DNA of 64,000 nucleotides from Deltaproteobacteria bacterium (GTDB taxonomy: Bacteria > Desulfobacterota > Dissulfuribacteria > Dissulfuribacterales > UBA3076): the NCBI GenBank assembly GCA_018399745.1, contig JAGYNZ010000007.1:1-64000 (forward strand), written 5' to 3'. The notes under the pieces were generated by a model. It was given only the letters and a program-made list of their open reading frames with translations. It was not told where the DNA came from and made no database searches. Within the stretch, counting starts at the first letter, position 1; the number at the start of each line of letters is the position of its first letter. This document shows, piece after piece, positions 1-64,000 of the stretch. The position numbers and the translations under genes are program-made.

Positions 1-1
1 T

Positions 2-178
2 ACTTTTCAATTAGTTGAGGCTATTATGCGGGACCCCTTTCAAGGTATTGGTAAACCAGAGCCCTTAAAGCTTCTTGGATCAGGTGTATGGTCTCGTCGA
101 ATCACTCAAGAACATCGAATTGTTTATGTAGTCGACCATGAAAGAGTCGATGGTGTTCAAGCTCGGTATTATTATTAA
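2..178 (+). CDS. Txe/YoeB-family toxin, C-terminal part (5' truncated by window edge)
   Basis: Frame 2 reads ...FQLVEAIMRDPFQGIGKPEPLKLLGSGVWSRRITQEHRIVYVVDHERVDGVQARYYY*, typical of a YoeB C-terminus. Confidence 0.85.
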   Translation, partial: TFQLVEAIMRDPFQGIGKPEPLKLLGSGVWSRRITQEHRIVYVVDHERVDGVQARYYY

Positions 179-198
179 TTTTTGGGCTCTTCTCCCGA

Positions 199-650
199 CT
201 AGTTGGCGAAAGCCTGGTAAATTTTAAGTGTAAAGTTTTGACCGTTTTCCAATCCACAGCAAGGTGTTGAGCCACTTCTGAGAGGGTCATCACTCGGCAC
301 AGTTGATAGACATAAAGGGCCAAACGATCTGTCACCCTCAGATAGGGGTGAAACAATTCCAAGTCTTCGATATGGATACCTTTGACAACGAGCACAAAAC
401 ACTTTGCGATACCGGCAGGTAATCCACGAGCAGGCATTGGCCAGATTCAGATCCCGGATCTTGCGTTGGGTCCAACTGTGAACCCCTGATGCTTTCTGCC
501 CGCATCCCTGACAGATGGGCTGAAAGCGCTTGTCGGGTTGTACCTGAATGTGAGTGCCGGTGGCTTCTGGTGTAACTGTCTGTTTGACAATTTTGGTTCG
601 ACGAAAGGGAAAATATGATGCTATACTTAGTTTGGACATCGCGGGTCTCC
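199..650 (-). pseudogene. ISL3-type transposase remnant (zinc-finger N-terminus plus HTH, frameshifted and truncated)
   Basis: CQGCGQKASGVHSW..CRYRKVFCARCQ in one frame, continued by GIHIEDLELFHPYLRVTDRLALYVYQLCRVMTLSEVAQHLAVDWKTVK in the other; frameshift near 374-390; no DDE domain follows. Confidence 0.75.
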
Positions 651-781
651 TTTTGATATGGTTTATCTTGGTCGACAAACTTATATTCTTGGAGATACCG
701 GATGTCCATTTTATTTGAATTCATAGCATTTTCCCCTTATTTCTTTCAACTAAATTGGAGATGATCCACATAATTTTATTG

Positions 782-907
782 TTTGAGGCATATAATGGTC
801 ATCTTTTCCAGAGCCGATACAATTCAATGGCCTGTGACGAGGATGCATATTTTCTGGAACTTGTACTTTATGTTCACATGAATCCATTTGAGATCAAGGC
901 AGGTTAA
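782..907 (+). pseudogene. Y1/REP-associated tyrosine transposase fragment
   Basis: Translation FEAYNGHLFQSRYNSMACDEDAYFLELVLYVHMNPFEIKAG* resembles the GHLFQxRYKS...DxYLLELxRYIHLNP motif. Confidence 0.7.
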
Positions 908-1326
908 CGGATACCTGGCAAGGCGGATTTTGTAAAAAAGGACCCTCGCACAAGCAAATAAAAGATTAAAATATCAACTTACAGGTAACAGGATCAGGGA
1001 GAACCTGGTTAAGTCTATCGATCAGACATGTAAAAAGGCATCAATTTTAAAGAGAGCCCATAGATTCTTCAGGGCCGAAACAGGTTCCAGCCCTTTCGGC
1101 TAAGTCAAGCAGGTAATTAATTTCTATTATTTAAAACTTGCAGAAAATGCCTTCCTGTATCGCAGACCTGTTCAGTGCTTGCTAAGATAGTACTATGATC
1201 GCGGCATGTCGGGACGGGTGAAGACACAGTGCATTTATAATGCTATCCTTAAAAAGGAAGTTAAAAAGCCTGAAACAAGATTAAACAAAAGTCAATCACA
1301 AATTCGACTGTTTTGATCCTGATTTT

Positions 1327-2589
1327 ATGGAGCAACTCTACGATATAATATTCACCTTGCTCATTGCGCTGGCCATCGGGCTATTAATCGGCATTGAACG
1401 CGGATGGAGCGACCGCCAGGAAAAGGAAGGAAGCCGCATTGCAGGCATCCGCACCTTCAGCCTTATAGGTCTGTTAGGGGGTGTCCTGGCCTCACTCTCT
1501 CAAGAGGTGAGCCAGTGGCTCATTACTGCCGGTTTTATTGCGGTTTCGGCACTGATTATTGCCTCGCATATGCTGAATGTCTGCAAAAACAGAGATGTGG
1601 GGTCCACCACGGCATTTGCCATGATGCTGACTTTTGCCCTTGCAGTATGGGCTACGTATGGATATCGAATTCCTGCCCTGGCGGTTACAGTAATCGTCAT
1701 GTCTTTGCTCGGCTATAAGCCTGTTTTGCATAAATGGCTCACCAAGATAAGGCCGCAGGATTTTTTTTCAGGCGTTAAGCTGTTGATTATTTCCGTGGTT
1801 TTTCTTCCATTGCTGCCTAACCAAGGCTATGGTCCGTGGGAAGCATTGAATCCTTACTGGATCTGGTGGATGGTGGTTTTAATATCCGGGCTTTCTTTTC
1901 TCGGATATATCGTCATTCAATTTATGGGAACGAAAATGGGGACACTGGTGACCGCCTTTACCGGTGCACTGGCGTCTTCCACTGCAGTTACCATCAGTCT
2001 GGCACGAATGGCAAAACAACATAGAGGCAACAACATATTTTCCGCAGGTGTTTTCCTCGCCTCCTCCATAATGTTTGTTCGAGTAATAGTCGAAGTGTTT
2101 ATTGTTAATCCCAGCCTGATGAATTATGTCTGGATGCCTCTGACAGCTATGTTGGCTGGTCTGCTTGTCTGTTTTTTCTGGCTGAGGCATGTACATGAAA
2201 AGGCGGATCAAAAATCCAGCCAGCAGATCGGGGTAAAGAACCCTTTACAACTGGGAATGGCCTTGCAGTTCAGCGCCTTGCTGGCTGTCATACTGCTTTT
2301 ATCCGAGGCAATGAAAGAACGGTTCGGCAATGAAGGTATATACGCACTTTCAGTGATTTCTGGATTTCTGGACGTGGATGCTATCACCCTCACCCTTTCC
2401 AAGTCGGCAAAACATGACCTGGCTGCTGAAGTGGCGACTCTGGGTATTGTACTTTCCTCTATGACCAATACCCTTATCAAAGGAATTATTTTTGCATTTA
2501 TTACTGGAATAAAGGAAAATGTACGTTTACCATTTTTTATGTTTGCAGCCATGCTGCCTGGTTTGCTCATTTCGATTTTTTGGTTGTAG
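1327..2589 (+). CDS. MgtC/SapB-family (DUF4010-like) integral membrane protein
   Basis: ORF 420 aa, N-terminal LLIALAIGLLIGIERGWSDR...GIRTFSLIGLLGG MgtC signature, many TM segments. Confidence 0.85.
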   Translation: MEQLYDIIFTLLIALAIGLLIGIERGWSDRQEKEGSRIAGIRTFSLIGLLGGVLASLSQEVSQWLITAGFIAVSALIIASHMLNVCKNRDVGSTTAFAMMLTFALAVWATYGYRIPALAVTVIVMSLLGYKPVLHKWLTKIRPQDFFSGVKLLIISVVFLPLLPNQGYGPWEALNPYWIWWMVVLISGLSFLGYIVIQFMGTKMGTLVTAFTGALASSTAVTISLARMAKQHRGNNIFSAGVFLASSIMFVRVIVEVFIVNPSLMNYVWMPLTAMLAGLLVCFFWLRHVHEKADQKSSQQIGVKNPLQLGMALQFSALLAVILLLSEAMKERFGNEGIYALSVISGFLDVDAITLTLSKSAKHDLAAEVATLGIVLSSMTNTLIKGIIFAFITGIKENVRLPFFMFAAMLPGLLISIFWL

Positions 2590-2623
2590 CAGCGTGCAAT
2601 CTTGATGAAGGACAGGCAGCCCA

Positions 2624-2790
2624 GACCTTGTCCCGAAGCATGAGGCGGTTTCTTACCGTATATGTCATCAACTTTAACCGCAGACACAAACGCCGGGGAC
2701 ATCTATTTCAGAAGCGCTATAAATCAATTGTATTTTAGGATGATCCTTATCTATTGGAATTGACCAGGTAAATTCATTCAGAAAAAGAGT
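2624..2790 (+). pseudogene. Second Y1/REP-associated tyrosine transposase fragment with in-frame stops
   Basis: LSRSMRRFLTVYVINFNRRHKRRGHLFQKRYKSIVF*DDPYLLELTR*IHSEK. Confidence 0.8.
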
Positions 2791-2923
2791 CTATTATTTT
2801 TTACTAAGAATTTATCAGAAAAAGATTTTGAAATGCTTTGCCTATTCTGTTATGAAATATTATGAAAAATGGTAAGGGGAAAATATCTCAACTGTTCAAA
2901 GCCCGGAGGAAGGGAGTAAAAAG

Positions 2924-3424
2924 TTGTCTGTATGCCGTAAACGTCTCATAATTTGGCTTGTACTGACAGGCGTATCTATCGCCACCGGAATAGGTATAGA
3001 TACAGCCTTGAAAACCGAGGCCTTCCCCACCCTTCTACGACTGGTTGGTTTTATTGGTATAGTATTGGCACATTTTCCGCTGAAAAGAACAGGGAAGCTA
3101 TTAATTGCCTTGGGGGAACCGAAAGAATGGGGATGTACCAGCAGATTGATCACCACTGATATCTACCAGTGTGTTCGTCATCCTCATCACCTTGCTATTG
3201 GAATCTTTATGACTTCTCTTGGATTACTCATCGGACACATATGGTCTTTCTTAATCATCAGTATCAGCCAATGGATATGGATTATTGCATTTTTATTTAT
3301 GGTTGAAGAGAAAGAAGTGAAAGAAAAATTCGGAGAAGAATATAAGGCATATAGCCAGAGAGTACCAATGCTACTCCCAAAACCAGGCTGCATCTTCAGG
3401 GTATTGACTAAATCTCTTAAGTAA
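2924..3424 (+). CDS. Isoprenylcysteine carboxyl methyltransferase/PEMT-like membrane methyltransferase
   Basis: VRHPHHLAIGIFMTSLGL...EEKEVKEKFGEEYKAYSQRVPMLLP motif; multi-TM; alternative start codon. Confidence 0.7.
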   Translation: MSVCRKRLIIWLVLTGVSIATGIGIDTALKTEAFPTLLRLVGFIGIVLAHFPLKRTGKLLIALGEPKEWGCTSRLITTDIYQCVRHPHHLAIGIFMTSLGLLIGHIWSFLIISISQWIWIIAFLFMVEEKEVKEKFGEEYKAYSQRVPMLLPKPGCIFRVLTKSLK

Positions 3425-3462
3425 CCACAAGAATAATTTCATCACATCAAGAATAAATAATA

Positions 3463-4419
3463 ATGGAAAATATGGACAACAAAATTATCCCTACATATGA
3501 CGTAATAATTTTAGGTAGTGGACCCGCCGGTCTGCAGGCCTCAATTCATGCCGCAAGAAAAAAGGCCAAGGTGCTGGTGTTAGGACGGCCGGAATCCAGC
3601 AGTCTATACAAGGCCCATATTGAGAATTACTGCTGTGTAACCGGGGTAAAGACAGGAGAAGAACTCCTTTCAACAGGCATTCAACAGGCAAAATCTTTTG
3701 GTGCGGAATTTTTACCAGAAGATGTCGTGGCCGTCACTTCCCTGCAGGGTAATGGTTATGAAGTTGCAGTCGAGAGCGGAAAGGCTTACTCCGGCTATGC
3801 CCTGATAGTCTCCACTGGCGTAAAGCGTCAAGGCCTCGGGCTTAAAAAAGAGAAAGAATTCATAGGAAAAGGGGTCAGCTACTGCGTTGATTGTGATGCG
3901 AATTTTTATAGAGACGCAGTGGTAGCAGTGGTCGGAGACGGAAGCGCAGCTGCTCATGGGGCGGTGACCCTTAGCAAGGTAGCCAGAAAGGTGACACTTA
4001 TTACCAAGGATCTCAAGGTGAGTCCCGAGCTCAAGTCAGATCTTGAAAAAAGAAACGTTATAATGGCTATCAACAGCAAAATAAAGGAACTCAAAGGAAC
4101 TGACAATCTGGAAGCCGTGGTGCTCAGCGACGACACAGAACTGTCCCTGGACGGACTCTTCATTGAAAAAGGTGCCAAGGGTGCGATGGAACTTACGGCC
4201 GTTCTGGGAGTTATCCTGGACCCTGAAAAATTCACCTATATCGTCACCGACAAAGACCAGGCCACAAACATAGCCGGAATATATGCGGCAGGGGATATAT
4301 GTGGAACTCCCTGGCAAATGGCAAAAGCGGTAGGAGAAGGTTGTATTGCCGGGCTTTCCGCAAGCAGTTATGCGCTTAAAAGGAGGAGGCTGGAAGAAAC
4401 CCCTTCCAAAATAGATTGA
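3463..4419 (+). CDS. Thioredoxin reductase-like FAD-dependent disulfide oxidoreductase
   Basis: GSGPAGLQASIHAARK FAD motif, CVDC redox pair, GDGSAA and GIYAAGDICG motifs. Confidence 0.85.
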   Translation: MENMDNKIIPTYDVIILGSGPAGLQASIHAARKKAKVLVLGRPESSSLYKAHIENYCCVTGVKTGEELLSTGIQQAKSFGAEFLPEDVVAVTSLQGNGYEVAVESGKAYSGYALIVSTGVKRQGLGLKKEKEFIGKGVSYCVDCDANFYRDAVVAVVGDGSAAAHGAVTLSKVARKVTLITKDLKVSPELKSDLEKRNVIMAINSKIKELKGTDNLEAVVLSDDTELSLDGLFIEKGAKGAMELTAVLGVILDPEKFTYIVTDKDQATNIAGIYAAGDICGTPWQMAKAVGEGCIAGLSASSYALKRRRLEETPSKID

Positions 4420-4444
4420 AAATTTAGGACAAGGCCTCGAAGTG

Positions 4445-4503
4445 AAGCCTCCTGTTTGAGGTTTTGTTTGTTTAGCACCTATATCTTAACAGGAGGTTTC
4501 TTT
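4445..4503 (+). terminator. Putative intrinsic terminator after the thioredoxin reductase-like gene
   Basis: Inverted repeat AAGCCTCCTGTT ... AACAGGAGGTTT followed by CTTTTCT; loop is long (about 31 nt). Confidence 0.45.
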
Positions 4504-5401
4504 TCTGGCGGCCCATTACTTATCAGAAGAATATAGTCATTCCTCATTATTATATATTGATTCAATAATTTATTCCGAAATATCCATCTCTTTTAAGTCA
4601 GCTGTATTAAATTTAGATCTATTAACCAGAGATGTCTCAAGATACCAGTAATACTTTCCAACTGTAAAATTAATAGCGCAATAACAATCATAGAACACGC
4701 TTGGATCAACTCATCTTATAGTAATTTTAAAACTTCATAGACAAGATCAGCGTCACCCGATATCCATTCATTCCAGCGCCGATATTCCTTTGCCCCCTCA
4801 ACTCAAAAATACCCTTCCGACCACCTGCGCTTCATTTCAGACCACCACTGAAAACATTCGTTTCAGCTTCAGTTTCTCAAAGGTCTAATACCTGTGAGGA
4901 AAACAGAGGCTGTCACCCCAAATTGTGCGCATATTGTAGTCATCAGGAGATGAGAATCCATTGAATTGGAAAATTGAGTTCATTGGCCCACAGTTTTATT
5001 ATTTTAATAAAAACGACCGAGAAAGATTTTAAATCTTGGCACATAAAAACATTTGGTTGCAAATAAAATGAATGGCAACCGAATTACATGCCTTAATTGG
5101 ACTGGCGCTCCGCATCGGCCGGCAAGAATGACTTTAGGCCGCTATTGCGAGAAGTTATAAAATCCAAAGAGATATAATATAATGGATTGATGCAGGATTG
5201 ATATTATGGAAAAATACATTAATTTGCCTCTCGATAACTGGTTCAGCATATTCACCGGCGCGCCTGCTTTTTGAGTTGTATGGCGCCTTCTGATCTGTTG
5301 TTCTGTGATCGGACAGCGCCTGAGAGCGTGATAAAATTGTCCGCGGCCGCACAATCTTCGCAGTGGGCGTGGTCGTTAAAAAAAATTCAATAAGGTAATC
5401 C

Positions 5402-6655
5402 GTGGAACTAAAAGTCAGATCGTATGAAAAGATTGCCATATTAGTCAATAAAGGGGTGAACATTCCCAATCCATTGACGCTGGATATCGGCAACGAAGTC
5501 TCTCCTGACCACATTTCAGCCAATGGGGTGACAATCTATCCCGGTTGTCGGATTTATGGCAAAAATACGGTCATATCGGCTGGGACAGTGCTTGGCTGCG
5601 AAGCGCCGGTCACGATTGATGACTGCCAGCTCGGACCGAATGTCAAACTGCGGGGCGGCTATTTCAATAAGGCCGTGTTCCTCGAAAAGGCCAATCTGGG
5701 ATTGGGCTCGCACGTGCGTGCAGGGTGTATTCTGGAGGAAGAGGCTAACGGTGCCCATTGTGTAGGCTTGAAGCAGACCATTCTTTTCCCGTTTGTCACG
5801 CTGGGAAGCCTGATCAATTTCTGCGACTGTCTCATGGCAGGCGGAACAAGCCGGAAAGACCACAGCGAAGTCGGCAGTTCATTCATCCATTTCAATTTCA
5901 CACCGGACGGCGACAAGACAACCGCATCGCTGATCGGCGATGTGCCAAGGGGCGTCATGCTCAATCAACCCGCTATTTTTCTGGGCGGGCAGGGTGGTAT
6001 AGTCGGGCCTGCGCGTGTCGGCTTCGGTGATGTGATTGCCGCAGGGACCCTGTTACGCAAGGATATTGACGAGGAAAACAAGTTGGTCTTCGGCAAAGGC
6101 ATGTCAGGAGAAATAAAGGACCGACATCCCAACAGCTATACCTCCATCGGCCGCATTGTTGGTAACAACATCCGCTATCTGGCGAATCTGGTGGCTCTTG
6201 AACAATGGTATACACACGTCCGCCAGCCCTTTTTCCAGAAGCAGGAGTTCGGCGATCTTGTCTATGCCGGGGCCATGACAAACCTGTCGTTGGCAAAAGA
6301 CGAGCGTATTAAACGTCTCCAGGCTATGGCGGACAAAGCTAAAGCCGCTATTGGAAAATATCCAGATAAAAAACAGTTTGATGCCGGGAAACAGGAATTT
6401 TACGCCGCGGTCAAAACGATCCGGGACATATTTTTCCAACTTCCTGCAAACAACCTCGGTGCGGAGTGGCGCGATGGTTTTATTGCCTCGGTTCATACGC
6501 ACATCCAGGGCGGCGGTAAAAAATATATTGATTTTATCAAAGGTCTACCGGCCGATGCATCCAGAACAGGCGTACAATGGCTTGAGACCATCATTGAAAG
6601 GCTTTGTGGTGAAACGCAAGGGCTCATGCCGTCGTTGGACCTGTTCAAAAAGTAA
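5402..6655 (+). CDS. GlmU C-terminal-like left-handed beta-helix (hexapeptide) protein
   Basis: Hexapeptide-like repeats (GKNTVISAGTVLGCEAPVTIDDCQLGPNVKLRGG..., GGQGGIVGPARVGFGDVIAAGTLLRKDI); 417 aa; no recognisable pyrophosphorylase domain. Confidence 0.75.
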   Translation: MELKVRSYEKIAILVNKGVNIPNPLTLDIGNEVSPDHISANGVTIYPGCRIYGKNTVISAGTVLGCEAPVTIDDCQLGPNVKLRGGYFNKAVFLEKANLGLGSHVRAGCILEEEANGAHCVGLKQTILFPFVTLGSLINFCDCLMAGGTSRKDHSEVGSSFIHFNFTPDGDKTTASLIGDVPRGVMLNQPAIFLGGQGGIVGPARVGFGDVIAAGTLLRKDIDEENKLVFGKGMSGEIKDRHPNSYTSIGRIVGNNIRYLANLVALEQWYTHVRQPFFQKQEFGDLVYAGAMTNLSLAKDERIKRLQAMADKAKAAIGKYPDKKQFDAGKQEFYAAVKTIRDIFFQLPANNLGAEWRDGFIASVHTHIQGGGKKYIDFIKGLPADASRTGVQWLETIIERLCGETQGLMPSLDLFKK

Positions 6656-6688
6656 CCGTTCACATCTCTTTCAGAAGGAGTCAGTTAT

Positions 6689-8038
6689 ATGCGTCAATTA
6701 TTCGGTACAGACGGGATACGCGGGGAGGCCAATCGTTATCCCATGAATGCAATCATCGCCTTTTCGGTCGGACAGGCACTCACGTATCTTTTACGGACAC
6801 CTCATCATAAACCCAGGATCATTATCGGAAAAGATACCAGAATTTCGGGCTATATGCTGGAAAGCTCGCTTGAGGCCGGTATTACCTCCATGGGAGGGAT
6901 CTCATATTTGGTCGGTGTGCTGCCGACGCCCGGTATTGCCTTTTTGACACAGAGTATGCGCGCGGATTCCGGCATTGTGATCTCTGCTTCGCATAATCCG
7001 TTTCAGGACAATGGAATCAAGATCTTCGCAGGTAATGGCTTAAAATTGTCAGATGAACAGGAGGATACGATCGAGAAGCTGATCCTTGGAGGCAAACTGC
7101 CCGATATGGTGCCGCCTGCGGCAGAGATCGGATACGCATATCGGATCGAAGATGCGCGTGGCCGGTATATCGTATTTCTGAAGAACACCTTTCCCCGTGC
7201 CCTGTCTATGGAGGGAATGAAGATTGTCCTGGATACCGGCAACGGAGCCGCCTACAAAGTTGCGCCGGATACATTTTGGGAGCTCGGCGCAGAGGTAGAT
7301 GTCATTCACAATGACCCGAACGGTCTCAATATCAATGACAATTGCGGTTCACAGTATACCAATGACCTGAAAAAACGGGTCCTGGAAACAGGTGCGGCCA
7401 TCGGACTCGCCTTTGATGGGGATGCCGATCGTCTCATTGCCGTGGATGAAAAAGGGAACGAGATCACCGGCGATCAGATCGCGATCATCTGCGCCAAGGC
7501 ATTAAAAGAAGCGGGCCTGCTGAAAAATGACCTGCTTGTCACGACTGTAATGAGTAATCTCGGTCTTATCATCGCTTGCAAAAAGTATGGTATTAAACAC
7601 CATGCGGCGAAAGTGGGAGACCGGTATGTCCTGGAAGACATGAGGCGTTTGGGGAGCATTATCGGCGGCGAGGATTCGGGCCACCTGATTTTTCTAGACC
7701 ATCATACCACTGGCGACGGCACGCTGACTGCCATGCAGTTAATTGCCGTTATGGTAAAAACCGGCAAACCTTTGTCTGAGCTTGCCAAACTCATGGATGT
7801 CTTTCCGCAAAGGCTTATCAATGTTCCGGTCAAAAGCAAACCAGAACTCGATACTGTGCCTCAGGTCATGGACATCATCAAACAGGTTGAGCAAGAACTT
7901 GGTGAAAGCGGACGCGTGCTGGTGCGCTATTCAGGCACCCAGAATCTCTGCCGTGTGATGGTTGAAGGTCCCACCATCGACTTAACTGAAAAATACTGCC
8001 AGCAGATTGCCCATGTGTTACAGACCGCGATAAAATAA
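6689..8038 (+). CDS. glmM: Phosphoglucosamine mutase-like protein
   Basis: FGTDGIRGEAN, ISASHNPFQDNGIKIF, DGDADR, RYSGTQNLCRVMVEG motifs; RBS GAAGGAG upstream. Confidence 0.88.
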   Translation: MRQLFGTDGIRGEANRYPMNAIIAFSVGQALTYLLRTPHHKPRIIIGKDTRISGYMLESSLEAGITSMGGISYLVGVLPTPGIAFLTQSMRADSGIVISASHNPFQDNGIKIFAGNGLKLSDEQEDTIEKLILGGKLPDMVPPAAEIGYAYRIEDARGRYIVFLKNTFPRALSMEGMKIVLDTGNGAAYKVAPDTFWELGAEVDVIHNDPNGLNINDNCGSQYTNDLKKRVLETGAAIGLAFDGDADRLIAVDEKGNEITGDQIAIICAKALKEAGLLKNDLLVTTVMSNLGLIIACKKYGIKHHAAKVGDRYVLEDMRRLGSIIGGEDSGHLIFLDHHTTGDGTLTAMQLIAVMVKTGKPLSELAKLMDVFPQRLINVPVKSKPELDTVPQVMDIIKQVEQELGESGRVLVRYSGTQNLCRVMVEGPTIDLTEKYCQQIAHVLQTAIK

Positions 8039-8055
8039 GAGAAGAGGATATTTAC

Positions 8056-9012
8056 ATGCCGATCAACGTGTTTGTCACCAATGATTTTGACCAGATGAGC
8101 AAGGTCGCCGCAAAAATCGTAAAAGAAAACATTATCACCACGCTTACTGCAAAAAAAAAGTTCGTCCTTGGACTGGCCACCGGAAATTCACCCACCAGCC
8201 TCTACAAGCACCTTGCTATGGCGGCCAATGCCGGTGAATTCGACAGCGCAAGGATTCGCAGTTTCAACCTCGATGAATATGTCGGGTTGCCCGGCGAAAA
8301 TGTCCAGCAGCGACTATTGCATCCCGAAAGTTACAGTTTTTTTATGATTCAGGAATTTTTCGGCCTGCTGAAACGGAAATTCATTGAGACGAGTGTGCCG
8401 TACGGCGCAATGATCGACCAGAAACGCATGATGCAGGAATTTGCAGCAAACCCTGACGATTGGGACGAATCAGGCGTTGATGCCGGAAAGGCTATTGTGA
8501 TTAAACCGGACGCCGCCTCTGAATATCTTGCATGGATTCGTTATGACGTCCTGGAAAGCTATGAAAAGAAAATTGCCAACGCCGGCGGCATAGACCTACA
8601 GATTATTGGCTCGGGCGGAAGGGGTCATGTTGCCTTTCATGAATCAGGCATACCATTTGATAACAGCCGGGTGATGCTGATCAAACTGGATGATAATACC
8701 GTTTCAAATGCGGTCACAGACGGCCATTTCAAGTCAAGGGACGATAGCCCTCGTTACGCGACCAGTATGGGCGCTGAGCTTGTCTATGAGGCCAAAACGG
8801 TCGTGCTCCTGGCCAATGGAGAGCGTAAGGCGAGACCTGTAGCAGAATCACTTCTCTGCGATCCCACACCTGACGTGCCGATTTCTTACGGCCAGATATA
8901 CGCCCGGAACGGCGGCAATCTGATCTATGTGCTCGATAAAGTGGCGGCGACTGATTTACTGGCCGATACGGATGCCCTGAAAAATAAAGGAATCACACTC
9001 GAGACGCTTTAA
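8056..9012 (+). CDS. Glucosamine-6-phosphate deaminase/isomerase (NagB)-like protein, divergent
   Basis: GLATGNSPTSLYKHL, FNLDEYVGLP, GSGGRGHVAFHESG motifs. Confidence 0.8.
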   Translation: MPINVFVTNDFDQMSKVAAKIVKENIITTLTAKKKFVLGLATGNSPTSLYKHLAMAANAGEFDSARIRSFNLDEYVGLPGENVQQRLLHPESYSFFMIQEFFGLLKRKFIETSVPYGAMIDQKRMMQEFAANPDDWDESGVDAGKAIVIKPDAASEYLAWIRYDVLESYEKKIANAGGIDLQIIGSGGRGHVAFHESGIPFDNSRVMLIKLDDNTVSNAVTDGHFKSRDDSPRYATSMGAELVYEAKTVVLLANGERKARPVAESLLCDPTPDVPISYGQIYARNGGNLIYVLDKVAATDLLADTDALKNKGITLETL

Positions 9013-9015
9013 ATC

Positions 9016-9942
9016 ATGCAGAAAATGGCCGTCAACCTGGAAGACAGAATTATCGCTCACATTCAACACACAGGTCCCCTGACAGGATCGGAACTCAGGG
9101 CATCGTTCAATGAAGAGAGCCTGATTCTGTGGCAGACCTGTTTGCGCTCTCCCAAACTTGTAACAACAAGGATTGGCACTCGATACCTGAGACTTGACAG
9201 TCGGGTAGACGGGTTCGCCCGTCTCTCTCCTTCAATTTTACGGGAGTTCCTGTCCTATTCGGTCATCGGCCTTATTGCTCATCCCCATCCCGTCTCACAA
9301 AAGGTGTCTGAAGTCACTGCTCATATTGAAAGGGTCAGCAAGCGCAAGTTTGACCTGGCTTATAGCATTGTTTCCAATCTCAGAAGGCAGCTCTGCGGGA
9401 TATGGAAAGACAACCTTCAGATCTGCTTCATTATTGCCGGGGACATTGTGTACAATATGGCCCATAATGTGCCCCGTCCCGAACGAAGCACCGGAGAGCT
9501 TGTCAAAGGTTCAGATATGGATTTGGTGGTTGTGCTCGAAGATAGCGCATCTGATGATGTGATAAAAAGTCTTGACGAGGCCATTTATAGTGAAAAATAC
9601 AGGGTGCTGACCTCGCCGGCATTGCGAGAAGAGATTGATTATATCGTCAAAAGGATGAGCCGGGTCAGGGAGCAGCTTCAGTTTGATACGTTCAAGCGCA
9701 TGATTGCCTGTAAGATTCTGGAGGAGGGTCGCTTGCTGTACGGAAGCGAGAATCTTTTTTTTGATATTAAAACACTGCTGAACACGCACTGGATCACGGC
9801 AAAGCTGGCGGAACTCGAGCAAAAGGCCCAGAACTTCCGGAAAAATGCAGAGGAATATCTTCTCGATGCCGACCCGGAAAAGGCCAAAAAGGAAAGTCTG
9901 TATTTATTTTATCCTTCTGAAGAATCAGAAGAATTTGAATAA
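9016..9942 (+). CDS. Uncharacterised Pol-beta superfamily nucleotidyltransferase-like protein
   Basis: GELVKGSDMDLVVVLED (GSxxD-type signature) and downstream EEIDYIVKR; starts 4 nt after the NagB-like ORF. Confidence 0.65.
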   Translation: MQKMAVNLEDRIIAHIQHTGPLTGSELRASFNEESLILWQTCLRSPKLVTTRIGTRYLRLDSRVDGFARLSPSILREFLSYSVIGLIAHPHPVSQKVSEVTAHIERVSKRKFDLAYSIVSNLRRQLCGIWKDNLQICFIIAGDIVYNMAHNVPRPERSTGELVKGSDMDLVVVLEDSASDDVIKSLDEAIYSEKYRVLTSPALREEIDYIVKRMSRVREQLQFDTFKRMIACKILEEGRLLYGSENLFFDIKTLLNTHWITAKLAELEQKAQNFRKNAEEYLLDADPEKAKKESLYLFYPSEESEEFE

Positions 9943-9966
9943 CATGAAGGTTTGAGGTGACATAAC

Positions 9967-10974
9967 ATGGTAAAAATTGTCACGATCGGCGGCGGCACCG
10001 GCGCACCGACCATTTTACGTGCCCTGATTAGAGCCGGATTTACGCAGATCACTGCTATCTGTACCGCAATGGATTCAGGCGGAAGGACTGGGACGATCCG
10101 TTCGGATGAACGCGACCGGGTAATTGCGGTCTCTGATTTATTGCGTAATTTGCTGGCGTTAATGCCGCCTCACAGCGCCGAAATGAACAACGTTACCATG
10201 TTTACCGAAATGTTAAACTTTTCAGACGGCCGCAACCGTAATCTTGGTTATACCATTTATTATGCCCTGTTAGAAAAATACAGAAACGACTATTTGCAGG
10301 TACAGCGCGCCCTGGAGCAACTATTGGGAATTCAGTTTATGGGACGCGCCATCCCAATTACCTCGATGTCGGCGAGTATTTGTTTTCTATCCATGGGAGG
10401 AATGATATATCATGGTGAGCACCAGTTGGACCTTTACGCGATGTCGCAAGATATGATTGCTAAAGTGTGGATTGAGCCAGTGGTGCCGGCTGTTCCTGAG
10501 GCCCTGGAAGCCATAGCCCAGGCCACTCATCTCATATTTTGTCCGGGCAGTCTCTATGGGTCGGTCATTGCAAACATGCTGCCCGCAGGCGTTATATCAG
10601 CTTTTCAAGAAACTCAGGCGACTAAAATTTTGATCAGCAATCTGGTCTCGGTACGCAACGAAACCCATAACTTTACCCCCTTGGATTATTGGCGTTTATT
10701 TCAAAACTACACCGGCCTGGAACGGCCTTTTGATATTATGGTGGTACCTGATTTGTCCAGAGAAACGTTTGAGCAGCAACATCCCGAAACAGCGGCGCAT
10801 TATGCTAAAGAATATTCCTATTTTTTGGGCTGGTCCGAGGCCGACCTGAAACCGTTACGTGATCAGAATGTCCACATTGAGCCGGCCGGCCACTATTCGT
10901 TAACCGTTCAATTTAATCGGCTGCGGCACGACCCTGATAAATTGGCGCACGTGTTAAAACGTTTGATTATTTAA
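9967..10974 (+). CDS. YvcK/CofD (GlmR)-like protein
   Basis: IVTIGGGTGAPTILRALI...MDSGGRTGTIR...LLRNLLALM and FCPGSLYGSVIANMLPAGV motifs. Confidence 0.82.
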   Translation: MVKIVTIGGGTGAPTILRALIRAGFTQITAICTAMDSGGRTGTIRSDERDRVIAVSDLLRNLLALMPPHSAEMNNVTMFTEMLNFSDGRNRNLGYTIYYALLEKYRNDYLQVQRALEQLLGIQFMGRAIPITSMSASICFLSMGGMIYHGEHQLDLYAMSQDMIAKVWIEPVVPAVPEALEAIAQATHLIFCPGSLYGSVIANMLPAGVISAFQETQATKILISNLVSVRNETHNFTPLDYWRLFQNYTGLERPFDIMVVPDLSRETFEQQHPETAAHYAKEYSYFLGWSEADLKPLRDQNVHIEPAGHYSLTVQFNRLRHDPDKLAHVLKRLII

Positions 10975-11098
10975 AGACAAGGAAATATTCATAATAAATT
11001 TCAATATGCAGATTCTTCCGGGTGCTTTTGAATAATGAGCTTGATCTGTCACCCCTTGGCAAAAAGCACCAAAAAACCATGATACGTTACCCCTTCAT

Positions 11099-12688
11099 AT
11101 GAAAAAACCTTTTTTTTGTGTCCTTATCTTACTCTTTCTCTTCATTACTGTGAACCAAAGAGCAGCAGCTGAAACAAGGTGCGATGCAGCTCAATATGGT
11201 GAACATACATGCCCTCCACAACATATTTTACCGATTGATCTTACCCGTGATAAGGTCCTTCTTGAGGTAAACCAGCCTGTAGTAGACATCAAGGCCAACG
11301 ATTCGAATAATCCTCTTATGGTCCTTCCTGAAGATAAGGTTTCCATTTCATTGAGCCTCGATACTGGTAGTTATGCAGAGCAGGAGGCAGACTGGTGGAT
11401 CGTTGCCGATACACCCTTTGGTCTATTCTCCTATGTCTACCCTGACTGGCAGAAAGATCTCCATTATTGCATTCAGGCCCCCCTGAATGGTTTTTCTGGT
11501 GTTCCTATACTCGACAGTCCTCTTCCCCAAGGCAGTTATACCTTTTATTTTGCCATTGATAATAATGCGGATGGAATAGCAGATGCTACATGGAGAGACT
11601 CAATAGAGGTTCATGTAGTCCCGCCTTTAAAGGCCGTAGACGATTCTACTGTAACTGATCGAACGCCGTTGATTCTGATTCATGGAAACAACAGTGAAGC
11701 AGAGCCTTATTACCGTTGGGGTGATTACCTGGAAAAAAGTGAACAAGATCCGGAATTTTCAGATAACTTCAAAATCTATCTCTTCCAATGGGATTCTAAT
11801 CGATCCAACAGGTTCAATGCTGCCGCCCTGGGAACATGCATAGACGGAATGACGGTGTTAAACGACAAGAAGTTGATGATATTAGCGCACAGCAGAGGAG
11901 GTCTTGTCTCTCGATATTTCCTGAACGACTGTGTTACAGAAAAAGGTATCTATTCAGGTCAACCGGCGGGCGAGCGGGTTGATTACCTGATAACCTTAGG
12001 CACTCCCCACAGGGGATCTCCGGGAGCTGATCCGTACTGGAGCATATTTTCCTTTGACTGCAAATACCAACCCTTCTTTGCTAAACAACTCAGTCTTTTC
12101 TATCTTAACTACATCTATGAGCCGTCTTATAATAATTTGCTATGGGATGACTTTGAAAATGAACTTACTGAAGACCCGGTGTGCTGGTATCCCTCTATCC
12201 TGGATAGTGAGACGGAATTCTGCTCGACCCTTCAATCTGCACAGAGTGATTTAGACGAATTAAACAGCGAAGACTCTTATTTAGATAAAATTATTGCCTT
12301 TGGAGGCAACGAATTCAATGAAGAACCCTTTCAGTGGGGGTTTGGGTGGTGCGAACATAAAGCCCTCTCTGCATTTTCAATTCTGTTGGCTGAGATCCCT
12401 GTAATCCCGACTGGTTATCCGGACACCCCAATTGACGACCAGTACCGTCCTTTTCAGGCCAACGATGGTATGGTCCCACTAACATCCGCCTTACTTCTAA
12501 AATCCGGTTCTCAAGGGCTGTTCACAGTCCAGAACGGTCAACTCATCTATGATCCTCAGGAACTAAATTCTCAATGCCGATTAAAGAAATGTATTGTTAT
12601 TGAGAATAGGCAAACGGATCATCTCGACTTTTTGGACGATGAGGAGATCATCGATCTAGTCATAAGTACAATTAAAAATATAAAATAA
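11099..12688 (+). CDS. Secreted alpha/beta-hydrolase (lipase/esterase-like)
   Basis: Signal peptide MKKPFFCVLILLFLFITVNQRAAAE; PLILIHGNN oxyanion motif; AHSRGG nucleophile elbow. Confidence 0.75.
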   Translation: MKKPFFCVLILLFLFITVNQRAAAETRCDAAQYGEHTCPPQHILPIDLTRDKVLLEVNQPVVDIKANDSNNPLMVLPEDKVSISLSLDTGSYAEQEADWWIVADTPFGLFSYVYPDWQKDLHYCIQAPLNGFSGVPILDSPLPQGSYTFYFAIDNNADGIADATWRDSIEVHVVPPLKAVDDSTVTDRTPLILIHGNNSEAEPYYRWGDYLEKSEQDPEFSDNFKIYLFQWDSNRSNRFNAAALGTCIDGMTVLNDKKLMILAHSRGGLVSRYFLNDCVTEKGIYSGQPAGERVDYLITLGTPHRGSPGADPYWSIFSFDCKYQPFFAKQLSLFYLNYIYEPSYNNLLWDDFENELTEDPVCWYPSILDSETEFCSTLQSAQSDLDELNSEDSYLDKIIAFGGNEFNEEPFQWGFGWCEHKALSAFSILLAEIPVIPTGYPDTPIDDQYRPFQANDGMVPLTSALLLKSGSQGLFTVQNGQLIYDPQELNSQCRLKKCIVIENRQTDHLDFLDDEEIIDLVISTIKNIK

Positions 12689-13030
12689 ATTGCATTATTT
12701 ACTGATAATTAGATGAAAATTGCCAGAATAGATTAGTGGAAAACTTTATAGTCATTCGTTATTCTTATGAATCCGGTCACCAATCTGCATCTTGTAAATT
12801 GACAATTTTTTCTTCTCCTACTCGCTCAATTATCCTTATTAATTTGTCCCCTATTTTTTCCTTATGCAACAGTCGGTGTGATGATATATATTATTTATTG
12901 CGAGGAAGGGGTTGTGATGGATACAAAATCAGGTCATGAATCGGCCTTTCACAGACTTCGATCATTCTGCTGATCAATGGATAAAAATGAAATATCAGGC
13001 GGATAGTCAGGGTTAATCAAGGATAAAAAA

Positions 13031-14203
13031 ATGGTGTTTTTTGTAGATAAACCATATATTTCCGATTTCTTCAAAATGACTGTCAGAGACAATGTTATTC
13101 CTGTTGTAGGCACAGAAACAGCAAAAAAATTAGGTCTCTATAATGGTACAAATTTGATCAGCGAGAACGAAGCCGTTGAGATGATTCGAAAGGCAGATGA
13201 TCCTCTAATATATATGACATCAGAGAACTCAATAAATTGGATAACTAAACACCTGTTTTTCAGCAAACTTCCTGAAAGGATAAGATTATTTAAAGATAAA
13301 TTAAAGTTTCGAGAACTGACAAAATCAATTTTTCCAAACTTCGCTTTTCAAGAAGTACAGATCAAAGACTTGAGAAAGATACAATTTGAAGAACTGCCAT
13401 TACCATTTATTATCAAACCTTCAGTTGGATTTTTTAGCATGGGGGTATATAGAGTTTCAAATTTCCAGGAGTGGCAAGCAACAATTGATTCAATAGTTGT
13501 TACAATGGAAAAAATCAGGGGTTTATACCCTGAAGAGGTATTGGATGCCAGTTCATTTATAATTGAACAATGCATTAACGGCGAGGAATTTGCAGTTGAT
13601 GCATATTATAACTCAACAGGCGAACCCGTTATTCTGAATATATTTAAACATATCTTTTCTTCAGATAAAGATGTCAGTGACAGGATTTACACTTCATCCA
13701 AACAAATTATCGAAAACAATCTTAAGGAATTCACTGATTTTGCAGAAAAGATAGGTGAATTAACCGGAGTAAAGAATTTTCCGGTACATATTGAGCTTAG
13801 AAGAGACAATGAGGGTTCTTTATTGCCCATTGAAATAAATCCGATGCGTTTTGGCGGTTGGTGTACAACGGCAGACATATCTTTCCTGGCTTACGGATTC
13901 AATCCTTACTTATATTATTACTCACAGAAAAAACCAAATTGGTCGGAAATCCTTAAAGGAAAAGAAGGCAAACTCTTTAGTATTATAGTATTAGACAATT
14001 CGACGGGCAAAGATATAGAGGGAATCACATCATTTGATTATGAAAAATTGCTCTCAAATTTTGAGAAACCAATAGAACTGCGAAAAGTTGATTATAAAAA
14101 GTATCCTGTTTTTGGCTTCCTGTTTGCGGAAACCAGAGAAGACAACTTTATTGAGCTCAAAAACATACTGGATTCAGACTTGAATGAATTTGTATCCACT
14201 TAA
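13031..14203 (+). CDS. ATP-grasp domain protein
   Basis: PFIIKPSVGFFSMGVYRV, FIIEQCINGEEFAVDAYY, VHIELR..LLPIEINPMRFGG motifs. Confidence 0.75.
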   Translation: MVFFVDKPYISDFFKMTVRDNVIPVVGTETAKKLGLYNGTNLISENEAVEMIRKADDPLIYMTSENSINWITKHLFFSKLPERIRLFKDKLKFRELTKSIFPNFAFQEVQIKDLRKIQFEELPLPFIIKPSVGFFSMGVYRVSNFQEWQATIDSIVVTMEKIRGLYPEEVLDASSFIIEQCINGEEFAVDAYYNSTGEPVILNIFKHIFSSDKDVSDRIYTSSKQIIENNLKEFTDFAEKIGELTGVKNFPVHIELRRDNEGSLLPIEINPMRFGGWCTTADISFLAYGFNPYLYYYSQKKPNWSEILKGKEGKLFSIIVLDNSTGKDIEGITSFDYEKLLSNFEKPIELRKVDYKKYPVFGFLFAETREDNFIELKNILDSDLNEFVST

Positions 14204-14291
14204 TATACAAACAGCATAAAATTCTCTTGTATAAGAGCGTAATATTAAGGCCGTTGAGCGGATATTGCGCTTCATTTCGTATCTGGAAATA

Positions 14292-14804
14292 ATGACGGAA
14301 ATACGGTCTAATATTGTACTGATCGGCATGCCCGGTGCAGGTAAAAGTACTGTCGGCGTGGTTTTGGCTAAACAGACTTCACGCGGCTTCGTAGACACGG
14401 ATGTCCTCATTCAGACCTCACAATGCCGTACCCTGCAGGAGATCGTTGACATGGACGGATATGCGGCCCTTCGAAATATCGAAGAGCGCATGCTGCTTGG
14501 GCTCTCTGTCCGCAACCACGTCATCGCTACCGGCGGCAGCGCCGTATACAGCGAACTTTCCATGCGCTACCTCAGGTCTGATGGCGCTGTAGTCTTTCTC
14601 GATGTTGACTTATCGATCCTGGAATCGAGGATCCATGATTTTAAGACCCGTGGTCTGGCAAAACGACCGGATCAGAGCTTTGCTGACCTGTTTCGCGAAC
14701 GCCTGTTGCTTTACATTAAGTATGCAGACATTACTATTAGGTGCGCCGGGTTGAATCAAGAGGATATCTGTGCAAAAATCATTAAAGAGGTAAAGAGCCG
14801 CTAG
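14292..14804 (+). CDS. aroK: Shikimate kinase-like
   Basis: Walker A GMPGAGKST, FVDTDVLIQ, FR..E, ATGGSAVYS motifs; internal ATG (MTEIRSN) preferred over ORF start 14265. Confidence 0.8.
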   Translation: MTEIRSNIVLIGMPGAGKSTVGVVLAKQTSRGFVDTDVLIQTSQCRTLQEIVDMDGYAALRNIEERMLLGLSVRNHVIATGGSAVYSELSMRYLRSDGAVVFLDVDLSILESRIHDFKTRGLAKRPDQSFADLFRERLLLYIKYADITIRCAGLNQEDICAKIIKEVKSR

Positions 14805-14854
14805 GGGTTCCATCCACTGAAATGTATGTATTCTACGTACAATCCGAATGAATA

Positions 14855-15679
14855 ATGGAAGCAAACAGGATTCGACTTAGATTATATTCAGCCATATTCA
14901 CTGCACTTCTCATGCTGGGCAGCTTGGGATTCATGTTCAGTGAAAATCTCTCGCTGTTAGATGCAATCTATTTTTCCATCGTAACAATGGCTACGGTTGG
15001 TTACGGTGACATTCATCCCCATTCTGCTGTTGGAAAAATTCTGGCCCTCCTCTTAATTATTGGAGGAGTGGGAACCTTTCTGGGTTTCGTAGCCATTATT
15101 ACCGACACATTTGTCAAGCGCCGGGAAGAATTAATTATGCAGCAAAAGCTTAACATGATAACCGGGCTTTTCTTCAGCGAAATAGGTAATGGATTATTGA
15201 AGCACTTTGCTCAACTTGATCCTGAGGTAGACAGGCTGCATAAAATTCTCAAGATCTCAAACGAATGGGGAAAAGCGGACTTCATTGAGGCGGCCAAAGG
15301 TCTGGAGCATCACCGTTTCGTAATAGATTCGCATCGGGGGAATCTTTTCGAACTGAGGGAATACCTGCACAAACAGGCCGGCCTGCTCCTTAGATTGTTA
15401 GAAAATCCGATTATTCACGAACAAGGAAAATTTTCTGATCTGCTCCGCGCAACATTTCACCTTCGTGACGAGCTGTTAAACCGCGAAGACCTCTCTGAAT
15501 TGCTGAGTTCTGATCGAAAGCATTTGGAGGGAGATATCATCCGGATTTACAGATTGCTGATATTTGAATGGTTGCGATACGTGCGTTATTTGAAAAAGGA
15601 CTATCCATATCTCTTCTCTTTGGCTGTTCGAGTCAATCCTTTTGATCTAGAGGCAAGTGCGGTTGTCAAAGGCCCTTAA
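14855..15679 (+). CDS. Two-TM potassium channel-like protein with uncharacterised C-terminal domain
   Basis: Selectivity filter TVGYGDIHP between two TM segments. Confidence 0.8.
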   Translation: MEANRIRLRLYSAIFTALLMLGSLGFMFSENLSLLDAIYFSIVTMATVGYGDIHPHSAVGKILALLLIIGGVGTFLGFVAIITDTFVKRREELIMQQKLNMITGLFFSEIGNGLLKHFAQLDPEVDRLHKILKISNEWGKADFIEAAKGLEHHRFVIDSHRGNLFELREYLHKQAGLLLRLLENPIIHEQGKFSDLLRATFHLRDELLNREDLSELLSSDRKHLEGDIIRIYRLLIFEWLRYVRYLKKDYPYLFSLAVRVNPFDLEASAVVKGP

Positions 15680-15788
15680 CAATTGAATAACCCCTTTTCA
15701 ATGGAAAAATCATCATTGCGGATTCTTATAGATAAATGTTGACCCGCAAAGAGACATCTGCCCAGAACGGTGCTGGAGGTAAAAAGTC

Positions 15789-16316
15789 ATGCGTGTATTT
15801 CTGGTTCTGGTTGTTTTTGTATCACTTTTCTTGAGCGGATGTGTAGGATTGCCTGAGGGTGTATATCCTGTTGATGATTTTGATCTCAATAAGTATCTGG
15901 GTAAATGGTATGAGATTGCCCGACTTGATCATTCCTTTGAGCGAGGTCTGGATAGAGTAACCGCTGAATACTCTTTGCGTGATGATGGTGGAGTGAGGGT
16001 CATAAACAGAGGCCTTTCAATCGCAGAGAACAGATGGAAAGAAGCTGAAGGTAAGGCCTACTTTGTTAAGGCCCGAGATGAAGGATATTTGAAAGTATCC
16101 TTTTTTGGCCCATTCTATGGTTCATACGTGGTGTTTGAACTGGATAAAGAGAAATATCAGTATGCCTTTGTAACAAGTTACAATAAATCTTACCTTTGGC
16201 TTTTATCAAGGAGCATGACCGTGAATAAAGAACTTATAGATCGGTTCATAAAAAGGTCAAAAGATCTTGGTTACGATACCGGCAACCTTATATTTGTTAA
16301 GCATAAAATACCTTGA
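15789..16316 (+). CDS. blc: Lipocalin-family lipoprotein (Blc-like)
   Basis: Lipobox LFLSGC; lipocalin motif KYLGKWYEIARLDHSFERGL. Confidence 0.88.
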   Translation: MRVFLVLVVFVSLFLSGCVGLPEGVYPVDDFDLNKYLGKWYEIARLDHSFERGLDRVTAEYSLRDDGGVRVINRGLSIAENRWKEAEGKAYFVKARDEGYLKVSFFGPFYGSYVVFELDKEKYQYAFVTSYNKSYLWLLSRSMTVNKELIDRFIKRSKDLGYDTGNLIFVKHKIP

Positions 16317-16513
16317 TATCCATTACGTGCGGCGGGCAATAATATCTGTGTATTAACCCAAAAGAATACTATGGATATAACACTTCGAGAGATCTACAAT
16401 GGTTTTGCCGAAACCTGTGAAGAAAACTCCATATACTTTTTGATATAATGGAAGTCTTTAATTCTTTCTAGGCGTTTTTAGACGTAAAAAGGGGGCGATT
16501 GCTTGATTTAGGA

Positions 16514-16984
16514 TTATGACCCGTCAGCAATAGTATTGTGTGCCCATACAAGGGCCTCCTCCACCCTTGGGGCCACAAGAGAAAGCGCCTCTTCATACGA
16601 TACCCATCGATACTCATGGTGTTCCGGTCTCCCTATATCCGGATTTACCGGAAGGCTCACACGAGATTGATTAGTCTCCGCTATATAATAACGGGCCACC
16701 TTGCCATGCCCGTAAGGCCCTGTCTCCCTGTAATCATATCCCCAACGAAAATTGAGGTCATTCAAAGCAGTCTCCTCCTCGACCTCCCTCTTGGCGGCCT
16801 CGACAGGAGACTCATAAGGTTCCACAATACCTTTTGGAAAATCCCAATAATTAAAGGCCCTAAGCAACAAATATTTCCACTTAACGCCATTCCTCCGGAC
16901 CAATATTACCCCTGAGGAGAGGACCTTTTTCTTTGTCTTATCGTCCTCTGCTGAATTCTTCATTCTCAATTCTTCACTTATCAT
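16514..16984 (-). CDS. NUDIX hydrolase
   Basis: Nudix box GIVEPYESPVEAAKREVEEETAL. Confidence 0.85.
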   Translation of the reverse strand: MISEELRMKNSAEDDKTKKKVLSSGVILVRRNGVKWKYLLLRAFNYWDFPKGIVEPYESPVEAAKREVEEETALNDLNFRWGYDYRETGPYGHGKVARYYIAETNQSRVSLPVNPDIGRPEHHEYRWVSYEEALSLVAPRVEEALVWAHNTIADGS

Positions 16985-17859
16985 TACTCGGTCCCTATAA
17001 AAAACGGTCTGAAATCAGATTCATCAAGTTCAAGTGCATTATTTATCTCTTCCAGGAGTCTTGGCCTGTCCTGCGACAGACGACCGTGGAGGTTGATATA
17101 GTTCGTATAGTGGTCACTGGTAAGTAATGTTTTGGCTGTCAGGCCTTCCAGAAATTCTTTTGTTTCCCTTAAAATGCCGTGAGGCGTAAGCATCTCAAAA
17201 CGCCCTGCCAAGACATCGTCCAAAATTGGCGTATTTATCTTAGGCACAAAGGTGCGCAATCTAACAAAGTCAGGCGAAATTTCATTGATCACCCTGGCGG
17301 TCTCCCTTGCATGCTCCTGTGTTCTTTTCCGTCCGCCTATACCCAAAATAACATACATACTTAGTTCAATACCAGCGTCCATAAGCCATGTACCCGCTTC
17401 GATCTGCTCTTGGGCATGGGTCCCTTTGTGAATATCTTTCAATATAACGTCATCACCTGATTCAAGCCCCACATGTATGCGCCCAAGGCCTGAATTGGCC
17501 AATTGTCTGAGCTTATCCGGACCCTTTTTATGTATGAATTGAGAAGAACCGTAGACCGTAATCCGCTCAAGGTGAGGAAATGTTATCCAGGCAAAACGAC
17601 ATACATCAGCCAGATCCTTGGTATTCATAGCTATTGTGTTTCCCGCGGGAAGAAATATGGTACGTACGTGGAGGCCATAGGCCCTTTTTGCCTCCATCAT
17701 GTCCTGCTTGATATCTGCAACCGGTCTTACGCGATATTTAGGTCCGTTCTTATAGACCATGCAAAAAGTACACTGGTTATGAGGACATCCGATAGTGGCC
17801 TGGATTAACAAGGAGTCCGCCTCGCTGGGAGGCCGGTATATGGGACCTTCATAATGCAT
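16984..17859 (-). CDS. Radical SAM protein
   Basis: IGCPHNQCTFCMVYK cluster motif; GLESGDD; overlaps NUDIX start by 1 nt (TAATG). Confidence 0.85.
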   Translation of the reverse strand: MHYEGPIYRPPSEADSLLIQATIGCPHNQCTFCMVYKNGPKYRVRPVADIKQDMMEAKRAYGLHVRTIFLPAGNTIAMNTKDLADVCRFAWITFPHLERITVYGSSQFIHKKGPDKLRQLANSGLGRIHVGLESGDDVILKDIHKGTHAQEQIEAGTWLMDAGIELSMYVILGIGGRKRTQEHARETARVINEISPDFVRLRTFVPKINTPILDDVLAGRFEMLTPHGILRETKEFLEGLTAKTLLTSDHYTNYINLHGRLSQDRPRLLEEINNALELDESDFRPFFIGTE

Positions 17860-18167
17860 GGATACCGCCTTGTTTTTTATTCATGTCTAATTTATACATG
17901 GCCAACTGCATGATCCGGATACCCCAAAAAAATCTCCATACTTTTAAGACAATTGAGTCTCAATTTTTTTAAAACACTTTTCCGCTCAACGGAATCAGTT
18001 CATCATAAAGCTCAAATCTTTCGTTGCAAGCTGAAAACAACCCTGGGAAATTTCCATTTCTGTATAAGAGCCCGGGTTTTCTGGTTTCAATAAATGCTAT
18101 CGCTTTGCAATTAGGTCTTGCGCCATCCAAACATACACTTTATTTTATATTTATTTAAGGACCTATT

Positions 18168-18647
18168 ATGAAGGGACAAACAGAAAATCTCTCGATTTCA
18201 ACCAAAAAGGATGTAAGTATGTTTGTTAATGAGAAAGAGAAAACAGAATTTTCAAACTTTCTTGGAAGCTGGACAAATGACCCAAAAAATAACAAGGGCG
18301 TCTTTTTCAAACTAAGAGACAACATAACGAAAAAGGAAAATGCGGTCCTGAACTTTAAATCGCGCCCTGGTGTCAGCTATTCTTTCAGGGGAAGCTTAGA
18401 GAGACAAGGAGAGAACAGACTTTTCGTTATGGCCGACATCATCGATGATGACCCTGAAGACCGTTGGCTTTCAGTATGTTTTTATGGGGACATGATAACA
18501 GATCCGGATGAATTGGGAAATCTGATTCCAAAAGGTCTGCTTGGGGAAGATGGTTACTGTTTTGATATCTATGAATATGACGAACCCATGATTTCCTATA
18601 TTAAGCAGAGAATTAATGAGGCCTATACCAACACATTGAATTATTAA
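18168..18647 (+). CDS. Hypothetical protein, no recognised domain
   Basis: 159 aa ORF, ATG at 18168 with internal ATG option (MFVNEKEK); acidic C-terminal half. Confidence 0.55.
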   Translation: MKGQTENLSISTKKDVSMFVNEKEKTEFSNFLGSWTNDPKNNKGVFFKLRDNITKKENAVLNFKSRPGVSYSFRGSLERQGENRLFVMADIIDDDPEDRWLSVCFYGDMITDPDELGNLIPKGLLGEDGYCFDIYEYDEPMISYIKQRINEAYTNTLNY

Positions 18648-18772
18648 CTATTTCTCAATGTTCGCCAAATCTTTCTGCTTTTATTTTGTAAAATCCGTTT
18701 TATAGAACTCCCTGATTTCTACGCATACCATAAAAAATTCAGATGAACAGTCTATTTCAATTACTGTGTCTT

Positions 18773-18791
18773 GTGCCCGGCACACGGGCAC
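18773..18791. other. Strong small hairpin, possible weak terminator
   Basis: GTGCCCG-GCACA-CGGGCAC followed by ATTTCTCTCTTTT. Confidence 0.4.
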
Positions 18792-19177
18792 ATTTCTCTC
18801 TTTTGTGTCTTTGTTATAAAATAAGCGTGATAATAATCCATAATATTTATCACCTTGACACAGCCTGGACCGGACATTCTATCAGCACCCCGTCTCATCC
18901 CTGACATTCAATTATCGGCTGCTTTTCAACTGCTCTAACACGAGAGAGATACGGCTTGTTTTGTCTGAAGACACCCCTTGTCTTTATGTATTTGAAAATC
19001 CCTTCTGTTTCTATTGCTCAGCCACAGTCTCTCTCCTGAATGCCGGAAGCAACACTGTCCTGATCCTGTTTGTTCAACTTCCTATAAATAGTGGCGGATC
19101 TTAATTAATTGATATATCATCTTTTTTATTGAGCATAATTTTACACAGGTTTATAGACTTACTGAATTTCTATCCTG

Positions 19178-20530
19178 ATGGGCAATCGCAAAAAGACAAA
19201 AAAGACCGTACGAAAGTATTCTGTTCCATCTCATCGCAGAAAATACACCTCTGAACACCTTATTAAAAAGGCCTCTTTAGCCCAAAGAGAAGGCAGACTT
19301 GCTGAGGCGGAAAAAGTCTATCTGGAAATATTGAAAGACAGCCCCGGCTCGGGAGCGGTACTGAACGCGCTGGGAACAGTTTTCATGGATCAGGCCAAAT
19401 TGGATAAGGCCGAAAAGACCTTTGAGAAGGCAACAAGACTCCGACCTCCCTATTATCCTGCATATTATAACCTGGGCTGGCTAAAACAGCTAAGGAACGA
19501 TCACAGGGGTGCCATAAGCGATTACAGGATCATACTGGAGAAACAGCCTGATTTTGGTAAAGCGTGGAATAATTTAGGTACTGCGTACAGGGAGAAAGGA
19601 GATCTGGACAAGGCGCTGTCCTGTTTTAGCAATGCAGTGGAGTTTTCTCCTGACATGCCGGAGGCATGGAACAATCTCGGCGTGGCACAGGACGAATTCA
19701 ATATGATTCAAGACGCTGCGAAGTCATACAAAAAGGCCATTGCCATAAGATCGGATTATACATCCGCCCACTTCAACCTCGGGATTTCTCTGCAAAAGCT
19801 CGGGCTGTTCAAAAAGGCCGAGTATCATTATAAAACGGTCCTTAAGATCAAACCGAATGATGAGTCGGCAAGATTCATGCTTCAAACCCTTGGGACACAG
19901 GAAACACCCGATGCTGCACCGCCGGAATACATACGCAGGGTCTTTGACGGGTGTGCCGGCACTTTTGAAAAGGTTCTGGTCGAAGGCCTTGAATATAGGA
20001 CCCCACAGCTGCTTTTTGACCTTGTGCGCCCATATCTATCTAAAGAAATGACTGTTTTAGACCTTGGTTGCGGTACCGGCCTGGGATCTCAATTTTATCG
20101 GCCTTTTGCGAAAAGACTGATAGGAGTCGATATATCGTTAAAAATGCTTGAAAAGGCCGCGAGGAAAAAAACCTACGACCGGCTTGAGGCCTTTGACATA
20201 CTTCAAGACTGGAAATTTCTCCAGAAATTTGATCTTATCTATAGTTCTGACGTCTTTGTATATTTTGGAAATCTGGACCCGGTGATCAGATCCGCATCTT
20301 TCTGTCTCAATTACGGGGGTATCATTGCCTTTTCAGTAGAAAGGCTGAATGACAACGACAGCATTGGGCACAAGCTATTCCCCTGCGGTCGCTATGCCCA
20401 CTCACGTGCATATATACACGACGTCTTAAACCGTCATGCCTTTCATCTAATGAAAGAGACCAAAGCGAATATCAGGAAGGAATCAGGGAATCAGGTCAAA
20501 GGGTTATTGATTGTAGCAAAGAAATATTAG
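19178..20530 (+). CDS. TPR-repeat protein with C-terminal SAM-dependent methyltransferase domain
   Basis: Multiple TPRs (AWNNLGTAYREKGDLDKAL) then TVLDLGCGTGLGSQF. Confidence 0.85.
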   Translation: MGNRKKTKKTVRKYSVPSHRRKYTSEHLIKKASLAQREGRLAEAEKVYLEILKDSPGSGAVLNALGTVFMDQAKLDKAEKTFEKATRLRPPYYPAYYNLGWLKQLRNDHRGAISDYRIILEKQPDFGKAWNNLGTAYREKGDLDKALSCFSNAVEFSPDMPEAWNNLGVAQDEFNMIQDAAKSYKKAIAIRSDYTSAHFNLGISLQKLGLFKKAEYHYKTVLKIKPNDESARFMLQTLGTQETPDAAPPEYIRRVFDGCAGTFEKVLVEGLEYRTPQLLFDLVRPYLSKEMTVLDLGCGTGLGSQFYRPFAKRLIGVDISLKMLEKAARKKTYDRLEAFDILQDWKFLQKFDLIYSSDVFVYFGNLDPVIRSASFCLNYGGIIAFSVERLNDNDSIGHKLFPCGRYAHSRAYIHDVLNRHAFHLMKETKANIRKESGNQVKGLLIVAKKY

Positions 20531-20994
20531 GGTGGATTACCTTGCCTGCTCCATTCCATCCAAAACAAACGGCTGGAAAAGAAAAGGCCCGCACCCACTG
20601 ACACATAGACTCCCCACACAAAGACTCCGGGCAGTGGGCTGACCCTCAAAGACATACCCAGAAAAACCATGAACAGTATCATGCCCCAGCTCTTAAGCGA
20701 AAGAAAGCCTCCAAGGCACCTGTCCCCTTTCCTGCTAAGTATCCTTGAAATTATCCGTTCTGCAGTCTTGTCAAAGATCAAACGACCTTTCAGTACCCCT
20801 GCGAGAGCAGCAACCACAAGCCACCATGGATTCACGGACCAGGGTAAGCTCATTATATTGCCTGTCCCCCTTATAAATAAAAAAAGACCCACAATGGTCC
20901 ACATAAGGGCCACCAAAAATACTTGTACTCTGACAGGAGCGACAGGCTTGTGTGCCTCAAGCCAATTTAAGATTCTCCCGTAACTGTATGACAT
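20527..20994 (-). CDS. Hypothetical membrane protein
   Basis: 155 aa with several hydrophobic segments; 3' end overlaps the convergent methyltransferase ORF. Confidence 0.55.
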   Translation of the reverse strand: MSYSYGRILNWLEAHKPVAPVRVQVFLVALMWTIVGLFLFIRGTGNIMSLPWSVNPWWLVVAALAGVLKGRLIFDKTAERIISRILSRKGDRCLGGFLSLKSWGMILFMVFLGMSLRVSPLPGVFVWGVYVSVGAGLFFSSRLFWMEWSRQGNPP

Positions 20995-21131
20995 AACTCA
21001 TTATGAACTAATTCATACTGACCTTTTATAAAAATATCGTCCTTACATTCTTGGCCGATCTTCCTCGCGGAAGCTGTTTTTTAACCTGCTGATGCCCTTA
21101 CAGACCTCATGGATTTTACTATAGTCCTTAT

Positions 21132-21809
21132 TTATATTCCGTTTAATGGACATCTATCACACCTAGGTTTTATCTTTTTACAGAAATTCTTACCAAGAAT
21201 AACCCACAGGGCATGATATTCGTTATAGAGTTTTACATCGACAGGCAGATGGTCCATAAAAAGAGAGCGGACTCCCTCATAATCGGCATTCTCATCTATA
21301 AAATCGTGCCTCATAAGGGCCCTTACCGTATATGCGTCCACCACAAAACTGGGGAGTTCTCCTGCATAAAGCAGTATACTGTCGGCGGTTTCAGGGCCTA
21401 TGCCCTTAATATCAAGAAGCATCGGCCTTAATATATCAAGCCCCTTTGAAAACATATCATCTAGATTACCCTCACATTCATCCATCAGAAAGGCCACAAA
21501 ATTCTGGAGCCTCTCGGCCTTTACATTGTAATACCCAGCCGGCCGAATAATTTGAGCAAGCGACTCCCTGGACAGTTCATAAATGGCCCTCGGCCTCAAA
21601 AGATCTTTGTCTTTTAGATTGGAAATAGCTCTTCTTACGTTTTCCCAGCTGGTATTCTGGGTGAGTATTGCACCTGCGCATATCTCAAAAGGAGAGTCGC
21701 CCGGCCACCAATCCTGCGGTCCAAAGGCCGACAAAAGACGTTCATATAAGGATCTCAACTGATCCCCGACAGGGCCGACATATCCGGCAGTCAGACTGCT
21801 AAAAACCAA
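21132..21809 (-). CDS. Endonuclease III-related HhH-GPD protein with Fe-S cluster
   Basis: LLDIKGIGPETADSILLYAGELPSFVVDAYTVR and C-terminal CKKIKPRCDRCPL. Confidence 0.85.
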   Translation of the reverse strand: MVFSSLTAGYVGPVGDQLRSLYERLLSAFGPQDWWPGDSPFEICAGAILTQNTSWENVRRAISNLKDKDLLRPRAIYELSRESLAQIIRPAGYYNVKAERLQNFVAFLMDECEGNLDDMFSKGLDILRPMLLDIKGIGPETADSILLYAGELPSFVVDAYTVRALMRHDFIDENADYEGVRSLFMDHLPVDVKLYNEYHALWVILGKNFCKKIKPRCDRCPLNGI

Positions 21810-21854
21810 TTATTGAAGGACCTTTCAATCTTTTATGAAAACCAGCATATTTCA

Positions 21855-22235
21855 TTAATCAATTCTTATAAGAAAAATATATATCCAGCAAGCAGCAGCC
21901 AAAAAACAGGTGGCCCCCAAAACTGCAATATCCCCGAGAACTACCTCCTGGCCTTCTTCGGGAAAAGAATAGATCAATGCCAGACCTATAGCGACAGTGC
22001 CCAACAGTAACGCCAGGGTCCTCACAAACTTGAAAAAGATGAGTAAACACAGCACAAGAATGATTGACACTATCACGTATGGATTGGTAACCAAACTTAT
22101 TATATCAAGATTCAACACATATGAGATAATGTTTTCAGTCTTAAGTTTTTCAAAAATTCCAGCCCAATCTATTTTCCAGTCCATTAGATAACCTCCTAAG
22201 CAGGACAAACCGGAACAGGATCTTAAGTTAACCAA
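21855..22235 (-). CDS. Hypothetical small membrane protein
   Basis: Hydrophobic segments VSIILVLCLLIFFKFVRTLALLLGTVAIGLALIY; probable start downstream at MDWKIDWAG. Confidence 0.5.
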   Translation of the reverse strand: MVNLRSCSGLSCLGGYLMDWKIDWAGIFEKLKTENIISYVLNLDIISLVTNPYVIVSIILVLCLLIFFKFVRTLALLLGTVAIGLALIYSFPEEGQEVVLGDIAVLGATCFLAAACWIYIFLIRID

Positions 22236-22469
22236 GGTTATAAGGACCTAACGTTAAGGTATCAGTTTGCTCCTTCTATTTACAGCAAACATAAGCAATT
22301 TGGCCTGTTTTATGCGTCTCAATTAGCTTGAAAATATTCTGTAACAAAAAGCACGAATACCGTATTAAGAGACTGGTATTATATGTTATCATCGGCCTCT
22401 TTCAAATAAATAATAACCGGCAAGACGTTCCTTTTCTCTTAGCACAAGAGATGCTATTTTAAAATTAAT

Positions 22470-24263
22470 ATGCCTTATAATCAGATTATTTCCTTCATGG
22501 TAGCACTGGTTCTGGTAGTTGGGGCACCGTCTGATGCGGAAACTGCGCTGTCCCTCGGAACCGCAATCCTTCTGTGGCTTGTAAAGACCTTGTCATGGAT
22601 AGTCCTGGTTTTCTGGATCCTAAATCGGTCATATCCTACCGGGGTAACCTCCGCAGTTCTTGCGAGACTTCAATGGGCCTCTTTGGTACCCTTTATAATT
22701 GACTTTTACCTGCTTGATATAAAAGCCTATCTGGTATTCTTACCAGGTGTCTCTTTCATTCCGACATTAGTCGAAACAGCAGGAATCAGCCTGTACATCT
22801 TATATTTAGTTCTTCTCTGGGCTTTATACTGGCGGCTACTTAGCAGCAAAGGCCTCACTGATCTTACTTTACGCGAAGATCTGAAATCCAGGCTAAGACT
22901 TATACTCCCTTTCCTGATCCTTTATCTGGCACTGACCATATTGGGTGATCTTATAGTAGCGATCCCCTCAAATAAATTTCAGGAGCTGCTCAACAAGCCG
23001 TTTGGAGAATCAATATTTTCCTTCTTCTGCCTAATCTTAATATTAGTCTTTATGCCGCCGGTAATACGGATGATCTGGGGATGTGTGCCTTTTCCCAAGG
23101 GACCACTCAGGAGCCTGGTGGAAAACTTTCTCAAACGCACCAATGTAAATTTCAAGGAAATCCTCATATGGCCCCTGAGTGGAAGCAAATCCTGCACGGC
23201 CGCTGTCCTTGGTCTTGTGCCCGGTTTTCGATACATACTGTTCACCCCCTGCCTTTTGAAACACCTTCTTCCCCAGGAAATTGAAGCGGTCCTTTCTCAC
23301 GAAGTAGCTCATCTGCGCCACAGGCACTTGCTTTGGTACATATTTTTTTTGGGTACTTTTACCGTCGTTACATATCGTCTCTTTGATCCCATAGAGACAT
23401 GGCTGGTATCTCGTGATCTATTTCTTGAGATACTGATTCAACTCCAATACTGGCCCGAGGCCCTTGTTTCTTTTCTGGCAATATTTCCGCTGGGCATATT
23501 ACTTGTCCTGTATTTTCGCTTTCTCATGGGTTATTTCATGCGGAATTTTGAACGTCAGGCAGATCTCTATGTGTTCGAAACACAGGGGCACCCATGGAAC
23601 CTTGTTAACGCCCTGGAAAAAGTCAGCATTCTGGCACAAAATATTCGCAACCAGCCCAACTGGCATCACTTCAGTATTGCGGAGAGGGTAAATTTTCTCG
23701 CTGAAGTGGCCCGACGGCCGATAGTAAAGGAAAAATATTTAAAAAAACTGATGGTCAGCAAAGGACTGTTCATCGGCATTACAGGCCTGCTTATAATCAT
23801 GCCAAGCCTGATGCCCATTCAGTCATGGAAAGACGCTGCCAGCAATAATTTAACTCAGCTGTACATTGAAAAACTCACGAGCGGCAAAGAGCAAAGACCG
23901 GAATTGTATATCATTGTTGGTCAAATCCTTGCCCAAAAAAAAGAATACGCCAAGGCTATAGATACCTATCGACAGGCCCTTGATCTTTTACCTGAGAATC
24001 CCGATATCTTGAACAACATCGCATGGATTTATGCTACCGCTGACGACCCTGAGTTTCGAAAACCTGAAGAGGCACTGATGTTTGCCTCAACGGCCGCCAA
24101 TCTGAAACCAGCGGGATATATATTAGATACCCTTGCCGAGAGCCTGTTTATTAATGGATACATAGAGAAGGCCATCGCTACAGAGAAAGAGGCCATAAAA
24201 AAAGACCCTTCAAAAACAGACTATTATCGAACCCAGCTGCAGCGATTCAAAAAAGCCAGATGA
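22470..24263 (+). CDS. M48-type zinc metallopeptidase with C-terminal TPR
   Basis: HEVAHLRHRH zinc motif, multiple TMs, C-terminal TPRs. Confidence 0.82.
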   Translation: MPYNQIISFMVALVLVVGAPSDAETALSLGTAILLWLVKTLSWIVLVFWILNRSYPTGVTSAVLARLQWASLVPFIIDFYLLDIKAYLVFLPGVSFIPTLVETAGISLYILYLVLLWALYWRLLSSKGLTDLTLREDLKSRLRLILPFLILYLALTILGDLIVAIPSNKFQELLNKPFGESIFSFFCLILILVFMPPVIRMIWGCVPFPKGPLRSLVENFLKRTNVNFKEILIWPLSGSKSCTAAVLGLVPGFRYILFTPCLLKHLLPQEIEAVLSHEVAHLRHRHLLWYIFFLGTFTVVTYRLFDPIETWLVSRDLFLEILIQLQYWPEALVSFLAIFPLGILLVLYFRFLMGYFMRNFERQADLYVFETQGHPWNLVNALEKVSILAQNIRNQPNWHHFSIAERVNFLAEVARRPIVKEKYLKKLMVSKGLFIGITGLLIIMPSLMPIQSWKDAASNNLTQLYIEKLTSGKEQRPELYIIVGQILAQKKEYAKAIDTYRQALDLLPENPDILNNIAWIYATADDPEFRKPEEALMFASTAANLKPAGYILDTLAESLFINGYIEKAIATEKEAIKKDPSKTDYYRTQLQRFKKAR

Positions 24264-24396
24264 TGATTGATGTGTAAATTTACGGCTCTGATGAATTTTT
24301 TCCTGGTGCAATCCTGACCTGTTGAGACGTATGAGAATTTGAGTTATCTTTTTGATTTCAGAAGTCATTTATCAATCTATTGAGGAGGCCTGAATC

Positions 24397-24786
24397 ATGG
24401 AATCTATTTCAATAAAAAGCAAGGCAAAAACCGAAATGATTGACATTACCGGACAGGTACAGCGGACCATAGCTTCAGCCGGCGGTATTGATGGCCTTGC
24501 CTTTATCTATGTACCCCATACAACGGCGGGTTTGACCATTAATGAAGGTGCGGATCCGACGGTCCGACGGGACATAATGTCTGTACTGAATGAGATAGTT
24601 CCATGGGAGTATGACTATCATCACTTGGAAGGAAACTCACCTGCCCACATCAAATCATCACTGTTAGGATCCGGGATACAGGTAATTTTCGAAAACGGTC
24701 AGTTGTGCTTGGGAACGTGGCAAAAGATATTTTTTTGTGAATTCGACGGCCCAAGAAGCAGAAAAGCCTGGATAAAACTGACGTAA
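24397..24786 (+). CDS. YjbQ/UPF0047 family (secondary thiamine-phosphate synthase-type) protein
   Basis: FIYVPHTTAGLTINEGADPTVRRDI, GNSPAHIKSSLLG, GTWQKIFFCEFDGPR. Confidence 0.9.
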   Translation: MESISIKSKAKTEMIDITGQVQRTIASAGGIDGLAFIYVPHTTAGLTINEGADPTVRRDIMSVLNEIVPWEYDYHHLEGNSPAHIKSSLLGSGIQVIFENGQLCLGTWQKIFFCEFDGPRSRKAWIKLT

Positions 24787-24990
24787 AAACAGATAACGGC
24801 AGGCAAAAGCGCATATTTTATCTCTTGTCATCACTCAATCATTCACCTTCAATCCCAGGGTAGAAAACAGATATGTAAATATATAATCAATACGGTTGTG
24901 CCCAGACTGAATACGTGATAAAAAACAAGCTTGTAGAACAGTTCATCTTTTTGTGAAGCCTGAATCCCCTGAAGACTTAAATTGTCAATT

Positions 24991-26337
24991 ATGAAAAATA
25001 TTTTCCCCCGTATTATTCTCCTCTTGTCGGGGCTTTTATGTATCTTTTTCGCCTATTCATGGATAGGCGATTACAGATCCGGGGATACCTCGCCCCCACA
25101 AAACGCTTTAATATCAGGGCAGACGGACCCGGTCGGAAATCAAAATACCGAGGACAACACTGAATATTCTATAAAAATAAAACCGGCCGCTGTAGTAAAC
25201 GGTACTATAAGACCCGGCGAGACCTTTGACCATGCCATGGAAAGAAATAAGCTGGACAGACCTCTGAAATCCCAGATAATTAAAGGCCTTTCACAAGTCG
25301 TTGACTTCAAGAAATGCAGACCGGGGGATTCTTTCCATGTCTCGCTGGACGATGGTGGAGGGCTAATTCGATGTACTTATGAGAAGAATCCGCTTGAAAT
25401 CTATACATTAGAACCAAATAAGCACGGCAAAAATGAGTTCAATGCCTTCAGAGACTCGGTTTTATTGGAATGTCGTTTGATAAAACTATCAGGTATAATA
25501 GACGGCTCCCTTTTTACCGCCTTCTCAAAGATGGGGGCCAACAGCAAACTAGCCATGGCCTTTGCGGATATATTTGCATCCAGCATGGATTTTAATACCG
25601 AAACCAGATCCGGCGACCAATTTGACATAATCGTTGAAGAATATTTCAAGGACGATTGTTTTGTGGGTTACGGCAGAATTCTGGCAGCACGGTACAAAAG
25701 CCATCATAAAGACTTTAACGCATACTATTACAGACCAGGGGATCAAACCGAGGGTAAGTACTACAATTCCGCCGGCCAGGAGGTCGGGACTTCTTTTTTA
25801 AAATCTCCTCTTCCTGTCTACAGAGTGACATCCAAATTCTCCAATAGACGTCTGCACCCTATCCTCAAGGTCTATCGTCCTCATCATGGAGTGGATCTCG
25901 CCGCTCCCATAGGTACCAGCGTAATGGCAACTGCAGCCGGTAAAGTAAGTTTTGTGGGCTGGCAGAAAGGTTTTGGCAGGATTGTTATCTTAAAACACCC
26001 TGGAGGTTACAAGACTTATTACGGCCACCTTTCCAGATTTGCCAAAGGTTTGAAAAAGGGAGTCAGTGTCAGGCAAAAGCAGATAATAGGTTACGTGGGA
26101 TCAAGTGGTATGTCTACAGGACCACATCTGGACTATCGAATCAAGGAAAACGATGTATTTAAAAATCCTTTCAACATGAAGTTCAAACCCAAGTCCAAGC
26201 TCGCCGGCAAGTCGCTGGATGTCTATATTGAAAAACAGGGGTACTGGAGACAATTACTTGAAAATGACTCAACGTATAAGACTCTGCGGGTTGAAACACG
26301 AAAAATCAGTGAGTATCCGGATGGCTGGCTGGGCTAA
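24991..26337 (+). CDS. M23-family (LytM) peptidoglycan endopeptidase
   Basis: HHGVDLAAPIGTSVMATAAGKV..GPHLDYRI; N-terminal hydrophobic anchor; ATG at 24991 preferred over 24982. Confidence 0.85.
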   Translation: MKNIFPRIILLLSGLLCIFFAYSWIGDYRSGDTSPPQNALISGQTDPVGNQNTEDNTEYSIKIKPAAVVNGTIRPGETFDHAMERNKLDRPLKSQIIKGLSQVVDFKKCRPGDSFHVSLDDGGGLIRCTYEKNPLEIYTLEPNKHGKNEFNAFRDSVLLECRLIKLSGIIDGSLFTAFSKMGANSKLAMAFADIFASSMDFNTETRSGDQFDIIVEEYFKDDCFVGYGRILAARYKSHHKDFNAYYYRPGDQTEGKYYNSAGQEVGTSFLKSPLPVYRVTSKFSNRRLHPILKVYRPHHGVDLAAPIGTSVMATAAGKVSFVGWQKGFGRIVILKHPGGYKTYYGHLSRFAKGLKKGVSVRQKQIIGYVGSSGMSTGPHLDYRIKENDVFKNPFNMKFKPKSKLAGKSLDVYIEKQGYWRQLLENDSTYKTLRVETRKISEYPDGWLG

Positions 26338-27214
26338 ATCTCCTCCACATCTCCTTATTATCTTCGTGCTTTCCTTTTTTATATATCCTCTTTCGTGCCC
26401 CGCTGCCTCCAAGAATACCAATACCTCTGTCTGGGAGCCTCTTATAGAGCATTTAATAAGGGATGGACAGGATGAGCAGACAATTCGCGGCATATTTGCC
26501 AGACGCGAAGTCCAATTTAATCCCAGTGTCATGCCCCGCAAGCTTTCGCACAAGGAAAGCAAGCTCGACTACAGCAAGTTCCTGAGACCTGAACGCCTCT
26601 CAAGGGCCAGTGTTTTTTTGGATACCCATAAAGAATTACTAATTCAAATAGAAGATAAATACGGTATACCCAAGGAAATAAAAGTTGCAATTCTCCTTGT
26701 GGAAACAGACCTTGGCCGTTATCTGGGTCCTGATCGAGCCTTTAATATATTGGCAAGCATGGCGGCAGCTAATGATATAGATCGTGTAAAACCTTGGCTT
26801 ACTCCTGAACTGCTTGAACCTGCCGAAAGAAGTCACGTAGAAAAGAAGCTCCATGATAAGTCCCGGTGGGCCTACAGGGAACTAAAGGCCCTCCTTGTCT
26901 ATGCTGAACAAAACAAAATAGATCCTCTGGAAATCAAGGGCTCAATCTTTGGGGCCATAGGCCTGTGCCAGTTCATGCCTTCAAATGTCCTTCGCTTTGG
27001 AATTGACCATGATCAAGACGGCAAGATAAACCTGTTCTTAAAACCCGATGCCCTTGCCAGTATGGCAAATTACCTAAGAAACTACGGATGGAAGGACAAT
27101 CTTAGCCGTAAAGAGCAGGAGGCGGTCATCCTCAAGTATAATTACAGTCGTCCATACGCAAATGCCGTACTTGATGTAGCAGAAAGGCTTTCAGACAATA
27201 GTAAAAATAAATGA
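26321..27214 (+). CDS. MltB-like lytic murein transglycosylase
   Basis: GIPKEIKVAILLVETDLGRYLG, AIGLCQFMPSNVLRF; signal-peptide start ATG at 26321 overlaps the M23 stop. Confidence 0.85.
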   Translation: MAGWAKSPPHLLIIFVLSFFIYPLSCPAASKNTNTSVWEPLIEHLIRDGQDEQTIRGIFARREVQFNPSVMPRKLSHKESKLDYSKFLRPERLSRASVFLDTHKELLIQIEDKYGIPKEIKVAILLVETDLGRYLGPDRAFNILASMAAANDIDRVKPWLTPELLEPAERSHVEKKLHDKSRWAYRELKALLVYAEQNKIDPLEIKGSIFGAIGLCQFMPSNVLRFGIDHDQDGKINLFLKPDALASMANYLRNYGWKDNLSRKEQEAVILKYNYSRPYANAVLDVAERLSDNSKNK

Positions 27215-27338
27215 TATTCCACAGGCATTCCCGGATTAAAAGTTAAGTCTTTCTATTGCCTGCAATCACCGATGTGACGGCCGCTGAGGTGCTGGACAGC
27301 CTCCACACTTCCCTAATGTATCATTAACTTACTCAACG

Positions 27339-27977
27339 TTACTTAAGACTTTTCATCTCTACAGAAACTCGAAGTTCAGGGTCAAGGGCGTTCTCAGGGC
27401 GGAATTCCTGGAAACGATGTCTTGACCCGTGCGGCACCATATCCTTTATTACATCCAGATCCCTCTCAGATAAAAGCGGTCCCACCACTGTTGTTCGGAA
27501 TTCATGATCTATGCCACTTCCGGCAATCAATGCTATACTTTCTTCAAGTTGCTCCCTGGGTGAACACACACCGGTTATGCGGTCATAAATTGTAAACGGT
27601 GCCTTGATATCCATGGCAATGAAGTCCACCAGGCCCTCCATAAGCAACTCGTCCAGGACCTCCGGATGGCTACCGTTTGTATCTAATTTAATCCGGTAAC
27701 CCATGGAACCGACACGACGAAAAAATTCGAAAAGATCGGGCTGCAGCGTTGGTTCCCCGCCACTGACCACCACACCGCTCAGCTGTGCGCGTCGCTTTTC
27801 CAGAAACATAAATATCTCTTCCTGGGGAATCAGCTCGCATTTCGATGGATTCATGGGAATCAAAGAGCCGTTGTGGCAATAGTGACAACGGAAATTACAG
27901 CCCTGCGTAAAAACCACTGCTGCCGCACGTCCCGGAAAATCGCTGAGGCTGAACGAGTTTAATCCTCCTATTCGCAC
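27339..27977 (-). CDS. nrdG: Anaerobic ribonucleotide reductase activating radical SAM protein
   Basis: FPGRAAAVVFTQGCNFRCHYCHN; adjacent to nrdD. Confidence 0.88.
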   Translation of the reverse strand: MRIGGLNSFSLSDFPGRAAAVVFTQGCNFRCHYCHNGSLIPMNPSKCELIPQEEIFMFLEKRRAQLSGVVVSGGEPTLQPDLFEFFRRVGSMGYRIKLDTNGSHPEVLDELLMEGLVDFIAMDIKAPFTIYDRITGVCSPREQLEESIALIAGSGIDHEFRTTVVGPLLSERDLDVIKDMVPHGSRHRFQEFRPENALDPELRVSVEMKSLK

Positions 27978-27979
27978 TT

Positions 27980-30133
27980 TTATTCCTCGGAAGAGTCCCC
28001 TATTTTATAATAATTACGCAAGGCAAATTCTTCCTGCTTGCCCTCATTCCACTGCTTGACAGGCCTGAGGTAGCCTACGACACGGGAATAGACTTCCGTT
28101 TCTTCACCACACCTGGGACAACAGGTCTGCTCGCCCCTCAGGTAGCCATGGGTAGGACAGACTGAAAATGTCGGCGTAAGAGTAAAATAGGGAAGACGGT
28201 AGTTTTCGCAGACCGTGCGGACAAAGGCCTTTACGGCCTGAGGGTCGGCTGCGGCTTCTCCAAGAAAGATATGCAGTACTGTCCCTCCGGTGTATCTCGC
28301 CTGCAGTTCGTCCTGTAGATCGAGTACCTTAAAAATATCCTCAGTATAGTTGACTGGAAGTTGTGTTGAGTTGGTGTAAAAAGGTTTTGAATCAGGCGCT
28401 CCTTTGTTGGCATTCAGGATATCAGGATAACGCTCCCTGTCCAGCTTTGCAAAGCGATAGGCCGCACCCTCTGCGGGAGTCGCCTCCAGATTATAGTAAT
28501 AACCTGTCTCTTCCTGAAATTGACTGAGTTTTTCCCGCATGAAATCAAGGACCTTTACGGCAAAGGCCGCACCCTCGGCTGCACCTATGTCACAGCCGAG
28601 CATGTTGAGACAGGCCTCGTTCATTCCTGTCAACCCAATGGTTGAAAAGTGGTTGTACCAATATTGTCCGTGATGCTTTTTGACGTTGCGTAGATAAAAT
28701 TTTGTATATGGATATAGATCCTTGTCCGTAAAATTCTCCAACACCTTGCGTTTGGTCTCCAGACTCGTACGAGCAATCTCCATCAGTCGTTCAAGACGTA
28801 TGAAGAAATCGCTTTCATCAGCAGCCAGATAGCCAAGGCGTGTCATGTTAATTGTCACCACGCCGATAGATCCAGTCAATGGATTGGCGCCGAACAGCCC
28901 GCCGCCGCGCCTCTCAAGAGAACGCAAGTCCAGCCGAAGGCGACAGCACATTGACCTGGCGTCGTCAGGCGACATATCAGAATTAACATAGTTGGCAAAG
29001 TAGGGAATGCCGTATTTCGCCGTGACTTCCCAAAGCCGCTCCAGACCCGGTGCCTCCCAATCAAAGTCAGGATCGATGTTGTAAGTGGGTATGGGAAAAG
29101 TGAAGACTCGATCTCTCGCATCACCTTCTGACAACACTTCAAGAAATGCACGATTAAACATGGTCATTTCGCGCTGAAAATCAGCATAAATTTCTCTTTG
29201 CGGCTCACCTCCGATAATGACATTTTCCTGAGCCATCGTTGCCGGAGGCTGTATATCGAGCGTAACATTTGTAAAAGGTGTCTGAAAACCTACCCGTGTA
29301 GGCACATTTACATTAAAAACAAATTCCTGCAGGGCCTGCTTGACCTCTTTATATTTAAGACCATCAAAACGGATGAAAGGCGCAAGAAGGGTGTCAAAAT
29401 TTGAAAAGGCCTGTGCTCCGGCGGCTTCGCCCTGCAAGGTGTAAAAAAAATTAATGATCTGCCCGAGTGCAGTCCGGAAGTGTCGTGCAGGGCTGCTTTC
29501 CGCCTTGCCGGGCGCTCCCATGAAACCCGATCGCAAAAGGTCCTGAAGGTCCCACCCCACGCAGTACACTGACAACAGACCAAGGTCGTGGATATGGACT
29601 GCGGCGGATGTGTGCGATTCGCAAACCTCTGGAGTATAGATCTTGTTGAGCCAGTAAGTCTTACTGACTTCGCTTGAAATATAGTTGTTAAGTCCCTGTA
29701 AAGAGTAGGCCATATTGCTGTTTTCTCTGACCTTCCAGTCTAGACGTTCAAGATAGCGCTCGATCAGGTCGAGGTCGGCCTTCTTTACCATCTCGCGGAT
29801 ACCTGCGTGCCGATCTCGATAGAGGATATAGGCCTTTGCCGTCTTCTTAAACGGGGAGGTCAACAGCACCTCCTCCACCATGTCCTGAATTTCCTCAACC
29901 GTTGGCACATCAGTCAAAAAAACCGTCTGAGCAAGACTTATGACTCGAATTGTAAGCCGCCGGGCAGTATCCCCTTTGAATTCTCCAGTAGCTCTGCCCG
30001 CCTTCAGTATGGCAGAGGTAATTTTTGATGACTCAAATGGTACCAGACGATGATCACGTTTTCGAATCTGGGTTAAGCCGATATATTCAGCACTGCTTGA
30101 TGCCTGCCGGGGCAATTCAACAACTGTTTTCAT
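27980..30133 (-). CDS. nrdD: Anaerobic ribonucleoside-triphosphate reductase (class III)
   Basis: ATP-cone (IRKRDHRLVPFESSKITSAILKAG), C-terminal zinc cysteines and RVVGYLRPVKQWNEGKQ glycyl-radical region; ATG at 30133 with GAGGAAACAG upstream. Confidence 0.9.
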   Translation of the reverse strand: MKTVVELPRQASSSAEYIGLTQIRKRDHRLVPFESSKITSAILKAGRATGEFKGDTARRLTIRVISLAQTVFLTDVPTVEEIQDMVEEVLLTSPFKKTAKAYILYRDRHAGIREMVKKADLDLIERYLERLDWKVRENSNMAYSLQGLNNYISSEVSKTYWLNKIYTPEVCESHTSAAVHIHDLGLLSVYCVGWDLQDLLRSGFMGAPGKAESSPARHFRTALGQIINFFYTLQGEAAGAQAFSNFDTLLAPFIRFDGLKYKEVKQALQEFVFNVNVPTRVGFQTPFTNVTLDIQPPATMAQENVIIGGEPQREIYADFQREMTMFNRAFLEVLSEGDARDRVFTFPIPTYNIDPDFDWEAPGLERLWEVTAKYGIPYFANYVNSDMSPDDARSMCCRLRLDLRSLERRGGGLFGANPLTGSIGVVTINMTRLGYLAADESDFFIRLERLMEIARTSLETKRKVLENFTDKDLYPYTKFYLRNVKKHHGQYWYNHFSTIGLTGMNEACLNMLGCDIGAAEGAAFAVKVLDFMREKLSQFQEETGYYYNLEATPAEGAAYRFAKLDRERYPDILNANKGAPDSKPFYTNSTQLPVNYTEDIFKVLDLQDELQARYTGGTVLHIFLGEAAADPQAVKAFVRTVCENYRLPYFTLTPTFSVCPTHGYLRGEQTCCPRCGEETEVYSRVVGYLRPVKQWNEGKQEEFALRNYYKIGDSSEE

Positions 30134-30334
30134 AATCTGTTTCCTCTCAAAGGGATAAATGACTTTGCAAACAATCAACAGGACAGGGTACTTCGCTGTT
30201 CGGTCAAGGTCTTTTGCAACAAGGCCTTTGATTCCTTGCACACATTGCCTGTGAATAAACCATGTCAGACGATGGATTGCTCCCTTATAAACAAAAAAAT
30301 ATGTTTACGTAATCCCTATTCTATACTGACACCG

Positions 30335-30382
30335 CTTCAATATATTGATGATAATCAAGTATAAATCACAACATATAGTGGT
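30335..30382 (-). promoter_or_regulatory. Putative paired NrdR boxes upstream of nrdD
   Basis: CTTCAATATATTGATG (30335-30350) and CACAACATATAGTGGT (30367-30382), centres 32 bp apart. Confidence 0.5.
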
Positions 30383-30772
30383 ATTATCGTGTTGTCAAGC
30401 ATCGGACTGAAAAATCAGGAGAGATCGTTTTTCACCAGGATGATTTCAACGGAAGAATTTCTTCTCCGGCTGCTGTAAGGGAATTTTTCACCTGCAATAC
30501 GCATATCAGGTGCCGACAGAAGACTTTTGTTTTGAAAGTCAATTTTTGATCTGCTAGCAAATGTCAGCCCATAAAAATCAAAATAGAGATAATTAGGCCT
30601 TGACAGTCAGGAAATACTATGAAAAAAGTATTGCAAAATTGCGCAGAATCAAGTTCATAAACTATAATTTATCTATACAGTGAAGCTCCAGTGAAAACTG
30701 AGGGCGATTCTGTATTAACAAATCGATCAAAAGCGAATCCATCGCCACTATTTAACACAGAATATAATATAA

Positions 30773-32182
30773 ATGATACCAGATAGACCAAAACTATACC
30801 AAACGAACTTCAAGGGATCTCAGTGGAGAAACTATCAGAGAAAAGTGAAAAGGACTGCTGCCATAAATAAATTTATCAAAAAGATTCCTAAATATTCTGT
30901 CGCCTTTCTGACTATACTTATTTTGGTTTGTGGAATAATAAGTGTCCTCACCGGAATTGCATGTCATCATATATATATACTTGATGGTAACACATCAGAT
31001 AATCAAGCCGATGCCACTCACAGTCATAAAAAGTTCATAACCAAGAGGGATGTTCAAGCTGTGATTGACAGCAAATCTTTTATAAATCTTAATGAAAAAA
31101 GTCTTGATCTTGTTTTTAATGAACAGAATTTCAAAATTGACACCAGCCTTGACATATCCCTTCAGCAATTCTTGCTGAATAATCTGGATCAATCCACAGC
31201 TCAATACATCGGAATTGTGGCTATGGATCCGACTACGGGCAGGATATTATCAATGGTGAGTTATGACAAAGAAAACCAACACAATAACCCATGTATCGAC
31301 AATAGATTTCCTGCTGCCAGTATTTTTAAAATAGTTACTGCTGCTGCGGCCGTTGAAAAATGTAATTTCAAATCAGATTCAATACTTACATACAATGGCG
31401 CAAAACATACTTTATACAAATCCCAACTGAAAAAACGAATAAATAGATATACAAACAGAATAACATTCAAAGACTCGTTTGCTCAATCTATTAATCCGGT
31501 ATTTGGGAAAATCGGTTTACTCTATCTCGGAAAAAATAACCTGGAAAGCTATGCCAAGGCCTTTGGATTCAATCAAAATATTGATTTTGAGATTCCGGTT
31601 GCCCCAAGTTTTATCTGTCTATCTGATGAGCCTTATCATTGGGCTGAAATTGCCTGCGGGTTCAACAACGAAACCACATTGTCTCCCCTCCACGGGGCAT
31701 TAATAACATCGGCAATTCTCAATCAGGGCAGGCTGCTAGAACCCACGGTTGTCGATCAAATAACTGATGAAACAGGACAGATGATCTATCGGAGCCACCT
31801 GGTCACCCTTAAACAGGCCATTACACCCGAGGCGGCAAAAGCCGTCAATAATCTCATGGGGGCCACAATAAAATCCGGCACCTGCAGAAAGGCTTTCAGC
31901 GGTTACAGAAAAGACCAAATCCTTTCCAAGCTTAATATAGGCGGCAAAAGTGGCTCTATTGACAACAAAACACATGATGCCCGCTATGACTGGTTTGTCG
32001 GATTTGCCGAAGAAAAAGACGGGCATGAAAAGCTTGTCCTGTCAGTAATTGTAGCCCATGAAAAATATATAGGTACAAGGGCAAGCCATTATGCACGTAT
32101 GGCAATGAAACAATATTTTCGTAATTATTTCGCAAAAAAAGGCACTGACCGAGTTTATGCCGGCCGGCAAAGAGACAGTTAA
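30773..32182 (+). CDS. Penicillin-binding protein transpeptidase
   Basis: SxxK in PAASIFKIVTA, SxN in QSINPVFGK, KSG in IGGKSGS; N-terminal TM. Confidence 0.82.
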   Translation: MIPDRPKLYQTNFKGSQWRNYQRKVKRTAAINKFIKKIPKYSVAFLTILILVCGIISVLTGIACHHIYILDGNTSDNQADATHSHKKFITKRDVQAVIDSKSFINLNEKSLDLVFNEQNFKIDTSLDISLQQFLLNNLDQSTAQYIGIVAMDPTTGRILSMVSYDKENQHNNPCIDNRFPAASIFKIVTAAAAVEKCNFKSDSILTYNGAKHTLYKSQLKKRINRYTNRITFKDSFAQSINPVFGKIGLLYLGKNNLESYAKAFGFNQNIDFEIPVAPSFICLSDEPYHWAEIACGFNNETTLSPLHGALITSAILNQGRLLEPTVVDQITDETGQMIYRSHLVTLKQAITPEAAKAVNNLMGATIKSGTCRKAFSGYRKDQILSKLNIGGKSGSIDNKTHDARYDWFVGFAEEKDGHEKLVLSVIVAHEKYIGTRASHYARMAMKQYFRNYFAKKGTDRVYAGRQRDS

Positions 32183-32382
32183 GACACCCTGCTGATTTTT
32201 TATTCCTAAGTATCCTGGATCAGACCGATAATCTTCATCTCAGAGCCACATCAGGGACAGGTCAAAGGATCAATATTCCAAACCTTTTTGAAGCTAAAGG
32301 GAGCGTTGGCGACTTGCCTTTACAATTTTATTAAAATAATATATTAATGACATACTTTTTTGTGAAAGGGGGATAATAACTC

Positions 32383-32646
32383 ATGGCTACTCTCCAAGTT
32401 AAACAGATTAATAAGCAGGGCCAAATTTCCATCGGCAAAAAATACGCCGGCAAAAAAGTTGAGGTTGATGAATACCCTGATGGTACGGTTGTTTTAAGAC
32501 CCGTCGAGGTTATCAGTGAATTTGAGATGAAGCTCTTAAAAGATAGGGCTTATCAACACCGTCTGGAAGCCTTCAATCATTGGGAGGCTGGAAACAAGCC
32601 GGAGGAAACAGACCTTTCATCCATGGAGAAGGGTATTGAAACTTGA
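32383..32646 (+). CDS. Probable antitoxin of a TA pair
   Basis: 88-codon ORF directly upstream of and overlapping a RelE-like ORF; AbrB-like N-terminal ASTGQ-type segment (NKQGQISIGKKYAGKKVEV). Confidence 0.6.
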   Translation: MATLQVKQINKQGQISIGKKYAGKKVEVDEYPDGTVVLRPVEVISEFEMKLLKDRAYQHRLEAFNHWEAGNKPEETDLSSMEKGIET

Positions 32647-32929
32647 TCTAAATTTTCCTGATTTTCAAAAAGATCTCTTCAAGCTGGAAAAAAAAGAACT
32701 CCATATCTTAATCAAGACCCTTCGTACGCTGTCCAGGATGGATTTTGATCAAAACAGACGATCTTCCGGCTTAAACCTTGAAAAAACAGGAACTCTAAAG
32801 ACTCGAAAAGGAAAGTCACTCTATTCCATACGACTCTCCCGTTCCCTTCGGGCTACTCTCACTATAGAAGACGATTATCTGCGTTTCATCTCCCTTCATG
32901 CTGATCACGATTCCGCATATAAAAAATAG
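32636..32929 (+). CDS. RelE/ParE-like toxin
   Basis: TTG start overlapping upstream ORF; KTGTLKTRKGKSLYSIRLSRSLRATLTIEDDYLRFISLHADHDSAYKK resembles a RelE fold C-terminus. Confidence 0.65.
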   Translation: MKLDLNFPDFQKDLFKLEKKELHILIKTLRTLSRMDFDQNRRSSGLNLEKTGTLKTRKGKSLYSIRLSRSLRATLTIEDDYLRFISLHADHDSAYKK

Positions 32930-33163
32930 TATGGGCGTTCAACGTATCAAACCGCAGGGTGTAAACTTTGGCCATCACGCCAACATATGACTCGAGTACT
33001 TATCCGTCGATCCCAAGGAACGATCATTATGAAATCAGCGAATCTTTGGAGGTTGAACGCCGATTTGTCGGAAAAGAAAAGGTTTATCGTGAAACCGCCA
33101 TTGAGAAAGCGGTCATTCCCCAAAATTTTGAATTTTGTGAAACGCTTCTCCGGATAAACGCTA

Positions 33164-33541
33164 TTAAGGTTTGAAGACTTTCAATTTTAGTTCTTTTATC
33201 ATCTTGAAATGCTTTGTATTGCTTGAGAAAAGCGGCATAGTATTCTCTACGGCAGTAGCTGCAATTATGGCATCTGCAGATCTCAACCCTGAAGACAGGG
33301 TATATTCTTCGATATATATCGATGCCCTATGGCCAATATTTCCCGTAAAGGGAAGGACAATAAAACCATATGATGCAATAAAATCCTTCACATATTTGTG
33401 TTGAGTTTTACTTTTTGCGCGCTGGAAAAGTTCCATATAACTCTGAATGGAAAGAAACCTGTTGACAGATTTTTCCATGTACCTTGCGGCTTTTTCATTC
33501 CCTCTTTGAACCCATATAAAAATATCAGTGTCAAATATCAT
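33164..33541 (-). CDS. vapC: VapC-like PIN-domain toxin
   Basis: MIFDTDIFIWVQRG, LRSADAIIAATAV, LFSSNTKHFKMI PIN motifs. Confidence 0.85.
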   Translation of the reverse strand: MIFDTDIFIWVQRGNEKAARYMEKSVNRFLSIQSYMELFQRAKSKTQHKYVKDFIASYGFIVLPFTGNIGHRASIYIEEYTLSSGLRSADAIIAATAVENTMPLFSSNTKHFKMIKELKLKVFKP

Positions 33542-33773
33542 TATATCTTGATTTTCGCAGGGCGTTCAGCTCTTCAAGTACTGATTTTTTGTTATATTGA
33601 GCCGACATCCCAAAAAAAGGATGGTCAGTTATTTTTTTGTACGATTCCCGTTCTGCAGGAATAATAATCCCTTTAATTTTGCCATGATATAGAACAGTTA
33701 CTTTCTCATTCCTGTCAAGAGCTTTTATCACATCCTTCATTTTGTATCTTAGATCAACAACGGTTGCTTCCAT
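33531..33773 (-). CDS. Phd/YefM-type antitoxin
   Basis: MEATVVDLRYKMKDVIKALDRNEKVTVLYHGKIKGIIIPAE; overlaps the PIN toxin by 11 nt. Confidence 0.8.
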   Translation of the reverse strand: MEATVVDLRYKMKDVIKALDRNEKVTVLYHGKIKGIIIPAERESYKKITDHPFFGMSAQYNKKSVLEELNALRKSRYNDI

Positions 33774-34018
33774 GTCTTTTTCCCCATGTGCTTTAAAATG
33801 TATATTCTATATTATACATTTAATTAGCAAATATCAAGTACAATTTTACAAAGAACTTGGCATATTTAGTTCTGATCTGAAAAACCAAAATCGCCCAAAC
33901 AAGGAACAAAAGCCAAAATTCTCCATCTGCCCCTGAGTTCCGGGAAAAATTGTGCCAAGGCCCTGAGACAGGACGGGCACTCCATAGACGGTTTTGGAAC
34001 ATGGCCGCTGCTGATCCT

Positions 34019-34402
34019 TTATTCCTCTATGTCGAACGCCCAGGGTATATGTTCAATGGTCGGTTTGCCTATACCATAAAATCTGATTGCCAGGACATCA
34101 AATCGAATTTCCCGGTCTAAATAACCCTTTTTCTGAAGGTACCACTTGGCAACGCGTATAATCTGACGCCTTTTATGATAGGTTATTGCCTCCTGTGGTT
34201 GGCCGTATTTAGAGCTTAGCCGGGACTTTACTTCCACAAAGATTATCCGTGACCGGTCCTCAAGGATCAAATCTATCTCACCCCAGCGCACCCGGTAGTT
34301 CCGCTCAAGCACATTGTATCCCCTCTCTTTAAAGAAGGCCTCAGCGAGTCCCTCGGCCTTTTCCCCTAATTCCTTGGCATAACCGTGTCTCTTGGCATTC
34401 AT
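34019..34402 (-). CDS. yraN: YraN/UPF0102 family endonuclease-like protein
   Basis: LGEKAEGLAEAFFKERGYNVLERNYRVRWGEIDLILEDRSRIIFVEVKSR. Confidence 0.92.
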   Translation of the reverse strand: MNAKRHGYAKELGEKAEGLAEAFFKERGYNVLERNYRVRWGEIDLILEDRSRIIFVEVKSRLSSKYGQPQEAITYHKRRQIIRVAKWYLQKKGYLDREIRFDVLAIRFYGIGKPTIEHIPWAFDIEE

Positions 34403-34410
34403 AGGTTCGG

Positions 34411-34573
34411 GGTTCAGGGTTCAAAGGTTCAGGGTTCAAAGGTTCAGGGTTCAAAGGTTCAGGGTTCAAAGGTTCAGGGTTCAGGGTTCAAAGGTTCAGG
34501 GTTCAGGGTTCAAAGGTTCAGGGTTCAAAGGTTCAGGGTTCAAAGGTTCAGGGTTCAGGGTTCAAAGGTTCAG
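34411..34573. repeat. Tandem repeat array of GGTTCAG (A) and GGTTCAAA (B) words
   Basis: Read directly: AB AB AB AB AAB AAB AB AB AAB A (units of 15 or 22 bp). Confidence 0.95.
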
Positions 34574-35218
34574 ATTTAAGTTATGTATTGTCGTGTGCTC
34601 ACGAACTCCTTTAAAGGTCTTCCGATGGATTGGACAACAGCCATGAAGTCTTATGGCCTCACGGTGTTCTGAAGTCGGATAGCCCTTGTTGCCGGCAAAG
34701 TTGTAATGGGAATAATGCTGATGCATCTCTTCCATAAGGCTGTCTCTAAAGACCTTGGCCACTATTGAGGCAGCTGCCACGGAAAGAGACCTCTGGTCTC
34801 CCTTAATCAAGGTCCTTTGAGGCAAAATATGAGGAATTGGTTGATTACCATCAACAAGTAAGGCCATAGGCCTGAGGTCCAGATCATCAACGGCCCGGGC
34901 CATTGCCCTAAGGCTGGCCTCCAGGATATTTATCCGGTCTATTTCCTCAGATTCCACCTGGCTCACGGAAACCGCCAGGGCCTTCTCTCTTATCGCAAGG
35001 TCAAGGACTTTCCGCTGTTTTGCAGACAGGGCCTTTGAATCCCAAACCCCGGCCAGATGAACATCTGGTGAAAGTATAACAGCAGCGGCTACAACAGGCC
35101 CGGCCAGACACCCACGGCCAACTTCGTCAAGGCCGGCGACCGGATCAAGACCTTGGTCCCACAGACTATGTTCAAAGTATAAGAGATCTAATCCGGAATC
35201 TCTTCCGCGGCCCTTCAT
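34562..35218 (-). CDS. rnhB: Ribonuclease HII
   Basis: VAGLDEVGRGCLAGPVVAAAVIL, LLVDGNQ, SVAAASIVAKV. Confidence 0.95.
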   Translation of the reverse strand: MKGRGRDSGLDLLYFEHSLWDQGLDPVAGLDEVGRGCLAGPVVAAAVILSPDVHLAGVWDSKALSAKQRKVLDLAIREKALAVSVSQVESEEIDRINILEASLRAMARAVDDLDLRPMALLVDGNQPIPHILPQRTLIKGDQRSLSVAAASIVAKVFRDSLMEEMHQHYSHYNFAGNKGYPTSEHREAIRLHGCCPIHRKTFKGVREHTTIHNLNLNL

Positions 35219-35222
35219 GACA

Positions 35223-35573
35223 TCAAGAGCGTGAACTCACTTTTTGCCTGGCCGCCCTACCCTTCAGACCACGTAGATAATAAAATTTGGCCCGGTTGTG
35301 ACGGCCTTCTTTTAACCACTCTATTTTTTCAATTCTGGGAGAGTGTATGGGGAAAACTCTCTCAACGCCTACACCGTAAGAGATCTTTCTCACGGTGAAA
35401 CTCTCGGATATACCGCTGCCCCTGCGGCTGATTACCACGCCTTCAAATACCTGTATACGTTCTTTTTCCTCTGTCTCTTGAATCTTGGCATGAACCCTCA
35501 CAGTATCTCCGGGCCTGAAGTCCGGAATATCCTCTCGCATCTCCTCAAATTCAAGTCTACGCAAAATTTCCAT
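35223..35573 (-). CDS. rplS: 50S ribosomal protein L19
   Basis: [59 protein letters not shown]. Confidence 0.97.
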
Positions 35574-35789
35574 CAGCTATATCCTCCTGAAAATGTTGAA
35601 GACCAAATGGATGATCTGTATCAACATTTTTAACTTTTATGATTATACTACAAAAATTCTAAAACGTTCTTCTGCTCCAAGAACAAAGCTTAAAAAGCTA
35701 TTATAACCATCCCCCTTGCAGGTTTCATCTTAAGGCCTGCAGGCCTTGTGCAACGACTTAGATCAGGTCTTTTAAGTGGAATCTTCTGT

Positions 35790-36362
35790 TTAATTTCTAT
35801 TACCCAAAAGCCGGTCCAGAGTTATTGCAGCTGCACTTCGGACCGGCAAATGATTGTATTCCCGATCGCCCTCTATAGGAGAAATTACGCCGTCGGCATT
35901 TTTGAATACACTGCTATCAAATCCTGAAGCAGTGCCGAAAAGAAGCAAAATGCCGTTACGTCCTTTATTCTCTATTATTTTTCGCAAACATGACCAATTT
36001 ACGGAGTTCGGCCTTTTTTTGGCAGTTGTCACGTATACAAGGACACGTCTTCCCGTCTCAAGGGTTATCTGGCTGCAGACCTCTTTAATATCTCCTGCAA
36101 TCCTAATGAGCCTCATTGCCTCCCGTCTATCCGAGTTGATATCTCCTCCTACCCCTTCCAGCCAGTGACCAATCAAGCGTCGTGCCAGGACCTGCTGATC
36201 AGGCAATGGGGTAACCAGATAATATGCCGACAGGTCGTAGGTCCGGGCCAGTCTTGCTATATCATGGAGGTCCAGATTGGTAATGGCCGAGGCTATTAAT
36301 TCACCGTGCCGATTCAGGACCGGATAATGAACAAGTGCCAGGTAGATCAGTCTTTTCGCCAC
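35790..36362 (-). CDS. SPOUT-type RNA methyltransferase (TrmD-associated family)
   Basis: IYLALVHYPVLNRHGELIASAITNLDLHDIARLARTYDL; adjacent to trmD. Confidence 0.8.
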   Translation of the reverse strand: MAKRLIYLALVHYPVLNRHGELIASAITNLDLHDIARLARTYDLSAYYLVTPLPDQQVLARRLIGHWLEGVGGDINSDRREAMRLIRIAGDIKEVCSQITLETGRRVLVYVTTAKKRPNSVNWSCLRKIIENKGRNGILLLFGTASGFDSSVFKNADGVISPIEGDREYNHLPVRSAAAITLDRLLGNRN

Positions 36363-37099
36363 CCCAAGCTCCTGAGGTATTCAATGTCCTTTTTGTTCAA
36401 TTGGGCACTGTCAAGCAGTTCCGGCCTCTTTTCATAAGTTAGGCCAAGCGATTGCTCCCTCCTCCATTTCGCAATTTTTGCATGGTCTCCGGACAGCAAT
36501 AGCTCAGGGACCTCCCAATCATTAAAGACCCTGGGACGGGTGTATTGAGGGAATTCCAGAAGCCCGTCGCTGAAGGAATCCTTCTCGGCTGATGACTCAC
36601 CACCCAGTACACCCCCTATAAGTCTGCTAACGGCATCTATCACCACAAGGGCTGCAATTTCACCGCCAGACAATACATAATTTCCAACAGACAACTCAAG
36701 ATCTACGCAGTGTTCGCGAATTCTCTCATCAACTCCTTCGTACCGGCCACATATAAGGATAAGCCTCTGGAACTGAGCAAGCTCTCCGGCCAGGGCCTGA
36801 TCAAACAGCCTTCCCCTGGGACTCATCAAAATGACCCGGGCCTCAGGCGACTCTTCTTTCAGTACATTAAGGGCCTTATAAATTGGTTCGGGTTTCATTA
36901 CCATGCCCTCACCGCCCCCGAACGGTCTGTCATCAGTAGTCCGATGCCTGTCTACAGTGAAATCCCTGAGGTTGAATGCCCTGACCTTTAGGATATCCGC
37001 CTCAATGGCACGCTGCACCACACCATCCTTGAGACATGAATCAAAAAAATGGGGAAAAATCGTAATTATATCAAAGAGCATTGGCCTCGATAAGGCCAA
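36347..37099 (-). CDS. trmD: tRNA (guanine37-N1)-methyltransferase
   Basis: FDIITIFPHFFDS, RPFGGGEGMVMKPEP, ICGRYEGVDERI, LSGGE. Confidence 0.96.
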   Translation of the reverse strand: MALSRPMLFDIITIFPHFFDSCLKDGVVQRAIEADILKVRAFNLRDFTVDRHRTTDDRPFGGGEGMVMKPEPIYKALNVLKEESPEARVILMSPRGRLFDQALAGELAQFQRLILICGRYEGVDERIREHCVDLELSVGNYVLSGGEIAALVVIDAVSRLIGGVLGGESSAEKDSFSDGLLEFPQYTRPRVFNDWEVPELLLSGDHAKIAKWRREQSLGLTYEKRPELLDSAQLNKKDIEYLRSLGWRKD

Positions 37100-37607
37100 G
37101 AGGAAGATCTACCACCATGAGGCCCTTTTCAGGGTCTATGGTTTTCACTATCTGCTCAACAGCAGGTACAAGAATCTCTCCCCTCTCACCTTTAACTACA
37201 TACACATCGTGCGCACCTGTTGACAAGACATCAGATAAAATTCCCAGTTTTTCTCCTTTGGCACTCACTACGGAAAGCCCCTCAATCTCGTGCCAGTAAT
37301 ACTCTCCCTCAGCCAGTAGCGAAAGTTTGGACCTGTCCAGGAAAATCTCTGTATTAACCAAAGATCCTGCCTGTGTTAAGTCAACCACACCTTCGAGTGC
37401 CAGAATCACACTTCGACCTTTTTTGACACGGGCAGTAACAAGCCTATGAGGCATCTTGTCGCCGTATTTGTCCTGGACAAAAATGTCCTTATAGTCAAAA
37501 AAATACCTAATATCCGAATAGGAATACGCTTGCACTTCACCACGTATTCCATGTGTCTTTACAATCTTGCCAATGGCAAAAAAGAAATTATCATCAGCGT
37601 CCATCAA
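37071..37607 (-). CDS. rimM: 16S rRNA processing protein RimM
   Basis: IGKIVKTHGIRGEVQAYSYSD; YYWHEIEGLSVV; VVKGERGEILVPAVEQIVKTID. Confidence 0.93.
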   Translation of the reverse strand: MMDADDNFFFAIGKIVKTHGIRGEVQAYSYSDIRYFFDYKDIFVQDKYGDKMPHRLVTARVKKGRSVILALEGVVDLTQAGSLVNTEIFLDRSKLSLLAEGEYYWHEIEGLSVVSAKGEKLGILSDVLSTGAHDVYVVKGERGEILVPAVEQIVKTIDPEKGLMVVDLPLGLIEANAL

Positions 37608-37838
37608 CTATTCAAGTATTTCTAAAACCGATCTCTTCCGCAGTTTTGTAGATGCAGCATTGAGTATGGTCCTCATTGCCCGGGCGGTACGGCCCTGCCG
37701 ACCTATCACCTTTCCAAGGTCTTCCTTGGATACTTTAAGTTCAATAACCGAGGTCTGTTCTCCTTCGATCTCGTTTACCTGCACCGCCTCTGGATTATCT
37801 ACCAGTGCCTTCGCTATGTATTCAACCAAATCCTTCAT
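37608..37838 (-). CDS. khpA: KH-domain RNA-binding protein
   Basis: [28 protein letters not shown]; between rpsP and rimM. Confidence 0.92.
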
Positions 37839-37896
37839 TCTTCGCCTCCACAGTCAATTTCCTCATATGGCGGTATTATTACAACTTTAATATGTT

Positions 37897-38157
37897 TTAC
37901 TGTTGAGCAGGTTCTGGTAAATGACTAACCTTTTTAAGTAAAGACCTTACGGTATCTGTGGGTTCAGCACCCAAACTCAGCCATTTATCTACCTTGGATG
38001 AGTCAACCTTGAATTCCGCCGGGTCCTTTAGAGGATCGTAGGTACCCAGGATTTCAAGAAACTTTCCATCTCTTGCAGCCCCGGAGTTTGCCGCGACCAC
38101 CCGATAAAACGGCTTCTTCTTACGGCCACGACGGGTCAAACGAATTTTTATTGCCAT
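37897..38157 (-). CDS. rpsP: 30S ribosomal protein S16
   Basis: [25 protein letters not shown]. Confidence 0.97.
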
Positions 38158-38176
38158 ATTTACCTCCAGAAATAAT

Positions 38177-39508
38177 TCAAAAGGGCAAAAGCCCTTTAGG
38201 AAACTGTTTAAATTTTGATTTTCTCATTTTTTTTAGCATTTTGTTCATTGCTGCATAATTTTTAAGAAGACGATTTACATCCTGGACTGCAGTACCACTA
38301 CCATTGGCTATCCTCTTTCTTCTGCTGGCATTGATAATAGTATAACTACTACGTTCCTGGGGTGTCATGGAGTTTATAATAGCCTCCACCCGTATGAGCT
38401 CTTTCTCATCAGGGGCCAACCCTTTTATCTGCTTCATCTTGTTTAAACCTGGTATCATGGAAACAATTTGTTCAAGACTTCCCATCTTTCTTATACGCTG
38501 CAGCTGATCTCTGAAGTCCTCCAGAGTGAAACTGTCCGTCTTAAGCTTTTCCTGAAGTTTCAGTGCCTCCTTCTGATCAATAGTATCCTGAGCTTTCTCA
38601 ATCAGACTGAGCACATCCCCCATCCCGAGAATTCTATTAGCTATTCGGTCCGGATGGAATGATTCCAAGGCATCAAGCTTCTCGCCAATCCCTACCAGCT
38701 TTATTGACTTTCCTGTAACTGCCTGTATTGAAAGGGCGGCACCTCCTCGGGCGTCACCCTCAAGCTTGGTTAACACAACGCCTGTAATAGAAAGCTCCTG
38801 ATCAAATTTTTGGGCCACATTGACTGCATCCTGTCCAGTCATGGCGTCTGCCACAAGCAAAATTTCCTGAGGGGACACTAAGGCGTTTATTTCCCTGAGT
38901 TCCCCCATTAGGGCCTCGTCTATGTGCAAACGGCCGGCAGTATCAAGTATAACCGTATCGAGGCGCGCAACTTCCGCTTTGGCTACTGCCTGTCTGGCTA
39001 TTTCCAAAGGAGACGCGGATGGTTCCGAAGGAAATACATCGATTTTCAACTGGTCACCAAGAATCTTTAGCTGCTTTAAAGCCGCGGGCCTGTAAACGTC
39101 AGCAGACACAAGGTAGGGCTTTCGACCTCTTGATTTCAACCAGCGAGCGAGTTTTGCCGCAGTGGTTGTCTTGCCCGAACCCTGAAGACCCACCAGGAGT
39201 ATAACTGCGGGCTGGCGTCCAGCCAGTTCGAGCCTTTTATTATGGCCTCCGAGTAAGACTATGAGCTCTTCATGGACTATTTTTACAACTTGCTGGGCCG
39301 GAGTCAGGCTCTCCATCACCTCCTGCCCCACGGCCCGCTCCTTCACCCGAGCAATAAAGTCCTTTACCACCTTATAGTTCACGTCGGCTTCCAAAAGGGC
39401 CAGACGGACCTCTCGTAACCCTTCCTGAATATTCTGCTCTGAAAGCTTTCCGTAGCCCTTAAGGCGTTTGAATACGGAATTCAGGCGCTCACTCAGATTA
39501 TCAAACAT
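38177..39508 (-). CDS. ffh: Signal recognition particle protein
   Basis: [39 protein letters not shown]. Confidence 0.97.
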
Positions 39509-39870
39509 GATCGTTTAAATCCCAACTTTTTCATGCTAATAGTATATTTCAGGTGCCTTGAACCTTTTCCCGCAATAACCAGTCAGTAAAATTAGAAGAA
39601 TTTACTTAATTCATCTTGAGGTGTCAACTCGACGTTTTTTTCTTGTCTACACCCGCGGTATCCGTTTAGGACTTACAGATCAAAGGTTTTATTTTCGCTA
39701 AATCCGGAGTACCTGAACCTTCTGACCCTCAACGACGACACTTATATTTTGGGAAAAAACAATAGATTATGTGTCGACAGCAGGCAAGACAAAGAATGAA
39801 TTCTGTCATTCACCTTATATAAATATACATCTTTACTCTTGACTCAGACACTCGTCTCATGTAATAAAAG

Positions 39871-39960
39871 GGCCTCTTTTATTCCTCCTTGCCCTGATGG
39901 GATTTGCTCAATATGCATTCTTCGATCAGGGCCAAGATAATATAAGCCCATAGGGAGGCC
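39871..39960 (+). promoter_or_regulatory. Putative structured rpsF leader
   Basis: GCCCTGAT/ATCAGGGC (39891-39898 with 39925-39932) and outer GGCCTC/GAGGCC (39871-39876 with 39955-39960), the latter overlapping the GGGAGG Shine-Dalgarno. Confidence 0.4.
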
Positions 39961-39964
39961 ATAC

Positions 39965-40378
39965 ATGAAATTACGGCATTATGAAACATTTTATCTCCTT
40001 CATCCAGACCTCAGTGACGAGGAGCGTACAGCTGTCTCGGAAAAACTAAAACAAATCATAATCAGCGGGGATGGTCAACTCGTAAAGATTGATCCATGGC
40101 CCTTACAAAAACTTGCTTACAGGGTGCAAAAACAGACCCAAGGCTATTACGTAGTGATGGAGTATGGTGCCTCTGCCGAATCCATTATAGAAATCACCCG
40201 CAGGCTTCGGCTGGATGAGGGCGTGTTGAAATTCTTTACCACAAAGATAAGTCAGGAGTTTGATGCCGAGGCGCTTGCCAAGGCCCGGGAGGAATCCGCT
40301 CCGCCTTCTGAAACTGTCGAAACTGTTGAAGAGACCCTGAATTCCACCCAGTCCACTGAGAAAAGAGAAGAGGAATAA
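39965..40378 (+). CDS. rpsF: 30S ribosomal protein S6
   Basis: MKLRHYETFYLLHPDLSDEE..DPWPLQKLAYRVQKQTQGYYVVMEYGA. Confidence 0.95.
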   Translation: MKLRHYETFYLLHPDLSDEERTAVSEKLKQIIISGDGQLVKIDPWPLQKLAYRVQKQTQGYYVVMEYGASAESIIEITRRLRLDEGVLKFFTTKISQEFDAEALAKAREESAPPSETVETVEETLNSTQSTEKREEE

Positions 40379-40384
40379 GACTAA

Positions 40385-40660
40385 ATGCAAAATCCAAGAG
40401 ATATAAAAGATAATCGTAACAGGCGCCGACGCATATATATACGCAGGAAGGTCTGTCGCTTTTGTGCCGACAAATCTCTGACCATAGACTATAAAGACCA
40501 TAGGACTTTAAGGCATTTTATAACAGAAAGGGGAAAGATATTGCCCCGCCGTATTACCGGGACATGTGCCAAACATCAAAGACGCTTGACTACAGCCATC
40601 AAGCAAGCCAGAATAATGGCCTTGTTGCCATTCACCTCTGGTCATATTCTTAAAGATTAG
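40385..40660 (+). CDS. rpsR: 30S ribosomal protein S18
   Basis: [57 protein letters not shown]. Confidence 0.97.
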
Positions 40661-40794
40661 CGTTTTAAATCGTTAATAAGATTCAAAAATAAGATTCAAA
40701 ATCCACGAATCAACAGCTTAGATTTTCGGTAATCCATGAATCCTTACGGCCTGAATCTTTAAGCATGAACGCCTGAAATTTTCATATAAAGCAG

Positions 40795-41736
40795 TTGGCT
40801 CATCCTTCGAATCTCTCAAGCAAATGGACTCTGGCCTCCATCGTACTCCTTTTACCCATTATCATTAATGGAATCGCACCTCTGCTCCAGCTTGTAGCAC
40901 CGGGTATTCTTGTTGTATTGACCGAAGGGATCAGTCTTGCTCTGGCAAGCTCGATCATTTTGGGAAACCTGGCATTAGGACTCCTGCTCTGCTGGCTGCT
41001 CATGAGGCCTGAGGCATTGATCTGGCTGATCCAGACTGTCGGGCTGGCCATGGTCCTCATGGTCGCGAGAAAAAAGGATTGGTCATGGATCAAGGCCCTT
41101 CTGGCAGGCTTTGCCTATCTTTGTATAACGTTTGTGGTTGTGCTGAGTGCTGGATCGGACCATGGTCTGCTTGACGGATATAATAAGATTATCCAGGTAA
41201 TATCAGAGGATCTGGATCAAAGCCTGGCCCTATATAAAGAAAAATCATCCGGTATATATCAAGTAGAATTAGAAAAATGGTTTTATCAGTTTAAAGCACT
41301 CATAATACGATTTTTGCCTGGCCTAATGGGTTCAGTCTTTGTAATAATAACGCTGAGTAATATATTGGTACCAAAAATATATCTGGCCAAAAGATACGAA
41401 AATGAGGCCTTTGCGCCGACGTTCACCCAGTGGAAGCTACCTGAACTACTTATCTGGGTCATAATAACAGCGGCTGTATTGGCCTTTTGGGGAGACGGTA
41501 TCTTTCATGTCTGCGGAGAAAACGTTCTGCTGGTACTGAGCAGTCTCTATTTCCTGCAGGGGCTGGCAGTAGTTGCCGTCTATTTCGAAAAACTCAAGGT
41601 ACCTGGATTCATTCGCTGGATCATATATATATTGCTTTGCATCCAGTGGTATGGTCTAATATTTGTTGTTATTATAGGGGTGTCTGATGTATGGTTTGAC
41701 CTGAGAAACAGGGCGCCAGCAGCCAGAGAGTCATGA
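40795..41736 (+). CDS. DUF2232-like multi-TM membrane protein
   Basis: Hydrophobic 313 aa ORF between rpsR and rplI; TTG start. Confidence 0.7.
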   Translation: MAHPSNLSSKWTLASIVLLLPIIINGIAPLLQLVAPGILVVLTEGISLALASSIILGNLALGLLLCWLLMRPEALIWLIQTVGLAMVLMVARKKDWSWIKALLAGFAYLCITFVVVLSAGSDHGLLDGYNKIIQVISEDLDQSLALYKEKSSGIYQVELEKWFYQFKALIIRFLPGLMGSVFVIITLSNILVPKIYLAKRYENEAFAPTFTQWKLPELLIWVIITAAVLAFWGDGIFHVCGENVLLVLSSLYFLQGLAVVAVYFEKLKVPGFIRWIIYILLCIQWYGLIFVVIIGVSDVWFDLRNRAPAARES

Positions 41737-41798
41737 AATTCATCAACTCCCAGACACTTTTGTTATTTAAATAAACATTTTTTCGAGGTCTCAGATAA

Positions 41799-42248
41799 AT
41801 GGAAATCATTCTTAAAGAAACTATTCCGTCTCTCGGGAAGGCCGGAGATATGGTTAAGGTCGCAAATGGCTATGCGCGCAATTTCCTGTTGCCTAAAGGT
41901 AAGGCCATCTTTGCCGATAAAAAAAATATGTCTCAGATTGAGCGTCAGCAGGCATCCATACTGAACAAGGCTGCCAGAGAACGTGACGAGTTTGATGCCC
42001 TGGCCGTTAAACTCGGCAGTCTGGAAATCAGCATACCGGTGCGGGTAGGTGAGTTGGATCGGCTTTATGGCTCTGTTACCAATCTTGATATAGCCAACGT
42101 TATAGAATCGCAAGGGTATTCAATTGATCGCAAGAAGATACAGCTGGACGAACCCATAAAGACCCTTGGCGAATTTGAGGTCCCTGTAAAACTCAGTCCC
42201 GATGTAAAGGCGGTCGTCAAAGTCAATGTAGTCCCTCAGGAATCCTAG
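41799..42248 (+). CDS. rplI: 50S ribosomal protein L9
   Basis: MEIILKETIPSLGKAGDMVKVANGYARNFLLPKGKA. Confidence 0.97.
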   Translation: MEIILKETIPSLGKAGDMVKVANGYARNFLLPKGKAIFADKKNMSQIERQQASILNKAARERDEFDALAVKLGSLEISIPVRVGELDRLYGSVTNLDIANVIESQGYSIDRKKIQLDEPIKTLGEFEVPVKLSPDVKAVVKVNVVPQES

Positions 42249-42270
42249 TGACATTTAGCAATCGCCAAAG

Positions 42271-43638
42271 ATGTCTATAGCACCTGTCAAGACTGTAAAA
42301 TCCTCTCAATACCGCCTTCCCCCTCAAGATGTAGAAGCAGAACAGTGCGTCCTCGGAGGCATTCTCATCGAGGATCAGGCCCTTTTGAAGGTTATTGAGT
42401 TTCTGCGCCCTGAACACTTTTACAAAGAGGCCCATTCTATTATCTATGCAGCCATACTTGACCTCTTTAGCAGAAATGAACCCCAAGACCTTGTGACTGT
42501 TCACAATGTCCTGAAATCCACGGGAAAACTTGAAGCAGTCGGGGGGGCACTCTACCTTGCAGAGATCTCGGAAACTATGCCGGTAGCCGCCAACATTGGT
42601 TACTACGGCAAAATCGTTTGGGACAAGGCCGTTCTCCGCCGGCTCATCCAAAAGGCATCAGACATATCCACCCTTTGTTTCGAAGGGGCGGGAGAGGTAG
42701 ACGAGGTCCTTGAATCCGCCGAGGCATCCATATTTGAAATCTCCGAGGCAAAAATCCGACAGGCCTTTCACCCTCTTAAGGGCATACTTAAGGACAGCAT
42801 TAAAAAAGTTGAGGGTCTGTACGAACGCCAAGAGCTGATTACCGGCGTGCCTACCGGCTTTACAGATCTTGACAGGCTGACCGCAGGGTTTCAGGCATCT
42901 GATCTCATTATCATTGCAGGTCGCCCCAGCATGGGCAAAACTGCCTTTGCCCTGAATATCGCACAGAACGCGGCCATTGCCGGCAACATATGTGTTGCGA
43001 TCTTCTCTTTGGAAATGTCCAAGGACCAATTGGCCATCAGGATGCTATGTTCAGAGGCCAGGGTAAATGCACAGAAGGTAAGGACGGGTTTTCTGAGTGA
43101 GCGGGACTGGCCGAAACTGATAAATGCCGCAGGCCATCTCTCTGAGGCCCCTGTCTTTATCGATGATACGCCGGCCTTATCTGTTATGGAGATAAGGGCC
43201 AAGGCCAGAAGGCTTAAGACCAAGCAGACCCTGGGCCTTGTATTGGTTGATTACATGCAGCTTATGAGGGGAAAAGGACGCAACGAAAGCCGGGAGCAGG
43301 AAATCTCCGAAATATCAAGATCTCTTAAGGCAATGGCCAAGGAGCTGAATGTACCTGTGGTAGCCCTGTCTCAGCTTAATCGCCAAGTGGAAGCCAGGCC
43401 GAACAAAAGACCACAGATGGCAGACCTCAGGGAATCGGGGGCCATAGAACAGGATGCTGATGTAATAGCCTTCATTTACAGGGACGAAGTTTATAATCGC
43501 TCTGAAGAAAACCCAAACAGGGGTAAGGCGGAAATCATTGTGGCCAAGCAGAGAAATGGTCCTATTGGTATTGTAAAGCTGGCCTTTGTAGATAAATATG
43601 CTACCTTTGCCAATCTGTCTACCGAATCAGAATATTGA
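42271..43638 (+). CDS. dnaB: Replicative DNA helicase
   Basis: LPPQDVEAEQCVLGGIL, IIIAGRPSMGKTAFALNIA, DLRESGAIEQDADVI. Confidence 0.97.
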   Translation: MSIAPVKTVKSSQYRLPPQDVEAEQCVLGGILIEDQALLKVIEFLRPEHFYKEAHSIIYAAILDLFSRNEPQDLVTVHNVLKSTGKLEAVGGALYLAEISETMPVAANIGYYGKIVWDKAVLRRLIQKASDISTLCFEGAGEVDEVLESAEASIFEISEAKIRQAFHPLKGILKDSIKKVEGLYERQELITGVPTGFTDLDRLTAGFQASDLIIIAGRPSMGKTAFALNIAQNAAIAGNICVAIFSLEMSKDQLAIRMLCSEARVNAQKVRTGFLSERDWPKLINAAGHLSEAPVFIDDTPALSVMEIRAKARRLKTKQTLGLVLVDYMQLMRGKGRNESREQEISEISRSLKAMAKELNVPVVALSQLNRQVEARPNKRPQMADLRESGAIEQDADVIAFIYRDEVYNRSEENPNRGKAEIIVAKQRNGPIGIVKLAFVDKYATFANLSTESEY

Positions 43639-44284
43639 GCCCCTTTTAAATGAGCTCCTGCAGGAAGGCGGTATAACGTCGTCAGGGGAACTCACAGAAG
43701 ACCTTAAGGTCTATTTAGGAGAGCTTTACTCCTGGAATCAACGCATCAACCTCACCGGCCTCAAAACCATTGAAGAAATGGCCATCAAGCACGTCGGCGA
43801 CACCCTGACACTGATTCGTTTTCTGCCTGATGGTATCCGACATATACTGGATATAGGTACAGGCCCCGGTGTTCCAGGACTCATCCTCAAGTTGTTTCGC
43901 CCCGATCTTGAACTGATACTTGTTGACGCCGTGCGTAAAAAGATCTCATTTCTCAGTACCGTAATCGCAACAATCGGTCTTACCGGTATTCGGGCGGAGC
44001 ACTGCCGTGTGGGCATCAACGATATACCCGGACATCTCCCCCCGGAAGGCTTTGATTTAATTGTCAGCCAGGCATTGGGCCCCCTGGATGAGTTGGCGCG
44101 CATGGCCCGACCTTTACTGTCACTGAATGGGCTGGTAATAGCGATGAAGGGATCAAAGATAGATAAAGAGCTGAAGGCGAAAACGACCTACCTTCAACGT
44201 CATGGATGGAAAACCAGTATCATAAGTACCAAAACACCCGTTCGTGGTCTTCGACGAAATCTCGTTATGCTAAGAAAATACTGA
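43598..44284 (+). CDS. rsmG: 16S rRNA (guanine-N7)-methyltransferase
   Basis: WNQRINLTGLKTIEEMAIKHVGDTLTL, ILDIGTGPGVPGLILKL. Confidence 0.92.
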   Translation: MLPLPICLPNQNIEPLLNELLQEGGITSSGELTEDLKVYLGELYSWNQRINLTGLKTIEEMAIKHVGDTLTLIRFLPDGIRHILDIGTGPGVPGLILKLFRPDLELILVDAVRKKISFLSTVIATIGLTGIRAEHCRVGINDIPGHLPPEGFDLIVSQALGPLDELARMARPLLSLNGLVIAMKGSKIDKELKAKTTYLQRHGWKTSIISTKTPVRGLRRNLVMLRKY

Positions 44285-44296
44285 TCCATTTACAAA

Positions 44297-44797
44297 ATGG
44301 CAGAACTACATCCGTGGCAAAGGGATATCCTCATTCTGATCTTTCTTGGCTGGAGCAACTTTCTGCCCATACTGGGAAGGATCGTCTTTAAACAACGCCT
44401 TTCCACTCCCCTGGATCTCGGATACAGATGGATAGATAATCGTTATCTGTTGGGCCCTCACAAGACATGGAGGGGACTGGTTGTTTCAATTATTGGGTCT
44501 GGTTTGGCCGGCTACGTCACGCCTTTCGGCCTTGTTCTCGGGCTTAAGTTCGCCGCATGTTCCATGATCGGCGATCTGATCTCAAGTTTTGTAAAACGAC
44601 GTGTGGGATTGAAAAGCGGCAGCAGGTTTTTTTTGCTGGATCAAGGCATTGAGTCATTGCTCCCTTTATGGATACTCAAGGACAGCCTTTTTATTTGCTG
44701 GACCGAGATAATCCTGATAGTCTCTTCCTTTACATTACTGGAGATCGTCCTCTCCCCAATTTTTTACATGCTTCACATCAGGAGAAATCCCCACTGA
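44297..44797 (+). CDS. CDP-archaeol synthase (CarS/DUF46)-like membrane protein
   Basis: LGPHKTWRGLVVSIIGSGLAGYVT...GLKFAACSMIGDLISSFVKRRVGLKSGSRFFLLDQGIESLLPL. Confidence 0.75.
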   Translation: MAELHPWQRDILILIFLGWSNFLPILGRIVFKQRLSTPLDLGYRWIDNRYLLGPHKTWRGLVVSIIGSGLAGYVTPFGLVLGLKFAACSMIGDLISSFVKRRVGLKSGSRFFLLDQGIESLLPLWILKDSLFICWTEIILIVSSFTLLEIVLSPIFYMLHIRRNPH

Positions 44798-44801
44798 ATT
44801 C

Positions 44802-45479
44802 ATGGCCCTTTTAAAGACAGACCTCCACATACATACTTCGGAAGACCCTGAAGACCTTGTCCTGTACAGTGCAATCGAACTCATAGACATGGCCTGCGGA
44901 CTGGGATACTCAGTGCTGGCCATAACCAACCATAACCATGTTACCTATAGCGAATATCTCAGGGACTATGCAAAGGAAAGAGGAATAGTCCTGATACCTG
45001 GTATGGAGGCAACAATTCAGGGTCGGCACGTACTTCTTCACAACCTGGATTTTAAACGGATACAACGCGACAAAATCCAGAACCTGGAAACTTTGAAGCG
45101 ACACGACAACCTTATAATTGCTCCTCACCCATATTTCCCCAGTCCTGTAGCGCTCAGGGGCATGCTGAGACGACACTTCAACTGTTTTGACGCGGTTGAA
45201 TATTGCCACTGTTATACGCAACGGCTGGACTTTAACCGTCCTGCAATAAAATTTGCAAAAGAATACAATCTCCCCATGATTGGTACGTCCGACGCCCACC
45301 AAAGATGCCAATTCCACACAACGTACTCCATAATAGAAGCAGAGCCTGATCCAGAATCAATTATACACGCGGTCAAGTCCGGTAACGTCCGGATAGTCAC
45401 CCGTCCCCTTCCCCTGCTTCTCCTGCTGAAGATCAATTTAAAGATGTTTTGGAGGAACAATTTCCTGAAAAGGTTTTAG
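44802..45479 (+). CDS. PHP-domain metal-dependent phosphoesterase
   Basis: KTDLHIHTSEDPED, LAITNHNHVTY, GMEATIQGRHVLLH, IGTSDAHQ. Confidence 0.88.
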   Translation: MALLKTDLHIHTSEDPEDLVLYSAIELIDMACGLGYSVLAITNHNHVTYSEYLRDYAKERGIVLIPGMEATIQGRHVLLHNLDFKRIQRDKIQNLETLKRHDNLIIAPHPYFPSPVALRGMLRRHFNCFDAVEYCHCYTQRLDFNRPAIKFAKEYNLPMIGTSDAHQRCQFHTTYSIIEAEPDPESIIHAVKSGNVRIVTRPLPLLLLLKINLKMFWRNNFLKRF

Positions 45480-45538
45480 GTTTTAGCTTCTATTTATTGA
45501 AAGCACCATGTCCATGTGATACTAAACGGATACAGGTT

Positions 45539-47764
45539 ATGAAAACTCTTACTCATATCCAAAAGACCGTTCTATTTATAATTGCTTTTTTACTGATGCC
45601 TTTAGTGACGGACATGGCCGCCGCAGTAACTGAAGGTGCTTTCGACGAAAAGACCAGAGAAGAAAAAACAACTGCTGAATTCAAGACAATTCCGTCACCA
45701 GGAGACGAACCCTGGCACATAGAGGCACTTAAGCTAACCTACTTCCACTCTTCAGATGTGATCCTGGGTGAAGGAGAAGTGCAGGTCTCGAGGAGTGATC
45801 TCAGGGTCTGCGCGGACCGGATCATATATGACAGATGTAATGCCCGAGTGTGGGCAAGCGGCAACGTGGTCATACGCCTCGGCATGGATGTGCTGAAGGG
45901 AAACGAAGGCGAACTGGATCTCAATACATTTACAGGTTCAGTAGAGAATGCCGATCTCTTCTTGCAAAGAAACAACATCCACCTCCTGGCCAAACAGATA
46001 TGGAAGACAGGTCCTGAAGAATATAAGGCAAAACAAGCCACCATCAGCACATGTCCCCTTCCGAAGCAGGCGTGGAATTTTAAGTGTCAAGATCTTAAGC
46101 TCACTATTGGAGGCTTGGCCTTTGCCAAAAACAGTTTCTTCAACATAAGGGACATCCCTGTACTGTATAGCCCATGGGTTGTTTTGCCCATAAACAAATA
46201 CAGAAAAACAGGGGTGCTGTTACCGGATTTCTCCATATCAAAAAGGAATGGGGCGGAGATCAATATACCCTTCTTCTGGGCCATCAACGACAGTATGGAC
46301 GCCACTTTTTACCAGCATTTTATGGGTAAAAGGGGATGGATGGAGGGCATAGAGTTCCGCCACATATTTTCTCCGAAAGACAAGGGTGTCCTCAGATACA
46401 ATTTTCTGGTAGACACTTTGGAGGACGATGACTTCAACGATGATGGATATACGAGAGGTAATGAAAAACGCTGGTGGTTGAGGGCAAAAGCAAACCAACA
46501 ACTCCCTTGGGGCTTTGAGGCAAAGGTGGACGTGGACTCGCTGAGTGACAGGGATTACTTACACGAATTTGATCAGGGTCCGATGGGTTATGATGAAACA
46601 GACAGTATTTTCAGAAAGAACTTCGGCCGCTCCCTAACCGATGAAACCGACCTGATCCGCCCATCGACTCTCCAGATAACCAAAATGAATCAGGACATGT
46701 TTTTGGGAGGTGAGGGCAGGTATAACGATAATATGGAAGTGGGGGAACAGGATTCCACTATACAGACATACCCGAGGCTGGTGCTCCAAGGGTTTAGAAA
46801 GCCTCTCTTCAGTTCCCCTTTCTACTATGACTGGACTACTTCGTATGTACACTACTGGAGAGAGAAGGGTCTCAGGGAACAGCGCCTGCACATCGAACCA
46901 AGTGTATCCCTGCCGTTAAACCTATATAACCTGGCGGATTTAATTCTTGAAGGAACCGTTGAAGAAACCATGTACGAGGTCAGCGGCCATGATCCGGAGC
47001 AACGGCCTGACAGCCACGCCAACAGGCTTCTCTATAGACTGAACGCCGAACTGAGTACAACCTTTGGGCGCACCTACCATCTTTCCGGAAAAAAGACTAT
47101 GAGACACAGCATACGGCCCAGATTAAGTTACCAATATCGCCCCCCGGAAAACCAGGACAACCTGCCCGACATAGATGCCCTGGATCGGCTTGACCCTGAG
47201 AACCGAATTACATTGTCGCTTCTTTCGTTCCTCAGTAGCAAAACACCCCTAGGCAACAACAGGTTCGCCTACACAGACCTTGTAAGATTTTCTCTGGAAC
47301 AGAGCTACGACAACAAGGAAAAAAGCAGCAGGTATCTACCCGGTGAAGATGACCAAAGAAATTTTTCCGACATTTATGCCGAATTGGATTTTAACCCCCT
47401 GCCCAACCTTCTCTTTCGCTATGACACCAGCTACAATGTCTACGGAAAGGGTTTTACTCAATATAACTTCCTGGGACGTCTATACAACTCTGAGAACGAT
47501 CGCCTGGATCTGGAATATAGATACAGCCGCCTTGCCGAAATAAATGAACTCAATCTGGAAATAAATACTGCATTTTCGCCTTCCTGGTATGGAATGTGTG
47601 AATTTAAGAGAAATATCGCCGAAGATTCATCGCTTGAATCCATATTTGGTCTTCGGTATCAAGCGACCTGTTGGGCGATTGAGGGAAGACTTAAAAAAGA
47701 TACGGACGAGACCAGCTTCAGTTTCCATATAGAACTTTTGGGCATAGGGGGCTGGGGCTCTTAA
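45539..47764 (+). CDS. lptD: LPS-assembly protein LptD-like
   Basis: OstA-like N-terminus (EALKLTYFHSSDVILGEGEVQVSRSDLRVCADRIIYD) and large beta-barrel C-terminus; ATG 45539 preferred. Confidence 0.85.
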   Translation: MKTLTHIQKTVLFIIAFLLMPLVTDMAAAVTEGAFDEKTREEKTTAEFKTIPSPGDEPWHIEALKLTYFHSSDVILGEGEVQVSRSDLRVCADRIIYDRCNARVWASGNVVIRLGMDVLKGNEGELDLNTFTGSVENADLFLQRNNIHLLAKQIWKTGPEEYKAKQATISTCPLPKQAWNFKCQDLKLTIGGLAFAKNSFFNIRDIPVLYSPWVVLPINKYRKTGVLLPDFSISKRNGAEINIPFFWAINDSMDATFYQHFMGKRGWMEGIEFRHIFSPKDKGVLRYNFLVDTLEDDDFNDDGYTRGNEKRWWLRAKANQQLPWGFEAKVDVDSLSDRDYLHEFDQGPMGYDETDSIFRKNFGRSLTDETDLIRPSTLQITKMNQDMFLGGEGRYNDNMEVGEQDSTIQTYPRLVLQGFRKPLFSSPFYYDWTTSYVHYWREKGLREQRLHIEPSVSLPLNLYNLADLILEGTVEETMYEVSGHDPEQRPDSHANRLLYRLNAELSTTFGRTYHLSGKKTMRHSIRPRLSYQYRPPENQDNLPDIDALDRLDPENRITLSLLSFLSSKTPLGNNRFAYTDLVRFSLEQSYDNKEKSSRYLPGEDDQRNFSDIYAELDFNPLPNLLFRYDTSYNVYGKGFTQYNFLGRLYNSENDRLDLEYRYSRLAEINELNLEINTAFSPSWYGMCEFKRNIAEDSSLESIFGLRYQATCWAIEGRLKKDTDETSFSFHIELLGIGGWGS

Positions 47765-48088
47765 GAATTGGAAATTAAGAGCTATTGATTGAGTCAGATA
47801 AGCTTTCAGCACTAGAGAAACCAATGAGAAGGCTTGACAGCCCTTGATGAGACTGCTATGAAAAAGCCATCAATCCACCCCGGATTAAACAAGGCTATTG
47901 GGGAATTTGGCTACAATAATGTCTAGTGAACCGGAAACTGTAAACCATAAGGCGGAAGCTGCGTAACAACCTGACTAATCAGGTTGAATTTAGAGTTTTA
48001 AAATTTGCTGCCAGGGTATATTATAAAAAGGTGCAAACCAATTTTTGCTTGCTATAACGGATACCAGGTTATATAGAAGACAAGGCTT

Positions 48089-49291
48089 TTGGGGAGGGAT
48101 GAATTAATGAGTGGAAGTATACTGGGGAAAAAGATCAAAGAACTTTATAAGGTTTTGTGTCAGGAAGAATGGAATGCCACTGTATGCGGGATCCTTATCG
48201 CTCTTTTGAGTATCATCTGTCTGGCGTGGGCCAGACCCTGGGGTGCGGTGGGAGCTATTAGAAACTGGGGAGAATGGTTACTGTATGGCATAGGTATCTG
48301 GGGAAGTGAGCCGGCAAATGTCCTCCAATACTCCGGTTCTGTCATCGGCCTTGGGTTTTTGGCCGGTGCCTTTATTTCGGCCTGTCTGGGTGGAGACTTT
48401 GCCATCAGGATCCCCCCGAGACTGGAGCTGGTAAAGGCGCTGTTCGCAGGTATGTTCATGGGCATTGGTTCCTCCATGTGTGGTGGATGTAACATAGGTG
48501 GCTTTTACAATTCGGTCGGCAATCTCTCTGCCAGTGGTTTCTGCATGATGATAGGCCTTATTATCGGGGCGGTGATCGGCATCAGGTATCTTTACTGGGA
48601 GATGGAGCATATCAGTTGGGGTTCAGGCGGTGCAAAGACCATTGAGTTTCCCTATGCATTAAAGATAATCCTGGGTATTGTCACGCTGGGGGTCCTTATC
48701 TGGGGCACCAACACCTATGCCAACAGCGACGACGCCTATGTGGCTAAACTGGCAGGACTATTGATCATTCCCGCGGGTATGGGGTATACAATGCAACGCG
48801 GTCGCTGGTGCATGATACAGGGCTTTCGTGAACCGCATATGACAGGTGACACCAAAATGGCCAAGTCCGTGATCGTAAGCGTGGTTGTCCTCGCTATAGG
48901 GGTCACGGTCCTTAAATATACAGATCTTGTTCATACCATGCATTATGTACGTGGATTCTTCGGCTGGGTCGCGATTGTGGGGGGTGTGATCTTCGGCTTT
49001 GGCGCCCTGCTGGCAGGGGGTTGCGGAACCGGAGTCCTGTGGCGCGTCGGCGAGGGCCAGATCAAGTTGTTGGTGGTGTTGCCCGCCTTCGGTATTGCCA
49101 ATGCCTTTGTGGACAGATGGTTCAAAGAAAATGAGTGGGAATTGGACGAAGTCTTTGGATCCTTTGTCTACATGCCGGAGACATGGCTCGGTTACGGCGG
49201 CACCCTGGCGCTTATTTTCGCAGTGATGGCCCTTTGGTATATCATAATATCCTGGAATGAGGAATCGGAAAAACTTATTGTTCCCATGTAG
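48089..49291 (+). CDS. YeeE/YedE (TsuA-like) family sulfur-transport membrane protein
   Basis: Conserved Cys motifs SSMCGGCNIGG, RGRWCMIQGFRE, GGCGTGVLWRVGEG in a multi-TM protein. Confidence 0.85.
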   Translation: MGRDELMSGSILGKKIKELYKVLCQEEWNATVCGILIALLSIICLAWARPWGAVGAIRNWGEWLLYGIGIWGSEPANVLQYSGSVIGLGFLAGAFISACLGGDFAIRIPPRLELVKALFAGMFMGIGSSMCGGCNIGGFYNSVGNLSASGFCMMIGLIIGAVIGIRYLYWEMEHISWGSGGAKTIEFPYALKIILGIVTLGVLIWGTNTYANSDDAYVAKLAGLLIIPAGMGYTMQRGRWCMIQGFREPHMTGDTKMAKSVIVSVVVLAIGVTVLKYTDLVHTMHYVRGFFGWVAIVGGVIFGFGALLAGGCGTGVLWRVGEGQIKLLVVLPAFGIANAFVDRWFKENEWELDEVFGSFVYMPETWLGYGGTLALIFAVMALWYIIISWNEESEKLIVPM

Positions 49292-49320
49292 TCTGTTCAG
49301 AGCCTTCTCTTTCCTGTTTA

Positions 49321-50130
49321 TTAAGAAAACTTCATAGAAAGGCCCGGCGGGTTAGAACCCTCCGGGCTTTTTTGTCCTTCACCAGCCCTCAATAGTACCA
49401 GGATGTCTCCACCGGGGCTTTCCTGTAAAAGACGCACTGTGCCCAACCGGGCAAGCTCAAGTATTGCCAGAAACGTAACAACGATCATTTCGCGATCTTC
49501 CGAAGAAAATATTTCAAAGAATCGTACGGTCCCGGTCTGATTAAGTTTTTCAGTAATAGATTGCATTTGTTCCGAAAGGCCGGCCTTGACCCTGGTAATT
49601 TCAAGGACTCTGGGAAAAGAACTATTCCCCAATAACTCTTTAAAAGCAGAGACGAGGTCTGTAAGACTTATGTCAAAGTTTTCCCCAGATCCCTCAGGCT
49701 CAAAGACCTCCAAATTACTTTCTGATTTCTCACCCTCCAATCCTCCGATACGTACAAATACGTCTCTGCCCAATAGAGGCCTGCACTCAAGAGAAGCAGC
49801 TGCTTCTCTCATCTGAATCAACTCTTGAAGGGGGCGGACCAGCTCAAGCCTGGGGTCGTCTTCAGGATCTTCTGGATCGGGCCTTGGCAGCAACATCCTG
49901 GATTTGATGTGCATAAGTGTGGCAGCCATCACCAGATATTCACCTGCCACCACCACGTCAAGGGCGGCCTGCATGAACTCAAGATACTCCAGATACTGGG
50001 CAGTAACCACAGCTATGGGGATATCGGTAATTTCGAGCTTATTCTTCTGTATTAAGTGAAGAAGCAGATTTAAAGGTCCCTCGAAGGTCTTCAGCTTTAC
50101 CTGGCATTCTGATTCCAAAGGGCACTCCAA
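49321..50130 (-). CDS. scpA: Segregation and condensation protein A
   Basis: FEGPLNLLLHLIQKNKLEITDIPIAVVTAQYLEYL; VAGEYLVMAATLMHIKSRMLLP. Confidence 0.93.
   Translation of the reverse strand: MECPLESECQVKLKTFEGPLNLLLHLIQKNKLEITDIPIAVVTAQYLEYLEFMQAALDVVVAGEYLVMAATLMHIKSRMLLPRPDPEDPEDDPRLELVRPLQELIQMREAAASLECRPLLGRDVFVRIGGLEGEKSESNLEVFEPEGSGENFDISLTDLVSAFKELLGNSSFPRVLEITRVKAGLSEQMQSITEKLNQTGTVRFFEIFSSEDREMIVVTFLAILELARLGTVRLLQESPGGDILVLLRAGEGQKSPEGSNPPGLSMKFS
49342..49373 (+). terminator. Intrinsic terminator of the YeeE/YedE gene, embedded in the scpA 3' coding end
   Basis: GCCCGG-C-GGGTT-AG-AACCC-T-CCGGGC-TTTTTT. Confidence 0.8.
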
Positions 50131-51104
50131 ACCTGCGCCATTGTAGACCGTGCAACCTTTCTGGCCCTGGCGGCCCCATCAGCCAATATAGCCCTGACCT
50201 TACCGGAATCGGCAGCAAGGGCCTTTCTCCTCCGCTGTATCGGTTCCAGTTGCAGGATAATGGCCTCTGCAAGCTCTTTCTTACATGCCGCACAACCCCG
50301 TTTGGCTGTCCTGCATTCGGATACAATGAGCTCAAGCTGTTCTGTGGGAAGATAAAGCTGATGAAGCTTAAAGGCTATACAGCGGTTTTCAGGATCGCCG
50401 GGGTCGCTCATCCTCGGACGTTTCACATCAGTTATCATTGTGGATACTTTTTCCCTCACCACCTTTGGAGGGTCCGACAAAAAAATGGAATTCCCATAAC
50501 TCTTGCTCATTTTTCTGCCGTCCAGCCCTGGAAGCTTGGGAACCTCTGCCAGCAAGGCATCAGGTACTGGGAAGACGTCCCTGTATAGATAATTGAACCG
50601 GCGTGTTATCTCCCTGGTTAATTCTATATGAGGCAATTGATCCACGCCTACAGGCACCTTTTGACCTTTGTAAAGCAGTATGTCCGCAGCCTGAAGGACC
50701 GGATAGCCCAGAAAACCAAAGGTTGTGAGGTCTTTTTCTTTTAGATAAAGCTGCTGCTCCTTATAGGTAGGATTACGCTCCAGCCAAGAAACAGGCGTAA
50801 TCATGGAAAGCATGAGATGAAGTTCTGTGTGCTCCTTGACTTCTGACTGAACAAACAGTGTCGCCCTGCCCGGGTCTATCCCGACAGCAAGCCAGTCAAG
50901 AATCATCTCATCCATGTTTGCCGGAATTTCTTGCGGGGTTTCGTAACTCGTGGTCAAGGCATGCCAGTCAGCCACCAGAAAAAAGCACTCATATGTATCT
51001 TGAAGACGCTTCCAGTTATCGAGCACACCATGCAGGTGTCCCAGATGCAGTTTGCCGGAGGGCCTCATGCCACTTACTATTCGCTGTTTTGCCTGTTCAC
51101 TCAT
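50097..51104 (-). CDS. trpS: Tryptophanyl-tRNA synthetase
   Basis: SGMRPSGKLHLGHLHGVL (HIGH-like), GRKMSKSYGN (KMSKS). Confidence 0.95.
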   Translation of the reverse strand: MSEQAKQRIVSGMRPSGKLHLGHLHGVLDNWKRLQDTYECFFLVADWHALTTSYETPQEIPANMDEMILDWLAVGIDPGRATLFVQSEVKEHTELHLMLSMITPVSWLERNPTYKEQQLYLKEKDLTTFGFLGYPVLQAADILLYKGQKVPVGVDQLPHIELTREITRRFNYLYRDVFPVPDALLAEVPKLPGLDGRKMSKSYGNSIFLSDPPKVVREKVSTMITDVKRPRMSDPGDPENRCIAFKLHQLYLPTEQLELIVSECRTAKRGCAACKKELAEAIILQLEPIQRRRKALAADSGKVRAILADGAARARKVARSTMAQVWSALWNQNAR

Positions 51105-51115
51105 AAACGCTCATT

Positions 51116-51754
51116 TCAAAGTACAGTTCCTAATAGGAGTTTATTCATATAGAGGATCAGCGGGACAATAATGCGGCCGGTCACTCCTGTAAAGACAAGC
51201 ACCAGAATCAGCAAAAACCCATAGCGCTCAAAACTCTCAAAAGAGCTGGCCAAGGCGGGGGGAAGTATGCCCATAAGTACTTTGCTGCCGTCAAGAGGAG
51301 GGATAGGGAGAAGGTTGAACACCGCGAGCCCTATATTAATCTGCACGCTCACATATGCCATATATAGGAGCGGACGCATAAAAAAACCTGACGTCTCCCA
51401 GAATGACCCCAATACCTGTCTCAGCAAGACAGCACTCAACACGGCCAATAATATATTGGCCCCGGGACCTGCCAGCGCGACCCAGACCATGTCATTCCTG
51501 GGATTCTTAAAATAACTGGGATTGACCGGTACGGGCCTTGCCCAACCTATGGTTTGAGTAAGGAAAAATACCATTGTACCAACAGGATCAAGATGACGGA
51601 CAGGGTTAAGGCTGAAGCGTCCCATAAGCTTTGCAGTGGGATCACCAAGACGGTAAGCCACCCAGCCGTGAGCCATCTCATGAACAGTCACAGCGAGAAG
51701 TATGGGTGGTGTGAGTATTGCTAATCTCTGAATTATAGAAGCAAAATCCATCAT
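51116..51754 (-). CDS. Site-2 protease-like M50 zinc metallopeptidase
   Basis: VHEMAHGWVAYRLGDPTAK, NLLPIPPLDGSKVL. Confidence 0.92.
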   Translation of the reverse strand: MMDFASIIQRLAILTPPILLAVTVHEMAHGWVAYRLGDPTAKLMGRFSLNPVRHLDPVGTMVFFLTQTIGWARPVPVNPSYFKNPRNDMVWVALAGPGANILLAVLSAVLLRQVLGSFWETSGFFMRPLLYMAYVSVQINIGLAVFNLLPIPPLDGSKVLMGILPPALASSFESFERYGFLLILVLVFTGVTGRIIVPLILYMNKLLLGTVL

Positions 51755-51969
51755 TTTTTTAATATACTACAATAATGTCCAAAGCTCATCTATGATTCTG
51801 TTTACAAAGCTCCAAATGGTTTTTAAGGGAATTTCACCTGGCTAAAGCTGCTCAACCGGACATCTATTTTACTTGACCATACCAACTTACTGGATTTAAT
51901 ATAAAAAATTAAATAAAGATTAAGGCTTTTCACTCTTTCGTATGCAGACAAACCCATAACCATAGATTG

Positions 51970-52194
51970 ATGTTGAAGAAATGTGTGCCGATAAAAAACA
52001 GATTCGGCAGATCTTGCTCAATCTGAATAATAATCAGCATCGATTGCAAAGTAACTGAGAAAAAAGAGATTGAAGTAATAGTCGATACACTGGGTAGGGG
52101 CATTAGGGTTACAGGAAAGGATAAGGCCGGAATATTCGATCCCTTCTTCGCTACCGCAGGCTGCTCGTGGAACGGATTGGAAAGGAGGACACAG
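51970..52194 (+). pseudogene. Decayed histidine kinase HATPase domain remnant
   Basis: DVEEMCADKKQIRQILLNLNNNQHRLQSN* then KEIEVIVDTLGRGIRVTGKDKAGIFDPFFATAGCSWNGLERRTQ. Confidence 0.6.
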
Positions 52195-54882
52195 ATGCCA
52201 GGACCGCGCAAGATCTTGATATGTGATAACGAAGAAAAAATAAGAAAGTCCTTGGGAAATCTGTTAACGGCCAATGGCTACAAAGTAGCATTGACCGAGA
52301 ATGGCGCAAGGTGCTTAAAAATATTGGCGGATCAAGTCTTTGACCTGGTGATCCTGGATATCATCATGCCGGATATGACCGGAATCGAGGTGCTAAACAG
52401 GATAAGAAAGAAGGGGCAAAATACGGACGTCATAATGATTACCGGCTATGCTGATAAAGACATGATCTCTGCCGCTTTTCGGCTCAGTGCTTATGATGTC
52501 ATTGAAAAACCCTTTGAGCCCAACCAGATCTTGAACACGATCTCAAATTGTTTGAGTAAAAAGGACGATTTCCAAAAAAATCTGGAAAAAAAGAACGGGA
52601 ATTTGAAGGGGTCAGAAAAGAGATATCGTGAGGTATCCGACGACTCCAAAGACATGATCTATATGACACGTAACGGAGATCTGGCAGACATCAACAAGGC
52701 TGGAGTTGAACTCTTGGGGTACAAAAGCAAACAAGAAATTTTAGACATGCAGTTTTTGAAACTCATGTTTCATAATCGTATTGACAGTGAGCTGTTCCAG
52801 GAAAGTATGGAACAAAAGGGCGCTATCAAGGATTATCCGACTAAGTTTAAAACAAAGGAAGGAACAAAGATTTCCGTCCTGATCACTGCCAGTGCCATAA
52901 AAGACCAAGAAGGAAACATGATTGGTCAGAGGGGAATTGTTCGTGACGTAACAGATATTGAAGCGGCCATGAACAAAACACTGTCCCTGATGAGAAAGAT
53001 CAAAGAGGCAAAGGAGGAATGGGAAACAACATTTGATGCCATTGAAGACGCTATTTTTCTGATAGATGAGACCTTTACTATTCAGAGGGCAAATAAGGGC
53101 CTGGCCAAACTGGTAGAAAAAGACATAACCGATATTATCGGCCAGAAATGTTATAAACTCCTCCACGGCATTAACTTTGTGCCGAATTTCTGTCTTCGGT
53201 CTACCCTGATCAAGACCTGTTCTTCTCAAACTAATGAACTATGGGAGCCTCACCTGAATCGGTACCTGCGAATCAATTGTTATCCTATCACTAACGGCAA
53301 CAGGGAGATTCGCGAGGTCATTCATGTGCTGAGGGATGTTACTGAGGCGCAAAAGGCCCACCAGGAGATTGAATACCTGGCCAGCCTTGTCCGCTACTCC
53401 CATGACGCCATTATCAGCACAGACATGAAGTGTCGTATCACCAGTTGGAACAAAACGGCCGAAAGGATCTTTGGTTATTCTGAAAAAGAGGCAGTGGGTA
53501 ATTACGTTGATATCATTGTCCCGAAGGAGCATAGAAAGGAATGTCACGTCTTCGTTGAAGAAATTGCCGAAGGAGGGGGATTTGAACATTACGAAACAAA
53601 AAGAAACACAAAATACGGCAATTACATAGATGTTGATCTGACGCTTTCTCCTATCAAGGACCGTAAGGGTGTTATAATCGGCATCTCTTTTATAGCAAGA
53701 GATGTCACCTATCAGAAAAGGCTTGAAGCCAAGCTGGTTCAGGCCCAAAAGATGGAATCAATAGGCACGCTGGCGGGCGGGATAGCACATGACTTCAACA
53801 ATCTGCTTATGGGTATTCAGGGTTATGCCTCTCTGATGCTCCTGAAGATTGATGCCATGCATCCCCATCATGAAATGCTAAAGAGAATCGAGGAACAGGT
53901 TCAAAGTGCCGCTGATCTGACCAAACAGCTTCTCGGATTTGCAAGGAGTGGAAGATACGAAACCAGGCCGACTAATTTAAACGAGCTGATCCACAAATCT
54001 GCGGAGATGTTTGGCCGAACCAAAAAAGAGATTGTTATACACAGTAAATTAGGGAAAGACCTGTGGACGGTGGAGGTCGATCAAGGCCAGATGGAGCAAG
54101 TACTTTTAAATCTTTATGTCAACGCCTGGCATGCCATGCCCGGTGGGGGTAATCTCTATCTTGAAACGAGTAATGTGACTTTAGATAAGTATTACGTAAA
54201 ACCTTATGATATAAAGGCCGGTAATTATGTAAAAATATCTGTCACCGATACCGGTATAGGCATGGATAAAAAGACGCAGAAACGTGTCTTCGATCCGTTC
54301 TTCACTACCAAGGAGATGGGAAGGGGTACAGGCCTGGGTCTGGCCTCGGTCTATGGGATTATCATCAATCACAAGGGGATTATCAATGTCTACAGCGAAA
54401 AAGGCCATGGTACCACCTTTAGTATATACCTGCCTGTTTGTAATAACGCCATTATTCCGGTAACCAAATTAGTGAGAAATGAAGTTATGAAGGGGACTGA
54501 AACCATCCTCCTGGTGGATGACGAGGAACAGGTGCTGGATACCGGCAGACAGATGTTGGAGTATCTTGGTTATAGAGTACTCGCAGCCCGTGGTGGTAAA
54601 GAGGCATGGGCACTATACCAAGATAACAGAAACAGAATTGATCTTGTCATTCTTGATTTAATCATGCCGGACACGGGTGGCGGTAAGGTCTATGATAAAA
54701 TGAAGGCACTGAATCCTGATGTAAAGGTTATCCTCTCAAGCGGCTACAGCCTCGATGGTGAGGCCTCTGAAGTCTTTAAGCGGGGGGCCAATGCCTTCAT
54801 TCAAAAACCCTTCAGTATATTAACCTTATCATACAAGTTACGAGAGGTGATAGGCGAAATCAGTCCCCCTTTCAATCCGTGA
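52195..54882 (+). CDS. Hybrid sensor histidine kinase (REC-PAS repeats-HisKA/HATPase-REC)
   Basis: N-terminal REC (DLVILDIIMPDMTG), PAS domains, AGGIAHDFNNLLMGIQGYASL, HATPase (GTGLGLASVYGI), C-terminal REC (DLVILDLIMPDTGG); GGAGG RBS before ATG 52195. Confidence 0.92.
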   Translation: MPGPRKILICDNEEKIRKSLGNLLTANGYKVALTENGARCLKILADQVFDLVILDIIMPDMTGIEVLNRIRKKGQNTDVIMITGYADKDMISAAFRLSAYDVIEKPFEPNQILNTISNCLSKKDDFQKNLEKKNGNLKGSEKRYREVSDDSKDMIYMTRNGDLADINKAGVELLGYKSKQEILDMQFLKLMFHNRIDSELFQESMEQKGAIKDYPTKFKTKEGTKISVLITASAIKDQEGNMIGQRGIVRDVTDIEAAMNKTLSLMRKIKEAKEEWETTFDAIEDAIFLIDETFTIQRANKGLAKLVEKDITDIIGQKCYKLLHGINFVPNFCLRSTLIKTCSSQTNELWEPHLNRYLRINCYPITNGNREIREVIHVLRDVTEAQKAHQEIEYLASLVRYSHDAIISTDMKCRITSWNKTAERIFGYSEKEAVGNYVDIIVPKEHRKECHVFVEEIAEGGGFEHYETKRNTKYGNYIDVDLTLSPIKDRKGVIIGISFIARDVTYQKRLEAKLVQAQKMESIGTLAGGIAHDFNNLLMGIQGYASLMLLKIDAMHPHHEMLKRIEEQVQSAADLTKQLLGFARSGRYETRPTNLNELIHKSAEMFGRTKKEIVIHSKLGKDLWTVEVDQGQMEQVLLNLYVNAWHAMPGGGNLYLETSNVTLDKYYVKPYDIKAGNYVKISVTDTGIGMDKKTQKRVFDPFFTTKEMGRGTGLGLASVYGIIINHKGIINVYSEKGHGTTFSIYLPVCNNAIIPVTKLVRNEVMKGTETILLVDDEEQVLDTGRQMLEYLGYRVLAARGGKEAWALYQDNRNRIDLVILDLIMPDTGGGKVYDKMKALNPDVKVILSSGYSLDGEASEVFKRGANAFIQKPFSILTLSYKLREVIGEISPPFNP

Positions 54883-54899
54883 AAAGCGTTTTTTATAAG

Positions 54900-57560
54900 T
54901 CATTCAGCATTCGTTTTCAAACGATCCAAGAATTCCCGTTTTACCAGATGAATTTCGTCCTCCCGATACGTGACCTCGCCGTCCAGTCTGGCCTCAAGCA
55001 GCCGATGAAGTATTGTATGGAAGAGAGGACCCGGTTCAAGACCCATCTCCTGTAAGTCATCTCCTGTAAGCAAAGATCTTGCATCACATAGTTCCGTAAT
55101 ATACCGCGATATGGCCTGTCTGGCATCATCGTTCTCAGTAATTGAAAGGATATGGAGAAGGAGATCAATATCCAGACCTTTCAACAGCCAATAGACCTCG
55201 CTGGCCTTCATGGAAGGTCGCCTGGAAAGAAGATCAAGGGCCTTTATTGCAATCTGACGTCCCTCCACAAAAATATCCCTCTTTGAGCCAACAAGGTCTA
55301 AACGATCTACGGCTTCTCGAATTTCTTGAAATTTCAGCCCTTCAAAAAGCGCCAGCATATAAACCGCCCACCTCCTCGGTCTCCTTGTTCTAAAAAGCAG
55401 ATCATACCAGGCCAGGACATCATAGGTTCGGGTAAGTGCCCCTTCTTCCTTTGGACCTAACCGAATGCCTTGATGAATCACTTTCAGTAAGCCCAGATCG
55501 GCCAGCCTTTTGATGGCGGACCTCGGATCTGGCTCCCTCAATATGAATATGAGCTCCGCGAGTAAACGCTTTCCGGAAAGCCTTGAGAATATGTCAAGAC
55601 GTACTGCATTCTGAATCAACTTCAAGGTATGCTTGCCTATTCTGAAACCGTATCGTTGCTCAAAACGGACTGCCCTGAAGACCCTTGTCGGATCTTCAAC
55701 AAAACTCAGGCTGTGCAGGACCCGAATCGTATGATCTTTGAGATCCCTTTGACCCCCAAAGAAGTCTATCAATAACCCGAATTCCTTCGGATTTAGCTTA
55801 ATAGCCAATGTGTTTATGGTAAAATCCCGCCGAAACAGATCTAACTTGGTAGATGAAAGTGCTACCGTAGGCATGGCGGCAGGGTACTTGTAGTATTCCC
55901 ACCTGGCTGTTGCCACGTCCACTTTAAAGCCATCGGGGAAGATCACGACCGCTGTTCCGAACTTCTTATGGGCACGAAACCTTGCTTTAAAACGTTCGGC
56001 AAAGGCCTCGGCAAAGGCGATCCCGTCTCCCTCAACGACCAGATCTATATCCAGATTGGGCTTTCTTAACAGCAGGTCTCTCACAAAGCCACCTGCTACA
56101 CAGATATGAAAACCCTCACCCTCTGCTACTTCCCCTGCATTTATCAATAGATCGAATATCCGGGAAGGCAGCTTCTCCTTCAACAAGGAGAGGACGTTCT
56201 TACGCTGTTCCTTTCCTGAAAGCAGGGCTTCAGGTCTCCTTGCAGCATCTCCACTCAATATCTGAAGAAGATCCGTCCTTGTGATTACCCCTTGTATTTT
56301 TCCTTTATCCACTACAGGGACAAAACGCTGACGATGATTGACAATAAGCTCCTGGACCTTGGTAAGCGTATCCATAGGATTAAGGACCTCGAAATCCGTT
56401 GTCATATATTCACGTACCGGCAGGTCTGAAAGACCATGATATATTGCCTTTTCCACGGTCCTGCGGGAAATGATGCCAAGGACCCTGCCTTCATGGACTA
56501 CAGGCAAGACCGTGATGCCGTAACGCGTTAACTTGTCGTTGACCTGTGAAAGAGTAGTATCCGGTAGGACCGAGAGCACTGGATATGACATGATGTCTTT
56601 CACTTCAGGCTCTGTTCCGAGCCGCCTGTGAAGTTCGGTTAAAAGACACTCCTCGGCCTCGGCAAGGGTCAATCCCTTTATTGTGGCAGAGGCGGCCATG
56701 GGATGGCCTCCCCCACCGATTGCCTTCAGCACCTTCCCGACGTCAACTCTCTCATCCCGGCTGCGGCCCACTATTAATATTTGATCCGACATCAGTGCCA
56801 TGGCAAAAATCACGGGCAGTTTCTCCATATCCATTAATTCGTGAGCCAGGACAGCAAAGTCCTCCACATACAACGGCGAAGATGTCTTTGCCAACGTCAC
56901 AGGAATGCCGGCCAGAGTATACGTCGCTGCGTTGTTCAAAAGATCGTTCAAAAGCCTTACATGCTCGGGAGTGAACCTGTGTTCAAGGAGTTTGGATATC
57001 GTCTTTAGGTCAGCCCCTTTATCGAGCAGCCAGGCAGCCGCCTCCATGTCATCTGACGTGGTGGAGCTGAAAGTAAAAGAGCCCGTATCCTCGTATATAC
57101 CCAAGGCCAGAATAGTCGCCTCCTCCGGGCTGACATCCATCCCTTTTTCTTTCAGGAGTCGAATCATCAAGGTCGTATTTGCGCCCACCTGTCTGAAAAA
57201 GGTCTTGTCTGCCATTATGTCTTCACTGCAAGGGGGATGATGGTCGAATACGTGGACTTCGACATCAGGCCTTTCCAAAAGCAATGACAAAGGACCGATG
57301 CGGCCTTTTTGCCTGGTGTCTACGACGACAAGAAGCTCAACCTTGTCAAGGTCTATATCCTTGAGACGTTTTACGTCTATAAAATAACTGCTTGACTGTA
57401 GGAGAAATTCGCGCAGGTCTCTCTCCTGGGAACCAGGCAAAACGATCTGCGCCCCTGGATAAAGTTTGGTTGCAGCCAGGCAAGATGCCAGCGCATCAAA
57501 ATCCGCGTTGAGATGAGAGGTGATAATGGTCTTGGGAAAATCTGCTGGGGTCTGGGCCAA
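54900..57560 (-). CDS. tRNA nucleotidyltransferase-type protein with N-terminal DHH/DHHA1 and CBS domains (probable A-adding enzyme)
   Basis: DHHPPCSED, GGGGHPMAASA, two CBS domains, GGFVRDLLLRKPNLDIDLVVEGDG, RRDFTINTLA. Confidence 0.9.
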   Translation of the reverse strand: MAQTPADFPKTIITSHLNADFDALASCLAATKLYPGAQIVLPGSQERDLREFLLQSSSYFIDVKRLKDIDLDKVELLVVVDTRQKGRIGPLSLLLERPDVEVHVFDHHPPCSEDIMADKTFFRQVGANTTLMIRLLKEKGMDVSPEEATILALGIYEDTGSFTFSSTTSDDMEAAAWLLDKGADLKTISKLLEHRFTPEHVRLLNDLLNNAATYTLAGIPVTLAKTSSPLYVEDFAVLAHELMDMEKLPVIFAMALMSDQILIVGRSRDERVDVGKVLKAIGGGGHPMAASATIKGLTLAEAEECLLTELHRRLGTEPEVKDIMSYPVLSVLPDTTLSQVNDKLTRYGITVLPVVHEGRVLGIISRRTVEKAIYHGLSDLPVREYMTTDFEVLNPMDTLTKVQELIVNHRQRFVPVVDKGKIQGVITRTDLLQILSGDAARRPEALLSGKEQRKNVLSLLKEKLPSRIFDLLINAGEVAEGEGFHICVAGGFVRDLLLRKPNLDIDLVVEGDGIAFAEAFAERFKARFRAHKKFGTAVVIFPDGFKVDVATARWEYYKYPAAMPTVALSSTKLDLFRRDFTINTLAIKLNPKEFGLLIDFFGGQRDLKDHTIRVLHSLSFVEDPTRVFRAVRFEQRYGFRIGKHTLKLIQNAVRLDIFSRLSGKRLLAELIFILREPDPRSAIKRLADLGLLKVIHQGIRLGPKEEGALTRTYDVLAWYDLLFRTRRPRRWAVYMLALFEGLKFQEIREAVDRLDLVGSKRDIFVEGRQIAIKALDLLSRRPSMKASEVYWLLKGLDIDLLLHILSITENDDARQAISRYITELCDARSLLTGDDLQEMGLEPGPLFHTILHRLLEARLDGEVTYREDEIHLVKREFLDRLKTNAE

Positions 57561-57764
57561 GTAAATCCCTTAACGTGTGCTGCTGTTGCGAGTGAAGCAA
57601 TCCCTTCTCTGGGAAGGAGATTGCTTCGCCGCCAAGTTCCCTGCAATTATAGAAGGCACTGGTGAACGTATATTGCCGGAACTTTTGAAGAAGTTAGCGC
57701 GCCTGACGTAAAATATCTCGTCAGGACCTCTTACAACATCACCAGGTAAAAATCACTGCCTGAT

Positions 57765-58247
57765 CTATTTGCCTGCCCTATATGGATTGACCGTAAGGAC
57801 CGGACAGTGGGCCCCTTTGACAACACCTGCCGCCACGCTGCCAAACATGATCTTATCAAGCCCCTTTCTCCCATGGGTACCGATTATGATCATATCTGTG
57901 CCGCTCTTCACGGCGTGTTTTATTATTTCTTCCGTTATGTCGCCCACGGCAATTGTTGTCTTTATATCCAGACCTGGAAATTTCTCTTCAGCGAACCTGT
58001 ACATGGCCTTCTGGCCACCTTCTAAAAGCTCCGCTTCAAAACTGGAATACCAGGCAGTGCCCATTTCAAAACCAACAAAGTCAGCTGAACCCCTCACCAC
58101 GTGTATAAGCTCTATCTCCGCCCCCAGCTTTTCCGCCATAAGCTTTACATAGGGCAAGATATTATCAGAGCTTTCAAAAAAATCCACAGGATACAGAATC
58201 TTCTTAATTTCTAGCATTGAGATCTCCTCCTTTTGATTATACCTCAT
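57765..58247 (-). CDS. Universal stress protein (UspA family)
   Basis: KKILYPVDFFESSDNILPYVK; IIIGTHGRKGLDKIMFGSVAAGVVKGAHCPVLTV. Confidence 0.93.
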   Translation of the reverse strand: MRYNQKEEISMLEIKKILYPVDFFESSDNILPYVKLMAEKLGAEIELIHVVRGSADFVGFEMGTAWYSSFEAELLEGGQKAMYRFAEEKFPGLDIKTTIAVGDITEEIIKHAVKSGTDMIIIGTHGRKGLDKIMFGSVAAGVVKGAHCPVLTVNPYRAGK

Positions 58248-58427
58248 TTCTGAACTTAATGCCGATTAGTTAGATTTTTAGCATTTGTTGACCCAATGTC
58301 AAGCTTGCTGACATAGCCTGCTGCCCTTATAATACCCCCAAAATATTTATTTAGCTGACTTTCCATGTTCACATGTATCTAAAACGAACGTCTCTTTACT
58401 ATCAAGACAAGACATTTGGAGCAATAA

Positions 58428-60368
58428 ATGGGTTTAACGGCAACAGAAAAAATCATAGGCGCGCACCTGGTGGAAGGTGAAATGAATCCAGGCAGCCAGA
58501 TTGCTATCCGCATTGACCAGACACTTACTCAAGACGCCACGGGCACCATGGCATACCTGGAATTTGAGGCCATAGGCATACCCAAAGTCAAGACGGAATT
58601 GTCCGTAAGTTACGTAGACCATAACTTGCTGCAATCCGACTTTAGGAATGCCGATGATCACCGGTTCCTCCGGTCCATTGCCGCACGCTACGGCATATAT
58701 TTTTCCAGCCCGGGAAACGGGATATGCCACCAGATACACCTGGAGCGTTTTGCCGTCCCAGGCAAGACACTGCTGGGCTCGGACAGTCACACTCCGACAG
58801 CCGGTGGATGCGGAATGCTCGCCATAGGTGCGGGCGGACTTGATGTGGCCCTGGCCATGGCCGGACAGCCATTCTACTTGAGAATGCCGTATATTACAGG
58901 TGTACGCCTAGAGGGAAGGCTTGGCCCTTGGGTCTCGGCAAGAGACGTCATCCTTGAACTGCTCCGTCTTATGACGGTAAAGGGCGGTGTGGGGAAAATC
59001 ATTGAATATTTTGGACCCGGTGTTGCCACGCTGTCTGCAACTGACAGGGCTACAATAGCAAATCTGGGAACTGAACTGGGGGCTACAGGTACAGTCTTTC
59101 CTTCTGATGAAGCGACCAAGAGCTTTCTTGTCAGCCAGAAAAGAGAAGGGGTATGGCAAGAGCTTAAGGCAGACCGGAATGCCGTCTATCATGAAATAAT
59201 AGATATGGATCTCTCTTCTCTTGAACCCATGATAGCCTGTCCATCATCCCCGGACAATGTAGTCCCTGTGCGAAAGGTGGCCGGACAGCCGGTATCTCAG
59301 GTTATTATAGGCTCCTGTGCCAACTCATCATTCAGGGACATAGTCGTTGCTGCCAAATCCCTTGAATCCTCCGAAATACACCCGTTTGTAAGCTTTGAAA
59401 TAAATCCCGGCAGCCGGCAGGTATTGGAAAACGTCGACATGGCCGGGGCCTTACGCACATTGATCCATGCCGGGGCCAGAATACACCAGTGCGGCTGCCT
59501 GGGATGTATCGGTATGGGACAGGCCCCGGCCACGGGGAGCATATCTTTAAGGACCTTTACCCGCAACTTTCCCGGAAGAAGCGGCACAAAGGACGACCAG
59601 GTATATCTGTGCAGTCCTGAAACCGCGGTTGCGTCCGCGATAAAAGGAGTGATCACAGACCCGAGAAACCTTGGAAAGGCACCCGAGGTATTGCTTCCCG
59701 AAACATATCTTATAAATGACAACGGAATAATACCTCCCTCGAAAGACGGCTCAGAGGTATCAGTACTGCGCGGCCCCAACATAAAACCTCTTCCGGAATT
59801 TGAGCCCCTGCCGGAAGACCTGAAGGCCAGGGTACTTCTGAAGGTAGAAGATAACATAACCACTGACCATATTATGCCCGCCGGGAGCAAGATATTGCCG
59901 CTCAGAAGCAACGTGCCGGCTATCAGTGAGTATGTCTTTTCCGCTATTGATCCAGAGTTTTCCTCAAGATGCAAGGCGACAGGCAACGTGATGATAGTCG
60001 GAGGAGAAAATTACGGCCAGGGGTCTTCAAGGGAGCATGCCGCGCTGGCACCCAGGTATCTTGGTGTACGCGTCAAACTGGTAAAGAGCTTCGCCAGAAT
60101 ACACAAGGCAAATCTTATCAATTTCGGTATTCTGCCGCTTACTTTTACGAATCCGAACGACTATGACCGGATTGAGCAGGGAGACACGGTCAACATCCCA
60201 GGTCTGAAGACTGCCCTGCTGAAAGGCTCGGACCTGGTATCGGTAGAAATCAATCAGGACAAAACAATACAGGCCCGCATGGAGTTGTCTGAAAGAGATC
60301 GCACAATATTGGCCTCCGGCGGCCTTCTTAATTGGGTAAGGGCCGGTATTGGCGCCGGGAGGGCATAG
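58428..60368 (+). CDS. Aconitate hydratase
   Basis: LLGSDSHTPTAGGCGMLAIGAGGLDVALAMAG, IGSCANSS, CLGCIGMG, GGENYGQGSSREHAAL. Confidence 0.92.
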   Translation: MGLTATEKIIGAHLVEGEMNPGSQIAIRIDQTLTQDATGTMAYLEFEAIGIPKVKTELSVSYVDHNLLQSDFRNADDHRFLRSIAARYGIYFSSPGNGICHQIHLERFAVPGKTLLGSDSHTPTAGGCGMLAIGAGGLDVALAMAGQPFYLRMPYITGVRLEGRLGPWVSARDVILELLRLMTVKGGVGKIIEYFGPGVATLSATDRATIANLGTELGATGTVFPSDEATKSFLVSQKREGVWQELKADRNAVYHEIIDMDLSSLEPMIACPSSPDNVVPVRKVAGQPVSQVIIGSCANSSFRDIVVAAKSLESSEIHPFVSFEINPGSRQVLENVDMAGALRTLIHAGARIHQCGCLGCIGMGQAPATGSISLRTFTRNFPGRSGTKDDQVYLCSPETAVASAIKGVITDPRNLGKAPEVLLPETYLINDNGIIPPSKDGSEVSVLRGPNIKPLPEFEPLPEDLKARVLLKVEDNITTDHIMPAGSKILPLRSNVPAISEYVFSAIDPEFSSRCKATGNVMIVGGENYGQGSSREHAALAPRYLGVRVKLVKSFARIHKANLINFGILPLTFTNPNDYDRIEQGDTVNIPGLKTALLKGSDLVSVEINQDKTIQARMELSERDRTILASGGLLNWVRAGIGAGRA

Positions 60369-61663
60369 AACTGATTCTCTCTTCAAAAGACAATTCTGTA
60401 GAAATTCGTCGGGCAGGGTCCGGAATAACAGCAAAGATAAGGGTCCCCGGATCAAAAAGCATCACCCAGCGGGCCCTGGTAGTTGCCTCTTTAGCTGAAG
60501 GGGACAGCGAGCTGAAGAGCCCTTTGAACAGCGAAGACACCCGATTGCTCAGAAAGGCCCTGATTTATTTGGGAATTTCCATAAAAGACAAAGAGGACGA
60601 CTGGATAATAGAGGGACAAGGCGGAAAGATTCTGCCTGTCAAACAGGACATCTATCTCGGCAACAACGGTACTGGAATACGTTTCATGGCCTCTCTGGTA
60701 TCCCTTGGTCAGGGCACATACAGGCTCACAGGCACCAAACGAATGGCCGAAAGACCCATAGGGCCACTTCTTGAGGCATTAAAGGTCTGGGGAGCCGAGG
60801 CAAAAAGCATTGAAAAAACCGGTTGCCCCCCGGTAGAAATCCAGGCGCATGGCCTTGAAGGCGGAGAAACCATACTCTCTGCCTCGAAAAGCAGTCAGTA
60901 TCTCTCCTCCCTGCTGCTCGTAGCACCGATTGTCAGGAATCCGGCCAAAATCAACCTGGACGGTCCCCTGGTGTCCAGACCTTATGTCGATCTCACTCTG
61001 GCGGTTATGGAGGCCTTTGGAGTAAAGGTACAGGAGAGAGACAACTCTTTCCTTGTGCCTCATATGACTTATAATGCAAAAACATATCAAATCGAGGGGG
61101 ATGCATCGAGCGCTTCCTATTTCTGGGCAGCCGCAGCGGTTACGGGCGGTAGAATCACAGTGGAAAACATACCACCGAATGCCCTTCAGGGCGATGCGGC
61201 CTTTGTCGACATCCTGGCCGGTATGGGTTGTTCTGTAAAAAAAGATACACAGGGAGTTACGGTACAGGGGCCTTCGGGCGGAGTGCTTAAGGCCATAGAA
61301 GTGGACATGGGACGTTGGCCCGATATGGTCCCGACCCTCGGAGTAGTTGCCGCCTTTGCATCAGGGACGACCGTCATCAGGAATGTAGCCCACCTGAGGA
61401 TAAAAGAGACGGATAGGCTGAAGGCTGTGGCGCAGGAACTTACCAAGATAGGGACATCGGTGAAAGAACTGAAAAACGGGTTGATCATTGAGGGGACCCG
61501 GGACATGCACGGATCCACGATAGATACCTACAACGATCACCGTATAGCCATGGCCTTTTCAGTGGCCGGGCTGAGGGTCCCGGGCATCAGGATCAAAGAT
61601 CCTTCATGCGTCAGAAAATCCTTTCCCTCTTTTTGGCAACACTGGCAAAAGATCACAGGGTAA
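60332..61663 (+). CDS. aroA: 3-phosphoshikimate 1-carboxyvinyltransferase
   Basis: VPGSKSITQRALVVASLAEG, GNNGTGIRFMASL, RIKETDRLKAVAQEL, DTYNDHRIAMAFSVAGL. Confidence 0.95.
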   Translation: MGKGRYWRREGIELILSSKDNSVEIRRAGSGITAKIRVPGSKSITQRALVVASLAEGDSELKSPLNSEDTRLLRKALIYLGISIKDKEDDWIIEGQGGKILPVKQDIYLGNNGTGIRFMASLVSLGQGTYRLTGTKRMAERPIGPLLEALKVWGAEAKSIEKTGCPPVEIQAHGLEGGETILSASKSSQYLSSLLLVAPIVRNPAKINLDGPLVSRPYVDLTLAVMEAFGVKVQERDNSFLVPHMTYNAKTYQIEGDASSASYFWAAAAVTGGRITVENIPPNALQGDAAFVDILAGMGCSVKKDTQGVTVQGPSGGVLKAIEVDMGRWPDMVPTLGVVAAFASGTTVIRNVAHLRIKETDRLKAVAQELTKIGTSVKELKNGLIIEGTRDMHGSTIDTYNDHRIAMAFSVAGLRVPGIRIKDPSCVRKSFPSFWQHWQKITG

Positions 61664-62049
61664 AACCGTAAGCAGATCCATAGTTTGTGCCTTTGTCACT
61701 CGTAAATGCCGGGTTACCTTCCGGACATTCGCAGGTTACCTTAAGAGACTGGGATCAAACGTCCCCGGCATGGAATAAAAAACAAACATTTGATACGAAA
61801 CGCCTAACTGCTGTTCCTTTAATATTTTAAGTCTTTAATAAGCGGTCCCTCTCAAGCGCCCGGGTCTATTTCTTCACCTCCTTCCACTCAATATTCAATG
61901 TCAGTCATAACATACGGTGCAAAGAATTCGCGCCTGTGTTCCGACACCCTTAGCTCAAATGGATCGCAATTTGCGTATATAATATGAGCAGTCTATGAGT
62001 TGTTTTTATAAGTAGTTGAAATAAAGGCTTAAATTGAGGTTTATAGATT

Positions 62050-62313
62050 ATGATAATTGATAATTATGTAGGGAAAAACCTTCAATCAGTCCAAAATACA
62101 TGTACTATAAAACCTACATCAGGAGATCTGATATTTGATTTTTCTTCAACCAGGCCTTCTATCTGCATGAATTGTTCTAATCTAAAAATATGTCAAGTGG
62201 CCTTCCTGCTGAACGTAGCTGTAAAGGAATGCGCCTACTTTCAGAAAGACCCTTCTCTGTTCGGGAAATCGCTTGACAATTCCAATGCAAAAATGGAGTC
62301 ACTGAGCCTTTAA
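62050..62313 (+). CDS. Small cysteine-rich hypothetical protein
   Basis: 87 aa, CMNCSNLKICQVAFLLNVAVKECAYF; 3' end overlaps the convergent HD-domain ORF. Confidence 0.45.
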   Translation: MIIDNYVGKNLQSVQNTCTIKPTSGDLIFDFSSTRPSICMNCSNLKICQVAFLLNVAVKECAYFQKDPSLFGKSLDNSNAKMESLSL

Positions 62314-63108
62314 AAGCGAGACTTGCTCGTTTATATGTGCCTGGAGCACATTGAAAATCTCTGTGATTTTTTCGGATTTAGGCAATACATCACGTATCAT
62401 TGCCAAATAGCCCCTCTCCAGAACACATTGGAGGGTCTGTACAAAATTTATATCATAGATCCACCCGATTTGAAGCAGCTTAAAATCATTCAGATTCTTT
62501 AGATGTGCGATATTCACGATCCTTTTTTCCATCAGATCCTTATAGACATCATTTGAGATCCCAGGGGTATCGGGGAGGTCAAGCTCAATGACGGCATTTC
62601 TTTTTCCGTCTTTCTGGTGGTAGTAATCAGTGACCACTCGCCAGATGTCCAGCTTGTCGGCATCACGCAGCAATCTTGCAAACAAGAGACATTCTTCAGA
62701 CTCTTTTTGTGGTAAGGCAAAACGGTTGTGGTATAAAATTGCTCGCAGAATCAGGTCTCGCAATGATCTGTCCAGCTTGTTCAGCACTCTGTTCTCTTTG
62801 AGTATTTTCACGCCAAGCACGGCATGATTCACTGAGTTGCGATCCACAAAGGTTCGATAACGGGCAAACTGTTCAAAACGGCCGATATCATGAAAAAGTG
62901 CAACCACTCCGGCCAGGCGAAGTTCTTCATCACGTAACCCGATCTTTCTTCCAATACCCGAAATTTCCCTGCATACCATTCTGGTATGTTTTTCTTTCAA
63001 TATTATGTTTGGCCGCCAAACCGGATCCCCTGATTTAAATTTCTGAATGTAACTGACAAACCAGTTTTCAAGCTCCTCCACGATTTCTTCATTTATTATT
63101 TTTGCCAC
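62299..63108 (-). CDS. HD-domain phosphohydrolase
   Basis: VVALFHDIGRFEQFARYRTF; RDADKLDIWRVV. Confidence 0.85.
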   Translation of the reverse strand: MAKIINEEIVEELENWFVSYIQKFKSGDPVWRPNIILKEKHTRMVCREISGIGRKIGLRDEELRLAGVVALFHDIGRFEQFARYRTFVDRNSVNHAVLGVKILKENRVLNKLDRSLRDLILRAILYHNRFALPQKESEECLLFARLLRDADKLDIWRVVTDYYHQKDGKRNAVIELDLPDTPGISNDVYKDLMEKRIVNIAHLKNLNDFKLLQIGWIYDINFVQTLQCVLERGYLAMIRDVLPKSEKITEIFNVLQAHINEQVSLLKAQ

Positions 63109-63210
63109 TATCTTTTTTTACAGGCGTTCAAAGGTTTAGAGTTCGAGATCGTTTTTTCTTTTTTATCAATTTTATGGTGGGATCAAACGGTTTCGTGCCG
63201 TCCTTGCATA

Positions 63211-63888
63211 TTATTCGGCTGTCAGGGAGGGCATTTTTATGATGCCTGAAAGGGCCTTCCATGATCTGATTCTCAAAAAAGGCGTGTTGCCCCTGTTCCA
63301 CGGCTGGTCAAAGACAAAGGTCTTGATTCCTCTTTTGTGGAGGTCCCGGCAGGTCTCCAGATGATCATCAATAAAATACCTCAGCTTCAGTTCATCAAGC
63401 ACGCCTGCCTTTGCCGAGTATTGACCGGTGGCAATCACCCTGATGTCTCTATGCGCAACACCGGAAAGGAGAGAGATAAGCCAGTCCTCAATCGGTTCTT
63501 TTACCGACCTGGCCGTCACGAAAGTAAGAGTGTCCTGGGCAGCAAGTCTCATCAGGGCCTCTCTCGCCCCTGGAAGCGGCTCGAGCCTGATGCCTATGGG
63601 GTCCATAAGAAGACGATTGATAATGGCCTTAATTATGTCAACCGGTATGGGCAGGCATTCCTCGATCCAGTAAGAGGTTATCTGCTCTTTTTTGATATAA
63701 TCAATGCCGAATTCTTCTTCAGCTATCCGTATGAAGGCCTTCATGGTGTCGGCAACCACACCGTCTATGTCAAAACCTATTTCAGACGGTAGAATCGGAT
63801 CAAGAGAGTCGACTGCATTTTCCGCGGCCTGTATTTTATCTTCGGACATGCTCAACAACATACGGACAAACATAGCAGGCGGCAACAT
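63211..63888 (-). CDS. HAD-superfamily/5'-nucleotidase-like protein
   Basis: IGFDIDGVVADTMKAF, FVTARSV, YFIDDHLETCRDLHKRGIKTFVFDQPWN. Confidence 0.7.
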   Translation of the reverse strand: MLPPAMFVRMLLSMSEDKIQAAENAVDSLDPILPSEIGFDIDGVVADTMKAFIRIAEEEFGIDYIKKEQITSYWIEECLPIPVDIIKAIINRLLMDPIGIRLEPLPGAREALMRLAAQDTLTFVTARSVKEPIEDWLISLLSGVAHRDIRVIATGQYSAKAGVLDELKLRYFIDDHLETCRDLHKRGIKTFVFDQPWNRGNTPFLRIRSWKALSGIIKMPSLTAE

Positions 63889-63913
63889 ATAACCACAAGT
63901 CTTTTTTGTGTAA

Positions 63914-63963
63914 GGGTTCAGGGTTCTGGGTTCTGGGTTCTGGGTTCTGGGTTCAGGGGTTCA
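63914..63963. repeat. GGGTTCA/GGGTTCT heptamer tandem array
   Basis: GGGTTCA, 4x GGGTTCT, GGGTTCA, GGGGTTCA read directly. Confidence 0.93.
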
Positions 63964-64000
63964 TAGAAAATTTGAGGATTTTTTTCGTGAGTTTTGAATA

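Follow-up and report, generated by a model that had tools for sequence, protein, structure and literature searches.

We describe a five-gene operon from a 64,000-nucleotide stretch of DNA (the window), which we read, with a probability of about 0.8, as a mobile operon with a housekeeping task, the synthesis of UDP-GlcNAc where GlmU is split. Nearly all bacteria must make UDP-GlcNAc, an essential building block of the cell wall, and the drug target GlmU is commonly regarded as a fused enzyme that is universal. In the scheme that we propose, GlmS, encoded elsewhere, would supply GlcN-6-P, the GlmM of the operon would convert it to GlcN-1-P, the hexapeptide protein of the operon (hex) would acetylate GlcN-1-P to GlcNAc-1-P, and a truncated GlmU encoded after atpC would make UDP-GlcNAc.

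The operon and the identity of its genes

The earlier note on this DNA had described five same-strand open reading frames separated by 33, 17, 3 and 24 nt, and we confirmed both the coordinates and the gaps. The first gene, hex (5402..6655, + strand), encodes 417 aa that match only the C-terminal half of the bifunctional GlmU model (TIGR01173), with 46.7 bits against a cut-off of 366.85, which leaves the protein outside that family. It is followed by glmM (6689..8038, +; 449 aa), a true member of the GlmM equivalog TIGR01455 (570.6 bits, cut-off 447.55, model positions 1-441 of 442), and by the gene of a NagB-like protein (8056..9012, +; 318 aa) that stays below the NagB equivalog cut-off (TIGR00502, 142.2 against 236.9 bits). 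The fourth gene (9016..9942, +; 308 aa) encodes an orphan nucleotidyltransferase, NT, with a sub-threshold NTP_transf_2 match (E 0.0034), and the fifth (9967..10974, +; 335 aa) a CofD/YvcK(GlmR)-like protein with 136.9 bits to the YvcK/GlmR subfamily (TIGR01826, cut-off 196), also outside it. In scans for promoters and terminators, promoter-like sites were no more frequent than in shuffles, and terminator-like sites were within one standard deviation. The note had stressed the orphan NT; the key novelty proved to be hex, not NT alone.

Hex is related to the acetyltransferase domain of GlmU

In a profile-versus-profile comparison (hhalign), residues 8-238 of hex aligned with residues 241-446 of full-length GlmU (probability 98.4, E 4e-15), a match that spans the whole acetyltransferase domain, linker included. 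The left-handed beta-helix of hex comprises residues ~8-238, and homology to the GlmU-type GlcN-1-P acetyltransferase domain was found over it. By these sequence criteria, hex is a diverged stand-alone GlmU-type left-handed beta-helix acetyltransferase domain. Like the C-terminal domain of GlmU (TIGR01173), it has the beta-helix along the whole domain, and its gene, like that of GlmU, is linked with glmM and glmS genes. Unlike GlmU, it is encoded alone, without a uridylyltransferase domain, and carries an extra, unique C-terminal helical domain of ~170 aa (~250-417).

Regarding the active site, we take R333, K351, H363, Y366, N377 and N386 to be the catalytic and substrate residues of GlmU, and His363 to be its general base. 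Residues R106, K124, H154, H163 and N165 of hex were invariant in all 30 aligned sequences. Arg106 and Lys124 stand at a spacing identical to that of Arg333 and Lys351, and Asn165 is the equivalent of Asn386; unlike in GlmU, the position of His363 is taken, in a gap-free alignment, by an invariant serine (Ser136), and that of Tyr366 by Asn139. The invariant block 121-203 is rewired with respect to GlmU, the active-site block has an insertion of ~6 residues, and both His154 and His163 lie in the rewired loop near it. Since the arginine, lysine and asparagine equivalents are invariant but Ser136 stands in the place of His363, the domain appears to be catalytically active, though in a modified form. 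If hex shares the chemistry of GlmU, then one of the invariant His154 or His163 must serve as the base. The AlphaFold model of hex is helical in its C-terminal region and poor at residues 113-220, the active-site region, so we draw no structural conclusion for that region. A fold search with this model, poor as it is at the active site, gave no significant match, and a search for hex on plasmids gave none.

The operon carries the only GlmM of the genome

We then ran targeted searches for the pathway in the window's genome (2.65 Mb, 97.5% complete). GlmS, outside the operon, is canonical (810 bits). The only GlmU, encoded after atpC, has 343 aa and matches model positions 3-317 of 452, that is, the uridylyltransferase domain plus a few beta-helix turns, without the acetyltransferase active site. 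As to whether canonical glmS and glmU lie elsewhere, a check that the earlier note had suggested, GlmS and the uridylyltransferase domain of GlmU are thus present and the acetyltransferase half is absent. Further matches to GlmU-C in this genome score weakly and resemble LpxA/LpxD-type or short beta-helix proteins. The operon would then supply the only GlcN-1-P acetyltransferase of this genome.

The operon glmM is the sole intact copy and the only GlmM in the genome. In a phylogenetic tree, its product groups with cassette GlmMs of distant taxa and other phyla (100/100), and the GlmMs of the window's order-mates form a separate cluster without it (100/97), a position by which the operon GlmM is assigned to the cassette lineage. 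An amino-sugar-nucleotide module, as had been proposed for these genes, does hold together, with co-occurrence kept far beyond close relatives; that it would be additional to the normal pathway is ruled out because the operon GlmM is the only one.

Three nearly exclusive acetyltransferase solutions in the phylum

Our phylum sample consisted of 297 genomes from Desulfobacterota, the phylum of the window. Strong matches were found in 60 of them for hex (>290 bits), in 28 for the NagB-like protein (>400 bits) and in 21 for NT. Three solutions for acetylation are nearly exclusive in the sample: a full GlmU, a truncated GlmU with a ~270-aa archaeal-type acetyltransferase, or hex, mostly with a truncated GlmU. 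Among the 294 scorable genomes, 132 had full GlmU alone, 73 the ~270-aa enzyme alone and 53 hex alone; ten had any two solutions, and in 26 none was found. Full GlmU and hex occurred together in six genomes, three of them with 6-9% contamination. Fisher p-values for exclusivity were tiny but inflated by the kinship of the genomes, so swaps within families weigh more. In family f15, four genomes have full GlmU without hex (G045, G081, G111, G215) and three have truncated GlmU plus hex (G007, G140, G258), with the truncated glmU directly upstream of glmS in G007 and G258. The same swap separates G177 and G201 from G097, G224, G125, G245 and G266 in f60, and G034 and G294 from G104 and G133 in f41, where G071 and G209 carry both. 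In families f40, f55 and f92, hex is present and the GlmU-like match is weak (~100 bits). Another hex-bearing genome has a GlmU frame that is interrupted by several stops downstream of the uridylyltransferase domain (G160:C197:4409-5512), perhaps an acetyltransferase domain in decay.

The stand-alone ~270-aa acetyltransferase occurs in ~78 of the 297 genomes, usually with truncated GlmU (e.g. L290:4956-5765, L291:4632-5441 and L292:4608-5426), and co-occurs with NT in 4 of the 21 NT genomes. Among PDB structures, the family comes closest to the acetyltransferase half of Sulfolobus ST0452; the enzyme of the window's order-mates matches ST0452 with E 6e-28, and the match takes in the aGHfaYiGDS...vNmGAGT block. 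The GlmU-like active-site block is present in those order-mate proteins whose sequences we read completely. The order-mates of the window have truncated GlmU and no hex; the ~270-aa beta-helix protein was found in all six that we examined closely, and in 11 of the 11 in the phylum sample. Having neither hex nor full GlmU, these order-mates had seemed to have lost acetylation and so to speak against our reading, an objection that the ~270-aa enzyme removes. ST0452 itself (PDB 2ggo, 5z09) is a dual sugar-1-phosphate nucleotidylyltransferase/amino-sugar acetyltransferase whose C-domain resembles the ~270-aa enzyme. Both ST0452-type proteins and hex are alternatives to GlmU-C; unlike the former, hex is a separate lineage without the aGHfaYiGDS...vNmGAGT block, and it replaces the ~270-aa enzyme in the window's genome.

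Remnants of the ancestral genes

The order-mates have glmM downstream of folP-cdaA-ybbR, and in several of them it is directly adjacent to ftsZ. Between ybbR and ftsZ, the window's genome has a glmM remnant of ~390 bp, with fragments corresponding to residues 1-20, 45-67, 267-307 and 401-447. Likewise, the gene of the ~270-aa acetyltransferase is intact in the order-mates, beside a peptidyl-prolyl-isomerase-like gene, and what is left of it at the syntenic place in the window's genome is ~300 bp disrupted by frameshifts and stops. Both remnants lie inside contigs, far from their ends. Given that both ancestral genes are decayed and the operon glmM is the sole intact copy, the most economical interpretation is a horizontal acquisition of the cassette, which rendered both dispensable: an ancestor with glmM in a folP-cdaA-ybbR-glmM operon and the archaeal-type acetyltransferase would have gained the cassette, after which the two old genes would have decayed. 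Such a displacement would amount, on the same interpretation, to a natural complementation, in which the cassette GlmM took the place of its predecessor and hex that of the ~270-aa acetyltransferase. This natural-replacement evidence makes hex a strong candidate for a GlcN-1-P N-acetyltransferase.

One could argue that hex acetylates another amino-sugar phosphate or nucleotide and that an unrecognised enzyme acetylates GlcN-1-P, given that the active-site block departs from GlmU, with His363 replaced and the insertion, and that full GlmU and hex coexist in a few genomes. We regard this as quite unlikely: the partner of hex is the sole GlmM, hex seldom shares a genome with either of the other two solutions for GlcN-1-P acetylation, it is present where the ancestral enzyme decayed, and what else resembles GlmU-C in the genome is weak and looks like LpxA/LpxD-type or short beta-helix proteins.

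Spread of the cassette

Gene neighbourhoods of NT showed that the order hex-glmM-nagB-NT recurs in several families, at ~50-77% identity. A profile scan gave at least 562 hex relatives in named genomes, of which 80 loci were kept for neighbourhood counts. In these, glmM adjoins hex in 77, the NagB-like gene is near hex in 46 and NT in 29. The core is therefore the hex-glmM pair, with the NagB-like gene usually next and NT often. Record titles of the metagenome-assembled genomes with the cassette include Deltaproteobacteria/Thermodesulfobacteriota, Actinobacteria, Nitrospirae, Kiritimatiellae and Aminicenantes, and the operon appears widely conserved and horizontally spread. Co-occurrence of all five families, the check raised in the earlier note, held for four of them, whose order is the same in many families and in several phyla; in this arrangement, the YvcK-like gene was seen only in the window. 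Since four of five families recur in this way, the grouping is far above chance. Mere synteny of unrelated amino-sugar genes is hardly credible against this recurrence and the 77 hex-glmM loci, even if NT occurs without the cassette in three genomes (G132, G033, G103) and the NagB-like gene without hex in two (G010, G084).

Recurrent neighbours of hex are canonical GlmS, truncated GlmU, RapZ, YvcK, CofD-like proteins and a GlmS-like giant. The giant, of ~1,250-1,320 aa, lies beside hex-glmM(-nagB) in L121, L122, L123, L124, L129, L132 and L133, and consists of a GlmS core flanked by ~350-aa extensions (e.g. L122:13184-16957, - strand); some of these genomes have glnA, carA and carB alongside. 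A CofD/YvcK-like protein of about 740-746 aa adjoins hex in four loci (L127:7494-9734, L128:7832-10072, L134:5091-7286 and L135:2041-4245). Because three of these four genomes give only a weak GlmU uridylyltransferase match, this protein might act as a uridylyltransferase. Finally, rapZ genes lie near hex, glmM or NT (L037:8954-9823, L038:12835-13734, L053:578-1471, L127:9782-10747 and L128:10121-11086), a proximity that links the cassette with known GlcN-6-P sensing.

The NagB-like, NT and YvcK-like proteins

We take Asp72, Asp141, His143, Glu148 and Lys208 to be the functional residues of NagB. The NagB-like protein, which has a ~50-aa insertion in its middle, keeps the equivalents of Asp72, His143, Glu148 and Lys208, and Asp141 is replaced by Arg or Lys in all 21 sequences. 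It probably balances GlcN-6-P against fructose-6-P.

The residues G165, S166, D167, D169 and D208 of NT are invariant and form the catalytic pattern GSD-x-D ... E-x-D, which fits hG[GS]x...DxD...D. The NT sequence gave no match among solved structures, and its Pfam match is under the gathering score; its predicted structure (pLDDT 82) gave the MntA antitoxin (E 4e-4, probability 1.0) and ANT(9) as best PDB matches in Foldseek (E 4e-4 to 0.03). Pattern and fold match together point to an MNT/ANT-type nucleotidyltransferase fold, preceded by N-terminal helices and strands that are predicted to form a winged-helix-like region. The acidic C-terminus EESEEFE is conserved in the NT of the window (9016-9942) and its homologues, and is perhaps a docking or self-inhibitory tail. 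We infer that NT is a regulator acting by nucleotidyl transfer.

The YvcK-like protein has 2ppv and 2hzb as PDB relatives by sequence and, by analogy, may be a UDP-GlcNAc sensor or an accessory uridylyltransferase; together with NT, it would probably regulate or assist the pathway. Among the loci examined, its gene stands at the operon end, after NT, only in this window. A core role in the operon is ruled out because gene neighbourhoods in other genomes differ; similar proteins do adjoin hex there, and the gene is a loosely attached, optional neighbour. RapZ, YvcK or CofD-like genes next to hex in some genomes recall the GlmR/YvcK-YvcJ (RapZ) regulatory genes, from which the YvcK-like protein of the window differs in being divergent, below the cut-off and placed after NT.

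For the GlmR/YvcK of firmicutes, in vitro formation of UDP-GlcNAc from GlcNAc-1-P and UTP has been shown (PMC10128056). The operon could be a self-contained route that starts from fructose-6-phosphate and ammonia and ends at UDP-GlcNAc: the NagB-like enzyme would run in reverse, GlmM and hex would follow, the YvcK-like protein would serve as uridylyltransferase, and NT would be the regulator. The NagB-like protein does keep most catalytic residues, and large CofD-like proteins adjoin hex where the GlmU match is weak. We hold this route to be decidedly unlikely, considering that the genome has GlmS and the GlmU uridylyltransferase domain, that Asp141 of NagB is changed, and that the YvcK-like protein is both below the YvcK cut-off and peculiar to this window in its place after NT. 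A bolder version is also unlikely: a horizontally moving five-gene cassette that forms a complete second UDP-GlcNAc route and can supplant the essential pathway already in the cell, with the NagB-like protein as an ammonia-dependent GlcN-6-P source, hex as a new acetyltransferase class, the CofD/YvcK-like protein as uridylyltransferase and NT as a new nucleotidylylating regulator.

Discussion

The main reading, a mobile operon serving UDP-GlcNAc synthesis where GlmU is split, has several observations counting against it, namely Ser136 in the place of His363, the six genomes with both full GlmU and hex, the 26 with no solution, the weak GlmU-like match in f40, f55 and f92, the phylogenetic relatedness of the genomes counted, and an AlphaFold model of hex that fails just where the active site should be. 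Compared with the classical GlmS-GlmM-GlmU pathway, the intermediates would be the same, and GlmS and GlmM are true members; in contrast to it, GlmU is split in two unlinked genes, and acetyltransferase and mutase travel as a cassette. We rate the pathway as known and the acetyltransferase class and gene organisation, as judged from sequence, as new. The open-access papers that we searched yielded no account of hex and its relatives, of the cassette or of the replacement, and none of a bacterial GlmU acetyltransferase that stands alone or is non-orthologous, or of GlmM/GlmU in Syntrophus. GlmU without the acetyltransferase domain has been described in some bacteria, e.g. Chlorobaculum limnaeum (PMC7725333), and the domain-wise essentiality of GlmU in Planctopirus (PMC10632474).

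According to these results, many genomes of the phylum lack a fused GlmU and are predicted to use one of two stand-alone acetyltransferases. The genome of the window preserves the aftermath of a replacement: the cassette is there, and the two older genes survive as remnants at their original sites. In the light of these acetyltransferase families, published surveys that infer pathway loss from a GlmU without its acetyltransferase domain (e.g. PMC7725333) could be re-examined.
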